Assembly (NCBI RefSeq): GCF_950295315.1
Contig: NC_080171.1
Coordinates: forward strand, 33,844,361 to 33,908,360
Direction: 5' to 3'
Length of the DNA stretch: 64,000 nt
Origin: Erinaceus europaeus
Lineage: Eukaryota > Chordata > Mammalia > Eulipotyphla > Erinaceidae
A program made the translations under genes and the position numbers. Below the pieces are notes generated by a model that saw only the letters and a list, made by a program, of their open reading frames with translations, was not told the origin of the DNA and made no database searches. Each line of letters starts with the position of its first letter. Position 1 is the stretch's first letter. Shown one piece after another: positions 1-64,000 of this stretch.

Positions 1-126
1 CATGCTTAGTTACTCATAGTTTCTCATTATACTTAAAGTAAAATTCTGACAAGTACATTGTAATGACTTGTCCGTGCTTCTCAAAATAGCATTCCTTAAA
101 AATAAATAAATAAAATAAAGGACTAG

Positions 127-285
127 TGGTCCGGGAAGTGGCACAGTGGATAAAGCACTGGACTCTCAATCATGAGGTCCTGAGTTTAATCCCCAGCAGC
201 ACATGTACCAGAATGATGCCTAGCTCTCTCTCTCCTCCTATCTTTCTCAGGAATAAATAAGTAAAATCTTAAAAAAAAAATTAAA
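127..285 (+). mobile_element. SINE-C, full length
   Basis: tRNA-derived short SINE: the head has the GGCACAGTGGATAAAGC signature and ATGAGGTCCTGAGTTT, followed by a CT-rich middle and an AATAAATAAGTAAAATC tail ending in ten A. It is the reference copy for the SINE-C type in this window. Confidence 0.8.
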
Positions 286-596
286 ATGAGACTAAAAGAA
301 AAAAAAAGTGTCCTGTATTATGCTAGGTAGGAGCACCTATACCCATTATCTTAAGTTCTCATAATAGTCTTCTAAAGGAGATACTATGTTTTACAAACTC
401 TATACAAGGTAAAGGCAATTTCAAGGTAGAGAAAAGAAGGCAAGGGAAAGTAAGAATAACATGCAACTAAAATACACTCATGAATCTAGCGATCAAAATA
501 ATTGGTACAAATCAATGGTAACTGGCTTTATAGGGAGAGTAACTCAAAGAATAACTTGAATAGAAGCATTATTATGTCAATAAATCATACTAAGGT

Positions 597-737
597 GACC
601 TGGGAAATGGCACAATAGGTAAAGCATGGGCTCCTGAGTTCAGTCCCAGGCATTACATATTCCAGAATGATGCTCTGGTTTTCTCTCTCTTTTGTCCTCC
701 CTTCTAAATAAATAAATAAATAAATATTTTTAAAAAG
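597..737 (+). mobile_element. SINE-C, diverged
   Basis: Same type as at 127, with a deletion in the first half (the ACTCTCAAGCATGAGG segment is shortened) and an AAATAAATAAATAAATA tail. Confidence 0.7.
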
Positions 738-872
738 AAACTATAATGGAAAAGGCAGAAAAGTGAACCATCATTGATTAAATAATATATATCAGGAATA
801 CTACAACTCATTTAAGTCTTAGGAATAATGCACTATTATGCACATTTTATTCATTATGTCTAGTATTTTCTC

Positions 873-1022
873 TTTTTTTAAGACTAATTAATGAGAAAGA
901 CAGAAGGAGAGAGAGAAAAAAAAAACAGACATCACTGTGATACATGTGCTGCCAGGGATTGAACTCAGGACCTCATGCTTGAGAGCCTAATGCTTTATCC
1001 ACTGTGCCACCTTCCGGACCAC
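873..1022 (-). mobile_element. SINE-C, antisense
   Basis: Reads antisense: an A-rich/GA-rich middle, then CAGGGATTGAACTCAGGACC (reverse of the B-box region) and a terminal TCCACTGTGCCACCTTCC. The tail is on the left. Confidence 0.75.
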
Positions 1023-1502
1023 ATAGTATTTTCTTTAAAAGTAAGCAAAACTACCCTCCCCTAAAAATAATAAAAAAAGAAAATAAAGGCATAACAAGTG
1101 ATAGGAATCATAAAGTCCAACATTTAAGAAAATAGTCCACAAAAGGTTAAAATAAAGCAATGTTTTCTTCAAGAACCTAGCACTTAACAATAGCCAATTA
1201 AATGTGAGAAGAATTACATTTGGTCTAATACTTTAAATAAAGAGCATTTTAAACTTTGTGAGAACTCAGTTGAATGTTTTTAGATTTCTTGGTCCTTGTT
1301 CAGTCATTCCAGGATATTAGGAGTAATCAGAGGTACATATGCACATACACATGTATGATTATTTTTCTTCTTAAAAGTTTGGAGAGATATATTAGAGTTA
1401 TTGGAAAGGTCATGACATATTTTTCTAAGTTTTTCTGTACAAAAATGCATCATGACTTTTCCAACAACTCAATGTTTTTACTCTTAGAATATAGGAAGTA
1501 GG

Positions 1503-1848
1503 GAGGGGGTTGGGCGGTGGCGCAGTGGGTTAAGCGCACTTGGCGCAAAGCGCAGGGAACGTCGTAAGGATCCCGGTTCGAGCCCCCGGCTCCCCACCTG
1601 CAGGGGAGTCGCTTCACAGGCGGTGAAGCAGGTCTGCAGGTGTCTATCTTTCTCTCCCCCTCTCTCTCTGTCTTCCCCTCCTCTCTCCATTTCTCTCTGT
1701 CCTATCCAACAACAAAGCAACGTCAACAATGGCAATAATAACCGCAACAAGGCTGCAACAAAAAGGGAGAAAATGGCCTCCAGGAGCGGTGGATTCATGG
1801 TGCAGGCACAGAGCCCAGCAATAACCCTGGAGGAAAAAAAAAAAAAAA
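1503..1848 (+). mobile_element. SINE-A, complete, with perfect 15-bp target-site duplication
   Basis: Full-length long SINE with A box GGCGCAGTGGG, B-box-like GGTTCGAGCCC, the CCACCTGCAGGGGAGTCGC body, a CT-rich tract, CAA repeats, the GGAGCGGTGGATTCATGG and CAATAACCCTGGAGG end, then an A tail. It is flanked by AGAATATAGGAAGTA at 1486-1500 and 1849-1863. The exact duplication shows L1-type retroposition and suggests a relatively young insertion. Confidence 0.9.
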
Positions 1849-2159
1849 AGAATATAGGAAGTAACAAAGTGAACAATTAAAGTTCATTTTTGTTTGAAAG
1901 ATAGAAGATATGCAGAAATTCTTAGTCTTGCAAGAGTAGTTTTTGTTTGTTAGTTTTTAAGTTCTGAAAATTGAACACTTAGTAAAGAGTTTACCATTGA
2001 TTTACCGTTATACTCTAATAAAATTAAAGGTTCTGTTAGAAAACACTTATGTATGTTTAAAATTATTTATAATGTCCAAATAATGTTTGACAATCTTACA
2101 ATTTTCTTTAAAATAGATAAGTTTTAATAGGAAAAAACTATCACACTTTAAGGTTTTTG

Positions 2160-2485
2160 TTTATTTATTTGTTTGTTTGTTTTCCTCCTGGGTTATTGAT
2201 GGGACTCGGTGCCTGCACTATGAATCCACTCCTCCTGGAGGTCATTTTCCCCCATTTTTTTGCCCTTGTTGTTGTTATTGTTATTGTTGTCATCACTGTT
2301 GCTGTTGGATAGGACAGAGAGAAATCTAGAGAGGAGGGGGAGACAGAAAGGAGGAGAGAAGGATAGACACCTGCAGACCTGCTTCACCACCTGTAAAGCA
2401 ACCCCACTGCAGGTGGGATCCTTGCACCAGTTCTTGAGCTTCACACCATGTGTGCTTAACCTGCTGCACTACTATCCTACCCCCT
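2160..2485 (-). mobile_element. SINE-A, antisense
   Basis: Reverse orientation: a T-rich tail (TTTATTTGTTTG), CCTCCTGGGTTATTGATGG, the GTTGTTATTGTTATTG block, GACAGAGAGAAAT, GCAGACCTGCTTCACC, and a decayed tRNA head ending near CTATCCTACCCCC. Confidence 0.85.
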
Positions 2486-3410
2486 TGAGGGTTATTTAAT
2501 GTCTATTCTTTAATTAACCAAAAACTTCCAACAATTCAAAGACTCATACTTGAAAATGTTACAGCTTATTAGAAATAAATATGCAAATCCAGTCATCTGG
2601 CTTTTCTAAGTGAATACTCTCTCAAACTCACCTATAAGTTTATCAGATTTAAGAATCAGAGCTTGAGGCCATGAACTCCACATACTTCCTGTTAATCAGG
2701 GACATCTGTACTCAGAAGGAGCCTATTGTATATGCAGGGTAACACTTCAACAACCTGCTCTGCCAGCACCTAGTTTTCCACAACAGATAAAGTGACTTCA
2801 TGTGGGGAAAAGGACTTGGAGCAGACATCAAAAGGCCAAGGATGGGAGCTTAACTTCACCATAGACAATCTAGGTAAAAGTGATTGTCCTCAGATGGCCA
2901 CATCTACTCTCTGCCAGATAATGGAGCTGGACTACATCAGTGATTTCCAAACTGACTTTAAATCCACAGATTCCTTCCTTCAAACAGAAAGCTAGGCAGT
3001 GCCTATCATATCAAACAGACAATAAGGAAATGACTCTGGGTGAAGAGAATTGGAAGATTAAGAGGTGATCTGTTTAGTGTTCTCTACACACTCAGGAAAA
3101 GTTCCTAAAGCATCTTTGTGGCTCCTGAGGGCACTGTATTGGGACTAAGTCATTAAAGGGAGGACCTGAGGTAAGTCAGGACAACAAATAAGTTGTGCTT
3201 GTTCTTTCCAGGGTTTATTTATTTTTAATTTAAATGTTATTCAGTAACTGGGCACCCCTGGTTCAGCTCAGTCTCTATCACTCTGCTGTCTGACACCAGT
3301 GACCTTTTTGCAAATATATGCATGCCTTTTCTCCTTTCCTTCCTTCCCATTTTTATTTGATAAGTCACAGAATGCTGGGCTAGCTTCCTGGGAGAGAGGA
3401 TCCAGGAACT
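2486..3410. other. No gene or recognised repeat
   Basis: About 0.9 kb of apparently unique sequence. No splice-bounded open frame stands out and no recent SINE is seen. Confidence 0.5.
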
Positions 3411-3868
3411 TGTGGCGGTAGCAACATAAATCTTTATTCATGCAGGATCCCCAGAGTCAGGTGTAAGCACAGCGGGTTAAGCCATGTGGCGCCAAACTGC
3501 AATGGCCACCTCCCACTTTGCAAGCCAGCCCTTCTCCAGGTCAGGACTCAGAAGAGAAAAGAGAGCGAAACCAGGAACAGAAGTGGGTTTTATGGGATAA
3601 AACCGGAACTGGCAAGTTGGGACAGAGATGGCTAGGAAAAGGGTTGGAGAAAGGAAAAGGCACACTGGCAACTTCCTTAGCTACTGTTGCTATGGTTTTA
3701 TCTGGTGGAAATTAGCAATACCCTGAGGGGATAACGTGGTGGGAATATCTTTAGTCACTTATAAGACAAAGCAGAAGATTGGTATGTAGATAAAGGGACT
3801 GGCCATACTAGTATAGGCTGGTTTGTGGGCCCTGCCTAACTCAACCACATCTGCACAATTTCTCAACA
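3411..3868 (-). mobile_element. Solo ERV LTR, antisense
   Basis: On the minus strand the segment starts TGTTGAGAAATTGTGCAGATG, ends with CCGCCACA, and carries AATAAAGATTTATG near its 3' end, the position expected for an LTR polyadenylation signal. Its opening and the CCCTCAGGGTATTGC segment resemble the LTRs at 15123, 54850 and 57030, so I place it in the same family. I see no matching 6-bp flanks. Positions 3467-3500 look like a SINE-A tRNA head embedded in the LTR. Confidence 0.6.
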
Positions 3869-4045
3869 ACAGAGAAATTGAGAGGGGTGGGGAGACAGAA
3901 TGGGACAGAGAAATATAGGCCCCTTCAGACCTGCTTCACTTTTCATGAAGTGTCCCCCCTGCAGGTGGAGAGTGGTGGCTCAAACCCAGGTCCCTGTGCA
4001 TGGTAATGTATATACTCAGTGGGCAGGCCACTGTCTAGCCCCACA
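3869..4045 (-). mobile_element. SINE-B, antisense, diverged
   Basis: GAAATTGAGAGGGG, CAGACCTGCTTCAC, CCCCCTGCAGGTGG, GGCTCAAACCCAGGTCC and a terminal CAGGCCACTGTCTAGCCCC read as reverse SINE-B. It directly abuts the LTR. Confidence 0.7.
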
Positions 4046-4140
4046 TACATGCCTCTTAAGTGCCAGGACCCTAAAAGAGGCTGAGTTTGTGATCCTGATC
4101 TAAAGTCTTCTCTAACACCATTCTATGATTAACTCTGTTA

Positions 4141-4282
4141 CACTGGGCAGGAAGATAACATAATGGCTATGCAAAAAAGATTTTCATGCTTGTGGCTCCA
4201 AAGTCCCAGTTTCAATCTCCTGCAACATCATAAGCCAGAGCTGAGTAGTGGTCTAGTTTAAAAAATAATAAAATAAAATAAA
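4141..4282 (+). mobile_element. SINE-D
   Basis: GGAAGATAACATAATGGCTATGC, CATGCTTGTGGCTCC and CATAAGCCAGAGCTGAG followed by an AATAAAATAAAATAAA tail. Confidence 0.75.
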
Positions 4283-4344
4283 TACTGCTATACCAAGCAC
4301 TGCTTTTTAAATTGGTTTCCTCTTTTAAAATGCAAAGATTTCTG

Positions 4345-4640
4345 AGCCAAGAGATAGCCCATCTAGTAGAGCACTAGAGTACCTGCACCAGATGGGAGAA
4401 CCAGGAACAGCAACAGGAATCTTCAGGGGTGGGGATTCATGTTGTGCTCTTGTCTCTCTTTCTCTAAAATAAGGGTGGGGGGTGGCAGTGTAACAGTTGT
4501 GCAAAGAAAATAAATAAATAACTGAAGGTTTAAAGCCCCAGGTTCAATTCCCTACACCACAGTAAGAGAAAGCTGAGCAGTGCTCTGACCTCTCTTTATC
4601 TCTCTCATCAAAATCAAAGCAATTAAAATATATATTAAAA
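4345..4640 (+). mobile_element. Degenerate SINE-E followed by SINE-D
   Basis: 4345-4470 resembles SINE-E (AAGAGATAGCCCATCTAGTAG). 4473-4640 is a SINE-D whose head is interrupted by an AATAAATAAATAAC stretch before CCCCAGGTTCAATTCCC. Both are old. Confidence 0.5.
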
Positions 4641-4642
4641 GA

Positions 4643-4755
4643 AGGGAGAGGAGGAGGAGAGGAAGAAAAAGAAGGAGGGGTGGGGGAGGAGAGAGAGGCC
4701 AGGGATGAGAGGGAGGAGGGGAAAGAGGGGGAAGAGGGCGACGAGGGGAAGGAGG
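4643..4755 (+). repeat. GGGAGAGGAGGA-type purine-rich low-complexity tract
   Basis: Almost pure A/G on the plus strand, with GGGAGAGGAGG and GAGGGGGAAGAGGG motifs. A simple repeat between two SINE-D copies. Confidence 0.85.
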
Positions 4756-4870
4756 AGGTTTATTTACTACAAAAGACTTTCAGGCCTGAGGTTCTGAGGT
4801 CCCAAATTCAATCCCTAACATCACCATAAACCAGAGCTGAGTGATGCTCTGGTTATACAAATAATAAAAA
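4756..4870 (+). mobile_element. SINE-D
   Basis: CAGGCCTGAGGTTCTGAGG, CATCACCATAAACCAGAGC and GAGTGATGCTCTGG. Its A-rich tail became the target site of the composite at 4888. Confidence 0.7.
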
Positions 4871-4887
4871 AGAAAGAAAAGCATTGG

Positions 4888-5628
4888 GGGAGTCAGGCGG
4901 TGGCGCAGTGGGTTAAGCGCACATGGTGCAAAATGCAAGGACCAGTGTAAGGATCCCGGTTTGAGCCCAGGGCTTCCCACCTACAGGGGAGTCGCTTCAC
5001 AGGCAGCAAAGCAGATCTGCGGATGTCTTTCTCTCCCCCTCTTTGTCTTCCCCTCCTCTCTCCATTTCATTCCAACAACAATGACATCAATAACTACAAC
5101 AATGTTAAACAACAAGGACAGCCAGACCTTCTACCTTCTGCAACCCACAATGACTCTGGGTCCATGCTCCCAGAGGGATAGAGAATGGGAAAGCTATCGG
5201 GGGAGGGGGTGGGATATGGAGACTGGGTGGTGGGAATTGTGTGGAGTTGTACCCCTCCTACCCTATGGTTTTGTTAATTAATCCTTTCTTAAATAAAAAA
5301 ATTTAAAAAATTAAAAAAAAAGATTAACAAATATAAAATAATAATAATATAAATATTTAAAATAGGGGGCCAGGCAGTAATGCAGCAGTTTTAAGTGCAC
5401 ATGGTGTCAAGCGAAAGGATCCTGGTTCCAGCTCCCAGATACCCATGTGTGGTGTGTGTGTGTGTGTGTGTGTGTGTGAATTCACAAGCAGTGAAGCAGG
5501 TCTGCAGGTGTCTATCTTTCTCTCCCCCTCTCTGTCTTCCCCTCCTCTCTCCACTTCTCTAAAAAAAAAAAAAAAAAAAAAACAAGGACAGCAAAAGGGA
5601 AAATAAATAAAATATTAAAAAAGAAAAA
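4888..5628 (+). mobile_element. Outer SINE-A interrupted by a nested retroposon
   Basis: SINE-A runs 4888-5122 and resumes at 5581-5628. AGAAAGAAAAGCATTGG flanks the whole block exactly (4871-4887 and 5629-5645), so the outer SINE was inserted first by target-primed reverse transcription. It was later split by the 5123-5580 insertion. Confidence 0.85.
5123..5580 (+). mobile_element. Nested insertion: YX 3' end plus downstream SINE-A, possible 3' transduction
   Basis: The insert begins with the 3' end of the YX retroposon (5123-5325: GGTGGTGGGAATTGTGTGG, GTTGTACCCCTCC, A-rich tail), then about 40 bp of AT-rich DNA, then a SINE-A (5366-5560, with an internal TG repeat at 5451-5478) and a poly-A run. 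AACAAGGACAGC occurs at 5111-5122 and 5581-5592, one on each side. A single duplication around both pieces suggests one event carrying YX and the SINE together, with the second poly-A as its 3' end. Confidence 0.65.
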
Positions 5629-5651
5629 AGAAAGAAAAGCATTGGCCCAAG

Positions 5652-6950
5652 GCCAGAGAGGTTACTCATCAGGTGAGGCATATGCTTTATTATGTACTGA
5701 GATTAAGTTTAAGCTCTGGCACCATGTGGAAGTGAGGAAAGTGGATCCTGTGGTATCTCCTGGTCACTCTTTCTCTCTGTCTTTCTATCTGAATAAAAAG
5801 CTGGCCTGGGGTGGGGCACACTTTCCTGCATGCTTCTCTCGATTCATACCAAAAGATACTGCATCTACCGATCCCAACCTAATCAACACAAAGAGTACCA
5901 CCTCAGCATGCTTCACTTCAGACAGTGTCCAGAGACATCAGGCATGGAGTGCCAACCTTTCAGCCTCATTACTCGAGTGAGCCCTTTTCTTTCATAGGAT
6001 TCTCTAATTCCATTCCAGGTAGTTCACTTTCTAACAAAGTCCCAATAGACCAGGTCCCATGAGATAGAGCATATGTTCACATGTATCCATAAATTAGGAC
6101 AAAACATATACCTGAAAGCAAAAGTACACAATAGTCTACAGTGAGTCAGCATAAAGTTCGTAATGAAACAGTGTCTACTTAGACTTAGATACCCTCCTCA
6201 TCTATTTCCTGTTACACTTCCCTCACTCACTCCAAAGCTATCCTTATCAAAGCAAAGACTGCAAAAGCTGAATAAGGGCAAGAGACTTTAACAATGACTC
6301 TTTAATCACGATCAGGCCACCCCATCAAGCTGGGGCCCTAGTCAGGGAGTCCTGAGATTCCCAAACAGACATGATGGGCTTAGACCTCAAATAAATCCCT
6401 CTCTCCATTGTTACTGGTCATCTCTATCAGGAACAACAAAGTAGAACCTTTGTAGGCCTCCATAGGACCTTGCCCTCAACTTGGATCAACAATGATAAAG
6501 AATGTTCCATCCTCTAAAGGGAGGATGGACAACATACTCTATGCTACACCTGAGGAAGGTGGGTCCTGAAATTGGGGCAGCTTAGAACATTCCTACTCAT
6601 GGCCACAGAATGTGAGCTCAGATCTGCAGGGATGCAGAGATCACATAGGCTCCTAAGCTGAATATGGGCCCCAGATCACATCAAATCGGTGGGGCTTACA
6701 GTCAACAATATTTATATACCTTTCTAATATTTGGGAGCTACTCTCTTCACTGATCCAGCTTTCTGGTCCTTCTTCCAGTCATGACATCATCTCCCCAGAC
6801 AATAACTTGGATCCACCTACATAAATATTATAAATATTTTTTTCAGGCTCAGGAGGAAAAAAAAAAAAAGCTGGCCTGGGAACAGGAAAATCACACATGC
6901 AGAAGGCCCTAGCTTCATACCCCAAATAATAAAGATAATAAAAGAAATAT
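5652..6950 (+). mobile_element. SINE-E, split by a YX insertion
   Basis: 5652-5810 carries the SINE-E head (GAGAGGTTACTCATCAGGTG) and CT tract. The remainder is 6866-6950. AAAAGCTGGCCTGGG is present at 5796-5810 and again at 6866-6880, the duplication made by the inserted element between them. Confidence 0.75.
5811..6865 (+). mobile_element. YX retroposon, upstream (Y) part, with target-site duplication
   Basis: About 1.05 kb beginning GTGGGGCACACTTTCCTGC and ending CAGGCTCAGGAGG plus an A run, flanked by a perfect 15-bp duplication. The same sequence recurs at 19277-20340 and 39509-40190, where it continues into the X part. No open frame of length is visible. The tail and duplication imply LINE-type mobilisation. 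I do not recognise the family. Confidence 0.7.
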
Positions 6951-7244
6951 TAGACCAAATTCTACTCAGCAGCATCACACATGAGGCCCTGGGTTGATTC
7001 TCTTGAACCACATTTTTTTTTAAACAGACATTTCCAAACTAGCTTAAGATAATAAATGTACTATAACATCCCCTCTAGCTATAGATACTAAAAGTTCTTA
7101 GAAAAAGAGTACTGACTAAAAATGATACTAAAGTGTTTTCGATTTTAATTCTTTTTTCTACTAGGATTTTCAGTGGTACTTTGTACCTGCACAATTACAC
7201 CACTTCTTGTGACGGGCCTTTCTTTCTTTCTTTTTTTTCTTTCT

Positions 7245-7397
7245 TTTTAATAAATGGTGAGAAAAAGATATAACACCATAGCACTGTCCTACCACTCATG
7301 AAGCTTCCCCTTTGTAAGGTGTTCCAACATTAGAGTCAAACCCAGACCCTTCTACATATTAAAATGTGTACTTACATAGTGAACTATCTTCCAGCCC
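7245..7397 (-). mobile_element. SINE-E, antisense, diverged
   Basis: Reverse reading gives GGAAGATAGTTCACTATG, GTCTGGGTTTGACTC and GGGGAAGCTTCATGAGTGG. A CTTTCTTTC-rich tract lies on its left. Confidence 0.6.
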
Positions 7398-7689
7398 AGT
7401 CTCAATTTACTACTCCATAAATTACTTGCAAATTACAAGTAGAAAAGCCATAATCCTTAGCACATCTTAACCAAGTGGCCAATGTAAATATCATTTTTAT
7501 CAGGACAGACATTTGGTGTCCCTGATATGGTACTATAATATGACTCAACATCATCTCAAATGGTACCTCTGTTCAAAAGCACATTGCCCAAGTCTATATA
7601 TGAGGATAGCTCAATCAAACCTGCGGTGAATAATCTTCTATCAAATAAACAGAAAACTAGTGATCTATCTTCTTTAAAATATGTCACTT

Positions 7690-7843
7690 AAGGAGCTTGG
7701 GAGGTGGCACAGTGGATAAAGTATTGAACCCTCAAACATGAGGTCCTGAATCAATCCCAGACAATTCACATGTCAGAGTGATGCTCTGGCACTTTCTCCT
7801 TCTCTCTTTCTCATCAATAAATCTTTTAAAATATTTAAAAATG
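7690..7843 (+). mobile_element. SINE-C
   Basis: GGGAGGTGGCACAGTGGATAA, CATGAGGTCCTGAATC and TCTTTCTCATCAATAAATC with an A-rich tail. Confidence 0.8.
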
Positions 7844-8254
7844 TGGGTGAAGACGACAAAGACTGAAATAAAATTCTAGATTAAAGGAAGCAATAACTCA
7901 ACATAATGACTAGGGAAGAAACACAGCATACAATTATTATTGGGATAATTATGGCAATCTGAGTTACAATCTGAACCATGGAATCATACTTTATCAATGT
8001 TACTATACCTTATTTTTATAACAAACACAGTGATCAAAGAGAATGTTTTGTGCAAATTTTTTGAATATCTAGTCATAAAGGGCCATAACATACCCAACTT
8101 ACTCTCAAATAGTTCAGGAAACAGTATTCAAATGATAGCAAAGCATAGATAGGATTTTTTGTACAATTCTTTCTCCTTATTTTGGTTATGTTATGCTGAA
8201 GAGTGGACCTAGGCCCTAGCACTCAAATCTAGCTTTTTAATATTTACTATTCCT

Positions 8255-8515
8255 TAAAAAGAGAGTGAGGAGAGGGTGAGACAGACAGAGGGAAGAGAAA
8301 CACCACAGCACTGTGTCACCATCCCCGGAGCTCCCCCAGTGCCTTTTGTGGTATTCCCATGTGGTATCAGAGCTTGAACCTATAGCCTTTTATGTTGTAA
8401 AGCATGCATTCTTCCTGGTTAGTTATTCACCAGCTAGTTTCTCAAGCCCAGGATTGAACTCAGAGCCTCATAGACAGTAAGATATATGTTCTACTAAGTG
8501 AACTACTTCTATATC
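8255..8515 (-). mobile_element. Two old tRNA-SINE fragments, antisense
   Basis: 8255-8440 has CACCACAGCACTGTG and CATGTGGTATCAGAGCTTGAACC (SINE-E-like). 8441-8515 has CAGGATTGAACTCAGAGCC. Both are diverged. Confidence 0.5.
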
Positions 8516-8776
8516 CCTTCTTAAACAGTTCTTAGAGCTTATATATAAATTTGAAATTTTGGCAAAATAGTAAGTATCCAGAATTTTCAAAGTAAGTGCT
8601 TTCTGAGATTGCCCTAAATCCCAACTGAGTGATTAATCAGTACAAAATAGGAAGTATAGGATACAAAAAAATTAGATCACCTGCCAAACAAAATGATGTT
8701 TTCCAGATAAGTAAAGCTGATGCTAGCAGGAAAAAAAAAATGTGAAGGAAATAATTCAGATTCAAAGTTCTTTTAT

Positions 8777-8990
8777 AGGAGCCGAGTGGTGGCACATGTG
8801 GTTGAGCACACATGTTCCAATGTGCAAGGACCTGGATGTGAGCCCCTGGTCCCCTCATGTAGGGGGAAACCTTTGCAAGTGGTGAAGCAATGTTGCAGGT
8901 GTCTGTCTTGTTCCCTTTCTATGACACCCCTTCCCTCTGGATTTCTAGCTGTCTCTACCCAATAAATAAATAAATAAAGATAATAAAATA
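8777..8990 (+). mobile_element. SINE-B
   Basis: GAGTGGTGGCACATGTGG, AGGGGGAAACCTTTGCAAGTGG and AATAAATAAATAAATAAAG. An imperfect flank pair (AAAGTTCTTTTATAG upstream, AAAGTCTTTTACAG downstream) fits an aged target duplication. Confidence 0.85.
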
Positions 8991-10092
8991 ATTTAAAGTC
9001 TTTTACAGTAAAAGTTCTATAATAATTTTGTATATTTCACTTTATTTGATACAAAAAGAGTAAATATTCCTGAACGATCATAGTAGAATATGTAGAGACA
9101 AACCCAGTCACATTTCCTTTTGACCTTCTAATTTATAGTCAATATTTTAATAATCTCTGATTCTCCAGTTGGTGGCACACAAGCAGTAAATGGAACCAAT
9201 ATGCAATTAAAGGAGAATAACAAATAGACTATAGATTATACAGGTGCTGACTTACAAATGCAAACTTATCATAGCAGAAGACTAAACTCCCAGGAGGCTG
9301 GAGGTGTGTATCTCCACTTATTGCCGTCATAATTCATTAATGGTCATAAGAATGCTGAGATCAATATTGCTGCAGTCATGAGAATGAGAAAAAAAATGAT
9401 CAGCACCAAAATAAAATACAAAGGTGATCTCAAAATGGTTCTCCCTGCATAGCTAAGAACCTGTCATTGTCATGACTTCTAAAACTTAATGGATCATCTT
9501 AGTTGCTGTATGTTCAAGAGGTGACACTGCTTAACGGATCCTGAAAAGAACTGTTGTCCCTCTAGATAAGACCATAAGGAAGAGGGAGAGAAAGGGTTTT
9601 ATTTTCTAATTTTTGGTGATAAGGAAATGGGAGGAAGGATGGGAACACTTCAGAAGGCAATTCAGGATATGTTCGTCTCACAAGAAGATAGAGTCTAAAA
9701 TATATTTGATGAGGCTATCTGCGTCTTTAGTAGGATTCATGCCTAAACCAATGGTTCCAATGCAGATTCAGGATTCCAATGGAGTAGATCAAATTCAGTA
9801 GGAATAATAGCTTGTATCCAGAGAATCTGCATTTTAAAAATTGCATGTTTCATTTTTTTGTGAAGTTGACATATTACTTTCATGAATTTGATTATTATAA
9901 CACTGCATCCTATTAGCAACTGCAGTACCTAACAAGTTAAACACTACAGATGAAATGATACAGAGGAACTGACAAAAATCTCAATGCCCCATTCACCTCT
10001 TAGAAATACTATTTTAGTCATTAGGTATTTCTGCTTTTTGTCCTCTAGTTGCAAATAGGTTCCCACTTCTCCCATTTAAAAATAAATAAATA
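8991..10092. other. No gene or recognised repeat
   Basis: About 1.1 kb of apparently unique AT-rich sequence. Nothing I can support as coding. Confidence 0.5.
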
Positions 10093-10375
10093 GGGAGTCG
10101 GGCTGTAGCGCAGCGGGTTAAGCGCAGGTGGCGCAAAGCACAAGGACCGGCATAAGGATCCCGGTTCGAACCCCGGCTCCCCACCTGCAGGGGAGTCGCT
10201 TCACAGGCGGTGAAGCAGGTCTGCAGGTGTCTATCTTTCTCTCCTCCTCTCTGTCTTCCCCTCCTCTCTCCATTTCTCTCTGTCCTATCCAACAACGACA
10301 ACAACAATAATAACTACAACAATAAAACAACAAGGGCAACAAAAGGGAATAAATAAATAAAATAAATATTAAAAA
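10093..10375 (+). mobile_element. SINE-A, young subfamily copy 1
   Basis: Head GGGAGTCGGGCTGTAGCG, A box TAGCGCAGCGG, B box GGTTCGAACCC, then the body, the CAACAATAATAACTACAAC block and an AATAAATAAATAAA tail. Differs by only a few bases from the copies at 10723 and 29044. Confidence 0.92.
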
Positions 10376-10419
10376 ATTAAAAAAAAATTTTTTTAATTAA
10401 AAAAAAAAAAGGAAAAAGA

Positions 10420-10500
10420 AAATCTGGCCATCAGCAGAAGTGGATGTGTTATGCAAAGCACCAAGTCCCAGTGACAACCCTGGTGGCAATAAAAGAAAAA
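10420..10500 (+). mobile_element. Detached SINE-A/B 3' end
   Basis: GCCATCAGCAGAAGTGG and CAACCCTGGTGGCAATAAAAG match the SINE 3' end without its head. It probably belongs to an older SINE into which copy 1 inserted. Confidence 0.55.
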
Positions 10501-10722
10501 AAAATTTAATTAAAAAAAAAAGGACTGGGAAGTAGTAGAGCTAAAATCACCCACTATGAACCCACAGAAGGAAGATCTCCAAAGGGAAGGGGTCCTGGAA
10601 CAAAAGAATTCCATGTAGCTTATAGAGGGGAGGGGAGGGGTGGGGAGGGGAAGAGAGGGGAAAAAAAAAACCTTGAGCATAAAATAAACTATATACTATG
10701 TTAATGATAAAAACAGGCATCT
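10501..10722. other. A-rich and GGGGAGG-type low-complexity sequence
   Basis: Contains a GGGGAGGGGAGGGG run near 10627-10660 and A tracts. No gene is seen. Confidence 0.5.
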
Positions 10723-11013
10723 GGGAGTCGGGCTGTAGCGCAGCGGGTTAAGCGCAGGTGGCGCGAAGCACAAGGACCGGCATAAGGATCCCGGTTCGAA
10801 CCCGGCTCCCCACCTGCAGGGGAGTCGCTTCACAGGCGGTGAAGCAGGTCTACAGGTGTCTATCTTTCTCTCCTCCTCTCTGTCTTCCCCTCCTCTCTCC
10901 ATTTCTCTCTGTCCTATCCAACAATGACAACAGCAATAATAACTACAACAATAAAACAACAAGGGCAACAAAAGGGAATAAATAAATTAAATAAATATTA
11001 AAAAAAATTAAAA
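10723..11013 (+). mobile_element. SINE-A, young subfamily copy 2, with target-site duplication
   Basis: Nearly identical to copy 1 (differences include GCGCGAAGC and one fewer C after the B box). AAAAACAGGCATCT flanks it at 10709-10722 and 11014-11027, so this is an independent insertion and not a segmental duplication of copy 1. Confidence 0.92.
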
Positions 11014-11137
11014 AAAAACAGGCATCTAAGAATTACAGAAAAAAACAGAAGCTAATTAAGAAAGTTATGATGTGATTTTCAATAATTAGTAGCCTATAAA
11101 GGACTAATAATACATGGTATTGAAGCATTCTCCTTTG

Positions 11138-11300
11138 AGCGGCCAGGAGATGGCTCACCAAATAGGGCAAGTATTTTTTCAGGCCCACACCCAGGGTTTG
11201 GGTGAGTTCTCACACTGGGAAAATCTTAAATACTCCTCCTCTCCTCCTCCTAGTTATTACTATTATTATTACTATTATTATTATTATTATTATTATTATG
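11138..11300 (+). mobile_element. SINE-E fragment running into an ATT microsatellite
   Basis: CGGCCAGGAGATGGCTCACC is a SINE-E head. From about 11254 the sequence is (TTA)n/(ATT)n to 11300. Confidence 0.55.
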
Positions 11301-11387
11301 GGAATATTAGAGAATTATTTTTTTAAATATTTTATTTCTCCAGTAATTTTCATTTTTGCCATTATTCCTGTTTCTCTCTCTCTCTCT

Positions 11388-11543
11388 CTCTCTAAGATTT
11401 TACTTTAGTTATAATGAGAAAGATAAGAGGAGAGAAAGAAAGAACCAGACATCACTCTGGTGCATGTGCTGCCAGAGTTTGAACTCAAGACCTCATGCTT
11501 GAGTGAGTCTCTGTGCTTTATCCACTGCACCACATCCTGGACC
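11388..11543 (-). mobile_element. SINE-C, antisense
   Basis: AATGAGAAAGATAAGAGG, CAGACATCACTCTGG, CTCATGCTTGAG and TCCACTGCACCACATCC. A (TC)n tract precedes it at 11371-11393. Confidence 0.8.
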
Positions 11544-11634
11544 ACTATTCCTGCTTTATCTTTCTGAATTGCATATTACTTAGCTATGAGACTTCTTGGG
11601 ATGTCTTTTTTGATATGTATGTATGCATGTATTT

Positions 11635-12080
11635 ATTTTATTTTACCCAGAGTACTGCTCAGCTCTGACTAGTGATGGTATAGAGAATTGAACACGGGAC
11701 GCTGGAGCCATAAGAGTCTATCTGTTTGTTTGTTTATTGGTATACACACACATGTAATTTTTTTAATATTTATTTATTCCCTTTTGTTGCCCTTTTTTTG
11801 TTGTTGTTGTAGTTGATGATGTTGTCGTTATTGGATAGGACAGAGAGAAATGGAGAAAGGAAGAGAAGACGGGGGCGGGGGAGAGAAAGATAGATACCTG
11901 CAGACCTGCTTCACTGCTTGTGAAGCGACTCCCCTGCAGGTGAAGAGCCAGGGGCTCCAACGGGTATCCTTATGCCAGTCTTTGTGCTTTGTGCCACGTG
12001 CGCTAAACCCTCTGCGCTACTGCCTGACTCCCTAGCCATGAGAGTCTCTTTGCATAACCATCATGCTATCTCCCCCAACC
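11635..12080 (-). mobile_element. SINE-D, antisense, split by a SINE-A
   Basis: The left half, 11635-11720, has CAGAGTACTGCTCAGCTCTG. The right half, 12034-12080, has GAGAGTCTCTTTGCATAACC. AGCCATAAGAGTCT (11706) and AGCCATGAGAGTCT (12034) bracket the intruder as a one-mismatch duplication. Confidence 0.75.
11757..12033 (-). mobile_element. SINE-A, antisense, nested in SINE-D
   Basis: AATATTTATTTATTCCC tail on the left, GTTGTTGTTGTAGTTGATG, GCAGACCTGCTTCACTGC, and a head ending CTGCCTGACTCCC. Confidence 0.85.
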
Positions 12081-12156
12081 TTGATATTTTTCTTTTTTTT
12101 TAAGACTGAAATTTTTCTGGCTTCTCACTTTTTTGCAAAATAAATAAATAGAGAAG

Positions 12157-12415
12157 TGGAGGGAGATAGCTCGCCTGATAAAGCACACACTTTGCTATAT
12201 ATAAGGACTCAGGTTCATGACCCTGTCCACCACATGGAAGCACCTATGGGGAAGCTTCATGAGTAATGAAGCAGTTCTGTAGTGTCCCTACTCTCTCACC
12301 ACCCTCTATCTAAAAATAAAAAATAAAAATCTGCAGGAAGCAGAGAAATCATGTCGGTATGATGCAAGGTCATAGCCCCAGCAATAACCCTAGTGGGGAA
12401 ATTCTAAAAAAAAAG
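12157..12415 (+). mobile_element. SINE-E, long form
   Basis: GGGAGATAGCTCGCCTGATAA, CACCACATGGAAGCACC, GGGGAAGCTTCATGAGTAATG, and the CCCCAGCAATAACCCTAGTGG 3' end shared with SINE-A. Confidence 0.75.
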
Positions 12416-12901
12416 GAATGAAAAGTAAAAACAAATGATATATTCAACCCAAAACTGAGACAACTTGGGATACCATGAAGAGCTAAATTCTTTCCTTTAA
12501 TATCTGGACACTATTCATAACCAAAAATTAAAACCAGGAATGGTATTCCAAATGTGAAACATTTTTAAAGTATGCATAATCCATCAACAATTTTTTTTTT
12601 GGTAGGCAAACACATAAGGTCACTGAAGTAGAGTCTCAGAACACAGGTATCAAAATTTTCTATAGTTTAAGAACACATTATGGAGCTAATAATCTAACAC
12701 CCTCACTTTTATTATCCATGCTCAGTCATAACATTATAAATATACTTAAACTTAAAGTCATTTTCTTAGAATTATATGAATTTTCACAGAGTACTCCCTC
12801 CCCCCCAAAAAAGTGATTTAATAGTACAGTGCAGGACCGTGAGGTTCCTCTTTATGTTATATTACATCTACTTCTGCTCTGAAGCAATTTATTTTTAGAA
12901 T

Positions 12902-13130
12902 GGGGGCCAGGTGGTGGTACACCTGGTTGAGAATACATGTTACAATGCACAAGGAGCCAGGTTCAAGCTCCCAGTCACCACCTGCAAGTGGAAAGCTTTG
13001 CGTGTGAGGAAGCAGTACTGCAAGTGTCACTCTGTCTCCCTCTCTACCACCCCCTTCCCTCTCAAATTTGGGCTATCTCTTATTATTGATAAGTTTGTCA
13101 ATAAATAAATAAAGATAATACAAAAATATT
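12902..13130 (+). mobile_element. SINE-B
   Basis: GGCCAGGTGGTGGTACACC, GGTTCAAGCTCCC, GTGGAAAGCTTTGCG and an AATAAATAAATAAAG tail. Confidence 0.85.
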
Positions 13131-13233
13131 TTCATAATTGGGCTTTTACTCCTACTGAAATGAAAGCTCAGATGATCATATTATAGGACAAAACCTAATT
13201 TAAGCTTACAACTCAAATATATATATATATATG

Positions 13234-13797
13234 AAAAGACCTACCTGCATGTTATCTGCGGGGCTCAGGCAAAAATTAGTAATATCATGGGCCCATCAAA
13301 ATATACCTAAAATAGACTTCCTAGCTTCTTCCAACATGAAGACCCCAAATCTCATCTACTATATTCTTATCTTTAGGTTCCTGATTATTAAACAATTTGT
13401 CCTGTTTTATATCTTCAATTTGTCCTGTTTTATATGTTAATGCTTTACAGCCACCAAGTTGCAGATGCTATCATGACACCAACCTGACTTCCCTGGCAGA
13501 TATCTCACCCTATGTGTCCTGGAACCCCATCTCCCCATACCCCACTGGGGAAAGATAGAAATAGGCTGGGGGTATGTATCAAACTGGCAATGCCCATGTT
13601 TAGCAGGGAAGCAATCACAGAAGCAAGACCTTCCACCTTCCTCACCCCATAATGATCCTGGGTCCATGCTCCCAGAGGGATAAAGAATAGGGAACCTCCC
13701 AATGAAAGGGGAAGGGATATGGAATTCTGGTGGTAGGAATTGTACCCCTCTTATTCCACATTATTGTCAATCATTACTAAACCATTAATAAAAAATA
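13234..13797 (+). mobile_element. YX retroposon, old copy spanning the Y-X junction
   Basis: Contains the end of Y (GGGGCTCAGGC) and runs without a break into X: GCCACCAAGTTGCAGATGC, CCATGCTCCCAGAGGG, GGAATTCTGGTGGTAGG, GTACCCCTCTTATTCC, AATAAAAAATATC. Even an old, diverged copy has Y joined to X, which supports treating YX as one element. Confidence 0.65.
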
Positions 13798-13916
13798 TCA
13801 AAAGACATTTTATTCACTTCCTGATGTTCCTATGTATTTAAATAACATTATAGATGACAAGCTACTGTTTCTGAAAAATATGTATATTTGTTTTATTTAC
13901 TTCATATGGCATAAAG

Positions 13917-14525
13917 CTTCATAGGCCACTAGGGAAAGATAGAAATGGTTTGAGGGTATACATCGACCTGCCAACACCCATGTCCAGCAAATAAGCAATT
14001 ATAGAAGCCAGACCTTGCAATTTTGCATCCCATAAAGAGTTTTGGTTCGTGTGCCTAAAGAAGGAGGAGGAGAAAGAGAAAGAAGGAGGAAGGAGGACAA
14101 GGAAGAAGAGGAGGAAGACACTCAGAAGTAGTAGGTATGACATAGAAAGGAAAAGAAGCAGGACTATAGAAAAAAATGGGCAAATATATATAAATATAGA
14201 TAAATAGTTATAGAAATAATAGTCAATACTGTGATCTTGGGATAACAAATGCAGTTTCTTTCTTTCTCTCTCTTTTCTTTCTTTTTTACCAGAGCACTGC
14301 TTGGCTCTGGCTTATGGTGGTACCAGGGATTGAACCTGGGACTTTGGAGCCTCAGACATGAGAGTCTCTTTGCATAACTATCATGCTATCAACTCCCCTT
14401 ATGCAGCTTCCCGTGGAGGGAATAGGGACACAGAACTCTGGTGATGGGAAAGGTTATTATTATACCCCTGTTACCTTACAATTTTATAAATCAATGTTAA
14501 ATCACTAATAATAATAATAATAAAA
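13917..14525 (+). mobile_element. YX (X part), old, carrying an antisense SINE-D
   Basis: X sequence at 13917-14060 and 14400-14525 (GATGGGAAAGGTTATT and TACCCCTGTTACC). Between them are a purine-rich expansion (14060-14110) and a reverse SINE-D at 14265-14398 (CAGAGCACTGCTTGGCTCTGG). Confidence 0.55.
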
Positions 14526-14533
14526 GCCTCAGG

Positions 14534-14668
14534 CAGGGGTAGATTGCATAATGGTTACACAAAGAGATTCTCATGACTGAGGTTCCAAATTCCCAGGTTC
14601 AATCTCCTGCACCACCATAAGCCAGACTCAAACAGTGCTCTGGTGTAAAAAAAATAAATAAATAAAGT
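14534..14668 (+). mobile_element. SINE-D
   Basis: GATTGCATAATGGTTACAC, CTCCTGCACCACCATAAGCC, tail AAAAAAAATAAATAAATAAAG. Confidence 0.75.
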
Positions 14669-14679
14669 TGTTGGTTTTT

Positions 14680-14800
14680 TTAAGCCTCATAGAAGAGGGT
14701 GGAGAGAGAGGCAGAAGGAGAAGAGAGCCCCACTCTGGTACATGCAGCACTGGAGATGAAGTCAGGAAGCTCAGGTGTGCAAGCCCTGGGGTCTGCCAGT
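14680..14800 (-). mobile_element. SINE-C-like fragment, antisense
   Basis: GAGAGAGGCAGAAGGAG, CCACTCTGGTACATGCAGC, ACTGGAGATGAAGTCAGG. Diverged. Confidence 0.45.
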
Positions 14801-15122
14801 CCACACATGTTCCCAGCCACCACAAACTACTGTTAAATGATGGCAGGCAAAATTCTGCCACAACTTTGTAATCAAAGTGCAAAAAATACATTCATGCAAC
14901 ACATGGAATCAATTTTCTGCAAAACAATTAAATGACCAGGATGAGCTGGCTGGCTCATGTGGACAAGAAGCTAATCACCAAACTCATCACAGCCAAACTT
15001 CCATTACTGAGTATTAAGTTCTACTGCGGTTCTGGTGAGTGGCTAAAGTGGCATGTCACACAGTTATTTTTCAATGTACCTTGCATGTCCTTTTCAGGAA
15101 GATTTTCCTTTTATTTTACTAG

Positions 15123-15410
15123 TGCTGGGGAATTGTGCAGATGCAGTCACATCCGCCATGTTGTCCCCTCAGGCTATTGCCATTCCCAGTTTAAAGCCCT
15201 TCTTCTTCTGCCCCTCACTCTCTTGCTCGCTTTTTCACCTTGGGGATTAGACGCAGGGAAGGGTGTTGTGGGAGGCGGCCATTTTTGCTAGCTCCACGTG
15301 GCCCAAAATGCTGAGCTCTCACCCAACTCTGAGGTGTCTGCCCTAATAAAGATTTGTGTTCCCTCTTCAGCCGGATCTCCCCTCTCTCTCCTCTGCGTCT
15401 CAGCCCGACA
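15123..15410 (+). mobile_element. Solo ERV LTR, internally deleted
   Basis: Starts TGCTGGGGAATTGTGCAG and ends CAGCCCGACA, with AATAAAGATTTGTGTTCC near the 3' end. At 288 bp it lacks much of the U3 present in the 461-bp relative at 54850. The flanks TACTAG (15117-15122) and TATTAG (15411-15416) differ at one base, consistent with the 6-bp duplication of class II retroviral integration. Confidence 0.75.
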
Positions 15411-15412
15411 TA

Positions 15413-15520
15413 TTAGTGATTTAATAATGATCGACAAAACTGTGGGATATGAGGGGTAAAACTCCACACAATTCACACCACCAGAATTCCATATCTTTAT
15501 CCCTCTGGGAGTACTCGGGG
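15413..15520 (-). mobile_element. YX 3' end, antisense
   Basis: Reverse of the X terminus: GGGGTAAAACTCCACACAATT, CACCACCAGAATTCC, TTTATCCCTCTGGGAG. It abuts the LTR. Confidence 0.65.
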
Positions 15521-15545
15521 AGATTTTCTTACCTACTTACTCTAA

Positions 15546-15547
<2 letters not shown>

Positions 15548-15595
<48 letters not shown>
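15548..15595 (+). repeat. (AT)n microsatellite
   Basis: An uninterrupted AT dinucleotide run of about 46 bp. Confidence 0.95.
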
Positions 15596-15597
<2 letters not shown>

Positions 15598-15604
15598 AAT
15601 TTTT

Positions 15605-15890
15605 AATACTTTTTAAATTTATTTTCCCTTTTTGTTGCCCTTGTTGTTGTTGTTATTATTATTATTGTTATTGATGTCATCATTGTTACATAGGACAGAG
15701 AGAAATGGAAAGATGAGGGGAAAACAGAGAGGGAGCGAGAAAGATAGACACTTGTAGACCTGCTTCACCACCTGTGAAATGACTCCCCTGCAGGTGGGGA
15801 GCCATGGGCTCAAACCAGGATCCTTAAGCTGGTCCTTGTGTTTTGCGCCACGTGCACTTAACCCGCTGCACTGCTACCGCCTGACTCCCT
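15605..15890 (-). mobile_element. SINE-A, antisense
   Basis: TTTATTTTCCCTTTTTGTTGCC tail side, a GTTATTATTATTATTG block, GTAGACCTGCTTCACC, CTGCAGGTGGGGAGCC, and a head ending TACCGCCTGACTCCC. Confidence 0.9.
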
Positions 15891-15984
15891 CTAATAATTT
15901 TCCTTTTACCATTTTTCCTTTTTTCTTTTTCTGGGTTTCACATTACTTAGGTATTAGACTTCCTAGATTGTGATTATTCTGTGT

Positions 15985-16152
15985 TTGTTTTTTTAAAAAA
16001 ATATTTTATTTTAATGAGAAAGAGAGACACACAAATATAAAGAAGACACAGAGAAAGAACAGAACACTACTCAGCTCTGGCTTAAGGGGGTGCTAGGGAT
16101 TGAACCTAGGATCTCAGAACTTTAGGTATGAAAGGCATATCTCCCCAGCCTT
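15985..16152 (-). mobile_element. SINE-D-like, antisense
   Basis: GAACACTACTCAGCTCTGGC, GGGATTGAACCTAGGATCTC, GGCATATCTCCCCAGCC. It may be a C/D hybrid because a GAGAAAGAGAGACAC stretch precedes it. Confidence 0.55.
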
Positions 16153-16164
16153 GTATTTTTAAAA

Positions 16165-16200
16165 GACATTTATTAATGAGAAAGAAGGAGGGGGGGGAGT

Positions 16201-16232
<32 letters not shown>

Positions 16233-16590
16233 AATAACCAGAGCAGGGGCCAGATGGTGGTGCACCAGGTTGAGTACACATGCTATAATACATAAGGACC
16301 CAGGTTCAAGTTCCCAGTCCCCACCTACAGGGAGAAAGCTTTGTGAGTAGTGAAGCAGTGTTACAGGTGTCTCTCTCTGTCTCTCCCCCTCTATATCTCC
16401 CCCTTCCCTCTCAATTTCTGGCTGTCTCTATCCAATAAATAAAGATAGTAAAAATTAAATTTAAAAAGATATTTTAAAAAGTGAAGAAATAACCAGAGTA
16501 TCACTCTGGCACATGTGACACCAGGGACTGAATTCAGGACCTCATACCTGTAAATCCCATGTCTTATCCACCATACCACCCTCCAGGCTG
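16165..16590 (-). mobile_element. SINE-C, antisense, split by a SINE-B
   Basis: The left half has a GAGA tract and GAAATAACCAGAG at 16231-16243. The right half restarts with the same 13 bases at 16485-16497 and continues TATCACTCTGGCACATGTG to TCCACCATACCACCC. Confidence 0.8.
16246..16484 (+). mobile_element. SINE-B, nested, 13-bp target-site duplication
   Basis: GGGGCCAGATGGTGGTGC head, GGTTCAAGTTCCC, GGGAGAAAGCTTTGTGAG, AATAAATAAAG tail. Exact flanks GAAATAACCAGAG. Confidence 0.9.
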
Positions 16591-16706
16591 CTAGACTGGC
16601 CTAATTCTTGTCTTTTCTATTTCCCATCAGTAAAGAAGAATTGCCCCTCAGTATCTTCTTCACTTACATCTTCTTTGTTAACACTAACTGCTTAAAATAA
16701 TGGCTA

Positions 16707-16820
16707 CTGAGTTGGGGAAGTATCATAGCAACATAGTTAAAGCAACAGACTTTCATGTCTGAGGCTCAGATATCCTAGATTCAATGCCCAACACCACCTT
16801 AGACCAGAGTTGAGTAAGGA
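16707..16820 (+). mobile_element. SINE-D, diverged
   Basis: GGGAAGTATCATAGCAACATAG, CATGTCTGAGGCTC, CAACACCACCTTAGACCAG. A GGAGG-type purine tract follows. Confidence 0.55.
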
Positions 16821-16927
16821 TATGGTAGAAGGAAAGGAGGAACGGAGGGAGAGAGGGAGGAAGGAGATTTGAAGTTCTTCCTCTCTCACAAAATAGATAT
16901 ATTAATCTTTATTTAAAAAAATAAAAA

Positions 16928-17075
16928 GTGCCCTGGAAGGTAGCATAGTGGATATGGCACTGAACTCTCAAGCATGAGGTCCTGAGTTTGATCTTTGACA
17001 TCGCATGTGTCAGAATGCTGCTCTGGTTTTTTTCTCCTCTCTCTCTACAATTAATAAATAATTTTTTTTAAAAAT
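16928..17075 (+). mobile_element. SINE-C
   Basis: CCTGGAAGGTAGCATAGTGG, CTCTCAAGCATGAGGTCC, ATTAATAAATAAT tail. Confidence 0.75.
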
Positions 17076-17761
17076 TAATAAAATAAAATAACAACTTTTA
17101 CTAACAAATGTATCAGACTAGAGCAGGCTTTTTTATTTTTAATGGTTTCTACCATTTTGAGTGCATCATTCAGAGTTGTACCTAATAAGCTGTTGTATTG
17201 TTCTAGTTCGCATCTTCTTGGACAATTTTTTTAATCAGGCAGCTAATGGTTTACAGTACAGTTGTTGGTACATGGGTACAATGTCTCATCTCACCATGAT
17301 AGATGTCTGCAAAACACTCACACACCCAGCTAAGGTTCTTTTACATCATCAAGTAAGAGGACCTGAAATCCAACTCCCCACCGTCTCCCCCACCCCCCAC
17401 CTCTCCCTGTCCTCCTTTCCTGGAATCTTTTTATTTTGATGCAATACACCAAACCCAGTTCAAGTTTTACTTTGTGTTTCCCCTTTCTGTTCTTGTTTCT
17501 CAAATTCTGCCCATGAGTGATCATGCTCATCCCATATCCGTCCTCTTTCTGGCTTAACTCACTTAACATGATTCTTTCAAGCTCCAGCTTAGATGAAGTG
17601 GGAAGGGTGACTTCATCATTCTTGATAGCTGAGTAGTATTCTATTGTGGAAATATACCACAACTTACTCAGTTATTCATCTGTTGTTGGACACCTAAGTT
17701 GCTTCCAAGTTTGGGCTACTACAAATTGTGCTGCTATGAACATAAGTATACACAGATTTCT

Positions 17762-18390
17762 CTCAACAGTAAATACAATAGTTTGTACATGCATAACATT
17801 TCCCGGTTTCCCATATAACAATACAACCCCCACTAGGTCCTCTGTCATCCTTTTTGGACCTGTATTCTCTCACCCACCCACCCACCCACACCAGAGTCTT
17901 TTACTTTGGTGCAATACACCAACTCCAGTTCAGGTTCTACTTGTGTTTTCTCTTCTCATCTTGTTTTTTAACTTCTGACTGAGAGTGAGATCATCCCATA
18001 TTCATCCTTCTGTTTCTGATTTATTGCACTTAACATGAATTTTTCAAGGTCCATCCAAGATTGGCTGAAAACGGTGAAGTCACCATTATTAATAGCTGAG
18101 TAGTATTCCATTGTGTAAATATACCACAACTTGCTCAGCCACTCATCTGTTATTGGACACCTGAGTTGCTTCCAGGTTTTGGCTATTACCAATTGTGCTG
18201 CTAAGAACATATATGTGCACAGATCTTTTTGGATGGGTGTTTTGGGTTCCTTAGGATCTATCCCCAGGAGAGGAGTTGCAGGACCATATGGTAGGTCCAT
18301 TTCTAGCCTTCTGAGAGTTTTCCAGACTATTCTCCACAGAGGTTGGACCAATTTACATTCTCACCAGCGGTGCAGGAGGGTTCCTTTGAC
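17762..18390 (-). mobile_element. Second L1 3' fragment nested in the first
   Basis: Repeats the 3'UTR (CCCACTAGGTCCTCTGTCATC side, GTGCAATACACCAACTCC) and ORF2 C-terminus (a LWYIYTMEYYSAINN-type motif) already seen to its left. CACAGATTTCT (17751-17761) and CACAGATCTCT (18391-18401) mark the target, with one mismatch, and the outer L1 sequence reads through that point. There is no A tail at the 3' end, and its 3'UTR stops short of the last segment seen in the copy at 60395. Confidence 0.75.
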
Positions 18391-18712
18391 CACAGATCTC
18401 TTTGGATGGGTGTGTTTGATTCCTTAGGATATATCCCCAAGAGAGAAATTGCAGAATTTTAGGGTAGGTCCACTCCTAACTTTGTGAATGTTCTCCAGAC
18501 TGTTCACAGGGGTTGGACCAATTTACATTCCCACCAGCAGTGCAGGAGGATTCCTTTACTCCCACAACTTCACCAACATTTGTTGTTACAATATTTTCTG
18601 ATATATGACATTCTCACAGGAGTGAAGTAGCATCTTTATTTGCATTTCTCTGATACATGGTGACTTTGAGCTTTTTTTTTTTTTTTTTGTCTGTTGGCCC
18701 TTTGGATCTTTT

Positions 18713-18903
18713 ATTCTCTTCTCTCTCTCTCTCTCTCCCTCTCTCTCTCTTTTTAAAGATTTTATTTATTGATTAACGAGAAAGATAGGAGGAGAGAGAG
18801 AAGAAACAAGACATCACTTTGGCACATGTGTTGCCAGGGATTGAACTACAGACCTCCTACTTGAGAGTCCAATGCTGTACACACAGCGCCATCTCCCAGA
18901 CCT
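18713..18903 (-). mobile_element. SINE-C, antisense, perfect 15-bp target-site duplication
   Basis: TTTTAAAGATTTTATTTATT tail side, CAAGACATCACTTTGG, GGGATTGAACTACAGACC, head GCGCCATCTCCCAGACC. Exact flanks CCCTTTGGATCTTTT (18698-18712 and 18904-18918). It lies within the L1. Confidence 0.92.
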
Positions 18904-19139
18904 CCCTTTGGATCTTTTCTTTGGTGAATATTCTGACCATATCCTTTCCTCACTTTTGGATGGATGTTGTTTTTATTGCTGAGTTTGGTGAGCTCTTTGT
19001 ATATTTTGCTTATTAACCTTTTGTCTGATGTATACCATAAAAATATCTTCTCCCATTCCATAATAAGGAATCCTTTGGCACACATTCAGGTGGTGGTTTC
19101 TCTTATCCTGAAAATTTCAGGGAATGGAAATTTTCAGGA

Positions 19140-20880
19140 TTTTAAAACAACAATTGCAGGTATTGCTTCCCCCTTCTGCCAAGCTCATCACTCTATCACA
19201 GAATTAAATTGGTCTGAGCGGGAACCTCACATTTCCCCTATAGAGCCTATATTTCCCCTAGCCCTGGAACCTCTAGGGTGGGGTGCACTTTCCTGCATGC
19301 TTCTCTCAATTCATATCAAATAATATTGCATCCACCAATCCCAACCTAATCAACACAACGAGTACCACCTCAGCATGCTTCACGTCAGACTGTGTCCAGA
19401 GAATTCAGGTGTGGAATGTCAACCCTTCAACTTCATTACTCAGGCGAGACCTTTCCTTTCATAGTATTCTCTAATTCCATTCCAGGCGGTTCACTTTCTA
19501 ACAAAGTCCCAAAACCTAAATATAGACCAGGTCCTGTGAGATAGAGCATATATTCACATGTATCCATAAATTAGAGCAAAATATATACCTGAAAGCAAAA
19601 GTACACAATAGTCTGCAGTGAGTCAGTATAAAGTTCCTAATGAAATAGTATCTAATTAGACTTAGATACCCTCCTCACCTATTTCCTATTAAACTTCCCT
19701 CACTCACTCCCAAGATAACCTTATCAAAGCAAGGACTGCAAAAGCTGAATAAGGGCAAGAGACCGGCATACTTTAATGATGACTCTTTAGTCGCTATCAG
19801 GCCACCCCATCAGCTGGGGCCCTAGTCAGGGAGTACTGAGATTCCCAAACAGACATGATGGGCCTAGACCTCGAATAAATCTCTCTCTCCATTGTTACTG
19901 GTCATCTCTATCAGGAACAACACAATAGAGCCCTTTGTGGGCACCCATAGGACCTTGCCCTCAACTTGGATCAACAATGGTAGACAATGTTCCATTCTCC
20001 AAAGGGAGGATGGACAGCATACTCTATGCTACACCTAAGGAAGATGGGTCCTGAAATTGGGTCAGCTTGGAACATTCCTACTCATGACCACAGAATGTGA
20101 GCTCAGATCTGCAGGGATGCAGAGGTCACATAGGCTCCTAAGCTGAATATGGACCCTAGACCAAATCAAATCAGTGGGGTTTACAGTCAACAATATTTAT
20201 ACCCCTTTCCCATATTAAGGAGCTACTCTCTTCCCTGATCCAGCTTTCTGTTCCTTTTCCAGCCATGACATCATCTCCCTGAACAATAACTTGGATCCAC
20301 CTGCATATCAGATTTCAGGCTCAGGGAGAAAGAAAGAAAAAAAAAACTAGTATAGCCACAGGCCCTTTGGTATATAACTAAAATATGCCTACTAGCTATC
20401 TACCAAATGAAGGACCCCCCCCCCCCAACACTTCATCTGCACTATTCCAGCCTTTAGGTCCACGAATGGTTAACAATTTATTTGGCTTTTTATGTTTACT
20501 CTCTTTTCAGCCACCAGATTCCAGATGCCAGCATGATGCTGACCAGACTTCCCTGGACAGATGACACCAACAATGTGTCCTGGAGCACCACTTCCCCAGA
20601 GCCCCAACCTACTTGGAAAAGAGAGAGGCAGGCTGGGAGTATAGATCAACTGGTCAACGCCCATGTTCAGTGGGGAAGCAATTCCAGAAGCCAGATGCAA
20701 AGCCACCTTCTGCATACCACAATGACCTTGGGTCCATACTCCAAGAGGGATATAGAATAGGAAAGCTCTGAGGGGAGGGGATGGGATATGGAGATCCGGT
20801 GGTAAGAACTGTGTGGAGTTGTACCCCTCTTATCCTATGGTTTTGTTAATGTCTCCTTTTTTAAATAAATAAAGAATTAA
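19140..20880 (+). mobile_element. YX retroposon, longest copy in the window
   Basis: Runs from upstream Y sequence (19140-19276, not present in the other copies) through the common Y part to CAGGCTCAGGGAG plus an A-rich stretch at 20310-20345. It continues into X (CTAGTATAGCCACAGGCCC, a TTTTCAG/CCACCAGATTCC splice-like site near 20510, GGTGGTAAGAACTGTGTGG) and ends at an AATAAATAAAGAATTAAA tail. No frame longer than about 120 codons. Family not recognised; possibly a non-autonomous LINE-mobilised RNA. Confidence 0.7.
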
Positions 20881-20884
20881 ATTG

Positions 20885-21340
20885 CTTTGGCATAAATTGT
20901 ACGTCATGAAATCACACTGATTACTACCCAGTGCCGTGTGCTTCTAGATGTTTGTGCATTGATTATTTGATGATTTGTTCTTGCATCTTACCAGGTATCC
21001 AACACAGGCTCAATAGCCTATAATTACTATTGTGTTTTTTCCTGGTTTAAAAAAAGAAAAGACAGGTCCTCCATCACACATTCCTCTTCTCAGAACCTTC
21101 TCCTGCCCATTCTTCTTTTTCTAAAATAAAGGCTGGTGGTCTTACAATTATACTTGCCAGTTCCTTAAGTGCCCTGGGATGTGAGTAATCAGGCCCTGCT
21201 GATTTGAATGTACCAAGCTTTCTGAAGTGCTCTTCAATCACTTCTTTCAACGTGTTTGCCTTTGTACCTCCAATAAAATAGCACTTAATCTGGCTTAGTT
21301 TTCCTTATCATTGCTGATTAAAAGTGGGGGGAGGGGAGCC
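20885..21340 (-). pseudogene. Ancient CR1/L3-like LINE reverse-transcriptase relic
   Basis: The minus strand of about 21100-21240 translates to a stretch containing FKSAGPDYSHPRALKELAS, which I recognise as the N-terminal reverse-transcriptase block of CR1/L3-group LINEs (the 'GPD...P..LKELA' pattern). Further along, at about 20890-20960, a short piece resembling the next conserved block appears in another frame. Many frameshifts and stops: a fossil, not a gene. The exact LINE family is uncertain. Confidence 0.5.
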
Positions 21341-21529
21341 TCTGCTATTATAGTTATCTTGTTAATAGCTTCTGTTTAGCAGAACTTTTTAATCATTTTG
21401 TTCTCTTAATAGTTTTTGTGGTTGTATTTTGCTTCCTAGAAATTCCTTTTGATATTCTTTCTTTTCTCCCTTCTTGTGTTCTTTCTTCTTCCCTTTCTTC
21501 CCCTCTGTCTCTTTTTCTGAAATTTCTTA

Positions 21530-21715
21530 TGAAGCCACTGGACAGTGGTACACTCAGTTGAGCACACATGTCCAAAAGCCCAGATCCCATGTACAGGGGG
21601 AAGTTTTCTAAGCAATGAAGTAGTGCTGCAGGTGTCTCTCTGTCTCTCTCTTTTTCTGTCTCCCCTTCCCTCTCAATTTCTATCTCTGTCCAATAAATAA
21701 ATATATATATTAAAT
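21530..21715 (+). mobile_element. SINE-B, variant
   Basis: CAGTGGTACACTCAGTTGAGC, GGGGGAAGTTTTC, GGTGTCTCTCTGTCTCTC, tail AATAAATAAATATATAT. Confidence 0.7.
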
Positions 21716-22568
21716 TTTTATTCTTATGGAAAGTGAGGAAAGGGGACAAGAAGAGAAGTGAGAGAGGTAAAGAGTTCCACTTGAACTTATGGTGGAGACA
21801 TTTACTAATTATCAGATATCCACGTATTCGCCCATAATTTCCAGCTTGCTTACAGTTGAGGCAAAGGGCAAGTGACTAATTCTGGCCAAGAGGTATGTAG
21901 GAAGTACTCATTTCCTTTCTTTCCCTTCCTTCTAACTCTGTGAGCTAAAGCCACAAGTTCCAGATGCTGTATAACAAAATGTAAGGGCTCTGGACTCTGG
22001 GATCACCTCTGAAATCTTGGAGAAATAGCAGTGTTTCTTTTCTGCAGCATAACCTACCTGATCTTCACTAATATAGTACCAATTTCTGGATTAGTCAGAT
22101 TATGCAAGGCTTTGCCAAGGGAACAAATGAGCCCTGGAACTTAAGTGGCTTAACATAACAAAAGATTATTTCTTACTTGTGGTATGCAGCCACCAGTCTG
22201 CCAACGAGGGTGCCCAGTGACCCCTACCTCATGGGAGTCACGCCTTTGTGTAGTCACATCCCACTCTGTCTCTGCCCTTAATCCATGACTCACTTTAACC
22301 AAGAAAATGTGGTTGAACTGCCATGAATGGTTCTCAGCCTAAGTCTTAAGAAATCCTGGCAGTCTCTACACTCATGATATTAAGATGTTTGACCTGCCCA
22401 CTGCAAAGATAGGTCACAGGAGTGGTTGCAAACTAATTTACTTACAGAGTGAGACTCCACATAGAAAAGCCAGGAGGTACCAGAGCTGAACAAAGCAGTA
22501 GCTCAGTGATCAGTTGGTAACAAATACATGAAACCCTGAGTGAGGCCAGCAGAAGAACTACATATTGA
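21716..22568. other. No gene; possibly ancient mammalian repeat
   Basis: The stretch GGAACTTAAGTGGCTTAAC followed by AAAGATTATTTCTTACTT (22137-22180) has the look of an old mammalian MLT/MST-type repeat, but I cannot assign it. Nothing convincing as an exon. Confidence 0.35.
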
Positions 22569-23035
22569 GGGGCCAAGTGGTGGTACACCAGCTGAGTTCA
22601 CACTTATTAATCACAAAGACTCAGGTTCAAGTCTCTGATATCCACCTGCAGGAGGGAAGCTTCATAAGTGAATCAGTGCTATAGGTCAGTGTCTCTCTCT
22701 CTCTCTCTCTCTCTCTCCTCCTTTTCCCTCAATTTCTCTCTGTCCTATAAAATAAAAGGGGAAAAAGTAAAGAGGAAAAAGAATGGCTGCCTTGGCATAT
22801 TGCACCAAAGCAAAGCACTCTGAGCAAGGTGGGAAAGGGACAGAATGAAGAGACACTGAAGTCCTGGTATGTCTCCTACACACCAGAAGGGGAGATGAGA
22901 GGCTATGCCTATGTATTAAAGACCATACTGTAAACCATTAACCACCCAATTAAAAAAATAAAATTACTGAATTATTGGCTGTCAGAAGACATGGATCCAT
23001 TGTGCAGGGACTGAGTCCCTGGTGACAGTTAAAAA
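22569..23035 (+). mobile_element. SINE-B, split by an L1 3' end
   Basis: Head and body at 22569-22784 (GGGCCAAGTGGTGGTACACC, a (TC)n run, CCTATAAAATAAAAGG). The 3' end is displaced to 22965-23035 (GGCTGTCAGAAGACATGG, CCCTGGTGACAG, A tail). Confidence 0.65.
22785..22962 (+). mobile_element. L1 3'UTR fragment
   Basis: GGCATATTGCACCAAAGC and TACTGTAAACCATTAACC before an A-rich end. This is the same 3'UTR as in the antisense L1 at 17228. Confidence 0.7.
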
Positions 23036-23041
23036 AAAAAA

Positions 23042-23195
23042 AGTGGCCCAGGAGGTGGCACAGTGGTAAAGCTTTGGACTCTCAAGCATGAGGTTCCGAG
23101 TGTGATCCCCATCAGCACATGTGCCAGAGTGATGTCTGGTTCTTTCTCTCTCCTCCTATCTTTCTCATAAATAAATAAAATATTTTTAAAAAAAA
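23042..23195 (+). mobile_element. SINE-C
   Basis: GGCCCAGGAGGTGGCACAGTGG, CTCTCAAGCATGAGG, CAGAGTGATGTCTGG, AAATAAATAAAATA tail. Confidence 0.85.
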
Positions 23196-23485
23196 GAAGA
23201 AAGAACTGTATACTGGACCCCAGCCAGTTCATAGAATTATGAGAGATAACCATACATTGTTATTTTTGTATTGTATTGGATGAGTTATTGGATAGGTGGT
23301 TAGTCAGTAATTGCTATGTAAAACAATATAGAAATTGGTAAATGGGAGTGGGACTCCAATGACATTAATAGAACCATACTGATCCAGGACCCTCCATTTT
23401 ATATCTGCACTAGTAGGAATATGTGGGCTCCTTTGTTGAAGTTACAGGAGAAAAGAACACTTGGGTCTGTACACCCACTTAAAAA

Positions 23486-23745
23486 AATTTTATTTATTTA
23501 TTTATTTCCTTTTGTTGCCCTTGTTGTTTTTATTGTTGTTGTAGTTATTGTTGTTGTTGTTGATGTCATTGTTGGATAGGAGAGAGAGAAATGGAGAGAG
23601 GAGGGAAAGACAGAGAGGGGGAGAGAAAGACACCTGCAGACCTGCTTCACCGCCTGTGAAAGCAACTCCCCTGCAGGTGGAGAGCCAGTCCTTGTGCTTT
23701 GCGCCATGTGAGCTTAATCTGCTGTGCTACTGCCCAACTCCCCAC
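23486..23745 (-). mobile_element. SINE-A, antisense, small internal deletion
   Basis: TTTATTTATTTATTTCC tail side, a GTTGTTGTTGTTGATGTC block, GACCTGCTTCACCGCC, CTGCAGGTGGAGAGCC joined directly to AGTCCTTGTGC, so the B-box region is missing. Confidence 0.85.
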
Positions 23746-23751
23746 CCACCT

Positions 23752-23885
23752 TTTTTTTTTAAAGATATATTTACTTATAATAAGGAGACAGGAGAGAATG
23801 AGAACCAGAACATCATTCAGGCACATGTGATACCTAGGATTGAACCTGAGTCCCCAGACTTGTAAGTTCAGTTCACTGGACTATG
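23752..23885 (-). mobile_element. SINE-C, antisense, left half of the retrotransposon target
   Basis: AAAGATATATTTACTTATAA, CAGAACATCATTCAGGC, GGATTGAACCTGAGTCC, then ACTGGACTATG. The head of the same SINE (GGCCACCTCCCAGG) appears only after the retrotransposon, at 26210-26225. Confidence 0.8.
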
Positions 23886-26198
23886 CTATCATCCACATTG
23901 GTCTCCAGCTCCCACTGATTTTGTGCTCGGAGAAACTAAGATGGAACTTTCGGAAAGCAAACTGGCGTCTGTTCAGTGATCTTACCAACAAATCTATTCC
24001 TGCAATTCCAATTAACTCTATCCCCTCTGAAGATTCCTACAGGCGCTTCCACCAAGCCATCTTCAAAGCAGCTTCCCAAGCTATTCCTCGTGGGAGACGT
24101 GCTAACTATACGCCTGGTCTTGATGCTGAATGCGAGCAACTACTAAAGCAGTATGATGAGTCGGGCGACCCAGATGTGGCTGACCATCTCATTGCCTCCC
24201 TGGATGCAGCAGCACGCCAAGCCCGCTGGCAACAACTCACGGAAAGTCTGAACTTCACCCACTCAAGTAGGAAGGCCTGGAAGCTTCTTCATAGTCTGGG
24301 TGCTGGTAGCCAACCCTCTCCCGTCTCCCATCCTCCCGTATCTCCAAACTCAGTGGCCAGTCACCTAACTCAAGTTGGACGTGCTAAGATCGACCCAGTC
24401 TGGAAAAGAGAAATTTCCCATGAGTGGTCATCCCACTTCTGTTTATCTTGTCCATCTCCAAAACTCTCTCCCTTTACACTGTCTGAACTGGAAGACGCTT
24501 TGAAGAGGGTTAAACCAGGAACGGCTGCTGGCTATGATAACATCACCCCAGAACTCATTCTTAACTTGGGCCCCGCGGCAAAGAAGTGGCTCACTACATT
24601 CCTGTCCCACATCTTGGAATCCGAATCTATGCCCAAAATTTGGCGTCACACGAAGATAATAGCAGTTTTGAAACCAAAGAAAGACCCAACACTGGCTGCC
24701 AGCTATAGACCAATTTCTCTCCTCTCCGTGTGTCTCTCCTCTCTTGAGAGGCTGCTTCTGTCATGTATTTCTCCTCTTACAGAGAAATTCCTATCACCCG
24801 CCCAAGCTGGTTTCCGCCCAGGAAGATCTACCTGCGAACAAGCCCTGGCCCTCTCAACTTACATTGAAAATGGATTCCAGAAGAATTTAAAGACAGGTGC
24901 TGTCTTTGTTGATCTCACAGCAGCCTATGACATGGTCTGGCACCGTGGTCTCCTAGTCAAGATCTCAAGATGCCTGCCTCCATGGGTGGCCAACACTATA
25001 TCGTTTCTTCTCCAAAACAGAAGATTCCGGGTGCATCTGGGTGACAAGTCTAGCAGATGGATTCTTGTCTCAAGTGGTCTCCCCCAGGGCTCTGTTCTGG
25101 CTCCTACGCTATTTAATATTTACATCAATGACCTTCCAGAAACTTCTTCAAGGAAGTTCATCTACGCCGATGACATCTGCTGTGCAACTCAGGCATCCAA
25201 GTTCGACATCCTCGAGGAAACACTCACGAAAAATATGTCTCTGATATCTGATTACTGTAAAAAATGGCGACTAATCCCTAGCACTGCAAAAACGGTATCA
25301 TCTGTTTTCCATCTACACCATGCCTCGGCCTCACGTGAGCTTAATGTGCAGCTTGACAATACAAGAATCCAGCATGAAGCCCAGCCAGTCTATCTTGGCG
25401 TTACTCTCGATCGCACCCTGTCATTTCACGAACATCTCATAAAAACTGCAGCAAAGGTGGGCGCAAGGAATAACATCATTGCAAGACTGGCCAGCTCCTC
25501 ATGGGGCGCTAGCGCTTCCACACTACGATCATCATCTCTGGCATTATGCTATTCCACTGCAGAATACTGTGCCCCAGTATGGTTCCGTAGCCCCCATGTC
25601 CACTTGGTTGATTCCAAATTATATTCCTCCATGAGGATAATTTCTGGAACCATCCGTTCCACCCCGGTTCCATGGCTGCCAGTTCTTAGCAACATCGCCC
25701 CACCAGATATTCGTCGGGATGCGGCATCATCTAAGTTCATTTCCCACGTCTACGCTCGACCGGACCTGCCAATATACACGGATATCTTCGCCCACCTTGT
25801 CCAACGCTTGACGTCTCGTCATCCAATCTGGTCCCCTACACCTACACTGAACTTCTCTGTTCCAGTCTCTTGGAAACAGAGTTGGCAGTCAGCTGAGGTA
25901 AAGAACAAACACCTCATCACAGACCCCTGAAAGCATCAACCCGGCTTTGACCTAGCACATTATGATTGGGCCCTCCTCAATCGTTATCCAACAGGCCATG
26001 GCCGGTGCGCCACTATGTTCCATCGCTGGGGAGCCAGAGACGACCCGAACTGCCCCTGTGGCTACAGACAGACTATGACCCACATAGTCAACGACTGCCA
26101 CCTCTCCAGATTCAAAGGAGGTCTCGAAACTTTACATCAGGCTCAACCTGACACTGTTGACTGGCTACGGAAGAAGGGCAAACGCTAGAAGAAGAAGA
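23886..26198 (+). mobile_element. Jockey-superfamily non-LTR retrotransposon, 5'-truncated, 11-bp target-site duplication
   Basis: A 2.3 kb insertion flanked by ACTGGACTATG at 23875-23885 and 26199-26209, splitting an antisense SINE-C. It carries the end of an upstream domain, a whole reverse transcriptase, a C-terminal Cys/His cluster, and a very short 3' part ending in (GAA)n straight after the stop codon, with no poly-A. It is visibly GC-richer than its flanks. The start, just before the RWNFRKANW motif that in this superfamily follows the endonuclease, shows that the endonuclease and anything upstream are missing. A short microsatellite-like 3' end and a 'LPQGSVLAPTLFNIYINDLP' block place it with jockey-type elements rather than L1, L2 or BovB/RTE. 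A second copy of the 3' end is at 49884-50201. Confidence 0.88.
23888..26188 (+). pseudogene. Reverse-transcriptase ORF of the retrotransposon, one nonsense codon
   Basis: The frame is open to TGA at 25928-25930 and continues in the same frame, uninterrupted, for 85 more codons to TAG at 26186-26188. Counting residues from the in-frame ATG at 23840 (which lies in SINE sequence, so it is not the native start): RWNFRKANW near 36-45, GTAAGYDNITPEL near 228-240, YRPISLLS near 290, FVDLTAAYD with catalytic Asp358, LPQGSVLAPTLFNIYINDLP near 414-433, and YADD 442-445 with the catalytic Asp pair. The thumb/C-terminal region (VYLGVTLDRTLSFHEH, APVW, IAPPDIRRDAA) follows. After the TGA comes a CPCG...H...C cluster typical of these ORF2 C-termini. 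All polymerase active-site residues are intact. In the second copy the codon at the TGA position is TGC, so the stop is a private C-to-A change. Endonuclease absent, so not autonomous. Confidence 0.85.
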
Positions 26199-26225
26199 AC
26201 TGGACTATGGGCCACCTCCCAGGTT

Positions 26226-26369
26226 GTTAGATACTCACATTTAAATGAATCCATCTCAGTATCCAGTACATTGTGGGGGAACAAAGGGAGACTCAATGAG
26301 TATTCAATGCTTCTGCCACAAATCTCGCTACCTAAAATTTGACACCCATGCCATATATATATATATTTA
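26226..26369. other. No recognised feature
   Basis: Short unique stretch between the retrotransposon target and the next SINE. Ends in an AT run. Confidence 0.5.
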
Positions 26370-26665
26370 CCTCCAGGGTTATTGCTGGGGCTTGGTGCCT
26401 GCACTACGAATCCACTGCTCCTGGAGACTTTTTTTCTTCCATTTTTTTGCCCTTGTTCTTGTTTTTATTATTGTTATTGTTGTCATTGATGTCATTGTTG
26501 CTGGATAGGACAGAGAGAAATGGAGAGAGAAGGGGAAGACAGAGAGGGGCAGAGAAAGATACACACCTGCAGACCTGTTTCACTGCCTGTGAAGTGACCC
26601 CCACACACAGGTAGGGAGCCAGAGGCTCACTTAACCCGCTGCTGCTACCTCCCAATCCCCCACCC
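26370..26665 (-). mobile_element. SINE-A, antisense
   Basis: CCTCCAGGGTTATTGCTGGGG, CCACTGCTCCTGGAG, a GTTATTGTTGTCATTGATG block, GACCTGTTTCACTGCC, degraded head CTACCTCCCAATCCCC. Confidence 0.85.
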
Positions 26666-26734
26666 CATATTTTAACAAGGTTGATCCAGCTACCATACAA
26701 ATAGCTTTCCAGAAACTATAAACAGTGGTGTGCA

Positions 26735-26837
26735 GGACTGGCTCAGACAGTCTACACATATGTGATTCCAGGAATAACTCAGGACCTCATGCTTATAAGC
26801 CCAGCTCTCTAGCCACTGTGCCACCTCTTGGACTGCA
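26735..26837 (-). mobile_element. SINE-C fragment, antisense
   Basis: AACTCAGGACCTCATGCTT and GCCACTGTGCCACCTCTTGG. The tail part is missing. Confidence 0.6.
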
Positions 26838-27024
26838 AGAGTCAACTGAATATATCTTATATTTCCTCCCAAATGTGTATCCAGGATGCTGTGTTGGTAG
26901 TGTGGTGTTATTTATAGTGGAAATAAATACGTTTACCATGAAATTGGCATATGCTATAATTTTCCCCCTACTGTTAAATATTTACCAAACTACTAGTTGT
27001 ACAGGATCCAAAACATACCTATTA

Positions 27025-27128
27025 GGGGCTGGAAAGACAGCATAATGGTTTTGCAAGTAGACTTTTATGCCTAAGGCTCTGAGGTCCCACGTTCCATCCC
27101 TAGCACCACCATAAGCCAGAGTTGAGTC
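27025..27128 (+). mobile_element. SINE-D without a tail, perfect 14-bp target-site duplication
   Basis: GGGCTGGAAAGACAGCATAATGG type head, CACCACCATAAGCCAGAG, ending GTTGAGTC with no A run. Flanks AAACATACCTATTA at 27011-27024 and 27129-27142 match exactly. Confidence 0.85.
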
Positions 27129-27214
27129 AAACATACCTATTATCCAGGTATCTTTACTTGGATAATAAATATTAAAAATATATGTTAACTTATACCCATA
27201 TGTATTTGCTATTT

Positions 27215-27366
27215 TTTAAGATTTTATTTATTTATTAATTAGAAAGATAAGAAGAGAGAGAGAAAGAACCAGACATCACTCTGGTACATATGCTATCAGG
27301 TATTGAACTCAGGACCTCACGCTTGAGAGTTCAATGCTTTATCCACTGCACCAACTCCCAGACCAC
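27215..27366 (-). mobile_element. SINE-C, antisense, 14-bp target-site duplication
   Basis: AAGATTTTATTTATTTATT tail side, CAGACATCACTCTGG, TCCACTGCACCAACTCCC. Flanks TGTATTTGCTATTT at 27201-27214 and 27367-27380. Confidence 0.9.
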
Positions 27367-27492
27367 TGTATTTGCTATTTGTTATAGGCAGAAATTTGAA
27401 AAACAAACAAACAAACCTCACCATTATTGATCTTGTCTTTCTATTCCATATTTCAAATAACAAGCAGAACTTATAAGCTAAAGATGTTTATA

Positions 27493-27805
27493 GGGGCCAG
27501 GCGATTGCACAGCGGATTAAGCGCACATAGCACGAAGCACAAGGACCAGTGTAAGGATCCCAGTTCCAGCCTCCGGTTCCCCACCTGCAGGGGAATTGCT
27601 TTACAAGTGGTGAAGCAGGTCTGCTGGTGTCTGTCTTTCTCTCCCCTTCTCTGTCTTCCCTTCCTCTCTCCATTTCTCACTGTCTTATCCAACAACAATG
27701 ACAACAATAATAACAACAATGGCAACAAAAGGGGAAAATATAGCCTCCAGGAGCAGTGGATTAGTACCCAGCCCTAGTAAATAATCCTGGAGGCAAAAAA
27801 AAAAA
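27493..27805 (+). mobile_element. SINE-A, 12-bp target-site duplication
   Basis: GGGGCCAGGCGATTGCAC head, CCACCTGCAGGGGAATTGC body, GCAGTGGATTAGTACCC, A tail. Flanks AAGATGTTTATA at 27481-27492 and 27806-27817. Confidence 0.9.
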
Positions 27806-27817
27806 AAGATGTTTATA

Positions 27818-28168
27818 TAAACCTAAGTAACATTTTACTAATAATAACAAGATGACAATTCAAATTTTCCAATATAAAGCCAAATGTGTATATTTAATAG
27901 TTAATACGGACTTAAGTACAATATTGGAAACAGTGCTAAAAAACAGAGAACTCAGCTATTTTCAGCTATCATCAACAGGAATTTCTTTTTTACAGTAATT
28001 ACTACATCTAGTAATACTATCTTAGTTACTATTGATAATTTTTTCTGGAAGCTTTTGTACCTTTTAGGCTTCAGAGTTTACAAGACTAAAATATTTTCTT
28101 TTAAGCCTTGCTGAAAACTAATTCAGCTTATCATATATTCTAGCTAATCAGCCCCTCCTCACGTAACC

Positions 28169-28221
<53 letters not shown>

Positions 28222-28611
28222 CCCACTCAAGAGAAAGGTCATCAATAAGTTTCAGGCTTCTGTTATGGGATATAAAGCAATAACATTTTAAATAGCACCT
28301 CAGAGGCCTGAAGGAGTTAATACATCTTTCAGCAGTGCCTACTCTACAGTGCTGGAGTATTTTGGAACCTGAAAACCTGGATCCTTATTTATTAAAAGCA
28401 TAAGAAGAGTCCAGTTGGAGGGGAAGCCTTACTTGCCTAGCAAGAAAGAATATGCTTACAAAGTGGCATTTGAAAATAAGGTGAGTAGAAACCTTTCACG
28501 AAAAACAGCAAGAGATGTGAACTAGATGCTGAACTAGATGCATACCTAAGTGTAAGGTAAAAGAAAATATAAGATGATTTTAGAATAAAGGAGACAAATT
28601 ATCTTTTATTA
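27818..28611. other. No gene; (CA)n microsatellite at 28170-28217
   Basis: AT-rich unique sequence. The only notable structure is the CA dinucleotide run. Confidence 0.6.
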
Positions 28612-28752
28612 TTATTTTTTTAATACCAGAACACTGATCAGCTCTGGCTTATGTGGTGGGGGGATTGGGGGGGGGTGGGGGTTGAACCTGGGACTTCACA
28701 GCCTCAGGCATGAAAGTCTCTGCATAACGATTATGCTATCTACCCCCCTGCC
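28612..28752 (-). mobile_element. SINE-D, antisense, with a G-rich expansion
   Basis: CAGAACACTGATCAGCTCTGGC, a GGGGGGATTGGGGGGGGGTG stretch, GTTGAACCTGGGACTTC, GATTATGCTATCTACCCC. Confidence 0.75.
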
Positions 28753-28789
28753 CTCTTTTTTTTTTTTTAAGCTGTTTTCAGCAAACTGT

Positions 28790-28945
28790 TCTAAGATTTG
28801 CGGTGAGAACTACGGTGGTTATCTTTGGGATGTGGGAGGGTGGGGATACAGAACTTTGGTGGTGGGGGTGGTGCGGAACTATACACTGTAACCTTACAAG
28901 CTTGTGACCTACAATTAATCATAAATTTTAAGATTAAATTTTTTT
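28790..28945 (+). mobile_element. YX 3' end, very old
   Basis: TGTGGGAGGGTGGGGATAC, CTTTGGTGGTGGGGGTGG and AACTATACACTG line up with the X terminus. Strongly diverged. Confidence 0.45.
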
Positions 28946-29043
28946 AATGCTGCTTTTTGTTTAAGAGTCAATGAGACCACGTGGGAATAAACTCAGGAAC
29001 TTGTGCTTACGTGATGCCACTGATAGAACATACTGGGTTCTTG

Positions 29044-29333
29044 GGGAGTCGGGCTGTAGCGCAGCGGGTTAAGCGCAGGTGGCGCAAAGCACAAGGACCG
29101 GCATAAGGATCCCGGTTCGAACCCCGGCTCCCCACCTTCAGGGGAGTTGCTTCACAGGCGGTGAAGCAGGTCTGCAGGTGTCTATCTTTCTCTTCTCCTC
29201 TCTGTCTTCCCCTCCTCTCTCCATTTCTCTCTGTCCTATCCAACAACGACAACAACAATAATAACTACAACAATAAAACAACAAGGGCAACAAAAGGGAA
29301 TAAATAAATAAATAAATAAATATTTAAAAGAAG
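29044..29333 (+). mobile_element. SINE-A, young subfamily copy 3, 12-bp target-site duplication
   Basis: Head GGGAGTCGGGCTGTAGCG as in copies 1 and 2, small differences CACCTTCAGGGGAGTTGC. Flanks ATACTGGGTTCT at 29030-29041 and 29334-29345. AATAAATAAATAAATAAATA tail. Confidence 0.92.
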
Positions 29334-29345
29334 ATACTGGGTTCT

Positions 29346-29498
29346 GGACATCTATCAGTCAGAGAAAGAGAAAAGATCATAGTCCCACTCCATTACCCAT
29401 GGAGCAATCCATGGGCTTCTCACATGGTGTCAGGGATTGAACCCAGGACCTCATACATGGTAAGTTAAGCTCTAACAGGTGAGCCACCTCCCAGCCTT
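29346..29498 (-). mobile_element. Old tRNA-SINE, antisense, the target of the 29044 insertion
   Basis: CACATGGTGTCAGGGATTGAACC and GGTGAGCCACCTCCCAGCC. The part left of the SINE-A, 28965-29041, appears to belong to the same or a neighbouring element. Confidence 0.5.
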
Positions 29499-29679
29499 TC
29501 CTGGGAGGATTTTTACATTGATAGCACATCCTGAAATTGTCTTTGGTTCATTTCTCCTCTAGTTCACTGTAATTCAAAGAATTAAAGACTTCAATCCTGA
29601 GCCAGCGTATAGAATTTTGTCTGGATTTCCCTAAGAGAAGCCTGGAAGGTAAAAAGATGAAGCAGGATGCATTTGCTGT

Positions 29680-29716
<37 letters not shown>

Positions 29717-30479
29717 ACTGTAGTCTTGCTGTACCTAAATAGAAACACCCTGTGGAGTCTTTTGTAACATCAGTACCATTTTAAGTAAACATAAGCAAGT
29801 GGAACAAAAAACTATTAATCAGAACTTCAGTCCTCAGCAGAACTCTATACAAAGTGTCTCTAGAACCACCCAGGTTGGTATTATATGGGAGTCCTTTTCA
29901 ACTAAGGTAAACTGCACTGGACAGGATCAATAATAATTAGTTACCTCCTTCAGAATTCACTGTCAGTCACCAGTTGTCTTCAATAACTCTTTTTCTGTAG
30001 CTCAAGCCTGGCACTATACCAGCAAATAAGCAGGGAACCCACTGAAACTAAATTGGTCAATCTTGTAAACCATTACTAAAACTGTTCATGGTTTAAAGAA
30101 ATTGAATTGGTGAACAATGTAGGAGAAAATACAGCTTCTAACTAAGCAAGCTAGTACTCCAACAACTGTCAAAACCAAAAGTGAATTTACACCTAAAATC
30201 CAAGAACCCAAGCAGTGTGTTTCATTATTTCCTCCTTCCTTCCTGAATAAGTAGATTCCTGAGGCCACATTGACATACAGTCCTCTTCCCTTTCAGATGA
30301 AGAATTGGGAGGTTTTGCAGTTTGGTTTCTCTCCTGTCTGGGCAGGCTCATAAATAGTGAAGATAGGGAAAAAGGGCTGAGCCTTAGCAATGAGTGCCAG
30401 GGTAACCACCCCCTTTGAGTTTACAAAGCCTGGGTGTGTGAGGTGAGGAATCTCACCCACTTGTTTATTTCCAAGCAGG

Positions 30480-30720
30480 GTCATCCAGTGGCTAAGGGGC
30501 TGGGCTCCTTACCAAAAACACTTAGGTTTGAATCCTGACTCAGTTGCTTACCTTTAACCCTTCTGTTCTTCAACTTTCTCAGCTGCAAAACAGGGATAAC
30601 AACAGCATCTCTACCTCCAAGAATAATGTCAAACTAAAAGAGTTACTAGCTGTAAACCATCTAAGACAGACTCTAGCACATATTAAACACTCAATAAATG
30701 TCAGCTATTATTATCACCCT
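30480..30720 (+). mobile_element. MIR
   Basis: Order of landmarks matches the mammalian-wide MIR: CTGGGCTCC near the start, AATCCTGACTCAGTTGC, CTCAGCTGCAAAACAGGG, and ACACTCAATAAATGTCAGC at the end. Diverged, as expected for an ancient SINE. Confidence 0.8.
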
Positions 30721-32454
30721 GGAATAGCTCCAGATCATAATTATGATGTAGCATGGTTGGACTGCCTTCCAGCTGCATGCTATGGAACTACTGTACAGGC
30801 AAAAAAAAAAAAAAAAAAAAAAAAAGCCAGTCAGTGTTTTTGCTATTTTAATTAGTAGACACTTTGTTATGATATTCAAGATGGAACATTTTAGGCTGAA
30901 AAAGGGCTGTTTAAACTAGTGGGAGTTCAGGATTCTATTTTGCGGGGTCCCTACCTACCTGAGGAATGTTTAGCTGTACAAGGATCAGGCACAGTAGTAA
31001 TCTGCAGCATTTGTATGGTGAAAAATTAGACTCAGCCTACCAATGGAGCAGTCTGAGAACTATTAAGTTAGGGCACAGCAATACTGCAAATGCTATGTAG
31101 TCATCAACCTTTTGAGGATTTTTAATGATTAGGAAAAAACCCATGAAATGTTAAAAAAAAAAAAAAAAAGAGTACGAAACAAGGTCACATTTGGTAACTG
31201 TGTACATATTTGGTAACAAAACAAAACTTGGGAACTACATCAAGATGTTACAAATGGGACTTCTGAGGGCAAAACAACCTGATGCATAGTTTCTGTTTAT
31301 AGTACTTTACTTCTTTGTTTGTTTCTTCAAGTTTTATGCAGGAAGATACATTATTTTTATGTTTGGTAAAAATGTTTAACTTACAGAACTAAACCACTGA
31401 ATGGAGAAGCTGTCAGAAGACGTAACCATAAATTTGTAATCATAAATTAACAGAAACTCAGTTCATTTCTTAAACTTCTAGTTTATTTTAGCGGGGTTAA
31501 CAGAGACAGGTGTTGATACTCTTTAGCTTTGCTTTAGAAAGGAAAGCTATGAGAAGTCGCTTAGTTATGGGAAAAGAGAGAAAGACAGACAGAGAGATGG
31601 TGGGATAGGTGAGGGGGTGTTTTATTTTATACTATTAAGATACAATTTGACATTGATGAATTACAGCCATTTGTTTTCACAATGTTGCATAGGAACATCC
31701 TTGGCCCACAACAAAGTGGAAAAGAGCCATCTACCAGCTCTTTGGGAGAAAATAAGGGAATAAAATAATAACTTCAGAGGTAAAAAAAATTTTTTTTAAA
31801 GAAAAAGATTACTAAAGCAAACAGAACATTAGACAGATCCTAGACAAGGAAACACAATTCCTGAATCCCCATACTTGGCACACATGCTGGCTAATGAAAC
31901 TACTCCTTTGTATTTAAGGAAAGAAGAGGCCAAATTTGAAAGGGTTCAGGAATATTGAGAGTCAGTTTCAAGTGCAGGCCACCCAATACCATACAAAACC
32001 CACCCCCACCCCCCATAAAAAACATATAATTTGTTTCCACCCTCCTTTTACCTAAGGATTTGTCCCTTTAGCTGAGTGATCAGGGCAAAGGAGAAACTTA
32101 GCAGGACAGAGGCAAGATTAATAAAATTAAGATTATTTATGACGTGGGAGTGATTTAATAATATTTTTCAAGAACCTGAAGGATTTATGTAGAGGAACTG
32201 CTGTTTTAGTAACTAAACTCTTTTGGCTGAATTCCAAGATAAACTAGGTTTGTCTGGCTTCCTCCCTGTCCTCTCGGCTCCCCTCCAGTTTTTAGTGGCA
32301 GATAATTTCTTTCATTTTATTGGAGGCTGGTGGTCAAGGAAATGACCTTCCTGGCTGCTTTGATTATTCTTGTCCCCACCTCAAAAATCTCTCCCAGCTA
32401 CTCTCTGGTCCCTTCAAATCTCAAAGGAAGAATCCAGAATGAAGGGAAGAAATC

Positions 32455-32575
32455 TTTACTGAATTCCTTCTATAGGACAGAAGCTAGCAGACACATTTCC
32501 TCATTTAATTCCCAGCAAATGCAAAATATGAGGTAGGCAGAATTATCCCTGTTTCACTTGTTAGGGAATAAAGGA
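32455..32575 (+). mobile_element. L2 3' fragment
   Basis: CATTTCCTCATTTAATTCCC, ATGAGGTAGGCAGAATTATC and CCCTGTTTCACTTG align with the familiar L2 3' end. Confidence 0.65.
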
Positions 32576-32675
32576 GATTTATTCCTTTAGCAGCTGGTAC
32601 AAGAATTCCTCTTGGAGACATAATCATCTTTGTAGGAGAATGTCTTGATCAGTCTTTTGGGTTTTAAGGTGGCAT

Positions 32676-32727
32676 ATAAATATATATATAAATATATATA
32701 AATATATATAAATATATATATATATAT
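32676..32727 (+). repeat. (ATATATAA)n repeat
   Basis: Tandem ATATATAA units, then pure AT. Confidence 0.9.
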
Positions 32728-33151
32728 GGAGAACAGTGTGTGGGAAGCATGCAGGGCTAAGTTATGGGTTCCTCATTTGGCACGAATAGACTAGAGACTA
32801 GAAGTCAGGGTGAGTACAAGAGGTTTAGAAAAATAACATGTGGGATGTGGGGGCAAAATATGCCTCTACTCTTCAAATCTACAACTTTCTTAAATGCATA
32901 CAATTCTTGCTATATATATATTATTCTGAGCAGCTTGTAGGCATAAGGTGAAACAGAAGCCCCAAGCCTTCATGTTTCACCAGAGATGGTGACAGGTGGT
33001 ATCAGAAGGAGAAGTTTCCTAAGTCAAAGAAAAGACAGGCACAGCTCAGAGATATTGGAGGTTCCTTTATAGATAACTGCAACAAAGCAAATATTGTAAC
33101 AACATGAGTCATACACAGCTCTTCATCTTTCAGGGCATAGAAACATTTATA

Positions 33152-33410
33152 AGGGCAAGGAGATTGCTCACCTGATAGAGTGCATGCTCTGCCATATATG
33201 AGGACCCAGGTTAGAGCCCCTGGCACCACATGGGTAAACCCCACATGAAGTAGTACCATGCGCAGCATTAACAGAAGTTCCATGAACAGTAGAGTGATTC
33301 TGTGGTGTCTTTCTTCTCTTTGTCTCTTTCTATCTGAAATTAAAATTAAAAAATAAAAAGAAGGTCCACCAGGAACAGTGGAATTTTGCAGGCATGATGT
33401 CTCATCAGGG
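33152..33410 (+). mobile_element. SINE-E
   Basis: GCAAGGAGATTGCTCACCTG, GGCACCACATGGGTAAACCC, GTCTCTTTCTATCTGAAATT, A-rich end and a residual CCACCAGGAACAGTGG. Confidence 0.8.
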
Positions 33411-33515
33411 AGGGGGAGGGGGACTTTTACAGCATACCGTAGTCTAGTGGATTTGCAACAGCACTAAATGTAAAACGGCAATGAACATACACCTTGATTA
33501 AAAATTAATTTATTC

Positions 33516-33850
33516 AGAGTCAGGCGGTAGTGCAGCAGGTTGAGTGCACATGGTGTGAAGTATAAGGACTGGTGTAAGGATCCCGGTTCAAGCCCTTGGC
33601 TCCCTACCTGCAGAGGGTCACCTCACAAGAGGTGAAGCAGGTCTGCAGGTGTTTTTCTCTCCCCCTCTGTGTCTCCCCTCCTCTCTCCATTTCTCTCTGT
33701 CCTATCCAAGAACAACAACATCATTGGCAACAATAGCAATAAGGGCAACAACAAAGGCAACAAAAATGGGGGAAAAATGGCCTCCAGGAGTAGTGGATTA
33801 GTGGTGTAGGCCCCAAGCCCCAACGATGACCCTGGAAGCAAAAAAAAAAA
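33516..33850 (+). mobile_element. SINE-A
   Basis: GAGTCAGGCGGTAGTGCAGC, GGATCCCGGTTCAAGCCC, GAGGTGAAGCAGGTCTGC, AGGAGTAGTGGATTAG, A tail. Confidence 0.88.
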
Positions 33851-33860
33851 AGTTTATTGG

Positions 33861-34180
33861 GGGCCTGGCCATTGCTCAGTAGGTTAAGTGCACATGGCTC
33901 AAAGTGCAAGGAGTACCCTGGCAGGGGGTACTCACCCCTGCAGGGGGGGTCACTTCACTGTCGGTGAAGCCAGTTGGCAGGTATCTGTCTTTCTCTCCCC
34001 ATCTCTGTCTTCCCCTCCTCTCTAGATTTCTCTCTGTCCTATCCAATAACAACAACAGCAATAGGAACAATGACAATAACAGCCAACAACAAGGACAACA
34101 GAATGGGAAAAATGGCCTCCAGGAGCAATGGATTAATAGTGCAGGCACCCAACCCCAGTGATAACCCTGGAGGCAAAAAA
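33861..34180 (+). mobile_element. SINE-A, adjacent copy with target-site duplication
   Basis: Head GGGCCTGGCCATTGCTC, an atypical B-box region (CCTGGCAGGGGGTACTCACC), body and A tail. AGTTTATTGG precedes (33851-33860) and follows (34183-34192). Confidence 0.85.
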
Positions 34181-34224
34181 AAAGTTTATTGGAGTCATGA
34201 GTAACTTTCTCATGAAGAGTAGTT

Positions 34225-34425
34225 GTAACACCATATCATGAATGAGATATGGAGCGTGAGTCCCAGCAGCACAAGGGAATTCCATGACAGCATCAGGGGA
34301 ATTCCATGGATGATGGAGCAGTGCTCTGTTGTTCTCTCTCTCTCTCTCTCTCTCTTCCCCTCTCTCCCTATCTCTCTCTGTGTCAGAGACAAATAAAACA
34401 AAATAAAATAATAATAAAATAAAAA
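34225..34425 (+). mobile_element. SINE-E-like fragment
   Basis: GGAGCAGTGCTCTGTTG, a CT dinucleotide run, AATAAAACAAAATAAAATA tail. GGGGAATTCCATGG-type sequence is duplicated within it. Confidence 0.5.
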
Positions 34426-34989
34426 TTACTGGAATTTTCCTAGTAGCCACTGTTCTTTCTCTCCTATAAGTGGCGTTGGCAATTTCTGAAAGTGGTTCAT
34501 TATTCATTCAACACTCCAAAGACCTACAGATCAAATTCAGATCTTCTTGTTCATTTTAAGGAGATACATTAAATCACCTAGGCTGTCAAAGGAATGTGTA
34601 ATCAAAAAGTCACCAAGTAGCTGAAAAAATGTCACTTTATATAAAAGTAATGTATGCCATTCTATCTTTATAGCTGGAGACTTTGTAGGTATGCCCAGGC
34701 TAGTGGGGGCAGTTGAACACAGATCGGGTGGCTCCGAAGTGAATTTTGAATAAACTTGGCTTACGCATGCAGAGAATAATGCTGAACTTAAGGGTTTGGA
34801 TATAGAGTCTCTGATTACTGAGCATATCCTTGTGAACAAAGCTCCTGAGATGAGGCATCAAATTTATAGTACTCAGGGTTGGATTAACCTACATATGAGT
34901 TATCCTTGCCACTTGAGATGATCCTTACTAAGAAAGAGCAGATTATTCCTAAACCAGAAGACCAGGTGACACTGAAGAAGTAGAAATCC
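34426..34989. other. No gene or recognised repeat
   Basis: Unique sequence. Nothing supportable. Confidence 0.5.
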
Positions 34990-35140
34990 CAGTGGCTGGG
35001 AAAGTGTCAAAGCACATCATTTGCATGCATGAGGTCCTAGATTTGATCTCCAGCATTACATAGGCCAGATCAAATGCTCTGATCTCTCTCATGCTCTCCC
35101 TGTTTTTGTAAATAAGTAAAAAAATTAAACTAAAGAAAAA
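34990..35140 (+). mobile_element. SINE-C, diverged
   Basis: GGCTGGGAAAGTGTCAAAGC, GCATGAGGTCCTAGATTTG, AATAAGTAAAAAAATT tail. Confidence 0.6.
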
Positions 35141-35146
35141 TTAAAA

Positions 35147-35265
35147 CTGGGTGGAGGGTAGATAGCATAATGGTTATGCAACAAACTCTCATGCCTGGGG
35201 CTCCAAAGTCAAATTCCCCCCCACCACCATAAGCCAGATCTAAGCAATACTCTGGTAAAAAAAAA

Positions 35266-35296
<31 letters not shown>

Positions 35297-35323
35297 AATA
35301 ATAAATAAATAAAAACTATCCCA
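35147..35323 (+). mobile_element. SINE-D with (GT)n in its tail
   Basis: GTAGATAGCATAATGGTTATGC, CACCACCATAAGCCAG, CTCTGGTAAAAAAAAA, then a GT run of about 26 bp and AATAATAAATAAATAAA. Confidence 0.8.
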
Positions 35324-35385
35324 GAAGAAAATGATGAATAAATGTAGCCTGGGAATAAATGTAACAAAAATTGAAAGCAGATGTA

Positions 35386-35600
35386 GGTCTGGAGAGATAG
35401 CTCACTGAGGAGGGTGTGTATCTTTCCATGCATGCAGCTCAGGTTCAAGATCTAACCACATGGGTGTGTTATGGCACCATTCTAGGGGAAACTCAGTGCT
35501 ATTCTCTTTCTCTCTCTCTCTCTCTGTCTCTTTCCCTCTCTCTCTCCTTATCTTTCAGTCTCTTCTCTGAATAAAAAAAGCTGACCAGGACTCTGCCAAA
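35386..35600 (+). mobile_element. SINE-E
   Basis: CTGGAGAGATAGCTCACTG, CTCAGGTTCAAGATC, (TC)n, CTCTGAATAAAAAAAGC. Confidence 0.75.
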
Positions 35601-35777
35601 AAAAATGTAAGTGAACATTTAAAAAAGTTTACTGCCCAAATGTTAATTGCCATTTGTCTTTTAAATTTTGCTTGTAGATGGTATTGTGAAAAATGAACTA
35701 CCTTGGAAGTGCAATAAAACTCAGCCTAAGAAAACAAGGTGTGCTTATGATGCAAGCACCTTATTTGGTTTTCTTGG

Positions 35778-35925
35778 TTTTTTTTTTTTTTGTTTGCTTT
35801 GGTTTTGATTTTTTGTTTTTTCTCTTTGTTCTGTTTTGATCACAACACTGCTCAGACTCAGGTAGCTTGGGGGCTTGAACCTGGGATTGAGTCTTTTTTC
35901 ATAACCACTATGCTATCTCCCAGCA
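35778..35925 (-). mobile_element. SINE-D, antisense
   Basis: T-rich tail side, CAACACTGCTCAGACTCAGG, GGCTTGAACCTGGGATTG, CATAACCACTATGCTATCTC. Confidence 0.75.
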
Positions 35926-36339
35926 GCACTGAGAAGCAACTTAAACTAGTTTTGGCATTTCTTCTGATCTAGCCCCTGCCTGCCTCTGAAGTTCTGTCAC
36001 CACTGCCTGCTTTGCCACTCTATCCTTTAAGAAAACTGGATGACTGCTAATCCACGAAAAGTCCACGTCCCTTCTCTAGGTCCATACAACTCCTTGCGTT
36101 GGAAGAGAACATGCCTAGCCTTGCCCCTTAGTCTGAATTATCTTCTTTCCCTCAGAAATTTACTCCTCAGGCTTTTAGCTCAACAGAAATACTTCCTGGT
36201 CTCTTCCCTAGTTAACCTGAACATTGTGTTCTTCTAGGCTCACACAAGTTCCCTATATTAATGACTAACAACTTAAACTATAGTTTGCAGTCAGTCTCTC
36301 CCACTGGAGACTGAGCCTGTGAACTCCGGCAACTTATCT
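35926..36339. other. No gene or recognised repeat
   Basis: Unique sequence with no splice-bounded open frame that I can defend. Confidence 0.5.
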
Positions 36340-36550
36340 GAGGGGCCAGGCAGTTAAGTGCACATGTTACAGTGCACAAGGACCGGGGTTCAAGCCCCTG
36401 GTCCCCACCTGCAGGAGGAAAGCTTCACAAGAGTTGAAGCTGGGCTGCAGGTGTCTCTCTGTTCCTCTCCCCCTTTATCTACTCCTCCCCCCTCAATTTC
36501 TCTGTCTCTATAATAAATAAATAAATATTTAAATAAATAAATATTTTTTA
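36340..36550 (+). mobile_element. SINE-B with a shortened head
   Basis: GGGGCCAGGCAGTTAAGTGC lacks the usual GTGGTGGCACACCTGG block. It then continues GGGTTCAAGCCCC, GGAGGAAAGCTTCAC and AATAAATAAATATTTAAA. Confidence 0.8.
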
Positions 36551-36917
36551 AATAATAAAATAATTTATCTGATAAGCACTGGGCATCTTTTCCACGTAAT
36601 CCATTTGTTTCTACCTCTTAATTATCCTCACAGTTCCTCTTTATAATACCTATCCTGGGGCCTTATATTAGCAATTCTCAAAGTTAGGTCCTTTGCATCA
36701 GCAGGGAACATTCTAGATATACAAATGCTGGAGCTTCCCTTCACCCCTGTTATCTGGAAGGAGAGGGGTGGACCAGTAATTTATTCTTTTAATGAGATTC
36801 CAAGGTGGGTTCTGATATGTATTAAAGTTTAATAACCAGCCACCACCTTATAGGAAGTTATTTACTCATTACATTGCTGGAACTCAAATATTTTCAATCT
36901 AAAGTGTCATTGAGGAA

Positions 36918-37107
36918 GCCAGGTGGTGGCACACCTGGTTGAGAACATATGTCATGATGCACAAGGACACAGGTGTGCAGGGGGAAAGCTTTATAAGCGG
37001 TAAAGCAGTGCTGCAGGTGCTGTCTCTCTCCCTCTCTATCTCCCTCTCTCCTCTCAATTACTGTCTCTCTCCAACAAAGTTAATTTAAAAAATATTTCAA
37101 GAAAATG
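36918..37107 (+). mobile_element. SINE-B, 13-bp target-site duplication, B-box region deleted
   Basis: AGCCAGGTGGTGGCACACC head. ACACAGGTGTGCAGGGGG replaces the usual B-box-to-CACCTGC segment. Flanks TGTCATTGAGGAA at 36905-36917 and 37108-37120. Confidence 0.85.
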
Positions 37108-37943
37108 TGTCATTGAGGAAATGATGACTAAAATTTTTGTTAGACTGGATTCTCGGCCAAAGAAGGGATTTGCTGGCATGCTATTTTGAATAGGTGACTG
37201 GTTCAAAGAGGCTATCATAGCCAGGTCTTCACAAACAATACTGGTTCTCCTGTCTGGCTCATTCTGACCTGGGTGTGGTCTTGCTGAAGGGAAGAGATTA
37301 GTATGAAATAATCTCACTAGGTGCCTTTCAGTGAGCAGATTCTCAATTTCCAGAATAGTCTACTTACTATGGAAGAAAGACAAGTAAGGGAGTGGTGTAT
37401 TATTGCTAGAGGACTTGGGATGTCAACACACAAGGAAGTACATACTTTCCCCCCTTTATAAGGTGAGCCCTTTCCAGTATATAAAAAGAGATAACCAAGA
37501 CCTTTTGAGAAAAGTAATTGTTTGGTTTTAAGTCATAAAAATGAATCCTTGCTTTGTTTTCAAAGGAACATGTAATCTATATTAGCTGAATGACAAGTAG
37601 GTGAGGTACCAGATTGGAAAGATAAAACCCCATTTGTTGATTTTTGGCCTAAAGCTGAAACAATGGGACAAAGGGGCAGCTTGTTGGTATAAGCTTCATA
37701 AAACACAATCATATTAGTCATGTAAACAGAAGAAGTTTAATGAGATAAATTATACCAAGTTACATTATGGATTAAAATACTCTCATTAAGCAAACACTGA
37801 GAAGTCCAAAGGAAAGATAGATAACTTTAGAGTTAGAGAACAATGGGTTCTTCTGTCTAGGATGCTGTCTACTGGGTAACAAGAGCTTTCAGAAGCTGCC
37901 TAAGCCAACTGGGAGCTTCCATTAAGGTCTTACTTTTAATTGA

Positions 37944-38007
<64 letters not shown>

Positions 38008-38013
38008 AGAGAG

Positions 38014-38059
<46 letters not shown>

Positions 38060-38892
38060 TCACCCTATACTCAAGTCACTGACTGACAAAGCCAACACAC
38101 TCTTTCCTCTCCTATGCTTTCTTCTTCCCCCCTTTCACAACTGGAAAGCAATCCATTTTATTCTATAAATCTGTGAAGGGAGTAAAAGCATGCACAGGTT
38201 TCTAGCTCTCTGTTTGCGTCCCCAAGATTTGTTGGCTTGACTTCCAACATGTGGATAGACCACTGTTCTTAAGCTCTAGGGAAAACAGCCAACTTATCAA
38301 TGTTTAAGACTGCTCACGTACCTGTGTGAACAGCAGCTTTTTCAGAGCTGTTTTCATAAGGACGTTTGAACAACTGAAGTACAGCACAAGGAGCTGCCCT
38401 ATTTATACGAGTGCTGCCAGGTCTCGAGTTGACATTATATATTTATATAGTTGTCTTTTCCTAAAGTGTACATCTATAACGATGAAGAAATAATAACTTT
38501 TTTTTAAACTTCACACGGGTAAAGTGACTCACACTTCTACACGCTTCTTGGCAACAGCACAGAACACAAAAGCCAGCAAGCATTTCAAACTCAAGAAAAG
38601 AATAAAAAATAATAATACAAAATGTCAGGCTATGAGGCCTGGCTCCATGTCAAGAGCGATATTGCTAAATAGAGAACACCATCTGTGTTTTTCAAGAAAT
38701 TCCTTTCTGTGGGGGGGGGGGTCAAAACTAGAGTCTACATATTTTCAAAATAAATTTTTGTTGGCTTAATTGTTTGCGTGTGTGGGGTTTTTTTTGTTTA
38801 TTTTTCAAAGAAATAGGTATGATTTATTATAGAAAACTTCAAAATGCAAAAGATATTAGAAAAACTAAAATACCATGTGATTATAAGACCTA
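37108..38892. other. SINE-free 1.8 kb; (GAAA)n microsatellite inside
   Basis: Unique sequence on both sides of a long GAAA repeat. No exon that I can support. Confidence 0.5.
37945..38059 (+). repeat. (GAAA)n microsatellite
   Basis: Two runs of GAAA units separated by GAGAGAGAGAAGAGAGAG. Confidence 0.95.
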
Positions 38893-39172
38893 CATGGGGA
38901 CTGGAGATAGCTCACTCAATTTAGAGTGCCCTTTACCAGGCTCAAGGCCCTGCGTTTGAGCCCTGGTGTCACACAGAAGTACCATGTCAAGAGCTGGGCA
39001 GTGGTGCACCCTATAGAGCACACATATCACCATGCTCCAGGACCCCAGTTTACGTCTCTGGTTCCCATCTATGGCGAGGAAGCTTCATGAGCACTGCAGC
39101 AATGCTGTAGGTTTCTCTTTCTTCCTTACTATCTCCCCCTCTCATCTCCATTTCTCTCTATCCTATCAAAAG
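38893..39172 (+). mobile_element. SINE-E fragment followed by SINE-B
   Basis: 38893-38990: GGGGACTGGAGATAGCTCAC and GTTTGAGCCCTGGTGTCACAC. 38991-39172: GCTGGGCAGTGGTGCACCC, CGAGGAAGCTTCATGAGC. Confidence 0.65.
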
Positions 39173-39180
39173 AAGGAAGG

Positions 39181-39465
39181 GAGGGAGTTGAGCAGTAATG
39201 CAGCAGGTTAATCACACATGGCACAAAGCTCAAGGACTGGTATAAGGATCCCAGTTCAAACCCCTGGCTTCCCACCTGCAGAGGAGTCGCTTCACAGGCG
39301 GTGAAGCAGGTCTGCAGGTGTCTATCTTTCTCTCCTCCTCTCTGTCTTCCCCTCCTCTCTTCATTTCTCTCTGTCCTATCCAACAACGATGACAACAATA
39401 GTAACTGCAACAATAAAAAACAAGAGCAACAAAAAATAAATAAATAAATATTTTTTTAAAAGGAT
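39181..39465 (+). mobile_element. SINE-A
   Basis: GGGAGTTGAGCAGTAATGC head, GGATCCCAGTTCAAACCCC, CACCTGCAGAGGAGTCGC, AATAAATAAATAAATA tail. Confidence 0.88.
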
Positions 39466-39508
39466 TAAAAAAAGAAGGGAGGGAGGAAGGGAATTACCAT
39501 GGCAACAA

Positions 39509-40866
39509 CTCCTTAGATACCCTCCTCACCTATTTCCTATTACACTTCCCTCACTCACTCCCAAGCTAACCTTATCAAAGCAAAGACTGCAAAAGCTGAA
39601 TAAGGGCAAGAGACTGGCATACTTTAATGATGACTCTTTAGTCACTATCAGGCCATCCCATCGGCTGGGGCCCTAGTTGGGGAGTCCTGAGATTCCCAAA
39701 CAGACATGATGGGCTTAGACCTCAAATAAACCCCTCTCTCCATTATTACTGGTCATCTCTATCAGGAATAACACAATAGAGCTCTTTATGGGCCCCCATA
39801 GGATCTTGCCCTCTACTTGAATCAACAATGGTAGAGAATGTTCCATCCTCCAAAGGGAGGCTGGGCAACATACTCTATGTTACACCTGGGGAAGATGGGT
39901 CCTGATATTGGGTCAGCTTGGAACATTCCTACTCATGACCACAGAATGTGAGCTCAGATCTGCAGGGATGCAGAGGTCACATAGGCTTCTAAGCTGAATA
40001 GGGGCCCCAGATCACATCAAATCAGTGGGGTTTACAGTCAACAATATTTAAACCTCTTTCCAATATTAAGGAGCTACTCTCTTCCCAGATCTAGCTTTCT
40101 GGTCCTTTTTCCAGCCATGACATCATCTCCCCGGACAATAACTTGGCTCCACCTGCATATCAGATTTCAGGCTCAGGGAGAAAAAAAAAAACTAGTATAG
40201 CCACAGGCCCTTCAGAATATAACTAAAATATGCCTACTAGCTATTTACAGAACAGAGTACCCCCTCCTAACTCTTCATCTGCACTGCTCCAGCCTTTAGA
40301 TTCATGATTAGTCAACAACTTGTATGGCTTTATATGCTAACTCTCTTTTCAGCCACCAGGTTTCAGATGCTAGCATGATGCCAACCAGACTTCCCTTAAC
40401 AGTCAACCTCACCAATGTGTCCTGGAGCTCCAATTCCCCAGAACCCTACCCCACTACAGAAAGAGAGAGGCAGGCTGGGAGCATGGATCGACCTATCAAC
40501 ACCCATGTTCAGCAGGGAAGCAATTACAGAAGCCAGACCTTCCACCTTCTGCATCCCACAATGACCTTGGGCCCATACTCCCAGAGGATTAAAGAATAGG
40601 AAAGTAGGGAGTTGGGTGGTAGTGCAGTGGTTTAAGCACACATGGCGCGAATCACAAGGACCTGGGTAAAGCTCCCGGTTGGAGCTGGTTGGTTCACAGG
40701 CAATGAAGCAGATCTGCAGGTGTATATCTTTCTCTCCCCCTCTGTCTTCCCTTCCTGTCTCCATTTCTCTCTGTCCTATCTAACAACGACAACATCAATA
40801 GCAACAACAATAACTACAACAACAATAAAAAAAATCAAGGGCAACAAAAGGGAAAAGAAAGAAGGA

Positions 40867-40906
<40 letters not shown>

Positions 40907-41072
40907 ATAGGAAAGCTATCAGGGGAGGGGATGGGATACAGAGTTCTGGTGGTGGGAACTATGTGAAGTTGTACCCCTCTTATCCTATGGCTTTGTCAAT
41001 GTTTCCTTTTTAAAAATAAATTAAAATAAAATAATAATAATAATAGTAAGGTTAAAAAAGAGGGGAGGGAGA
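39509..41072 (+). mobile_element. YX retroposon, 18-bp target-site duplication, carrying a SINE-A
   Basis: 5'-truncated Y (from TACCCTCCTCACCTATTTCC) through CAGGCTCAGGGAG and an A run into X, ending with an AATAAATTAAAATAAAATA tail near 41040. GAATTACCATGGCAACAA is exact at 39491-39508 and 41073-41090. A single duplication around Y plus X shows that they moved as one unit here. A SINE-A sits inside X. Confidence 0.85.
40605..40901 (+). mobile_element. SINE-A nested in YX, 14-bp target-site duplication, GAAA tail
   Basis: GGGAGTTGGGTGGTAGTGC head, body lacking part of CACCTGCAGGGG, and a tail expanded to (GAAA)n. Flanks AAAGAATAGGAAAG at 40591-40604 and 40902-40915. Confidence 0.88.
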
Positions 41073-41226
41073 GAATTACCATGGCAACAAGAACAACAAC
41101 AACAATAATAATGACGTATAATGACAGCACTGAAGAAACTCCATGGTGGCATGGTATTGTGTATCTCTCCTTTCTCTGTATTTACCATTGCTTTTTTCTC
41201 CTCTTTGAAGAAGAGAAAAGAAAAAA

Positions 41227-41437
41227 GGGGGCCAGGTGGTGGCACATCTGATTAAGTGTACACATTACCATGTGCAAGGACCTGGGTTCAAATTTCTGGT
41301 CCCTACCTGCAGGAAGAAAGCTTCACAAGTGATTAAACATGGCTGCAGGTATCTCTCTCTTTCCCTGTCTCTATTCCCTCTCCCCTCTCTATTTCTCTGT
41401 CTTTATCCAACAATAAATAAATAAGATTAAAAAAAAA
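41227..41437 (+). mobile_element. SINE-B
   Basis: GGGGCCAGGTGGTGGCACATC, CTGGGTTCAAATTTC, GGAAGAAAGCTTCAC, AATAAATAAATAAG tail. Confidence 0.88.
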
Positions 41438-41530
41438 TGAAAATGGTGGCGCTGGGAATTGAACCTGAGACTTTGTAGCCTCAGATATGAGAGTCTGTTT
41501 ACATAACCTTTAGGCAATCTCCCCTGCCCT
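41438..41530 (-). mobile_element. SINE-D head half, antisense
   Basis: GGGAATTGAACCTGAGACTT, GATATGAGAGTCTG, GCAATCTCCCCTGCC. Confidence 0.7.
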
Positions 41531-41663
41531 CTAGACTATTTTCTGTGCATATATTAGATAAGTGTACACACACACACACATATATACACACACACAGATA
41601 TATGCAAGTATTATCCAAGTCAATAATATACTAACATTATATACTATTGCATAATCAACTTTT

Positions 41664-41881
41664 CTTTTTTGGCCACTTTTCCACTTTATTGGACAGGACT
41701 GAGAGAAATTGAGAGGGGAGGAGGAGGTATCGAGGGAGAAAGACACTTGCAGATCTGCTTTGTCACTTATGCAGCTTCCCCCCTGCACATGGGTAGCCAG
41801 GGGCTTGAACCCTGATCCATGCAAGGGTCCTTTCATTTTGTATTATGTACACTTAACCGAGTGCACCACCGCTCAGCCCCT
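41664..41881 (-). mobile_element. SINE-B, antisense, first of two serial insertions
   Basis: TTTATTGGACAGGACTGAGAG, CACTTGCAGATCTGC, GGGGCTTGAACCCTGATCC, head GCACCACCGCTCAGCCCC. Flanks CATAATCAACTTTT at 41650-41663 and 41882-41895. Confidence 0.88.
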
Positions 41882-41895
41882 CATAATCAACTTTT

Positions 41896-42096
41896 TTAAA
41901 AACTTAATTATCTTTATTTAATATTGGCTAGAGACAGCCAGAAATCAAGAGGGGAGAGGGAGATAGACAGGGAGAGAGACAGAGAGCTTCACCACTCCTG
42001 AAGCTTCCCCCCTGCAGGTGGGGACTGAGGGCTCAAACCCAGGTCCTTGTGCACTATACCATGTGCACTCAGCCAGGTACGCCACCATCCAGCCCC
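41896..42096 (-). mobile_element. SINE-B, antisense, second serial insertion at the same target
   Basis: TTTATTTAATATTGGC, CTTCACCACTCCTGAAGC, GGCTCAAACCCAGGTCC, head CGCCACCATCCAGCCCCC. The third target copy, CATAATCAGCTT, follows at 42097-42108. Confidence 0.85.
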
Positions 42097-42149
42097 CATA
42101 ATCAGCTTCTTTTTTTAAAGCTTTCTTTCTTTCTTTTTCTTTTTCTTTT

Positions 42150-42234
42150 TTTTTCCTCCAGGGTTATTGCTGGGGCTTGGTGACTTCACTACTAATCCAC
42201 TGCTCCTGGAGGCTATTTTTCCCCTATTGTTGCC
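42150..42234 (-). mobile_element. SINE-A 3' end, antisense, cut by an ERV
   Basis: CCTCCAGGGTTATTGCTGGGG, TCCTGGAGGCTATTTTTCCC, CTATTGTTGCC, then abruptly the LTR. The rest of this SINE is not found beyond the ERV in this window. Confidence 0.8.
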
Positions 42235-42663
42235 TGTCGTATGCTTTACATTGGCTTGTTCTAGCCCTCCCCCTCCAAGAGAATTGGATGAGTCCTGTTA
42301 ATTTCTCGGGCCTGCTTGGCCCCGCCCCAAGGGACCCTGGGGGAGGGTTCCGGAGTCCGAGAGTTCCTGAGTTCCCCAGTGACAGAGTTCCTGAGTTCCG
42401 GAGTTCGAGAGTGCGAGGGTGCGAGAGTTTCTGAGTTCAAGAGTAAGGGAGAGGGTTCCTGAGTTCGAGAGAAAAAGAAAGAGTGCTTGCGCCGCCGCAA
42501 AGAGACAGCAGAGTTCTGTTTGGTGATTAGTTTGTCTTAGTTTGTGAATCGTTGTTCCTGAATAAAGAAATACAGCTTCCCTGCCCAGCCGTTGTCTCCA
42601 GCGTCTCTGTTCACCACCGTGAAGCTAGCCGGCCCGGCAAGAGCCCCGGAAATTTTAACAACA
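42235..42663 (+). mobile_element. Class II ERV 5' LTR
   Basis: Begins TGTCGTATGC and ends AATTTTAACAACA, two bases before a lysine-tRNA-type primer-binding site. Contains a repeated GAGTTCCTGAGTTC-type motif (42360-42480), a GCGCCGCCGC element and AATAAAGAAATACAGC near the R region. About 429 bp and GC-rich. Different from the LTR family at 54850. Confidence 0.8.
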
Positions 42664-42665
42664 AA

Positions 42666-42683
42666 TGGCGCCCACGTGGACCT
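42666..42683 (+). promoter_or_regulatory. Retroviral primer-binding site, lysine-tRNA type
   Basis: TGGCGCCCACGTGGACC directly follows the LTR with a two-base gap. A TGGCGCCC start is the signature of tRNA-Lys(1,2)-primed betaretrovirus-like elements. The later bases deviate slightly. Confidence 0.75.
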
Positions 42684-42733
42684 GACCTGCGCATCTCTCA
42701 GATAAGTAAAGACAATTTGGCTACCTATGCACG

Positions 42734-43351
42734 ATGGCCTTCTCTTCTGCTTGTGAAGAGATCTCCAAAGGCCTCTGCTCTTTCTTCACGAGACTGTTTT
42801 GCTGTTTCTGGAACATTTATCTCTGGACCACTCTGTGGTTTCCACTCGCTCGGGCGGACTCAGAACAGCCAGCGGGAAGAGCCAGCGGGCGGGAGGCAAG
42901 GCGCGGAGCTGCTGTTTCCACCTGGTCAAACAGCCAGCCAGCCGGCTGTGCCCAGACAACCCCGCGCACCGCGCCAGCAACCCCGCAGCCCCGCAGCCCG
43001 CAGGAGGCCTACGCCACCATGCAAGAGCCCGATGCCAGCACGCTAGAGCCCGATGCCAACATGCTGGAGCCCGATGCCAACATGCTGGAGCCTGAGGCCA
43101 ACATGCTGGAGCCCGATGCCAACATGCTGGAGCCTGAGGCCAGCCCACAGGAGCCGGCTCTCCACCGCGTGGCGCAGGGCACTGGACGCTTGATCCCTCC
43201 ACGCTGCTCGGCCACTGCGAACAGGGCAGCAGACATGGCAGGGCCATGGGGCAGGGCCGCGGCGTTCTATCATGGCCGCCACCCCTGGGCACCTAGGCTC
43301 ATGCCTTCTACAAAGATGGGCTCCAGCATGTTGGGAAACATTTTTAAATGA
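42734..43351 (+). CDS. 205-codon ORF in an ERV leader/gag position, six heptapeptide repeats, function unknown
   Basis: ATG lies 50 nt after the primer-binding site. Residues about 17-40 form a hydrophobic, Cys/Trp/Phe-rich segment ending in ARA before a polar region, which looks like a signal peptide or membrane anchor. Residues 45-97 are rich in Pro, Ala, Arg and Gln. Residues 98-139 are six tandem 7-residue units of the EPDANML type (21-bp DNA repeats, 43025-43150). The C-terminal third has low complexity and the frame ends near 43351, where retroviral-looking sequence stops. I do not recognise it as Gag, Pro, Pol or Env. It may be the start of an accessory or fused frame, or merely a GC-rich leader open by chance, but the repeat stays in frame and its units vary mainly at D/E. 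No 3' LTR follows. Confidence 0.4.
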   Translation: MAFSSACEEISKGLCSFFTRLFCCFWNIYLWTTLWFPLARADSEQPAGRASGREARRGAAVSTWSNSQPAGCAQTTPRTAPATPQPRSPQEAYATMQEPDASTLEPDANMLEPDANMLEPEANMLEPDANMLEPEASPQEPALHRVAQGTGRLIPPRCSATANRAADMAGPWGRAAAFYHGRHPWAPRLMPSTKMGSSMLGNIFK

Positions 43352-43359
43352 AGTTGTTT

Positions 43360-44060
43360 TCTCTCTGAGGTAGGATCCAGAATTTTCACCATTATCTCAG
43401 AGAATTTGTCTACAAAGTGATGTAATGAATTTTTGGAACCTGATATTTATCTGCAATATGCCTATATTTAAATCTATATGCAGATACAGAATTAATTCCA
43501 AGTCTATATCTGTGTATTAACAGTTGAAAGTCAACTGTAATATGTCCTAGGTGCCTCAAACTCAAACCAAAGTAGAATTCATTACCTCTCCAAGCAAAGC
43601 TGTTCCATCCTCTAAACACCATTTTACTTCCTTACAAAGGGGTTTTCCTGCCACAGATCTGAACCAGCCATTTCTCCAAGGATTTCTGGTACCTTTTATT
43701 GGATAATGGCATTTAGAAACTAGGATCAGAGCACCAGGTATACTAATAATTGTCTTGTTTTACTTTGAACTATTTCCTCGGGATATGGTTCCAGTGGTGG
43801 GATTATTGGATTAGAGAAGATGAATTATTTTATAGCTCTTGATTCAATATTGACAAAGTACAACCAGTCCATTCTTGGGCTATGCTGGGACTATATACCT
43901 TTGCCTTTCCTCCAGCTAGTGTCAGTCGCTAATATTAAAGTAGTAGTACTACCGAACAGCATCCTCCTGATATTAGAAGTTCAGGAAACAGTTCTGCTGA
44001 ACAGCTCCTATCACTCCCTCTCTATAGCTCTCCAGGGATCTTTGCAGTTAGAGAGATCAG
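43360..44060 (-). mobile_element. Probable ancient L1 (L1M/HAL1-like) remnant, antisense
   Basis: 43780-43850 (GGTGGGATTATTGGATTAG, ATTATTTTATAGCTCTTGAT) resembles the antisense of old L1 ORF2 regions. The rest is unassigned. Confidence 0.35.
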
Positions 44061-44284
44061 ACACACTCTGAACAAGAGCCAAATAAGGGAGAAAGAACTA
44101 GCTGAACAGGTGCCATAACCTGTTCCCAGTCTCACCTCCTCTCCACATCAGTGCATCCTAGTTCATATGCAGAGGAAGATAGCACCAAGGTCAAGGCTCC
44201 TTAGCAAGCATTCCACTTCTACTTAGCTTCTTAGTCTGTTTTCTTCAAAAAAGCATCCCTTTGACCACTCCTATAGTATGAAAA

Positions 44285-44510
44285 TGGTCCCCAGTAGTCT
44301 TAGAGATAGTATAGTGGTTAGAGCTTTGAACTCAGAAGCATGAGTGGGCTGGGAAGACAGAATAATGGTTACACAAAAGGCTTTTGTGCCTGAGGCTCTG
44401 AGGCCTCAAATTCAATCCCCAGCACCACCATAAACCAGAGCTGAGCAGTGCTCTGGCCTCTCTCTATATATTTCCCTCTGTATCTTTCTTCCATTAAAAA
44501 TAAATAAAGT
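44285..44510 (+). mobile_element. SINE-C stub and SINE-D
   Basis: 44285-44345 has AGATAGTATAGTGGTTAGAGC and AGAAGCATGAG. 44346-44510 has GGGAAGACAGAATAATGG, CACCACCATAAACCAGAGC and an AAAATAAATAAAG tail. Confidence 0.7.
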
Positions 44511-44512
44511 TG

Positions 44513-44960
44513 AGAGCTGAGCAGTAGCACACTGGGTCAAGCCCACATAGTGTGGAGGGGTAGGACTGGCACAAAGATCCTGGTTTGTGCCCCCAGTTCC
44601 CCACCTGCAGGGGGCTGGCTTCACAAACAGTGAAGCAGGCCTGCAGGTGCCTATCTTTCTCTCTCCTCGGTCTTCTCTCCTCTCTCAATTTCTGTCCTAT
44701 CCAACAACAACAGCAGCAACAACAATGGTAAAAAGATGGCCGACAGGAGCAGTGGATTCATAGTGCAGGCACCTGCAGGGGAGTCGCTTCATAAGCGGTG
44801 AAGCAGGTCTGCAGGTGTCAATCTTTCTGTCCCCATCTCTGTCTTCCCCTCCTTTCTCCATTTCTCTCTGTACTATCCAGCAACAACAACATCAATAACA
44901 ACAATAATAATAACCACAACAATGATAAAAATAACAAGGGCAACAAAAAAGGAAAATAAA
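44513..44960 (+). mobile_element. SINE-A dimer-like fusion
   Basis: A SINE-A runs from its head to GGAGCAGTGGATTCATAG and GCAGGCAC (44771). Without an A tail or a second head it then continues with CTGCAGGGGAGTCGC and a second body and AAATAAATAAATAAA tail (to 44960). Confidence 0.8.
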
Positions 44961-44969
44961 TAAATAAAA

Positions 44970-45165
44970 AAAATATCTTTATTGGTGTATTGCACCAAAG
45001 TAAAAGACCCTGAGGTGGGTGGGGGAGAGAGTACAGGTCCAAAAAGGATGACAGAGGACCTAGTGGGGGTTGTGGAAAACTGAGAAATGTTATACATGTA
45101 CAAACTATTGTATTTACTGTCAAATGTAAAACAATCCCCCCATGAAATTTTTAAAAATAAGAAAA
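44970..45165 (+). mobile_element. L1 3'UTR fragment
   Basis: TATTGGTGTATTGCACCAAAG, GTCCAAAAAGGATGACAGAGG, ACAAACTATTGTATTTACTG, A-rich end. Same family as 17762 and 60395. Confidence 0.75.
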
Positions 45166-45180
45166 TAAAACATTTTTTTA

Positions 45181-45329
45181 AAAAAAGATTTTATTTATTA
45201 ATGAGAAAGATAGGAGGAGAGAGAGAAAGAACCAGATATCACTCTGGTACATGTGCTGCTGGGGACTGAACGCAGGACTTCATGCTTGAGAGTCCATTGC
45301 TTTATCCACTGCACCATCTTCCAGACCAC
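45181..45329 (-). mobile_element. SINE-C, antisense
   Basis: AGATTTTATTTATTAATGAG, CAGATATCACTCTGG, TCCACTGCACCATCTTCC. Confidence 0.88.
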
Positions 45330-45647
45330 GCCTTTTTATATTTTAATCATTTATTTTAATGACAGAGATATGGGGACAGACACACACACCCCACCCATAG
45401 TAATTTTGGTTGGGAGAAAAAAAAATTTAAAAACCCACCATAGAAATTCCAGTCAGGCAGGAAAAAAAAAAAAAAAAAGAAATTCTATTCAGGCTTGCAG
45501 TGGATTATAAATTATAAGGAATTTGTACTTCTTTTGGTCCTAAAGCTAGTATTTGGAGAAACTATTTCCTACTAACTTCGTTTTACATACATGTGGGAGA
45601 ACTGTTAGTTTTGCTTTTTATACAGCTCAGAGTTAAGCTATATATAT

Positions 45648-45820
45648 TCAGGGGATGGGTGGTGACACACCTGTTAAATGCATGTATTACTATGCACAGG
45701 GACCCCGGTCCTCACCTGTAGGAGGAAAGCTTCATGCATGGTGAAACAGTGCAGGAAGTGCCTCTCTTTCTTTCTCTCCCTCTCAATTTCTCTCTGTCTA
45801 TAAAATAAATAAAGTTTAAA
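45648..45820 (+). mobile_element. SINE-B, B-box deleted
   Basis: GGATGGGTGGTGACACACC, a short CCCCGGTCCTCACC junction, GGAGGAAAGCTTCATGC, AATAAATAAAG. Confidence 0.7.
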
Positions 45821-45849
45821 GTAAACTATATATATTAAATATATATATT

Positions 45850-46062
45850 AAAGACTTTCCTATCTATTTATGAGAGAAGAGTTGGAGAGAGAAAGAACTA
45901 AAGCACCACTATGGGACATGTGACGCTAGAAGTCCAATTTAGAACCTCATGCTTGAAAAATTCTGAGAGCCCAGGATTTTTTTTTTTCCTAAGAAATGTG
46001 AATGGTTGTGGCCCAGGAGGTGGTGCAGTTGATAAAACATTGGACGCTCAAGCATGAGGAGA
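45850..46062. mobile_element. SINE-C antisense remnant, then SINE-C head stub
   Basis: 45850-45975 is antisense (GAGAGAAAGAACTAAAGC, CCTCATGCTTGA). 46008-46062 is sense (GGCCCAGGAGGTGGTGCAG, CGCTCAAGCATGAGG) and stops in a GAGAG tract. Confidence 0.55.
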
Positions 46063-46094
46063 GAGTGGGGGGGAGAGGGAGATTAAAATATGAA

Positions 46095-46440
46095 TGGTGG
46101 TGGGGGCAGATGGTGGTTTACTCAGTCACACACATCACAATGGACAAAGATAAGGGTTCAAGCTCCAGGTACCCAGCTATTGAGGGGAAGCTTTAGGAGT
46201 CGTGGAGCAGTGCTGCATGTGTCTCCCTTTCTCTGTACCTCTCTTTCCTTCTCTTTCTCTAACCTCATATTTTAAAAAAGCCTTTGGGTGTGGGGGAGAT
46301 AGCATAATTCTTATGCAAATTCTCATGCCCTAGGCTCTGAAGTCCCAAGTTCAATCTCCTGCTATCAGAGCTGAGCAGTGCTTATTAGGAGCTGTGAAGT
46401 AATATAAGGCCAACTCCCAGCAATAACCTTGGTGGAAAAA
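46095..46440 (+). mobile_element. SINE-B followed by SINE-D
   Basis: 46095-46278: GGGGGCAGATGGTGGTTTAC, GGTTCAAGCTCC, GGGGAAGCTTTAGGAG. 46284-46440: GGGGAGATAGCATAATTC, CAGAGCTGAGCAGTGC, and a CAATAACCTTGGTGG end. Confidence 0.65.
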
Positions 46441-46709
46441 AAGAACTGCCAATATTAACATTTTTTCACCCACATTCAACACACCCACTGTGTTCTCTGG
46501 TGCCATCTTGGTCCCAGAGCCTGCTAGAGCATTATATGGATATACTGCTTTCAAAAGAGGGGAGTCTTTGAGGGTTTATTTGATGACATTGTATAATACT
46601 TGGTACACGATGCAAATTCCAAATATGCTCCTCATTTGACACTGAAGGAATTCTTTTCTTCTTTTTAATGTTTATTTATTTCTTATTTACTTTGGATAGA
46701 AACAGAGAA

Positions 46710-46880
46710 ATGGTCTGGGAGATGGCGCAGTGGATAAAGTGTTGGACTCTCAAGCTATGAGGTCCTGAGTTCAATCCCCAGCAGCATATGCACCAGAGTG
46801 ATGTCTGGTTCTTTCTCTCTCTCTCCTCTTATCTCTCCTCCTATCCCATTAATAAATAAATAAAATATTTTTGAAAAGAA
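46710..46880 (+). mobile_element. SINE-C
   Basis: GGTCTGGGAGATGGCGCAGTGG, CAATCCCCAGCAGCATATGC, AATAAATAAATAAAATA tail. Confidence 0.88.
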
Positions 46881-46930
46881 AAAAAAAGACAGAGAGAAAT
46901 AGAGGGGATAGGGGGATAGAGAGGGAAAGA

Positions 46931-47050
46931 GAGAGCTGAGGGCTATCGCATAATGGTTATGCAAAAAGCCTTTCATGCCTGAGGCACCAAAAGTCCCAGG
47001 TTCAATTCCCACCACCACTCTAAGCCAGTGCTCTGGTTAAAAATAATAAA
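46931..47050 (+). mobile_element. SINE-D
   Basis: GGGCTATCGCATAATGGTTATG, CATGCCTGAGGCACC, CAATTCCCACCACC, AAAAATAATAAAC. Confidence 0.75.
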
Positions 47051-47052
47051 CG

Positions 47053-47330
47053 GGGGAGTCGGGCAGTAGCACAGCGGGTTAAGCACAGGAGGCATAAAGC
47101 TCAAGGACTGGTGTAAGGATCTTGGTTTGAGCCCCCAGCTCCCCACTCGCAGGGGAATCGATTCACAGGCGGTGAAGCAGGTCTGCAGGTGTCTATCTTT
47201 CTCTCCCCCTCTCTGTCTTCCCCTCCTTTCTCCATTTCTCTCTGTCCTAACAACGATGACATCAATAACAATAAAAAACAACAAGGTCATCAAAAGGGAA
47301 TAAATAAATAAATATTTTAAAATAATAATA
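47053..47330 (+). mobile_element. SINE-A
   Basis: GGGGAGTCGGGCAGTAGCAC head, CCACTCGCAGGGGAATCG body, AATAAATAAATA tail. Confidence 0.9.
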
Positions 47331-47334
47331 AGAG

Positions 47335-47758
47335 GGGCTGGGTGGTGGCACACCTGGGTTAGTGCACATGATGCAATGCACAAGGACCTGCGTTCGAGCC
47401 TCTGGTCCCCACCTACAGGGGGAAAGCTTCACGAGTGGTGAAGCAGGGCTACAGGTGTCTCTCTGTCTCTCTACCTCCTCCTTACTCTCAATTTCTCTCT
47501 GTCTCTATCCAATAATTAATAAATTAATAAAAATAAAAGATAATAATAAGATAACATTTAAAAAAAGAAAGATTGAAAGGGGCCAGGTGGTGGGACATCT
47601 GGTTGAGCGCACATCTTATAACATGCAAGGACCCAGGTTCAAGCCCCTGCAAGGGGAAAGCTTTGTAAGTGGTGTTGCAGGTGTCTCTCTCCCTACCCTC
47701 TCAATTTCTTGCTGTCTCTGTCCAATAAATAAGTAAATAAATATAATTTAAAAAAGAG
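47335..47758 (+). mobile_element. Two consecutive SINE-B copies
   Basis: 47335-47575 and 47579-47758, each with its own head (GGCTGGGTGGTGGCACACC; GGCCAGGTGGTGGGACATC) and AATAA-rich tail. The second has a deletion around CCCCTGCAAGGGGAAAGC. Confidence 0.85.
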
Positions 47759-48070
47759 AGAGAGGGAAAGAGAAAGAGAGATATCTACAGCACTGCTTCA
47801 CCACTAATGAAGCTTCCCTTCTGCAGGTAAGGACTGAGGACTTGAGCTCTGTCCTTGTGTACTGTAATGTGTGCATTCAACCAGACATGCCACCACCTCA
47901 ACCACCACCACCCCAACATACACACACTCTTTTTGTTTTTCTTTTATACCAGACCACTGCTTAGCTCTTATTTATAGTGGTGCAGGGAGTTGAATCTGGG
48001 GCTTCAGCCTCAGGCAAGAAAGTCTCTACAGAACCATTATGGTATTTGTCCATCTCTCCACCACCCCCCA
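47759..48070 (-). mobile_element. SINE-B fragment then SINE-D, both antisense
   Basis: 47759-47900: CTGCTTCACCACTAATGAAGC, GCATTCAACCAGACATGCC. 47937-48070: CAGACCACTGCTTAGCTC, GTTGAATCTGGGGCTTC. Confidence 0.7.
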
Positions 48071-48249
48071 GGCATTCTTAGTGAATGACAACTAAAAGCT
48101 AGGTACATGGGGGCCAGAATTATCTTAGTCAGTAATGCACATTCATGTATATGAAATAACTGTTAGCTTTGCTTTCTGTATAGATCAGAGCTAAAGTGTA
48201 AGAGTGTGTGTGTGCGTGTGTGTGTGTGTATGTATGTATGTTTATAAAA

Positions 48250-48440
48250 ATGAGGGAAAGAGAAGTAGAGCATCAGTATAGCAAAGATCAAACAGGACTT
48301 CATGAAGACCTGTGTTCAAGTTCTGGGCACCAAATGAAAACACCATGCAAAGGGGAAGCTTCCTGAGTGGTAGAGCAGTGCTGTGTTGTCTCTCCTCTCT
48401 GCTCTTTCCTTCTCTGTTTCTCACACTCTAAAAAAAATAA
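48250..48440 (+). mobile_element. SINE-E-like
   Basis: GAAGACCTGTGTTCAAGTTC, GGGGAAGCTTCCTGAGTGG, GTGTTGTCTCTCCTC. A (GT)n/(ATGT)n tract precedes it. Confidence 0.6.
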
Positions 48441-49766
48441 CAAGACATATCTTGTTCATTCTCCAGCACAGTTCACAACATACAAATGGGCTTTCTTCTA
48501 TTGTCCTAAACAAAACTCTTTCTTAAATGGTTGCAGTGGCAAAGAGAGTAATGGAGATCTAAAAAACTAATTGAATGTGTCTATGTAGACAGCAATCTTA
48601 AATATACTATGTTCTAAAACATGGATTTTATTAGGTTTATCTTATGATCTAAAGTATGGTCTCATTTTTCCTTACTGGAAAAAGTCAAATCTAGAGACAA
48701 ACCCTTCTTCTCTCTCATTTTTTTTTTTTATCACCACACAAGTGAAAGTTTTATATCTTGAAGCTATTTTATTTTTATTTGCCATTCTAAAGTATCCCTG
48801 ATTTCAAATGAAGAGAGACACATAGAAGATGCCCTACAGAGTGTCTATGGCAGATAGAGAATTGTTGAATTGAAAGATAATTGAGTTCGATTTCCAGGAC
48901 ATAATAGTAACCCTCAACCATTAAAATTCTTATTTAGCCAGGGCTCATCAATTCTCACTAAACTTTATTCACAGATTTGAGAGACCTTGACTATTGCTAA
49001 TAAAACAAATGATGCAAAAGGAAAGTATCAGGGAGGAAAGTGGAAGTTCAACAGCAATCCTAGACCAGATCACATTCCTAAAAATGTGTTCACTTAATAG
49101 CTAATTGACTCCCTAATGTCTATATGTGTTTCTCAAGGTCTTTCCCCACACAACTTCACATTCATCGAGTGAGATGGTATGACATTCAATGAGAGCATAT
49201 TGGAGACCTAATTCCATTAACCTTTCACTGGTCAGTCACATTTTCTTATTATTATCTAAATGGGTAATCCAGGGCATTTAGCCACCAAACGTAACTGTTT
49301 TAGGTTGTTCATTATTTGTTTTTATAGTCCTCCCATTCCAAATTATATTTTTATTTCCAAAAAGACAATATGCTTAATATGTATTAAACAGCCTATGTAA
49401 GAGGAGAGGGCATCCAAGGTTGAAGGCTTCTGCTTGTCCTGATCCATTTATTCTGTCCCAGAAACACTTATATATTTCTTGAGTTTCAAAGTACTAGAGC
49501 TCCACCGAATATACTTTCTGGAATTCATGCTGCTATCTCATTTTTTCCAGGATGCAGAATAGCTAAGATGAATTCAGATAAACAAAAGGAAGGGTACAAG
49601 GTTTTCAGGGACAAGCAGTATCTTAAGTACTGTACTGTGGTATCTCAGCTATGCTTCTTAATTTGATGTAATTCCTTATTTTACAACAGCAAATTTTAAA
49701 ACTGTAATTTTAAATCTTGTGCTGCAAGATTGTGTGCATATGAGAGAGAGACAGAGAAGAAAATGG
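48441..49766. other. SINE-free 1.3 kb, no gene recognised
   Basis: Unique AT-rich sequence. No exon that I can defend. Confidence 0.55.
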
Positions 49767-50345
49767 AAGCCTGGGAGGTCGCACACCTGGTTAAGCTCAC
49801 ATAGTACTAAGCGCAAGGACCTGTGCAACCATCTGGGTTCATGTGCCTGCTCCCCACCTGCAGGAGTGATGCTTCACAAGCAGTTCTTCTTCTAGCGTTT
49901 GCCCTTCTTCCGTAGCCAGTCAACAGCGTCAGGTTGAGCCTGATGTAAAGTTTCGAGACCTCCTTTGAATCTGGAGAGGTGGCAGTCGTTGACTATGTGG
50001 GTCATAGTCTGTAGCCACAGGGGCAGTTCGGGTCGTCTCTGGCTCCCCAGCGATGGAACATAGCGGCGCACTGGCCATGGCCTGTTCGATAGCGATTGAG
50101 GAGGGCCCAATCATAACGTGCTAGGTCAAAGCCGGGTTGATGCTTGCAGGGGTCTGTGATGAGGTGTTTGTTCTTTACCTCAGCTGACTGCCAACTCTGT
50201 TGTGAAGCAGGTCTGTAGGTGTCCGTCTTTCTCTTTCCCTCTCTACTCCCCCTCCTCTCTCAACTTCTCTCTGTTCTATCCAATAAAATGGAAACAAATA
50301 GCCATCAGGAGCAGTGGATTGCCCCAGCAATAACCCTGGTGGCAG
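49767..50345 (+). mobile_element. tRNA-SINE (A/B hybrid) split by a retrotransposon fragment
   Basis: 49767-49883 has GGGAGGTCGCACACCTGG and CCCACCTGCAGGAGTGATGC to CACAAGCAG. 50202-50345 resumes GTGAAGCAGGTCTGTAGG to GGAGCAGTGGATTGCCCC and CAATAACCCTGGTGG. The two halves meet almost seamlessly when the insert is removed. Confidence 0.8.
49884..50201 (-). mobile_element. Second copy of the jockey-type retrotransposon, 3' end only
   Basis: 318 bp, reverse strand, matching 25869-26198 from AACAGAGTTGGCAG through the TAG stop and the GAA tail (one GAA unit shorter). By hand I count seven substitutions and one 4-bp deletion (CAGA near the CPCG motif, which shifts the frame). At the position of the first copy's TGA this copy has TGC. 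No clear target-site duplication: the host SINE reads through with at most a base or two gained. Confidence 0.9.
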
Positions 50346-50394
50346 AGAAAGAGAGAGAGACAGAGAGAGGGAGAGGAACAAGAATTTTTAAATC

Positions 50395-50680
50395 GGGAGT
50401 CCGGCGGTAGTGTAGCAGATAAGCGCACGTGGTGTAAAGCCCAAGGACTGGTGTAAGGATCCCGGTTCCAGCTCCTGACTCCCCATCTGCTGGGGAGTCA
50501 CTTCACAGGCAGTGAAGCAGGTCTGCAGGTGTCTATCTTTCTCTCCTCCTCTTTATCTTCCCCTCCTCTCTCTACTTCTTTCTGTCCTATCTAATAATGA
50601 TGACATCAATAACAACAATAAAAAAAAAACAAGGGCAACAAAAAAGGGAAAATAAATAAATATAAAAAAGTAAAAAAAAT
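50395..50680 (+). mobile_element. SINE-A
   Basis: GGGAGTCCGGCGGTAGTG head, GGATCCCGGTTCCAGC, GGGGAGTCACTTCACAGGC, AATAAATAAATA tail. Confidence 0.9.
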
Positions 50681-50694
50681 AAATCTTACTTTTA

Positions 50695-50910
50695 GGGACT
50701 GGGTGATGGCACACCTGGTTGAGCACACATGTTACAACGTACAAGGACCCATGTTTGAGCCCTCAGCTCCCCATCTGCAGGGGGAAAGCTTTACGAGTCA
50801 TGAAGCAGGACTGCAGGTGTCTCTCTGTTTCTCTCCTTCTTTATCACCCCCTTCCTTCTGTTTCTAGCTGTCTCTATCCAACAAATAAAGTTAATAATAA
50901 AAAATTTATT
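50695..50910 (+). mobile_element. SINE-B
   Basis: GGACTGGGTGATGGCACACC, GTTTGAGCCCTCAGC, GGGGGAAAGCTTTACG, AACAAATAAAG tail. Confidence 0.88.
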
Positions 50911-51207
50911 GAAGATATCATTTTTTACTATAGTTCATGGTCAAAGATAGTTTAAACCCATTTATTTTGTATAGTTTGCTTTGAGAAACTGTTTAGAGGT
51001 TCTAGCAGGGAAGCACAGCTACTCATATACCCTCAACCAAAGCCTGGTCCATCTTTATTCAGAGAAACATGCAGCTATGAGAGGGACACACATGAAGTGG
51101 TGAGGGAGGAAAGGGATACCCACCTATCCAGCCAGATCAGTCAAATCAACCCTGGCGATCAATGAGGTGACAGATGTCACAGCCAGATGGCCCTCACATT
51201 CTGATTT
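50911..51207. other. No recognised feature
   Basis: Unique sequence. Confidence 0.5.
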
Positions 51208-51592
51208 GCTTTGATTTACCAGAACACTGCTTAGCTCTGGCTTATGGTGGTGCTGAGGATTGAATCTTGGGCCTTTGGTGCCTCAGGCATAGAAGTCTTT
51301 TTGCATAATCATTATGCTATCTCCTTAGACTGAAAGCCATTGATTTTAAGACAGCTTTGGAAGATAGAGACAAATTTATATCTTCTTTTTATTTATTTAT
51401 TATTGGATAGAGATAGAGAAATTGATAGGAGAGGGACAGAGATAGAAGAGAGAGAGAGAGAGTGAGACAACTGAAGCTCTGTTTCACCACTTGTGAAGTT
51501 TTCCCCCTGCATGTGGGGACCAGGGGCTTGAACCCGGATCTTTGTGCACTGTAAATGTGTGTGCTTAATCAGGTGTGCCACTGCCTGGCCCT
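51208..51592 (-). mobile_element. SINE-D then SINE-B, both antisense
   Basis: 51208-51333: CAGAACACTGCTTAGCTCTGG, CATTATGCTATCTCC. 51383-51592: TTTATTATTGGATAGAG, CACCACTTGTGAAG, GGGGCTTGAACCCGGATC, GCCACTGCCTGGCCC. Confidence 0.85.
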
Positions 51593-52149
51593 AAATTCAT
51601 ATTCTTTTACATTTTATAGGCCAAGTGTTTCCAAACATGTTACCTGGACCTGATCTATTGAAGACAAGTCTGCTGTTAGCAGAACATCTCAAGCATGCCT
51701 TCATTAGTCACGGGACTACATCTAGCTTTCCTTCTCTCTGTTATTTTAAAAGTTTCATCATGTGTAATGTTGTAAATGAGGACAGTTGCTTTGCTGACCT
51801 AGTTGAAATTGAGATGTACAGTCCCCCTCACTCTTCTGCTTCAGCTGGCTACAAAGTCCATATTTATTTGCTGAACCGTAATGTGCAGTATGAATTGGGT
51901 GTTGCCAGAAACCCACACAGGCAAAGGCGGCTGCATTTCTCTGCTGGCAGAGATAATTCAAGGCCCCGAGGCAGTCCTGCTAGCTCTGTTTGCAGGAGTA
52001 TAAATTTTTAAAGTAGCAACCTCACCTTAAAAGCACCAAGAAAAATGTTACCAAACTTGTGGTCAGAATACATAGAAACGCTTTCCTATCAGTATACTGT
52101 GAGACGAGAGTAAGAAAGGGCATTTGGGAAGCCCAAATAAGTACTCAGA
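51593..52149. other. SINE-free segment, possibly conserved non-coding
   Basis: 51830-52010 has balanced composition (GGCTACAAAGTCCATATTT, GGTGTTGCCAGAAACCC, GGCGGCTGCATTTCTCTGC) unlike the surrounding repeats. A 128-codon open stretch (51625-52011) lacks recognisable protein features, so I do not call it coding. Confidence 0.4.
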
Positions 52150-52375
52150 TGTAGCTTTGGCAGCTAGTTTGAGCAGTGGAGTGACTAGAGAAACCTAATA
52201 TTCATAATGTGACTCTGGGAAAGGATTGGGCTTAAGAATTCTTGTCAGTGAAATAGTGGTAATAACAGTATTTGGCTAGCAGGAAAGACGTGTGGGTCAG
52301 ATGAAATGACACAAGTAAAACACTTAGAACAGTGCCTCACACATAGTAAGTACTCAAAAAATAAATAGTGCTACG
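52150..52375 (+). mobile_element. MIR
   Basis: GTGACTCTGGGAAAGG, GTCAGTGAAATAGTGGTAATAAC, CTTAGAACAGTGCCTCACAC and AGTAAGTACTCAAAAAATAAA follow MIR order. Confidence 0.8.
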
Positions 52376-52515
52376 TTCAATGTTAGGAAATGAACAGGAT
52401 GAGAATTCACTGGAAAACTACTAGACAGGAGAAGACTTAGTGATAAGAGAATGAAAATCTAGGTTCCATGCCTTGCATCAGATGAGAGCAGAAAAGAACT
52501 ATAGATGAAGAAGCA

Positions 52516-52744
52516 AGGGGCTGGGTGGTGGCGCACCTGGTTGAGCACACATGTTACAGTGCTCAGGGACCCAGGTACAATCAATCCCCCAGTTCCCACC
52601 TGCAGGGGGAAAGCTTTGCAAGTGGTGAAGCAGTGCTGCAGGTGTTTCTCTGTCTCTCTTCCTCTCTATCACACTCCCTTCCCTCTCAATTTCTGGCTGT
52701 CTCTATCCAATAAATAAAGATAATGCAAAAAAATTTAAAAGAAA
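52516..52744 (+). mobile_element. SINE-B, 13-bp target-site duplication
   Basis: GGGGCTGGGTGGTGGCGCACC head, GGGGGAAAGCTTTGC, AATAAATAAAG tail. Flanks AGATGAAGAAGCA at 52503-52515 and 52745-52757. Confidence 0.92.
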
Positions 52745-52802
52745 AGATGAAGAAGCAGTGCTTTGCAGGCTCATTCAGTAGTGATTATATATATATTTTT
52801 AA

Positions 52803-53085
52803 AGGCCAGTGGAGTGACATAGTAGTAATGCACTTGCATGAGCTGTGAGTTGAAAATCCAGCATTGCAACTGTATTTAAATAAATAAACAGTACATAATG
52901 CCTCCCACCCTCTACCCAAAGGAATCCTATTGACTTGAAAAGTGGCCACATATGTGCTGGAGAGATAGTATAATAGTATGCAAACTGATTCTCAAGCCTG
53001 AGGCACCGAAGACTGCAGGTTCAATCCCTTAGCAGCATCATAAGCCAGAGGTAGGCAGTGCTCTGGCAAAACAAACAAACAAAAT
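52803..53085 (+). mobile_element. SINE-C fragment and SINE-D
   Basis: 52803-52880: GTGGAGTGACATAGTAGTAATGC. 52953-53085: GGAGAGATAGTATAATAG, CAAGCCTGAGGCACC, CATAAGCCAGAGG, AACAAACAAAC tail. Confidence 0.6.
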
Positions 53086-53099
53086 ATGGACATAACATA

Positions 53100-53425
53100 A
53101 ATGCATCATTATAACCAAGTCATAATATGCCGTTAAGTGCACTCCACTGTGGTGTTATCACCATTTATCCACAGATCTTTTCCCATCTTGCAAAACTTAT
53201 TCCCTATTCCTCCCTCTGCCCAGCTCATGGTCATATTTTTCTTTTCATATTTTCTATCTTCTATATCTATGAATTTGACTACTCCAGATACCTCATATAC
53301 ATGGAATAACTGAGTACTTACCTTTTTATGTCTAGCCTGTATCACTCAGCATAACATTCCTCAAGTTTATCTAAGTTTTAGGATGTGTCAGGATTTCCTT
53401 TTAAGGCCAATTGGCTTTCTGACAT
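53100..53425 (-). mobile_element. Ancient L1 3' region, antisense
   Basis: CTATGAATTTGACTACTCC, ACCTCATATACATGGAATAA, CACTCAGCATAACATTCCTC and GGATGTGTCAGGATTTCC match the familiar antisense landmarks of old mammalian L1 3' ends. Confidence 0.7.
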
Positions 53426-54008
53426 ATTAAATACTTTCAGAATCCCAATACCTAAATAAGATGGCAGCCCCTCTTTCTAGGAAGCAAGGATGGCTTTGAA
53501 TGACCACAGACCCCCATACAGGGGAAGCACATGCTGTCACTGAGCTGTATATTCTTAGACCCCAAAAAATGTTTTTGAAGCAATCCCTGGAATTACCTGA
53601 AGATACATGTCTCCATAGAAATGCTAATGGGAAACCAGAGTTCTTAAGAAAGGTTATTATTCCTTGAGGCAGGCTGTTTACATTAATCAACATTTCTCTA
53701 ATACTTGTCAGTGTTTTATAACACTTTTCCAAGTGCCAATTGTAGCTTGCCAGTTCTTTTGAAGTGTGGAGGCTGAGAAGGAGGGTGGGTGGGTGGGTGG
53801 ACCAGAATGGTAACTCTGTCCCCTCGGGGCTTTTTCTGTCATGCTGAATCAGTTATTTTTATTGTTTTCATTTTTACATAATGATCGCTTATATGGATGG
53901 TGTCTGGAAGTACTGGGTGAACTGTTTAGTCACTGTGTGTAAAAAGCCCTGGCTTTCCTAGATCTTCACATTTCAGTATTTCAGATTGCCTCCTTTTAAA
54001 GCAAGCAA
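53426..54008. other. No gene; short (GGGT)n at about 53784-53800
   Basis: Unique sequence. Confidence 0.5.
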
Positions 54009-54132
54009 TTTTTTTTTTTTCTACCAGGGCACTGCTCAGGTCTGGCTTATGGTGGTGTAGGGGAATGTACCTGAGACTTTGGAGCCTCATGAGAGTCTGT
54101 TTGCATAACCATTATACTATCTACCCCCACCT
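54009..54132 (-). mobile_element. SINE-D, antisense, target-site duplication
   Basis: T tail side, CAGGGCACTGCTCAGGTCTGG, CATAACCATTATACTATC. GCAAGCAATTTTTTT precedes (54001) and follows (54133). Confidence 0.85.
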
Positions 54133-54239
54133 GCAAGCAATTTTTTTCATTGAAAGTTGTGGATTTAATCTGTTCATGCATAGACTAGGAACTGCTTATC
54201 ATGGTCAAAGAGATTTTTCCTTTAGTGGTAGTTAAAATA

Positions 54240-54240
<1 letters not shown>

Positions 54241-54289
<49 letters not shown>

Positions 54290-54308
54290 TATATATATAT
54301 ATATATAG
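54241..54308 (+). repeat. (TA)n microsatellite
   Basis: TA dinucleotide run with one ACAC interruption. Confidence 0.95.
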
Positions 54309-54474
54309 TTTTTTTATAATTTAAAGTAGATGGATGGAGCTTCTCAATTGCCAAATATCAGATTATACCATGTCACTTTTCATGTCTTTTGTAGAAAACT
54401 AGAACATCAGGTGTGCATGTGACTCTATGTAAGCATCATAGTTCAATAAAGGAAATGAAAATAATCATTTATTT

Positions 54475-54789
54475 TTTAAAATATTTTTTATGAGAACAAG
54501 AGAAAGAGATCAAAGCACTTCACAGCTATGGCATATGTAATGCCAAGAATGAAACTGGAGCTTCGTACTATTTTTATTTCTCTCCAAAATTAATATTCTA
54601 GTACACAAAGCAATAATCTGTTGCTGTACTATATTTAAAAATAGTAAGGAAAATTTAAAATCAAGCTATAGATATAAATTCACTGCTGTGTTCACATGAT
54701 AAAAAAGTTAGTAGAAGTACTTATAAAGGTTGGCCAGGGGAGATAGCATAATGGTTAAGCAAAGAGACTCATTTCTGAGGCTCCAAACA
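54475..54789. mobile_element. Two SINE fragments (antisense C/D-like; sense D head)
   Basis: 54475-54570 antisense: GAGAACAAGAGAAAGAG, CAAGAATGAAACTGGAGC. 54733-54789 sense: GGGGAGATAGCATAATGG, then lost. Confidence 0.45.
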
Positions 54790-54849
54790 GCACTATCATG
54801 TGTGCTTAACCCCTTCTCTTCCTTTTCAAGTCACACCTACACCTATTAC

Positions 54850-55310
54850 TGTCGTGCTGCGCCGCGGAGAAGAGAGAGAGGAGATCCAGAGCGAAGAGGG
54901 AACACAAATCTTTATTTGCGCTGGCACCTCAGAGTTGGGTGAGAGAGAAGCAGGTTGGGCCACGTGGAGGTAGCAAAAATGGCCGCCTCTCCTGCGTCTA
55001 AACACCAAAGTGAAGAGCCGGCAAGAGAGTGAGGTGCGGAAAAAGAAGGGCTTTTATGGGAGTAGCTCTCGCGAGAATGGGAAGGGGGAGGAGTAATCAT
55101 AGCACTCCAGGGTAGGATAATAACTCTCGTGAGAATGGGAAGGGGGAGGAGTAACCAGAGCACTGCAACTATTGTGGGGAATAGACAATGCCCTGAGGGC
55201 ACAACATGGCGAAACAGGCACTCCGAGAATGTTCCAACTCTCGTGGGAACTAGCAATAGCCTGAGGGGACAACATGGCAGATGTGACTGCATCTGCACAA
55301 TTTCCCAGCA
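54850..55310 (-). mobile_element. ERV 3' LTR, antisense, complete
   Basis: On the minus strand: TGCTGGGAAATTGTGCAG at the start, tandem CCTCCCCCTTCCCATTCTCG units in U3, TTTATGGG/TTTTTCCGC region, AATAAAGATTTGTGTTCC and a GCGCAGCACGACA end. 461 bp with TG...CA ends. A polypurine tract abuts its 5' end, which marks it as the 3' LTR of a minus-strand provirus. Confidence 0.85.
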
Positions 55311-55328
55311 TCTCCCCCTTTCCTTTTA
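55311..55328 (-). promoter_or_regulatory. Retroviral polypurine tract
   Basis: On the minus strand TAAAAGGAAAGGGGGAGA lies immediately before the LTR's TG. This is the plus-strand primer site of reverse transcription. Confidence 0.8.
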
Positions 55329-56640
55329 TCTAATGGCCAAGGCAACAGTCTGTAGAGTCTATGAACTACTCACGGTCAGTCTATGAAAAACCAGCAACGT
55401 GAAGGGAAGGAAGCTGCTGTAAAATTGTCTAAAGTGTCCAAAGGGTATACCAGCAAGTCTGATAGAAGTCTCAGTCCAAAGTAGGCGACTAGGGGGAGAA
55501 ATGGCAGGGGGTGAAATGCTGCATGAGGAAGGTCAGCCACTGGGATTCTGCTTCTCTGTAGACAGTGAGCTGGAACATGACAGGCAAAGCAGAAGTAGAA
55601 AGGGCAGACAGGCAGTAAAATAATTTCTGTCCTTGAAGTCTGTGAATCAGGTTTTTCAAATCATGTCAGGTGACATCTAGGGTTTCGGGGGTGTGCCACT
55701 GTAGCCATGCCATCTAGTTGGTGATGTCAGAGTGTGCAGGGGTCCCGATGGTTTTTTTTTTGGGGGGGGTATTCCTGTGGAAGAAACACAAACAATCTGC
55801 TTCTCATGGTTAGCAGGGCATCTGATTTGAATTTATTTTTATAGAGAAAGAGGTTTGATGCTTAGCCAACTGAGTATTGGGGATGTATCTTTCCTATTTA
55901 TTATTATTATTATATTATTTGTCATGGTAATCAGCCGTTATCTGGAAGGACCTGGGTGATTCACGGGGAAAAAGAACTTATCTTTTAACAAAGACTCTAT
56001 GGTCATGCCAATAGCAACCCTGAGGGCACATGTGGCTCCCCACATGTCCCCCTTTCTTATATATATATAAGGGTGCATGTTTTGATGTTTGGCGGACTTT
56101 ATTTTGTGGCAGAGTGGACTGTTCCTGTCTTAGGTTGGGGATCAGCCTTCCATCTTACCCGTCATTGGAACACCTGGTCATTTTTGCCCAGTAGTACCAC
56201 GTGCCCTGTCTTAGGTTGACTGGATAGCGCTAGTTTCCCGTTTACCCATCATTGGCTAGCCAGCCTCTACATGGTGGATGTTCTGATGGAGGGGGGGGCA
56301 AATTCTCTGCAGCAACTCCATATTCTGCCATGTCCAGCCTATGATAGTGAGCTTATGTAGGTTGCATCTTTATGGCATCAATCTGTTGTTGCAAAAAGGC
56401 CATGAGCTTGTTAGGAATTATAGGACCTACTGTGAGCAGAAGAAGTAAAACAAGCAAGGGTCCCACAACTGAGGGTAGCCAGGTAAGGAAGGGGGAATTT
56501 ATCCATTGGTATGAAGAGGTGGGAATCATATCTCAAGTCTAAGGGAAGCAGTCAGTGGATGTGATGTCCAGGGGAAAAGCCATTTGTCTTTGGGGGTAGT
56601 AAAGGATATCTGTGGCATGGGTGATGTTATAAAGGGAAAC
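55329..56640 (-). mobile_element. ERV internal 3' region, antisense, decayed
   Basis: Minus-strand retroviral sequence between an envelope remnant (56353-56532) and the polypurine tract. Within it, near 56030-56052, the minus strand has a second polypurine-like run (AAGAAAGGGGGACA) followed by TGTGGGGAGCCACATGTG and CCCTCAGGGTTGCTATTGG, which resembles the start of a related LTR, so part of 55700-56045 may be a nested LTR remnant. No long frame is open. Confidence 0.55.
56353..56532 (-). pseudogene. Endogenous retroviral envelope transmembrane-subunit fragment
   Basis: A 59-codon stretch on the minus strand, bounded upstream by an in-frame TGA (56533-56535) and ending at TAA (56353-56355). 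It has a membrane-proximal WINSPFLTWLP-type segment, a Leu/Val-rich membrane span, then a GPIIPNKL motif and a short basic tail. That order is typical of the membrane anchor and cytoplasmic tail of gamma/type-D retroviral Env. Translation past the TAA in the same frame still shows a tail-like HYHRL motif, so the stop is probably a later mutation. No surface subunit, fusion peptide or other Env part is present. Non-functional. Confidence 0.7.
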
Positions 56641-56644
56641 ATCT

Positions 56645-56891
56645 TTGGACACTTCAGACAATTTTATAGCAGCTTCCTTCCCTTCATGTTGCTGGTTTTT
56701 CATAGACTGACCCTAAGTAGTTCATAGACATACCCTAAGTAGTTTACAGACTGTTGCCTTGGCCATTAGATAAAAGGAAAGGGGGAGATGCTTCTCTCTC
56801 ACCCAACTCTGAGGTGCCAGCGCAAATAAAGATTTGTGTTCCCTCTTCGCTCCAGATCTCCTCACTCTCTTCTCCGCAGTGCAGCATGACA
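56645..56891 (+). mobile_element. Inverted copy of the ERV 3' end with a mostly deleted LTR
   Basis: 56645-56788 is a plus-strand copy of the minus-strand sequence 55311-55440 (same GCAGCTTCCTTCCCTTCA, CATAGACTGACC and polypurine tract TAAAAGGAAAGGGGGAGA), with an extra ACCCTAAGTAGTT duplication. The LTR that follows keeps only its 3' part (56789-56891: CACCCAACTCTGAGG, AATAAAGATTTGTGTTCC, GCAGCATGACA). Confidence 0.8.
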
Positions 56892-57029
56892 CATCACTAC
56901 TTTCAAAAATATTCCTTTCCCCCTTTTATCTCTCTGGGTTCTGACAGAATTGGGTTTCAGAACTCTCTAGTCATCTTCCCTTAATATCTCTCACCCTTTG
57001 GGAGTATGGATCAAAATTCTTTGGTCTGG
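56892..57029. other. Spacer between two LTR fragments
   Basis: About 140 bp not recognised. It ends directly at the next LTR's TG. Confidence 0.5.
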
Positions 57030-57414
57030 TGCTGGGAAATTGTGCAGATGCAGTCACATCTGCCACGTTGTCCCCTCAGGCTATTGCTAGTTCCCACGAG
57101 AGTTGGGACATTCTCGGAGTGCCTGTTTCGCCATGTTGTGCCCTCAGGGCATTGTCTATTTCTCCGTGATATTTGGAGTGCTTTGGTCACTCCTCCCCCT
57201 TCCCATTATCATGAGAGTTATTATCCTATCCCGGAGTGCTATGATTACTCCTTCCCCTTCCCATTCTCGCAAAAGCTGCTCCTAAAAAAGCCCTTCTTTT
57301 TCCGCACCTCGCTCTCTTGCCAGCACTTCACTTTGGTGTTCAGATGCAGGAAAGGTTACTGCGTGAGGCAGCCATTTTTGCTACCTCCACATGGCCCAAC
57401 CTCCTTCTCTCTCT
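57030..57414 (+). mobile_element. ERV LTR, 3'-truncated
   Basis: TGCTGGGAAATTGTGCAG to CAACCTCCTTCTCTCTC. It matches the first 385 bp of the LTR at 54850 and stops within the CTTCTCTCTC tract, so R/U5 with the AATAAA is lost. Confidence 0.85.
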
Positions 57415-57646
57415 AGCCCCCAGCCTATATCTACGATCTGTAACTTTGTTGGAAAGTGTGACATCTGAAATGGAACATAGTAGTCCCACTGTGTTAGGAA
57501 AGGTCTCACTAGATTATTAGAGTTGGAAAGTTGACATCTCAGACTTGGTGTCTCTGGATACACACCAAAGTAAGAAGGCAGTGGCAGCTTAACATGGCAT
57601 GGTGACATTGGTTGCTTTGCTGAATTACATTTCTGGCATAACACAT

Positions 57647-57648
<2 letters not shown>

Positions 57649-57700
<52 letters not shown>
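57649..57700 (+). repeat. (AT)n microsatellite
   Basis: Dinucleotide run continuing into CATATACATATACG. Confidence 0.95.
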
Positions 57701-57709
<9 letters not shown>

Positions 57710-57947
57710 TATACGCATAAAACATATGTGTGTGTATGTGTGTGTATATTTGTCTGTCTCTCCTCCCCCATACAAAATGCATAGATAAAAACCTAAAACA
57801 AACAGAAAACTGGTTTAGGGACATAGTTCAAGGAAAAAGGGCAGAATTCACATGAATGAGATCCCAGCTCAAAATTCAGCTTCATAGATACCAGAGAGAT
57901 CCTCTGGTTCTCCCTCCTTCTTGTTTTAATAACAACATAAAAATTAA

Positions 57948-58208
57948 GTGACCTGGGAGGTGGTATAGTGGATAAGGCTTGAATTTTCAAGCATGAGTTC
58001 AATACCTGGCAGCACATGTACCAGAATGATGCTCAGGTTCTCTCTGTCTCCTTTATCATTATTAAATTAAATTAAAGTTAGGGTGGGAAGAGAGAATAAT
58101 GGTTATGCATAAAGACTCTCATGCCTAAAGCTCTGAGGTCCTGGGTTCAATCTTCCACACCACCTTTTAGCCAGAGCTGAGCTGTGCTCTAGAAAAAGTA
58201 AATAAAAG
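57948..58208 (+). mobile_element. SINE-C followed by SINE-D
   Basis: 57948-58078: GACCTGGGAGGTGGTATAGTGG, GGCAGCACATGTACCAG. 58080-58208: GAGAGAATAATGGTTATGC, CACACCACCTTTTAGCCAG. Confidence 0.75.
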
Positions 58209-58508
58209 ATAAATTTTCAAGATAAAATAAAAATACTTATTTGCTATTACTTTACTCTTTATCTGTAAACAAATTTATTCTTTATTTAAGAGTAGGTTTT
58301 ATGATGAGTCTTAGCTTGATGGCCAATAAAATGATGCATTAGAGAACTGCTAATGTGATGCCTTAATCTGTATAAAGATTTCTCTTTTACATTAATTGAT
58401 AACTAATGAATGGACATTTGAGAGTACAGAAAAAAACATCAAACAAAAATAAAACTGCATGAGTAATAATATAACTAAGAGATCTAGAACAAAAACAATG
58501 GGCATTAT
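58209..58508. other. No recognised feature
   Basis: AT-rich unique sequence. Confidence 0.5.
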
Positions 58509-58833
58509 GGCCCAGGAGATGGTGTAGAGGGTAAAGCACTAGACACTGAAGCATGAGATACCAAATCTAATACTTGATATCACATGTACCAGAGTGATGC
58601 TCTGCTTCTCCACCCATTTTCTTTCTCAATGCTAAATCTTCTTAATTTTATTTACTTATTTATTTTGTATAAAAACAGATAGAAATTGAGAAGAGTGAGA
58701 TAGAGGAAACACACACATACAGTGTTTCTTGAAGCTTCCCTCTATAGGTGGGGACTAGGGGCTTGAACCAGGATGCTTCCACGATGTAAGGTATGCGCCC
58801 AGCCAGGTGTGCTGAGCCATACTATCCAGCCTC
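58509..58833. mobile_element. SINE-C (sense) then SINE-B (antisense)
   Basis: 58509-58650: GGCCCAGGAGATGGTGTAG, GCATGAGATACC, CAGAGTGATGCTCTG. 58655-58833 antisense: GATAGAAATTGAGAAGAG, GGGGCTTGAACCAGGATGC, GCCAGGTGTGCTGAGCC. Confidence 0.65.
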
Positions 58834-58853
58834 TGATAAATAATCTTAAAATA

Positions 58854-59076
58854 GGGGCCATGTGGTGGTGCATATAGTTGAGTGCACATGTTACAATGCA
58901 CAAGGACCCAGGTTCAAGCCCCAGTCCTCACCTACAGGGAGATAGCTTCGTGAGTGGTTAAGCAGGGCTGCACGTGTCTTTCTGTCCTTCTCACTCTCTA
59001 TCATCCCCTTCCCTCTCGGCTGCTGGCTGTATCTATCCAATAAATAAATAAAGATAGTACAAAAACAATTAATAAC
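58854..59076 (+). mobile_element. SINE-B with target-site duplication
   Basis: GGGGCCATGTGGTGGTGC head, GGTTCAAGCCCC, GGGAGATAGCTTCGTGAG, AATAAATAAATAAAG. Flanks AATCTTAAAATA (58842-58853) and AATCTTAAGATA (59077-59088). Confidence 0.88.
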
Positions 59077-59304
59077 AATCTTAAGATAAAATGCACAATG
59101 CTTAATTATTAGTGTAAAAGCTTTCCCATGTATTAGGAGAAAATAAGATTCTGGCATTTTTTTATAGCTAGAAACACTATAAGTCAATTTTTTCACTAGA
59201 ATTTCCACTTAGTATATGAAAGAGAAGGACATAGAAAGTGAACTGAAAGAAAATTTCCCCAGACCCTTTTTAAAAAATATATTTTACTTGTTTACTTTAC
59301 TGGG

Positions 59305-59495
59305 GAGGGGGGCAGGATTGAGACCAGAGCACTGTTCAGCTTGGGTTTGTGGTGATAGAGGGGGAGAGAGCCTAAGAGTTAATAGTTAGGGCCTGAGGCT
59401 CTGAGGTCCCAGGCTCAATCCCTTATATGACCATAAACCAGAGCTGAGCAGTGCTCTGGGGGCTGGGAGGAACCATTCTCTCTCTCTTTCTCTCT

Positions 59496-59536
<41 letters not shown>
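59305..59536. mobile_element. SINE-D head-to-head pair, then (CA)n
   Basis: 59305-59360 antisense (CAGAGCACTGTTCAGC). 59370-59461 sense (GGGCCTGAGGCTCTGAGG, CATAAACCAGAGCTGAGC). (CA)n at 59500-59536. Confidence 0.6.
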
Positions 59537-59538
<2 letters not shown>

Positions 59539-59792
59539 AACATTAAACTAGTAGCTGCTGATAATGCTTAAATTCTACACCTATAGATTTTCAGCCAATT
59601 TTGCTTCTTTGCCACACACACATCATATGTAATTATAGACATCTTTTGAAGTTGCATGTTTAACTATGCATCTTAGAATAACATCCTCCTACACAACCAC
59701 AATATTCTCACATTTAAAAAAATTAACCATAATTCCATAACACCTAGTTATCTAGTCTACATTAAAACTGACCATTGCAACATATATACAAG

Positions 59793-59920
59793 GAGGGGCA
59801 GGGAAATAGTGTAATTATAACCATTGTAAAAGGATTTTCATGACTGAGGCTAGGAGGCCCCAGATTCAATTCCTGGTACCATTATAAGCAAGTGCTGAGC
59901 AGTGTTTTGGCAAAAAACAA
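59793..59920 (+). mobile_element. SINE-D
   Basis: GGGGCAGGGAAATAGTGTAATTA, CATGACTGAGGCTAGG, GTGCTGAGCAGTGTTTTGGC. Confidence 0.7.
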
Positions 59921-60057
59921 ACGCATACACACATACAATAAACAAACAAACAAAAAAAGAAGTTTTTCATAGTTGCTGGGTTTTTTAAAAAAATTTTTTA
60001 TGGGGGGAATCAAAAGCAAAGATTTACATGCTGTATTTTCATTAGAGGTCTTAGTTT

Positions 60058-60328
60058 TTTTTTTGCCTCCAGGGTTATTGCTGGGGCTCAGTACCTGCAC
60101 CATGAATCCACTGCTCCTGGAGACTACTTTTTTCCCTCTTTTGTTGCCCTTGTTGTTTTATTGTAGTTGTGGGCTATTATTATTGCTGTTGTCATTGATG
60201 TTGTTGTTGCTGGATAGGACAGAGAGAAATGGAGAGAGGAGGGGAAGACAGAGAGGGGGAGAGAAAGACACCTGCAGACTTGCTTCACTGCCAGTGAAGT
60301 GATACCCCTCCCCCCACAGGTAGGGAAG
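60058..60328 (-). mobile_element. SINE-A, antisense, head missing
   Basis: TTTTTGCCTCCAGGGTTATTG, CCACTGCTCCTGGAG, a GTTGTCATTGATGTTGTTG block, CTTGCTTCACTGCC, ending at CCACAGGTAGGG without the tRNA head. Confidence 0.88.
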
Positions 60329-60394
60329 TTTTTTTTTGTTTTTGTTTTTTAGCATGCAACCCTTTTCTCTCCTTCTCATGAGATTGACTTTTTT

Positions 60395-60600
60395 CTTTTT
60401 TTAATTTACTTATTGGGGAATTAATGTTTTACACTCAACAGTAAATACAACAGTTTGTACATGCATAACATTTCCTAGTTTTCCATATAACAATACAATC
60501 CCCACTAGGTCCTCTATCATCCTTTCTGGACCTGTATTCTCCCCCACACCCACCCCAGAGTCTTTTATTTTGGTGCAATACGCCAATTCCAGTTGACTTT
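60395..60600 (-). mobile_element. L1 3'UTR, antisense
   Basis: TTATTGGGGAATTAATG, GTACATGCATAACATTTCC, CCCCACTAGGTCCTCTATC, TGGTGCAATACGCCAATTCC. Confidence 0.8.
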
Positions 60601-60609
60601 TTTCTTTTT

Positions 60610-60938
60610 TTAATAGAAACAGAGAGGCAGAGAGAGAAAGAGACCACAGCACCAAAACATCCTTCAATGCAGTGTGGGCTTCTCTAGAACCTGGGCCCCT
60701 GCCCATGGCAAAACAACACACTAACCCAGTGAACTATTTTACTGGCTTTTTAAAAGCACCCTAGGGAGTAGAGTGTTCCAATATCTGTATTCATACCAGT
60801 TTTTTAAGTCTTCCCTCCCCCTCCCTCTTCTCCTCCCTCTTCCTCTTCCCCCCACCCCTCCTAGAGATTGAACCTGGGACTTTGGAGCCTCAGACATAGA
60901 AGTTCCCTCGCATAGCCACTATGCTATCTCCCCCACCT
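60610..60938 (-). mobile_element. SINE-E-like and SINE-D, antisense
   Basis: 60610-60750: GAGACCACAGCACC, GCAGTGTGGGCTTC, AACCTGGGCCCC. 60855-60938: GATTGAACCTGGGACTTTGG, CACTATGCTATCTCCCCC. Confidence 0.65.
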
Positions 60939-63814
60939 TGTTTTCATATCATTTAACTTTTGGTCTAAGCCCAGATTTTCTACTGATAGAAACTGTGAGG
61001 ACACTGGGAATACATACTTGCTTTCAGGATCCATCTTTATGCCTGAAGATCAGTAAGAGATCCTAGATTAGCTGAATTTAAAACTTTAATCTTCAAAGAA
61101 ACAGCTTTTTGTGGGGAGGGGTATTTAGAAGGTTTTGACCTTATCTTTTAAATATCATACCTTAAAGGTATTTCCCTTGAATGGAGAAGGTGGGTCAGTG
61201 GTGAGAATTAAGGGGCTCAAGGTCTGCCTCTGTTATGGAAATGTCTAGGAAGGAATATCAAAGTTGCTTCCTTTAATTACCTTTTTCTTTTGTCTCCAAT
61301 GTTGCCTTGGCTGCAGTCAAGCTATAGGGTGAGGAAAAAAAAAATGTTTTAGCCTAACTCATCAAACTTTATAAAGGGTTTAAAAAGAAGAGGAGGAAGA
61401 AGAAGAGGAGAGATTGGGGTTGGGGGTAGGGTATTGACTTCACAGAAACCCATTATTAGGGTCTGAGCTCCAAGCAGTCTGATCTCCTCAATGACCATCT
61501 TTGCTTATCAAGGGCATCTCCCCAGTGGAAGGTTACATCACTTAGGTCCTTTGTTTGAAAAATTTCAGGGAAAACTAATCATGAATCTACCCTGTTGGTG
61601 TGAAACTCCCAAACTAATCAGTCTACATGAAAACATGGGAATGAGCTGCGCATGTGCACAAGATATAAAACTTAGAAGGGGCATTGGTATGCAGGAGGGC
61701 ATGCTAGAATGGTGTTTGTATCTGCACTCCTATGATGGCTTATACACACAGCCTATTTTGGACTGATTCCTCTCCAGAATTACTGACTTAAATAAACAAA
61801 AGTTTGGCCCTCGCTGAGTTGGTGTTCTTCTCCCAGACATGGATAGTCAAGTGTTTTTTTTTCAAATGTGATTGGCCATCTAAGAAGTTTATCCCCCTGG
61901 TGCCTTGGATTCTCAAACAGTTTATTTGAATACCGTGTGAATGGCTAATCTCCTACAAGTTTTTGGGTTTTAACAAGGTAAACAGATGGGTGGGCTGTGA
62001 AAGTAAACACTGCATCTCCTCCCAGGCTATTCCAAAACTCTGCTCCCTTGCTCCTTTCACACTCCCCAGCCTTCCACTTCCGCAAGCTTGGTCTCTTGTA
62101 CTCTGCAAAAGTACTGAAATTGCAAAAGGAGACATTTTTAATTATAAGTACTACAGTAATGAATTCAAGTACACTCGTTTATCATAAAGGGCTTTCCCAT
62201 CTGTCTCTAAAGTATACTTAAAAAGGCTGTGTATTTGATAACATTAGCACCAAGCATCTTCCACACATTAATGTTCAGCATTTTAGATATTCAATCTCCA
62301 CCAACCCCCAAGGCAGTATGGTGGTAGCTCCAGAAAGAACACATTTATCTGTGTTTGGGAGTGCCTGTGTGGTCTCTTCCTAATTTATTTGTGCTCCAAT
62401 CCTCAGGGATAGCATTGGCAATCCCCCTAGGCAAAGGGAGATTAGGGAACTGGGGCAGTCTGCTTCTCCCCACCCTGATAGAAAAGGCAAAACAACTTCC
62501 CCCCAAGTCCCACAAGTTCTTCTGGTCACTGTACAAATTGTTCTTGAGCATGGAGGGTTTCCAAAAGCCCTAATTAGCAACTCACAGCAAACATTTCTTT
62601 GCATTAGCTAATGATCCAGCTACACTTGTAAGCAAACAGAACCAACATATCTAATCAATGCTGAAAACCCAACCAAATGCCTATTAAACATCTGGATGTA
62701 ATTTTCTAGTTAGAACAAAATGAAAACATATGCAGGTTCCTTTGATCTGCGTCTTAACAAAGAAATTGTTGATAAAAAGCATACTGGTCAGTCAATGTGT
62801 CATTTTCATAAAGTCTGCTCATTTCTCTTCAAATGCTCCCAGTTTAATTTAGTTGGTTTCCTGCAATCTCTAATTTTACCATATTGTGTGAAACCGCAAG
62901 AGATTCTTTGGATGTGAATTTATTTGAGGTTTTACTGCTGCATGGATCTGCTACTGATATTTTCTCCTTCTCTGTTTTCCCACCCTGCTTGCCCCCTCCC
63001 CCCCACATATTCTGTCTCTCTTTTTGGGAAAGAGAAGGGGAAAAAAGATCATAAAGCAATGCTGGGAAATTTTCTTTGGAACTTGACATTCTTAGGTTTA
63101 AAAAGTTCCCAGTTTTTGTTTTTTAAGCCAAAAATGAAAAAAAAAGTGTATAAGCAATCACTCTTGGTTAAAAGAGATCTTATAAAATCCACAATTATTT
63201 ATTTCAAATAAAAAGATGCAAACTTCCTATAACCTGTTTCCATAACTATTACATAATTTTATAATTATTCTATTGGTGAGCTGCAAATCTGATAATCAGC
63301 AACAAATGCATGGGAATATAAACACAGATAATCCCGTGATAAAATAAGCAATCTGGCAGTTTTCTTCTGCAGAAGATGAAAAGGGGAACTTTTTTTTTCC
63401 AGATACAATTTCCTATGGACTTAATATTCTTTATCATAAAAGCATCATCAACATATGACTACATTAAAGGTAAAAATTATGGTTTACAGACATTAAATAA
63501 AAGATCAAAATTATAGATTTCATGAGTAGGATTATTTTCTTCTAAACAAGCTGTAGGCAATCTGTACATATATTACTTATTTAAAACATAAGATTAAAGC
63601 TACTTGATTGTTTAAACACCATCATTTGTAGTGCAGTTTGATGAGAGTTTTGTAGTATAATTATTACAATATGACAATCACAGAGAAATATTACCTTGAA
63701 AAAGGGTTCAGTCTCCCCCTTTTCTCAAGATGTGTTGTAAAGAAAAAGTAGCCACCTCTATACACACAATAAAGGCCTTTCAATTTAAAAATCGTAATTC
63801 TTTTCTTTTTCCAG
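60939..63814. other. 2.9 kb free of recent SINEs; candidate functional non-coding DNA
   Basis: No hedgehog SINE, L1 or LTR is recognisable, the longest such stretch apart from 29.5-33.1 kb. 62560-63400 is AT-rich with homeodomain/POU-like words (CTAATTAG, TTAGCTAATGATC, ATGCATG, GATAATCC). No protein-coding exon is evident before 63815. Confidence 0.45.
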
Positions 63815-63903
63815 ATACTCCAGAAATCAGAAAGCTTGGTGTTGTCAACTTTATTGGTAAAGAAGGAAGGAATAATTTTACCCACGGCAAAATGGAAAAC
63901 ATT
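63815..63903 (+). CDS. Candidate internal exon of an unidentified host gene
   Basis: A strong acceptor (TTCTTTTCTTTTTCCAG ending at 63814) is followed by 89 open bases and a near-consensus donor GTGAGT (63904-63909). In the open frame the first two bases complete a split codon and the remainder reads TPEIRKLGVVNFIGKEGR and onward to KMENI: a hydrophilic, non-repetitive peptide with no simple-sequence bias. Entry would be phase 1 and exit phase 0. I do not recognise the protein. It lies at the edge of a SINE-free region, as expected for an exon with conserved surroundings, but neighbouring exons are outside the window. Confidence 0.5.
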
Positions 63904-64000
63904 GTGAGTTAAATGTGTTTTCTAGGAACCAGTTAGATTGGAAAACATTTAGACAATGTTGAATTATAAGGCAGTATATCTTGAAACCTACATGTTAGAA

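Follow-up and report, generated by a model that had tools for sequence, protein, structure and literature searches.

A 5′-truncated LINE copy, most likely of the Vingi clade, in a 64-kb stretch of the Erinaceus europaeus genome

The Vingi elements of hedgehogs are among the few lineage-restricted, recently active non-L1 LINEs in mammals. The Vingi clade was reportedly named for hedgehog elements by Kojima, Kapitonov and Jurka in 2011, who are said to have found it in two hedgehog genomes and in no other mammal then sequenced (element names Vingi-1_EE and Vingi-1_AAl). The elements are reported to be without RNase H, and horizontal transfer was reportedly judged likely but unproven. The absence of an RNase H domain is a criterion of Vingi that Jockey elements would also satisfy, and the Ingi clade carries the domain. 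Jockey LINEs have an EEP endonuclease and the general motif layout of the reverse transcriptase (RT), with two open reading frames, the separate ORF1 lying upstream; their RT forms another branch. Hedgehog Vingi bears on the frequency with which LINEs cross between animals.

The title of the 2011 description calls Vingi "Ingi-related" (doi 10.1093/molbev/msq220). In PMC3183009, hedgehog Vingi stands among the "older likely horizontal transfers," several species having derived families in common, and 311 hedgehog copies of Vingi-1N3_EE are given as under 1% divergent. A 2025 annotation of Atelerix reports 4,476 "I-Jockey" copies covering 2.2 Mb, and its main text does not use the word Vingi (PMC12026660). 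Automatic annotation may label both Vingi and Jockey as "I-Jockey," and the Atelerix copies would presumably be Vingi.

We describe here a LINE insert in 64,000 nucleotides of Erinaceus europaeus contig NC_080171.1 (the window, to which all positions refer). The insert is truncated at its 5′ end, bracketed by a target-site duplication and closed by a simple 3′ tail; it encodes RT motifs, and the same window holds a second copy that lies inside a SINE and is 2.2% diverged (Table 1). We read it, at a probability of roughly 90%, as a dead-on-arrival, 5′-truncated copy of a hedgehog Vingi non-LTR retrotransposon, most likely of the described family Vingi-1. Hedgehog-type Vingi is already known, and this copy, though real, is no new find: it adds structural detail (ends, tail, nesting) to the published case and leaves that case unchanged.

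Table 1. LINE-derived features and junctions in the 64-kb window
Feature	Positions	Strand	Basis
5′-truncated Vingi-type LINE insert, 2,313 bp	23886..26198	+	Flanking duplication and homology edges of relatives
Target-site duplication, left copy, 11 bp	23875..23885	+	Same 11-mer at either end of the insert
Open frame: last stub of endonuclease region, linker, RT, to premature stop at 25928-25930	23888..25930	+	ORF list, Pfam, relatives
RT domain RVT_1, catalytic motifs included	24674..25405	+	Pfam PF00078, E = 8.4e-30; motif positions
C-terminal region with Cys/His motif, element's own stop codon at end	25931..26188	+	85-aa frame; zf-RVT E = 0.11; relatives
Short (GAA)n-type 3′ tail adjoining stop codon	26189..26198	+	Sequence; similar tail in second copy
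Target-site duplication, right copy	26199..26209	+	Identical 11-mer
TTC/ACTG junctions, main insert	23870-23885, 26186-26209	+	Sequence
Second 3′ fragment of the same LINE family, 318 bp, nested in abundant SINE	49884..50201	-	96.6% identity over 322 columns; empty-site matches
TTC/ACTG junctions, second copy, ambiguous by a few bases	about 50205-50200, 49885-49870	-	Sequence

The identical 11-mer that brackets the insert is the longest word common to the two end regions of ~120 bp. Homology edges were located with 103 relatives of 950 to 1,050 aa, all of which align to the window. Their homology starts at 23885 in 81 cases, at 23888 in 16, at 23891 in 3 and elsewhere in 3, and it ends at 26167 in 101 of the 103. 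Because 100 of these relatives start within about 5 bp of 23886, the homology edge falls on the duplication, and the limits that the initial annotation had given (23886 and 26198) are exact, both meeting the 11-bp repeat. The alignments begin at median residue 234 of the full-length relatives, so about 230 of some 1,000 residues are missing from the insert; Pfam identifies this N-terminal part as the EEP endonuclease (PF14529, PF03372) in the full-length proteins. Five N-terminal queries found no endonuclease remnant in the 64-kb window, their eight matches being at chance level (best E = 0.74); one of the eight is an edge of 10 residues within the element itself. A target-site duplication, 5′ truncation and a simple 3′ tail, which serve as LINE criteria, are thus all present.

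Frame 2 of the plus strand is open from 23831 to the premature stop (699 aa from stop to stop, 680 aa from 23888 on) and reopens after 25930 for 85 aa, ending at the stop at 26186-26188. By the ORF list, the coding total from 23888 to 26185 comes to 766 codons, interrupted by a single stop, in agreement with the earlier estimate. The 699-aa frame is far beyond chance, since the longest stop-to-stop frame in the rest of the window has 213 aa and that in 20 order-2 simulated windows reaches 226 aa at most (mean of the longest frames, 178 aa). The RVT_1 match covers residues 282 to 525 of this frame, with the catalytic motifs FVDLTAAYD at residue 359, GLPQGSVLAPTLFN at residue 416 and YADD at residue 445, and bears out the claim of an RT domain with the catalytic Asp motifs. 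The Cys/His C-terminus, also proposed earlier, was found as a C-C-H-C block in the 85-aa piece after the stop; its zf-RVT match is weak and under the Pfam cut-off, and P0001 (see below) and other relatives share the region. No RNase H match was obtained with Pfam in either coding piece of the insert. The description "near-intact" holds for the RT part but not for the element, given the missing endonuclease. Without that domain, and with a stop before the C-terminus, the insert should be inactive.

Three protein searches returned 1,048, 324 and 1,679 proteins; the best 120 of each were taken, and 172 distinct proteins were kept. Among the matches listed, the full-length relatives are ~1,000 aa long and combine an EEP endonuclease with RVT_1. 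RNase H (PF00075) is present in none of the best 120 of the 1,048; one of these 120, P0091, has a different kind of RNase H-like domain (PF17917). The closest protein among the matches listed is P0001, with 95.6% identity across 477 residues and no stop at the position of the insert's internal stop. The first 20 residues of P0001 match the window copy in inverted orientation (25826-25767; 80%, E = 2e-4), an arrangement that could reflect a rearranged or twin-primed insert. After P0001, no relative among the matches listed exceeds 61% identity over stretches of 350 residues or more. In one scan of genome contigs, from which records near the window's genome were possibly excluded, 32 stretches matched the search pattern and none encoded a relative; likewise, one pattern scan and one protein scan of viral contigs yielded no related copy, the single pattern-matching stretch encoding no relative.

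The main tree was built from the window copy and 45 of the 172 proteins, with rows hand-picked for spread and names. The window copy pairs with P0001 (100/100), the pair groups with five further proteins (98/96), and a 31-row clade that includes the window copy (100/99) is split from 14 rows that include the named arthropods (90/74). An earlier tree, built from the window copy and 63 of 154 proteins, showed this main split too. The named organisms in the three lists, among the matches listed, are a pseudoscorpion, an aphid, a sand fly, a moth and one fish. Five proteins of named arthropods (one from Cordylochernes, two from Uroleucon, one from Phlebotomus and one from Leguminivora) were measured against the window copy and are 41.2 to 44.5% identical to it. 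The fish protein, P0162 from Muraenolepis, is 45.5% identical over 352 residues and stands alone on a very long branch in the main tree. Its gene model holds a Vingi-like RT piece twice and is probably chimeric; given this appearance and the long branch, no inference was taken from it. In a comparison of the RT core with solved structures, R2 proteins matched best (E = 5.7e-12 to 5.2e-9) and L1 ORF2p less well (2e-7 to 5e-7); R2 and L1 LINEs have a similar RT core, yet they are only distant relatives of the insert's RT.

We infer the family name from these results together with the host. The endonuclease of the relatives, the finding of no RNase H in the insert and the hedgehog host fit Vingi, and the clade, as assigned from features, literature and context, is most likely correct. 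The absence of RNase H does not by itself separate Vingi from Jockey, and an EEP endonuclease is not specific to Vingi. The Ingi clade differs in carrying RNase H, in contrast to the window copy, in which none was found; "Ingi-related," by the title, refers to Vingi. With Vingi-1 of hedgehogs the insert shares the type of host, an EEP endonuclease and RT in full-length relatives, the lack of a detected RNase H, recent activity and a suspected horizontal transfer; by description no difference was found, the window copy being truncated and broken. The arthropod Jockey clade likewise consists of EEP-endonuclease LINEs with the same general RT layout, but differs in its two reading frames and its RT branch. 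"Jockey-type," as the element had been called, is therefore imprecise: it is a LINE whose features and context fit Vingi, and not Jockey in the strict sense. That such a LINE is unusual for a mammal was well founded.

The second copy differs from the main insert by seven substitutions and a 4-base gap over 318 aligned positions (2.2%, Jukes-Cantor). Six of the seven substitutions change the reading, one of them being the stop, and five are in CpG context. With the divergence split evenly and a rate of 2.2e-9 per site and year, as used in PMC12026660, the two window copies would have separated some 5 million years ago, a date that rests on seven changes and is only an order of magnitude. The 3′ end of this copy also carries a (GAA)n-type tail, and no clear target duplication was found around it. 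When its empty site was rejoined, 52 window matches were obtained, counting its own flanks; 36 others extend 10 bp or more beyond the junction in both directions, which places the copy inside a SINE. For the main insert, the rejoined empty site gave 10 window matches, two of them junction-crossing, namely its own flank and 18750-18899 (68%, 152 columns).

These sites bear on whether the element could be another organism's DNA brought in by contamination or misassembly, which we regard as extremely unlikely. No support for it was found, and both the 11-bp duplication and the position of the second copy within a SINE speak against it, as does the match of the main insert's empty site to that one other independent place in the window. 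The strong argument is the second fragment, 2.2% diverged and inside a SINE with so many other junction-crossing matches in 64 kb.

We infer the following course for the Vingi insertion. An intact source copy elsewhere would have encoded one protein of ~1,000 residues with an endonuclease, an RT and a Cys/His C-terminus. By target-primed reverse transcription, the source RNA, starting at its (GAA)n 3′ end, would have been copied into host DNA at a nick; copying would have stopped short of the endonuclease region and left the short target duplication, and the stop mutation would have been acquired after insertion. Such transcription from an intact source, halted early, best explains the truncation, the tail and the duplication together.

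Vingi may have entered hedgehogs by transfer or by descent. The initial annotation had proposed a recent horizontal arrival, possibly from a tick or mite. Of this, recent copying inside the host is supported and a recent arrival is not; horizontal transfer coincides with the suspicion published for hedgehog Vingi but is neither proved nor disproved here. The proposed ectoparasite donor found no backing: none of the named proteins among the 172 retained is close to the window copy. In its full form, a true Jockey-clade element that came recently from an arthropod ectoparasite, the proposal is very improbable. All named organisms but the fish in the three lists, among the matches listed, are arthropods, and for other elements transfers from nematodes to a shrew and from insects to a hedgehog are described in PMC6542046 and PMC3517439. 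The five arthropod proteins, however, lie outside the 31-row clade that holds the window copy, and with a recent donor an identity far above 41 to 45% would be expected, which disfavours one. The contigs of relatives, mostly ~3 to 4 kb, also leave little room for the separate ORF1 of Jockey, although contig ends are arbitrary and the window copy is truncated.

Vertical inheritance of Vingi from early amniotes, with survival among sequenced mammals in the hedgehog line, is compatible with the Vingi assignment and is possible, if rather unlikely. Vingi traces in human and Vingi in reptiles make such survival possible: X12_LINE is listed as a human Vingi repeat in PMC5753468, PMC9004415 records one pre-amniote Vingi fossil in human, and Vingi in Anolis appears in PMC3747384 and PMC7561263. 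No close donor is visible among the matches listed, the non-self relatives being at most 61% identical. Against descent stands PMC3183009, where hedgehog Vingi is taken to be a likely horizontal transfer.

Both window copies join their target at TTC/ACTG, adjoining the (GAA)n tail, in different stretches of host repeat; the window contains 17 occurrences of TTCACTG or its complement. A target-site preference of hedgehog Vingi for TTC/ACTG is a doubtful suggestion, drawn from two copies and noticed after the fact. If general, it would make this compact LINE semi-specific in its insertion, with host SINEs as landing places.

Elsewhere in the window, ten other frames of at least 140 aa, considered as possible host genes, gave one Pfam match, far under the cut-off. 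A GC-rich stretch at 42343-43351 contains several tandem repeats, with units of 8 to 32 bp and of 21 bp; its overlapping frames of 168 to 213 aa on both strands have no Pfam match. A full-length match to 7SK RNA, as expected of a vertebrate host, lies at 50884-51201 on the minus strand (176.7 bits) and represents a gene or a retrocopy.
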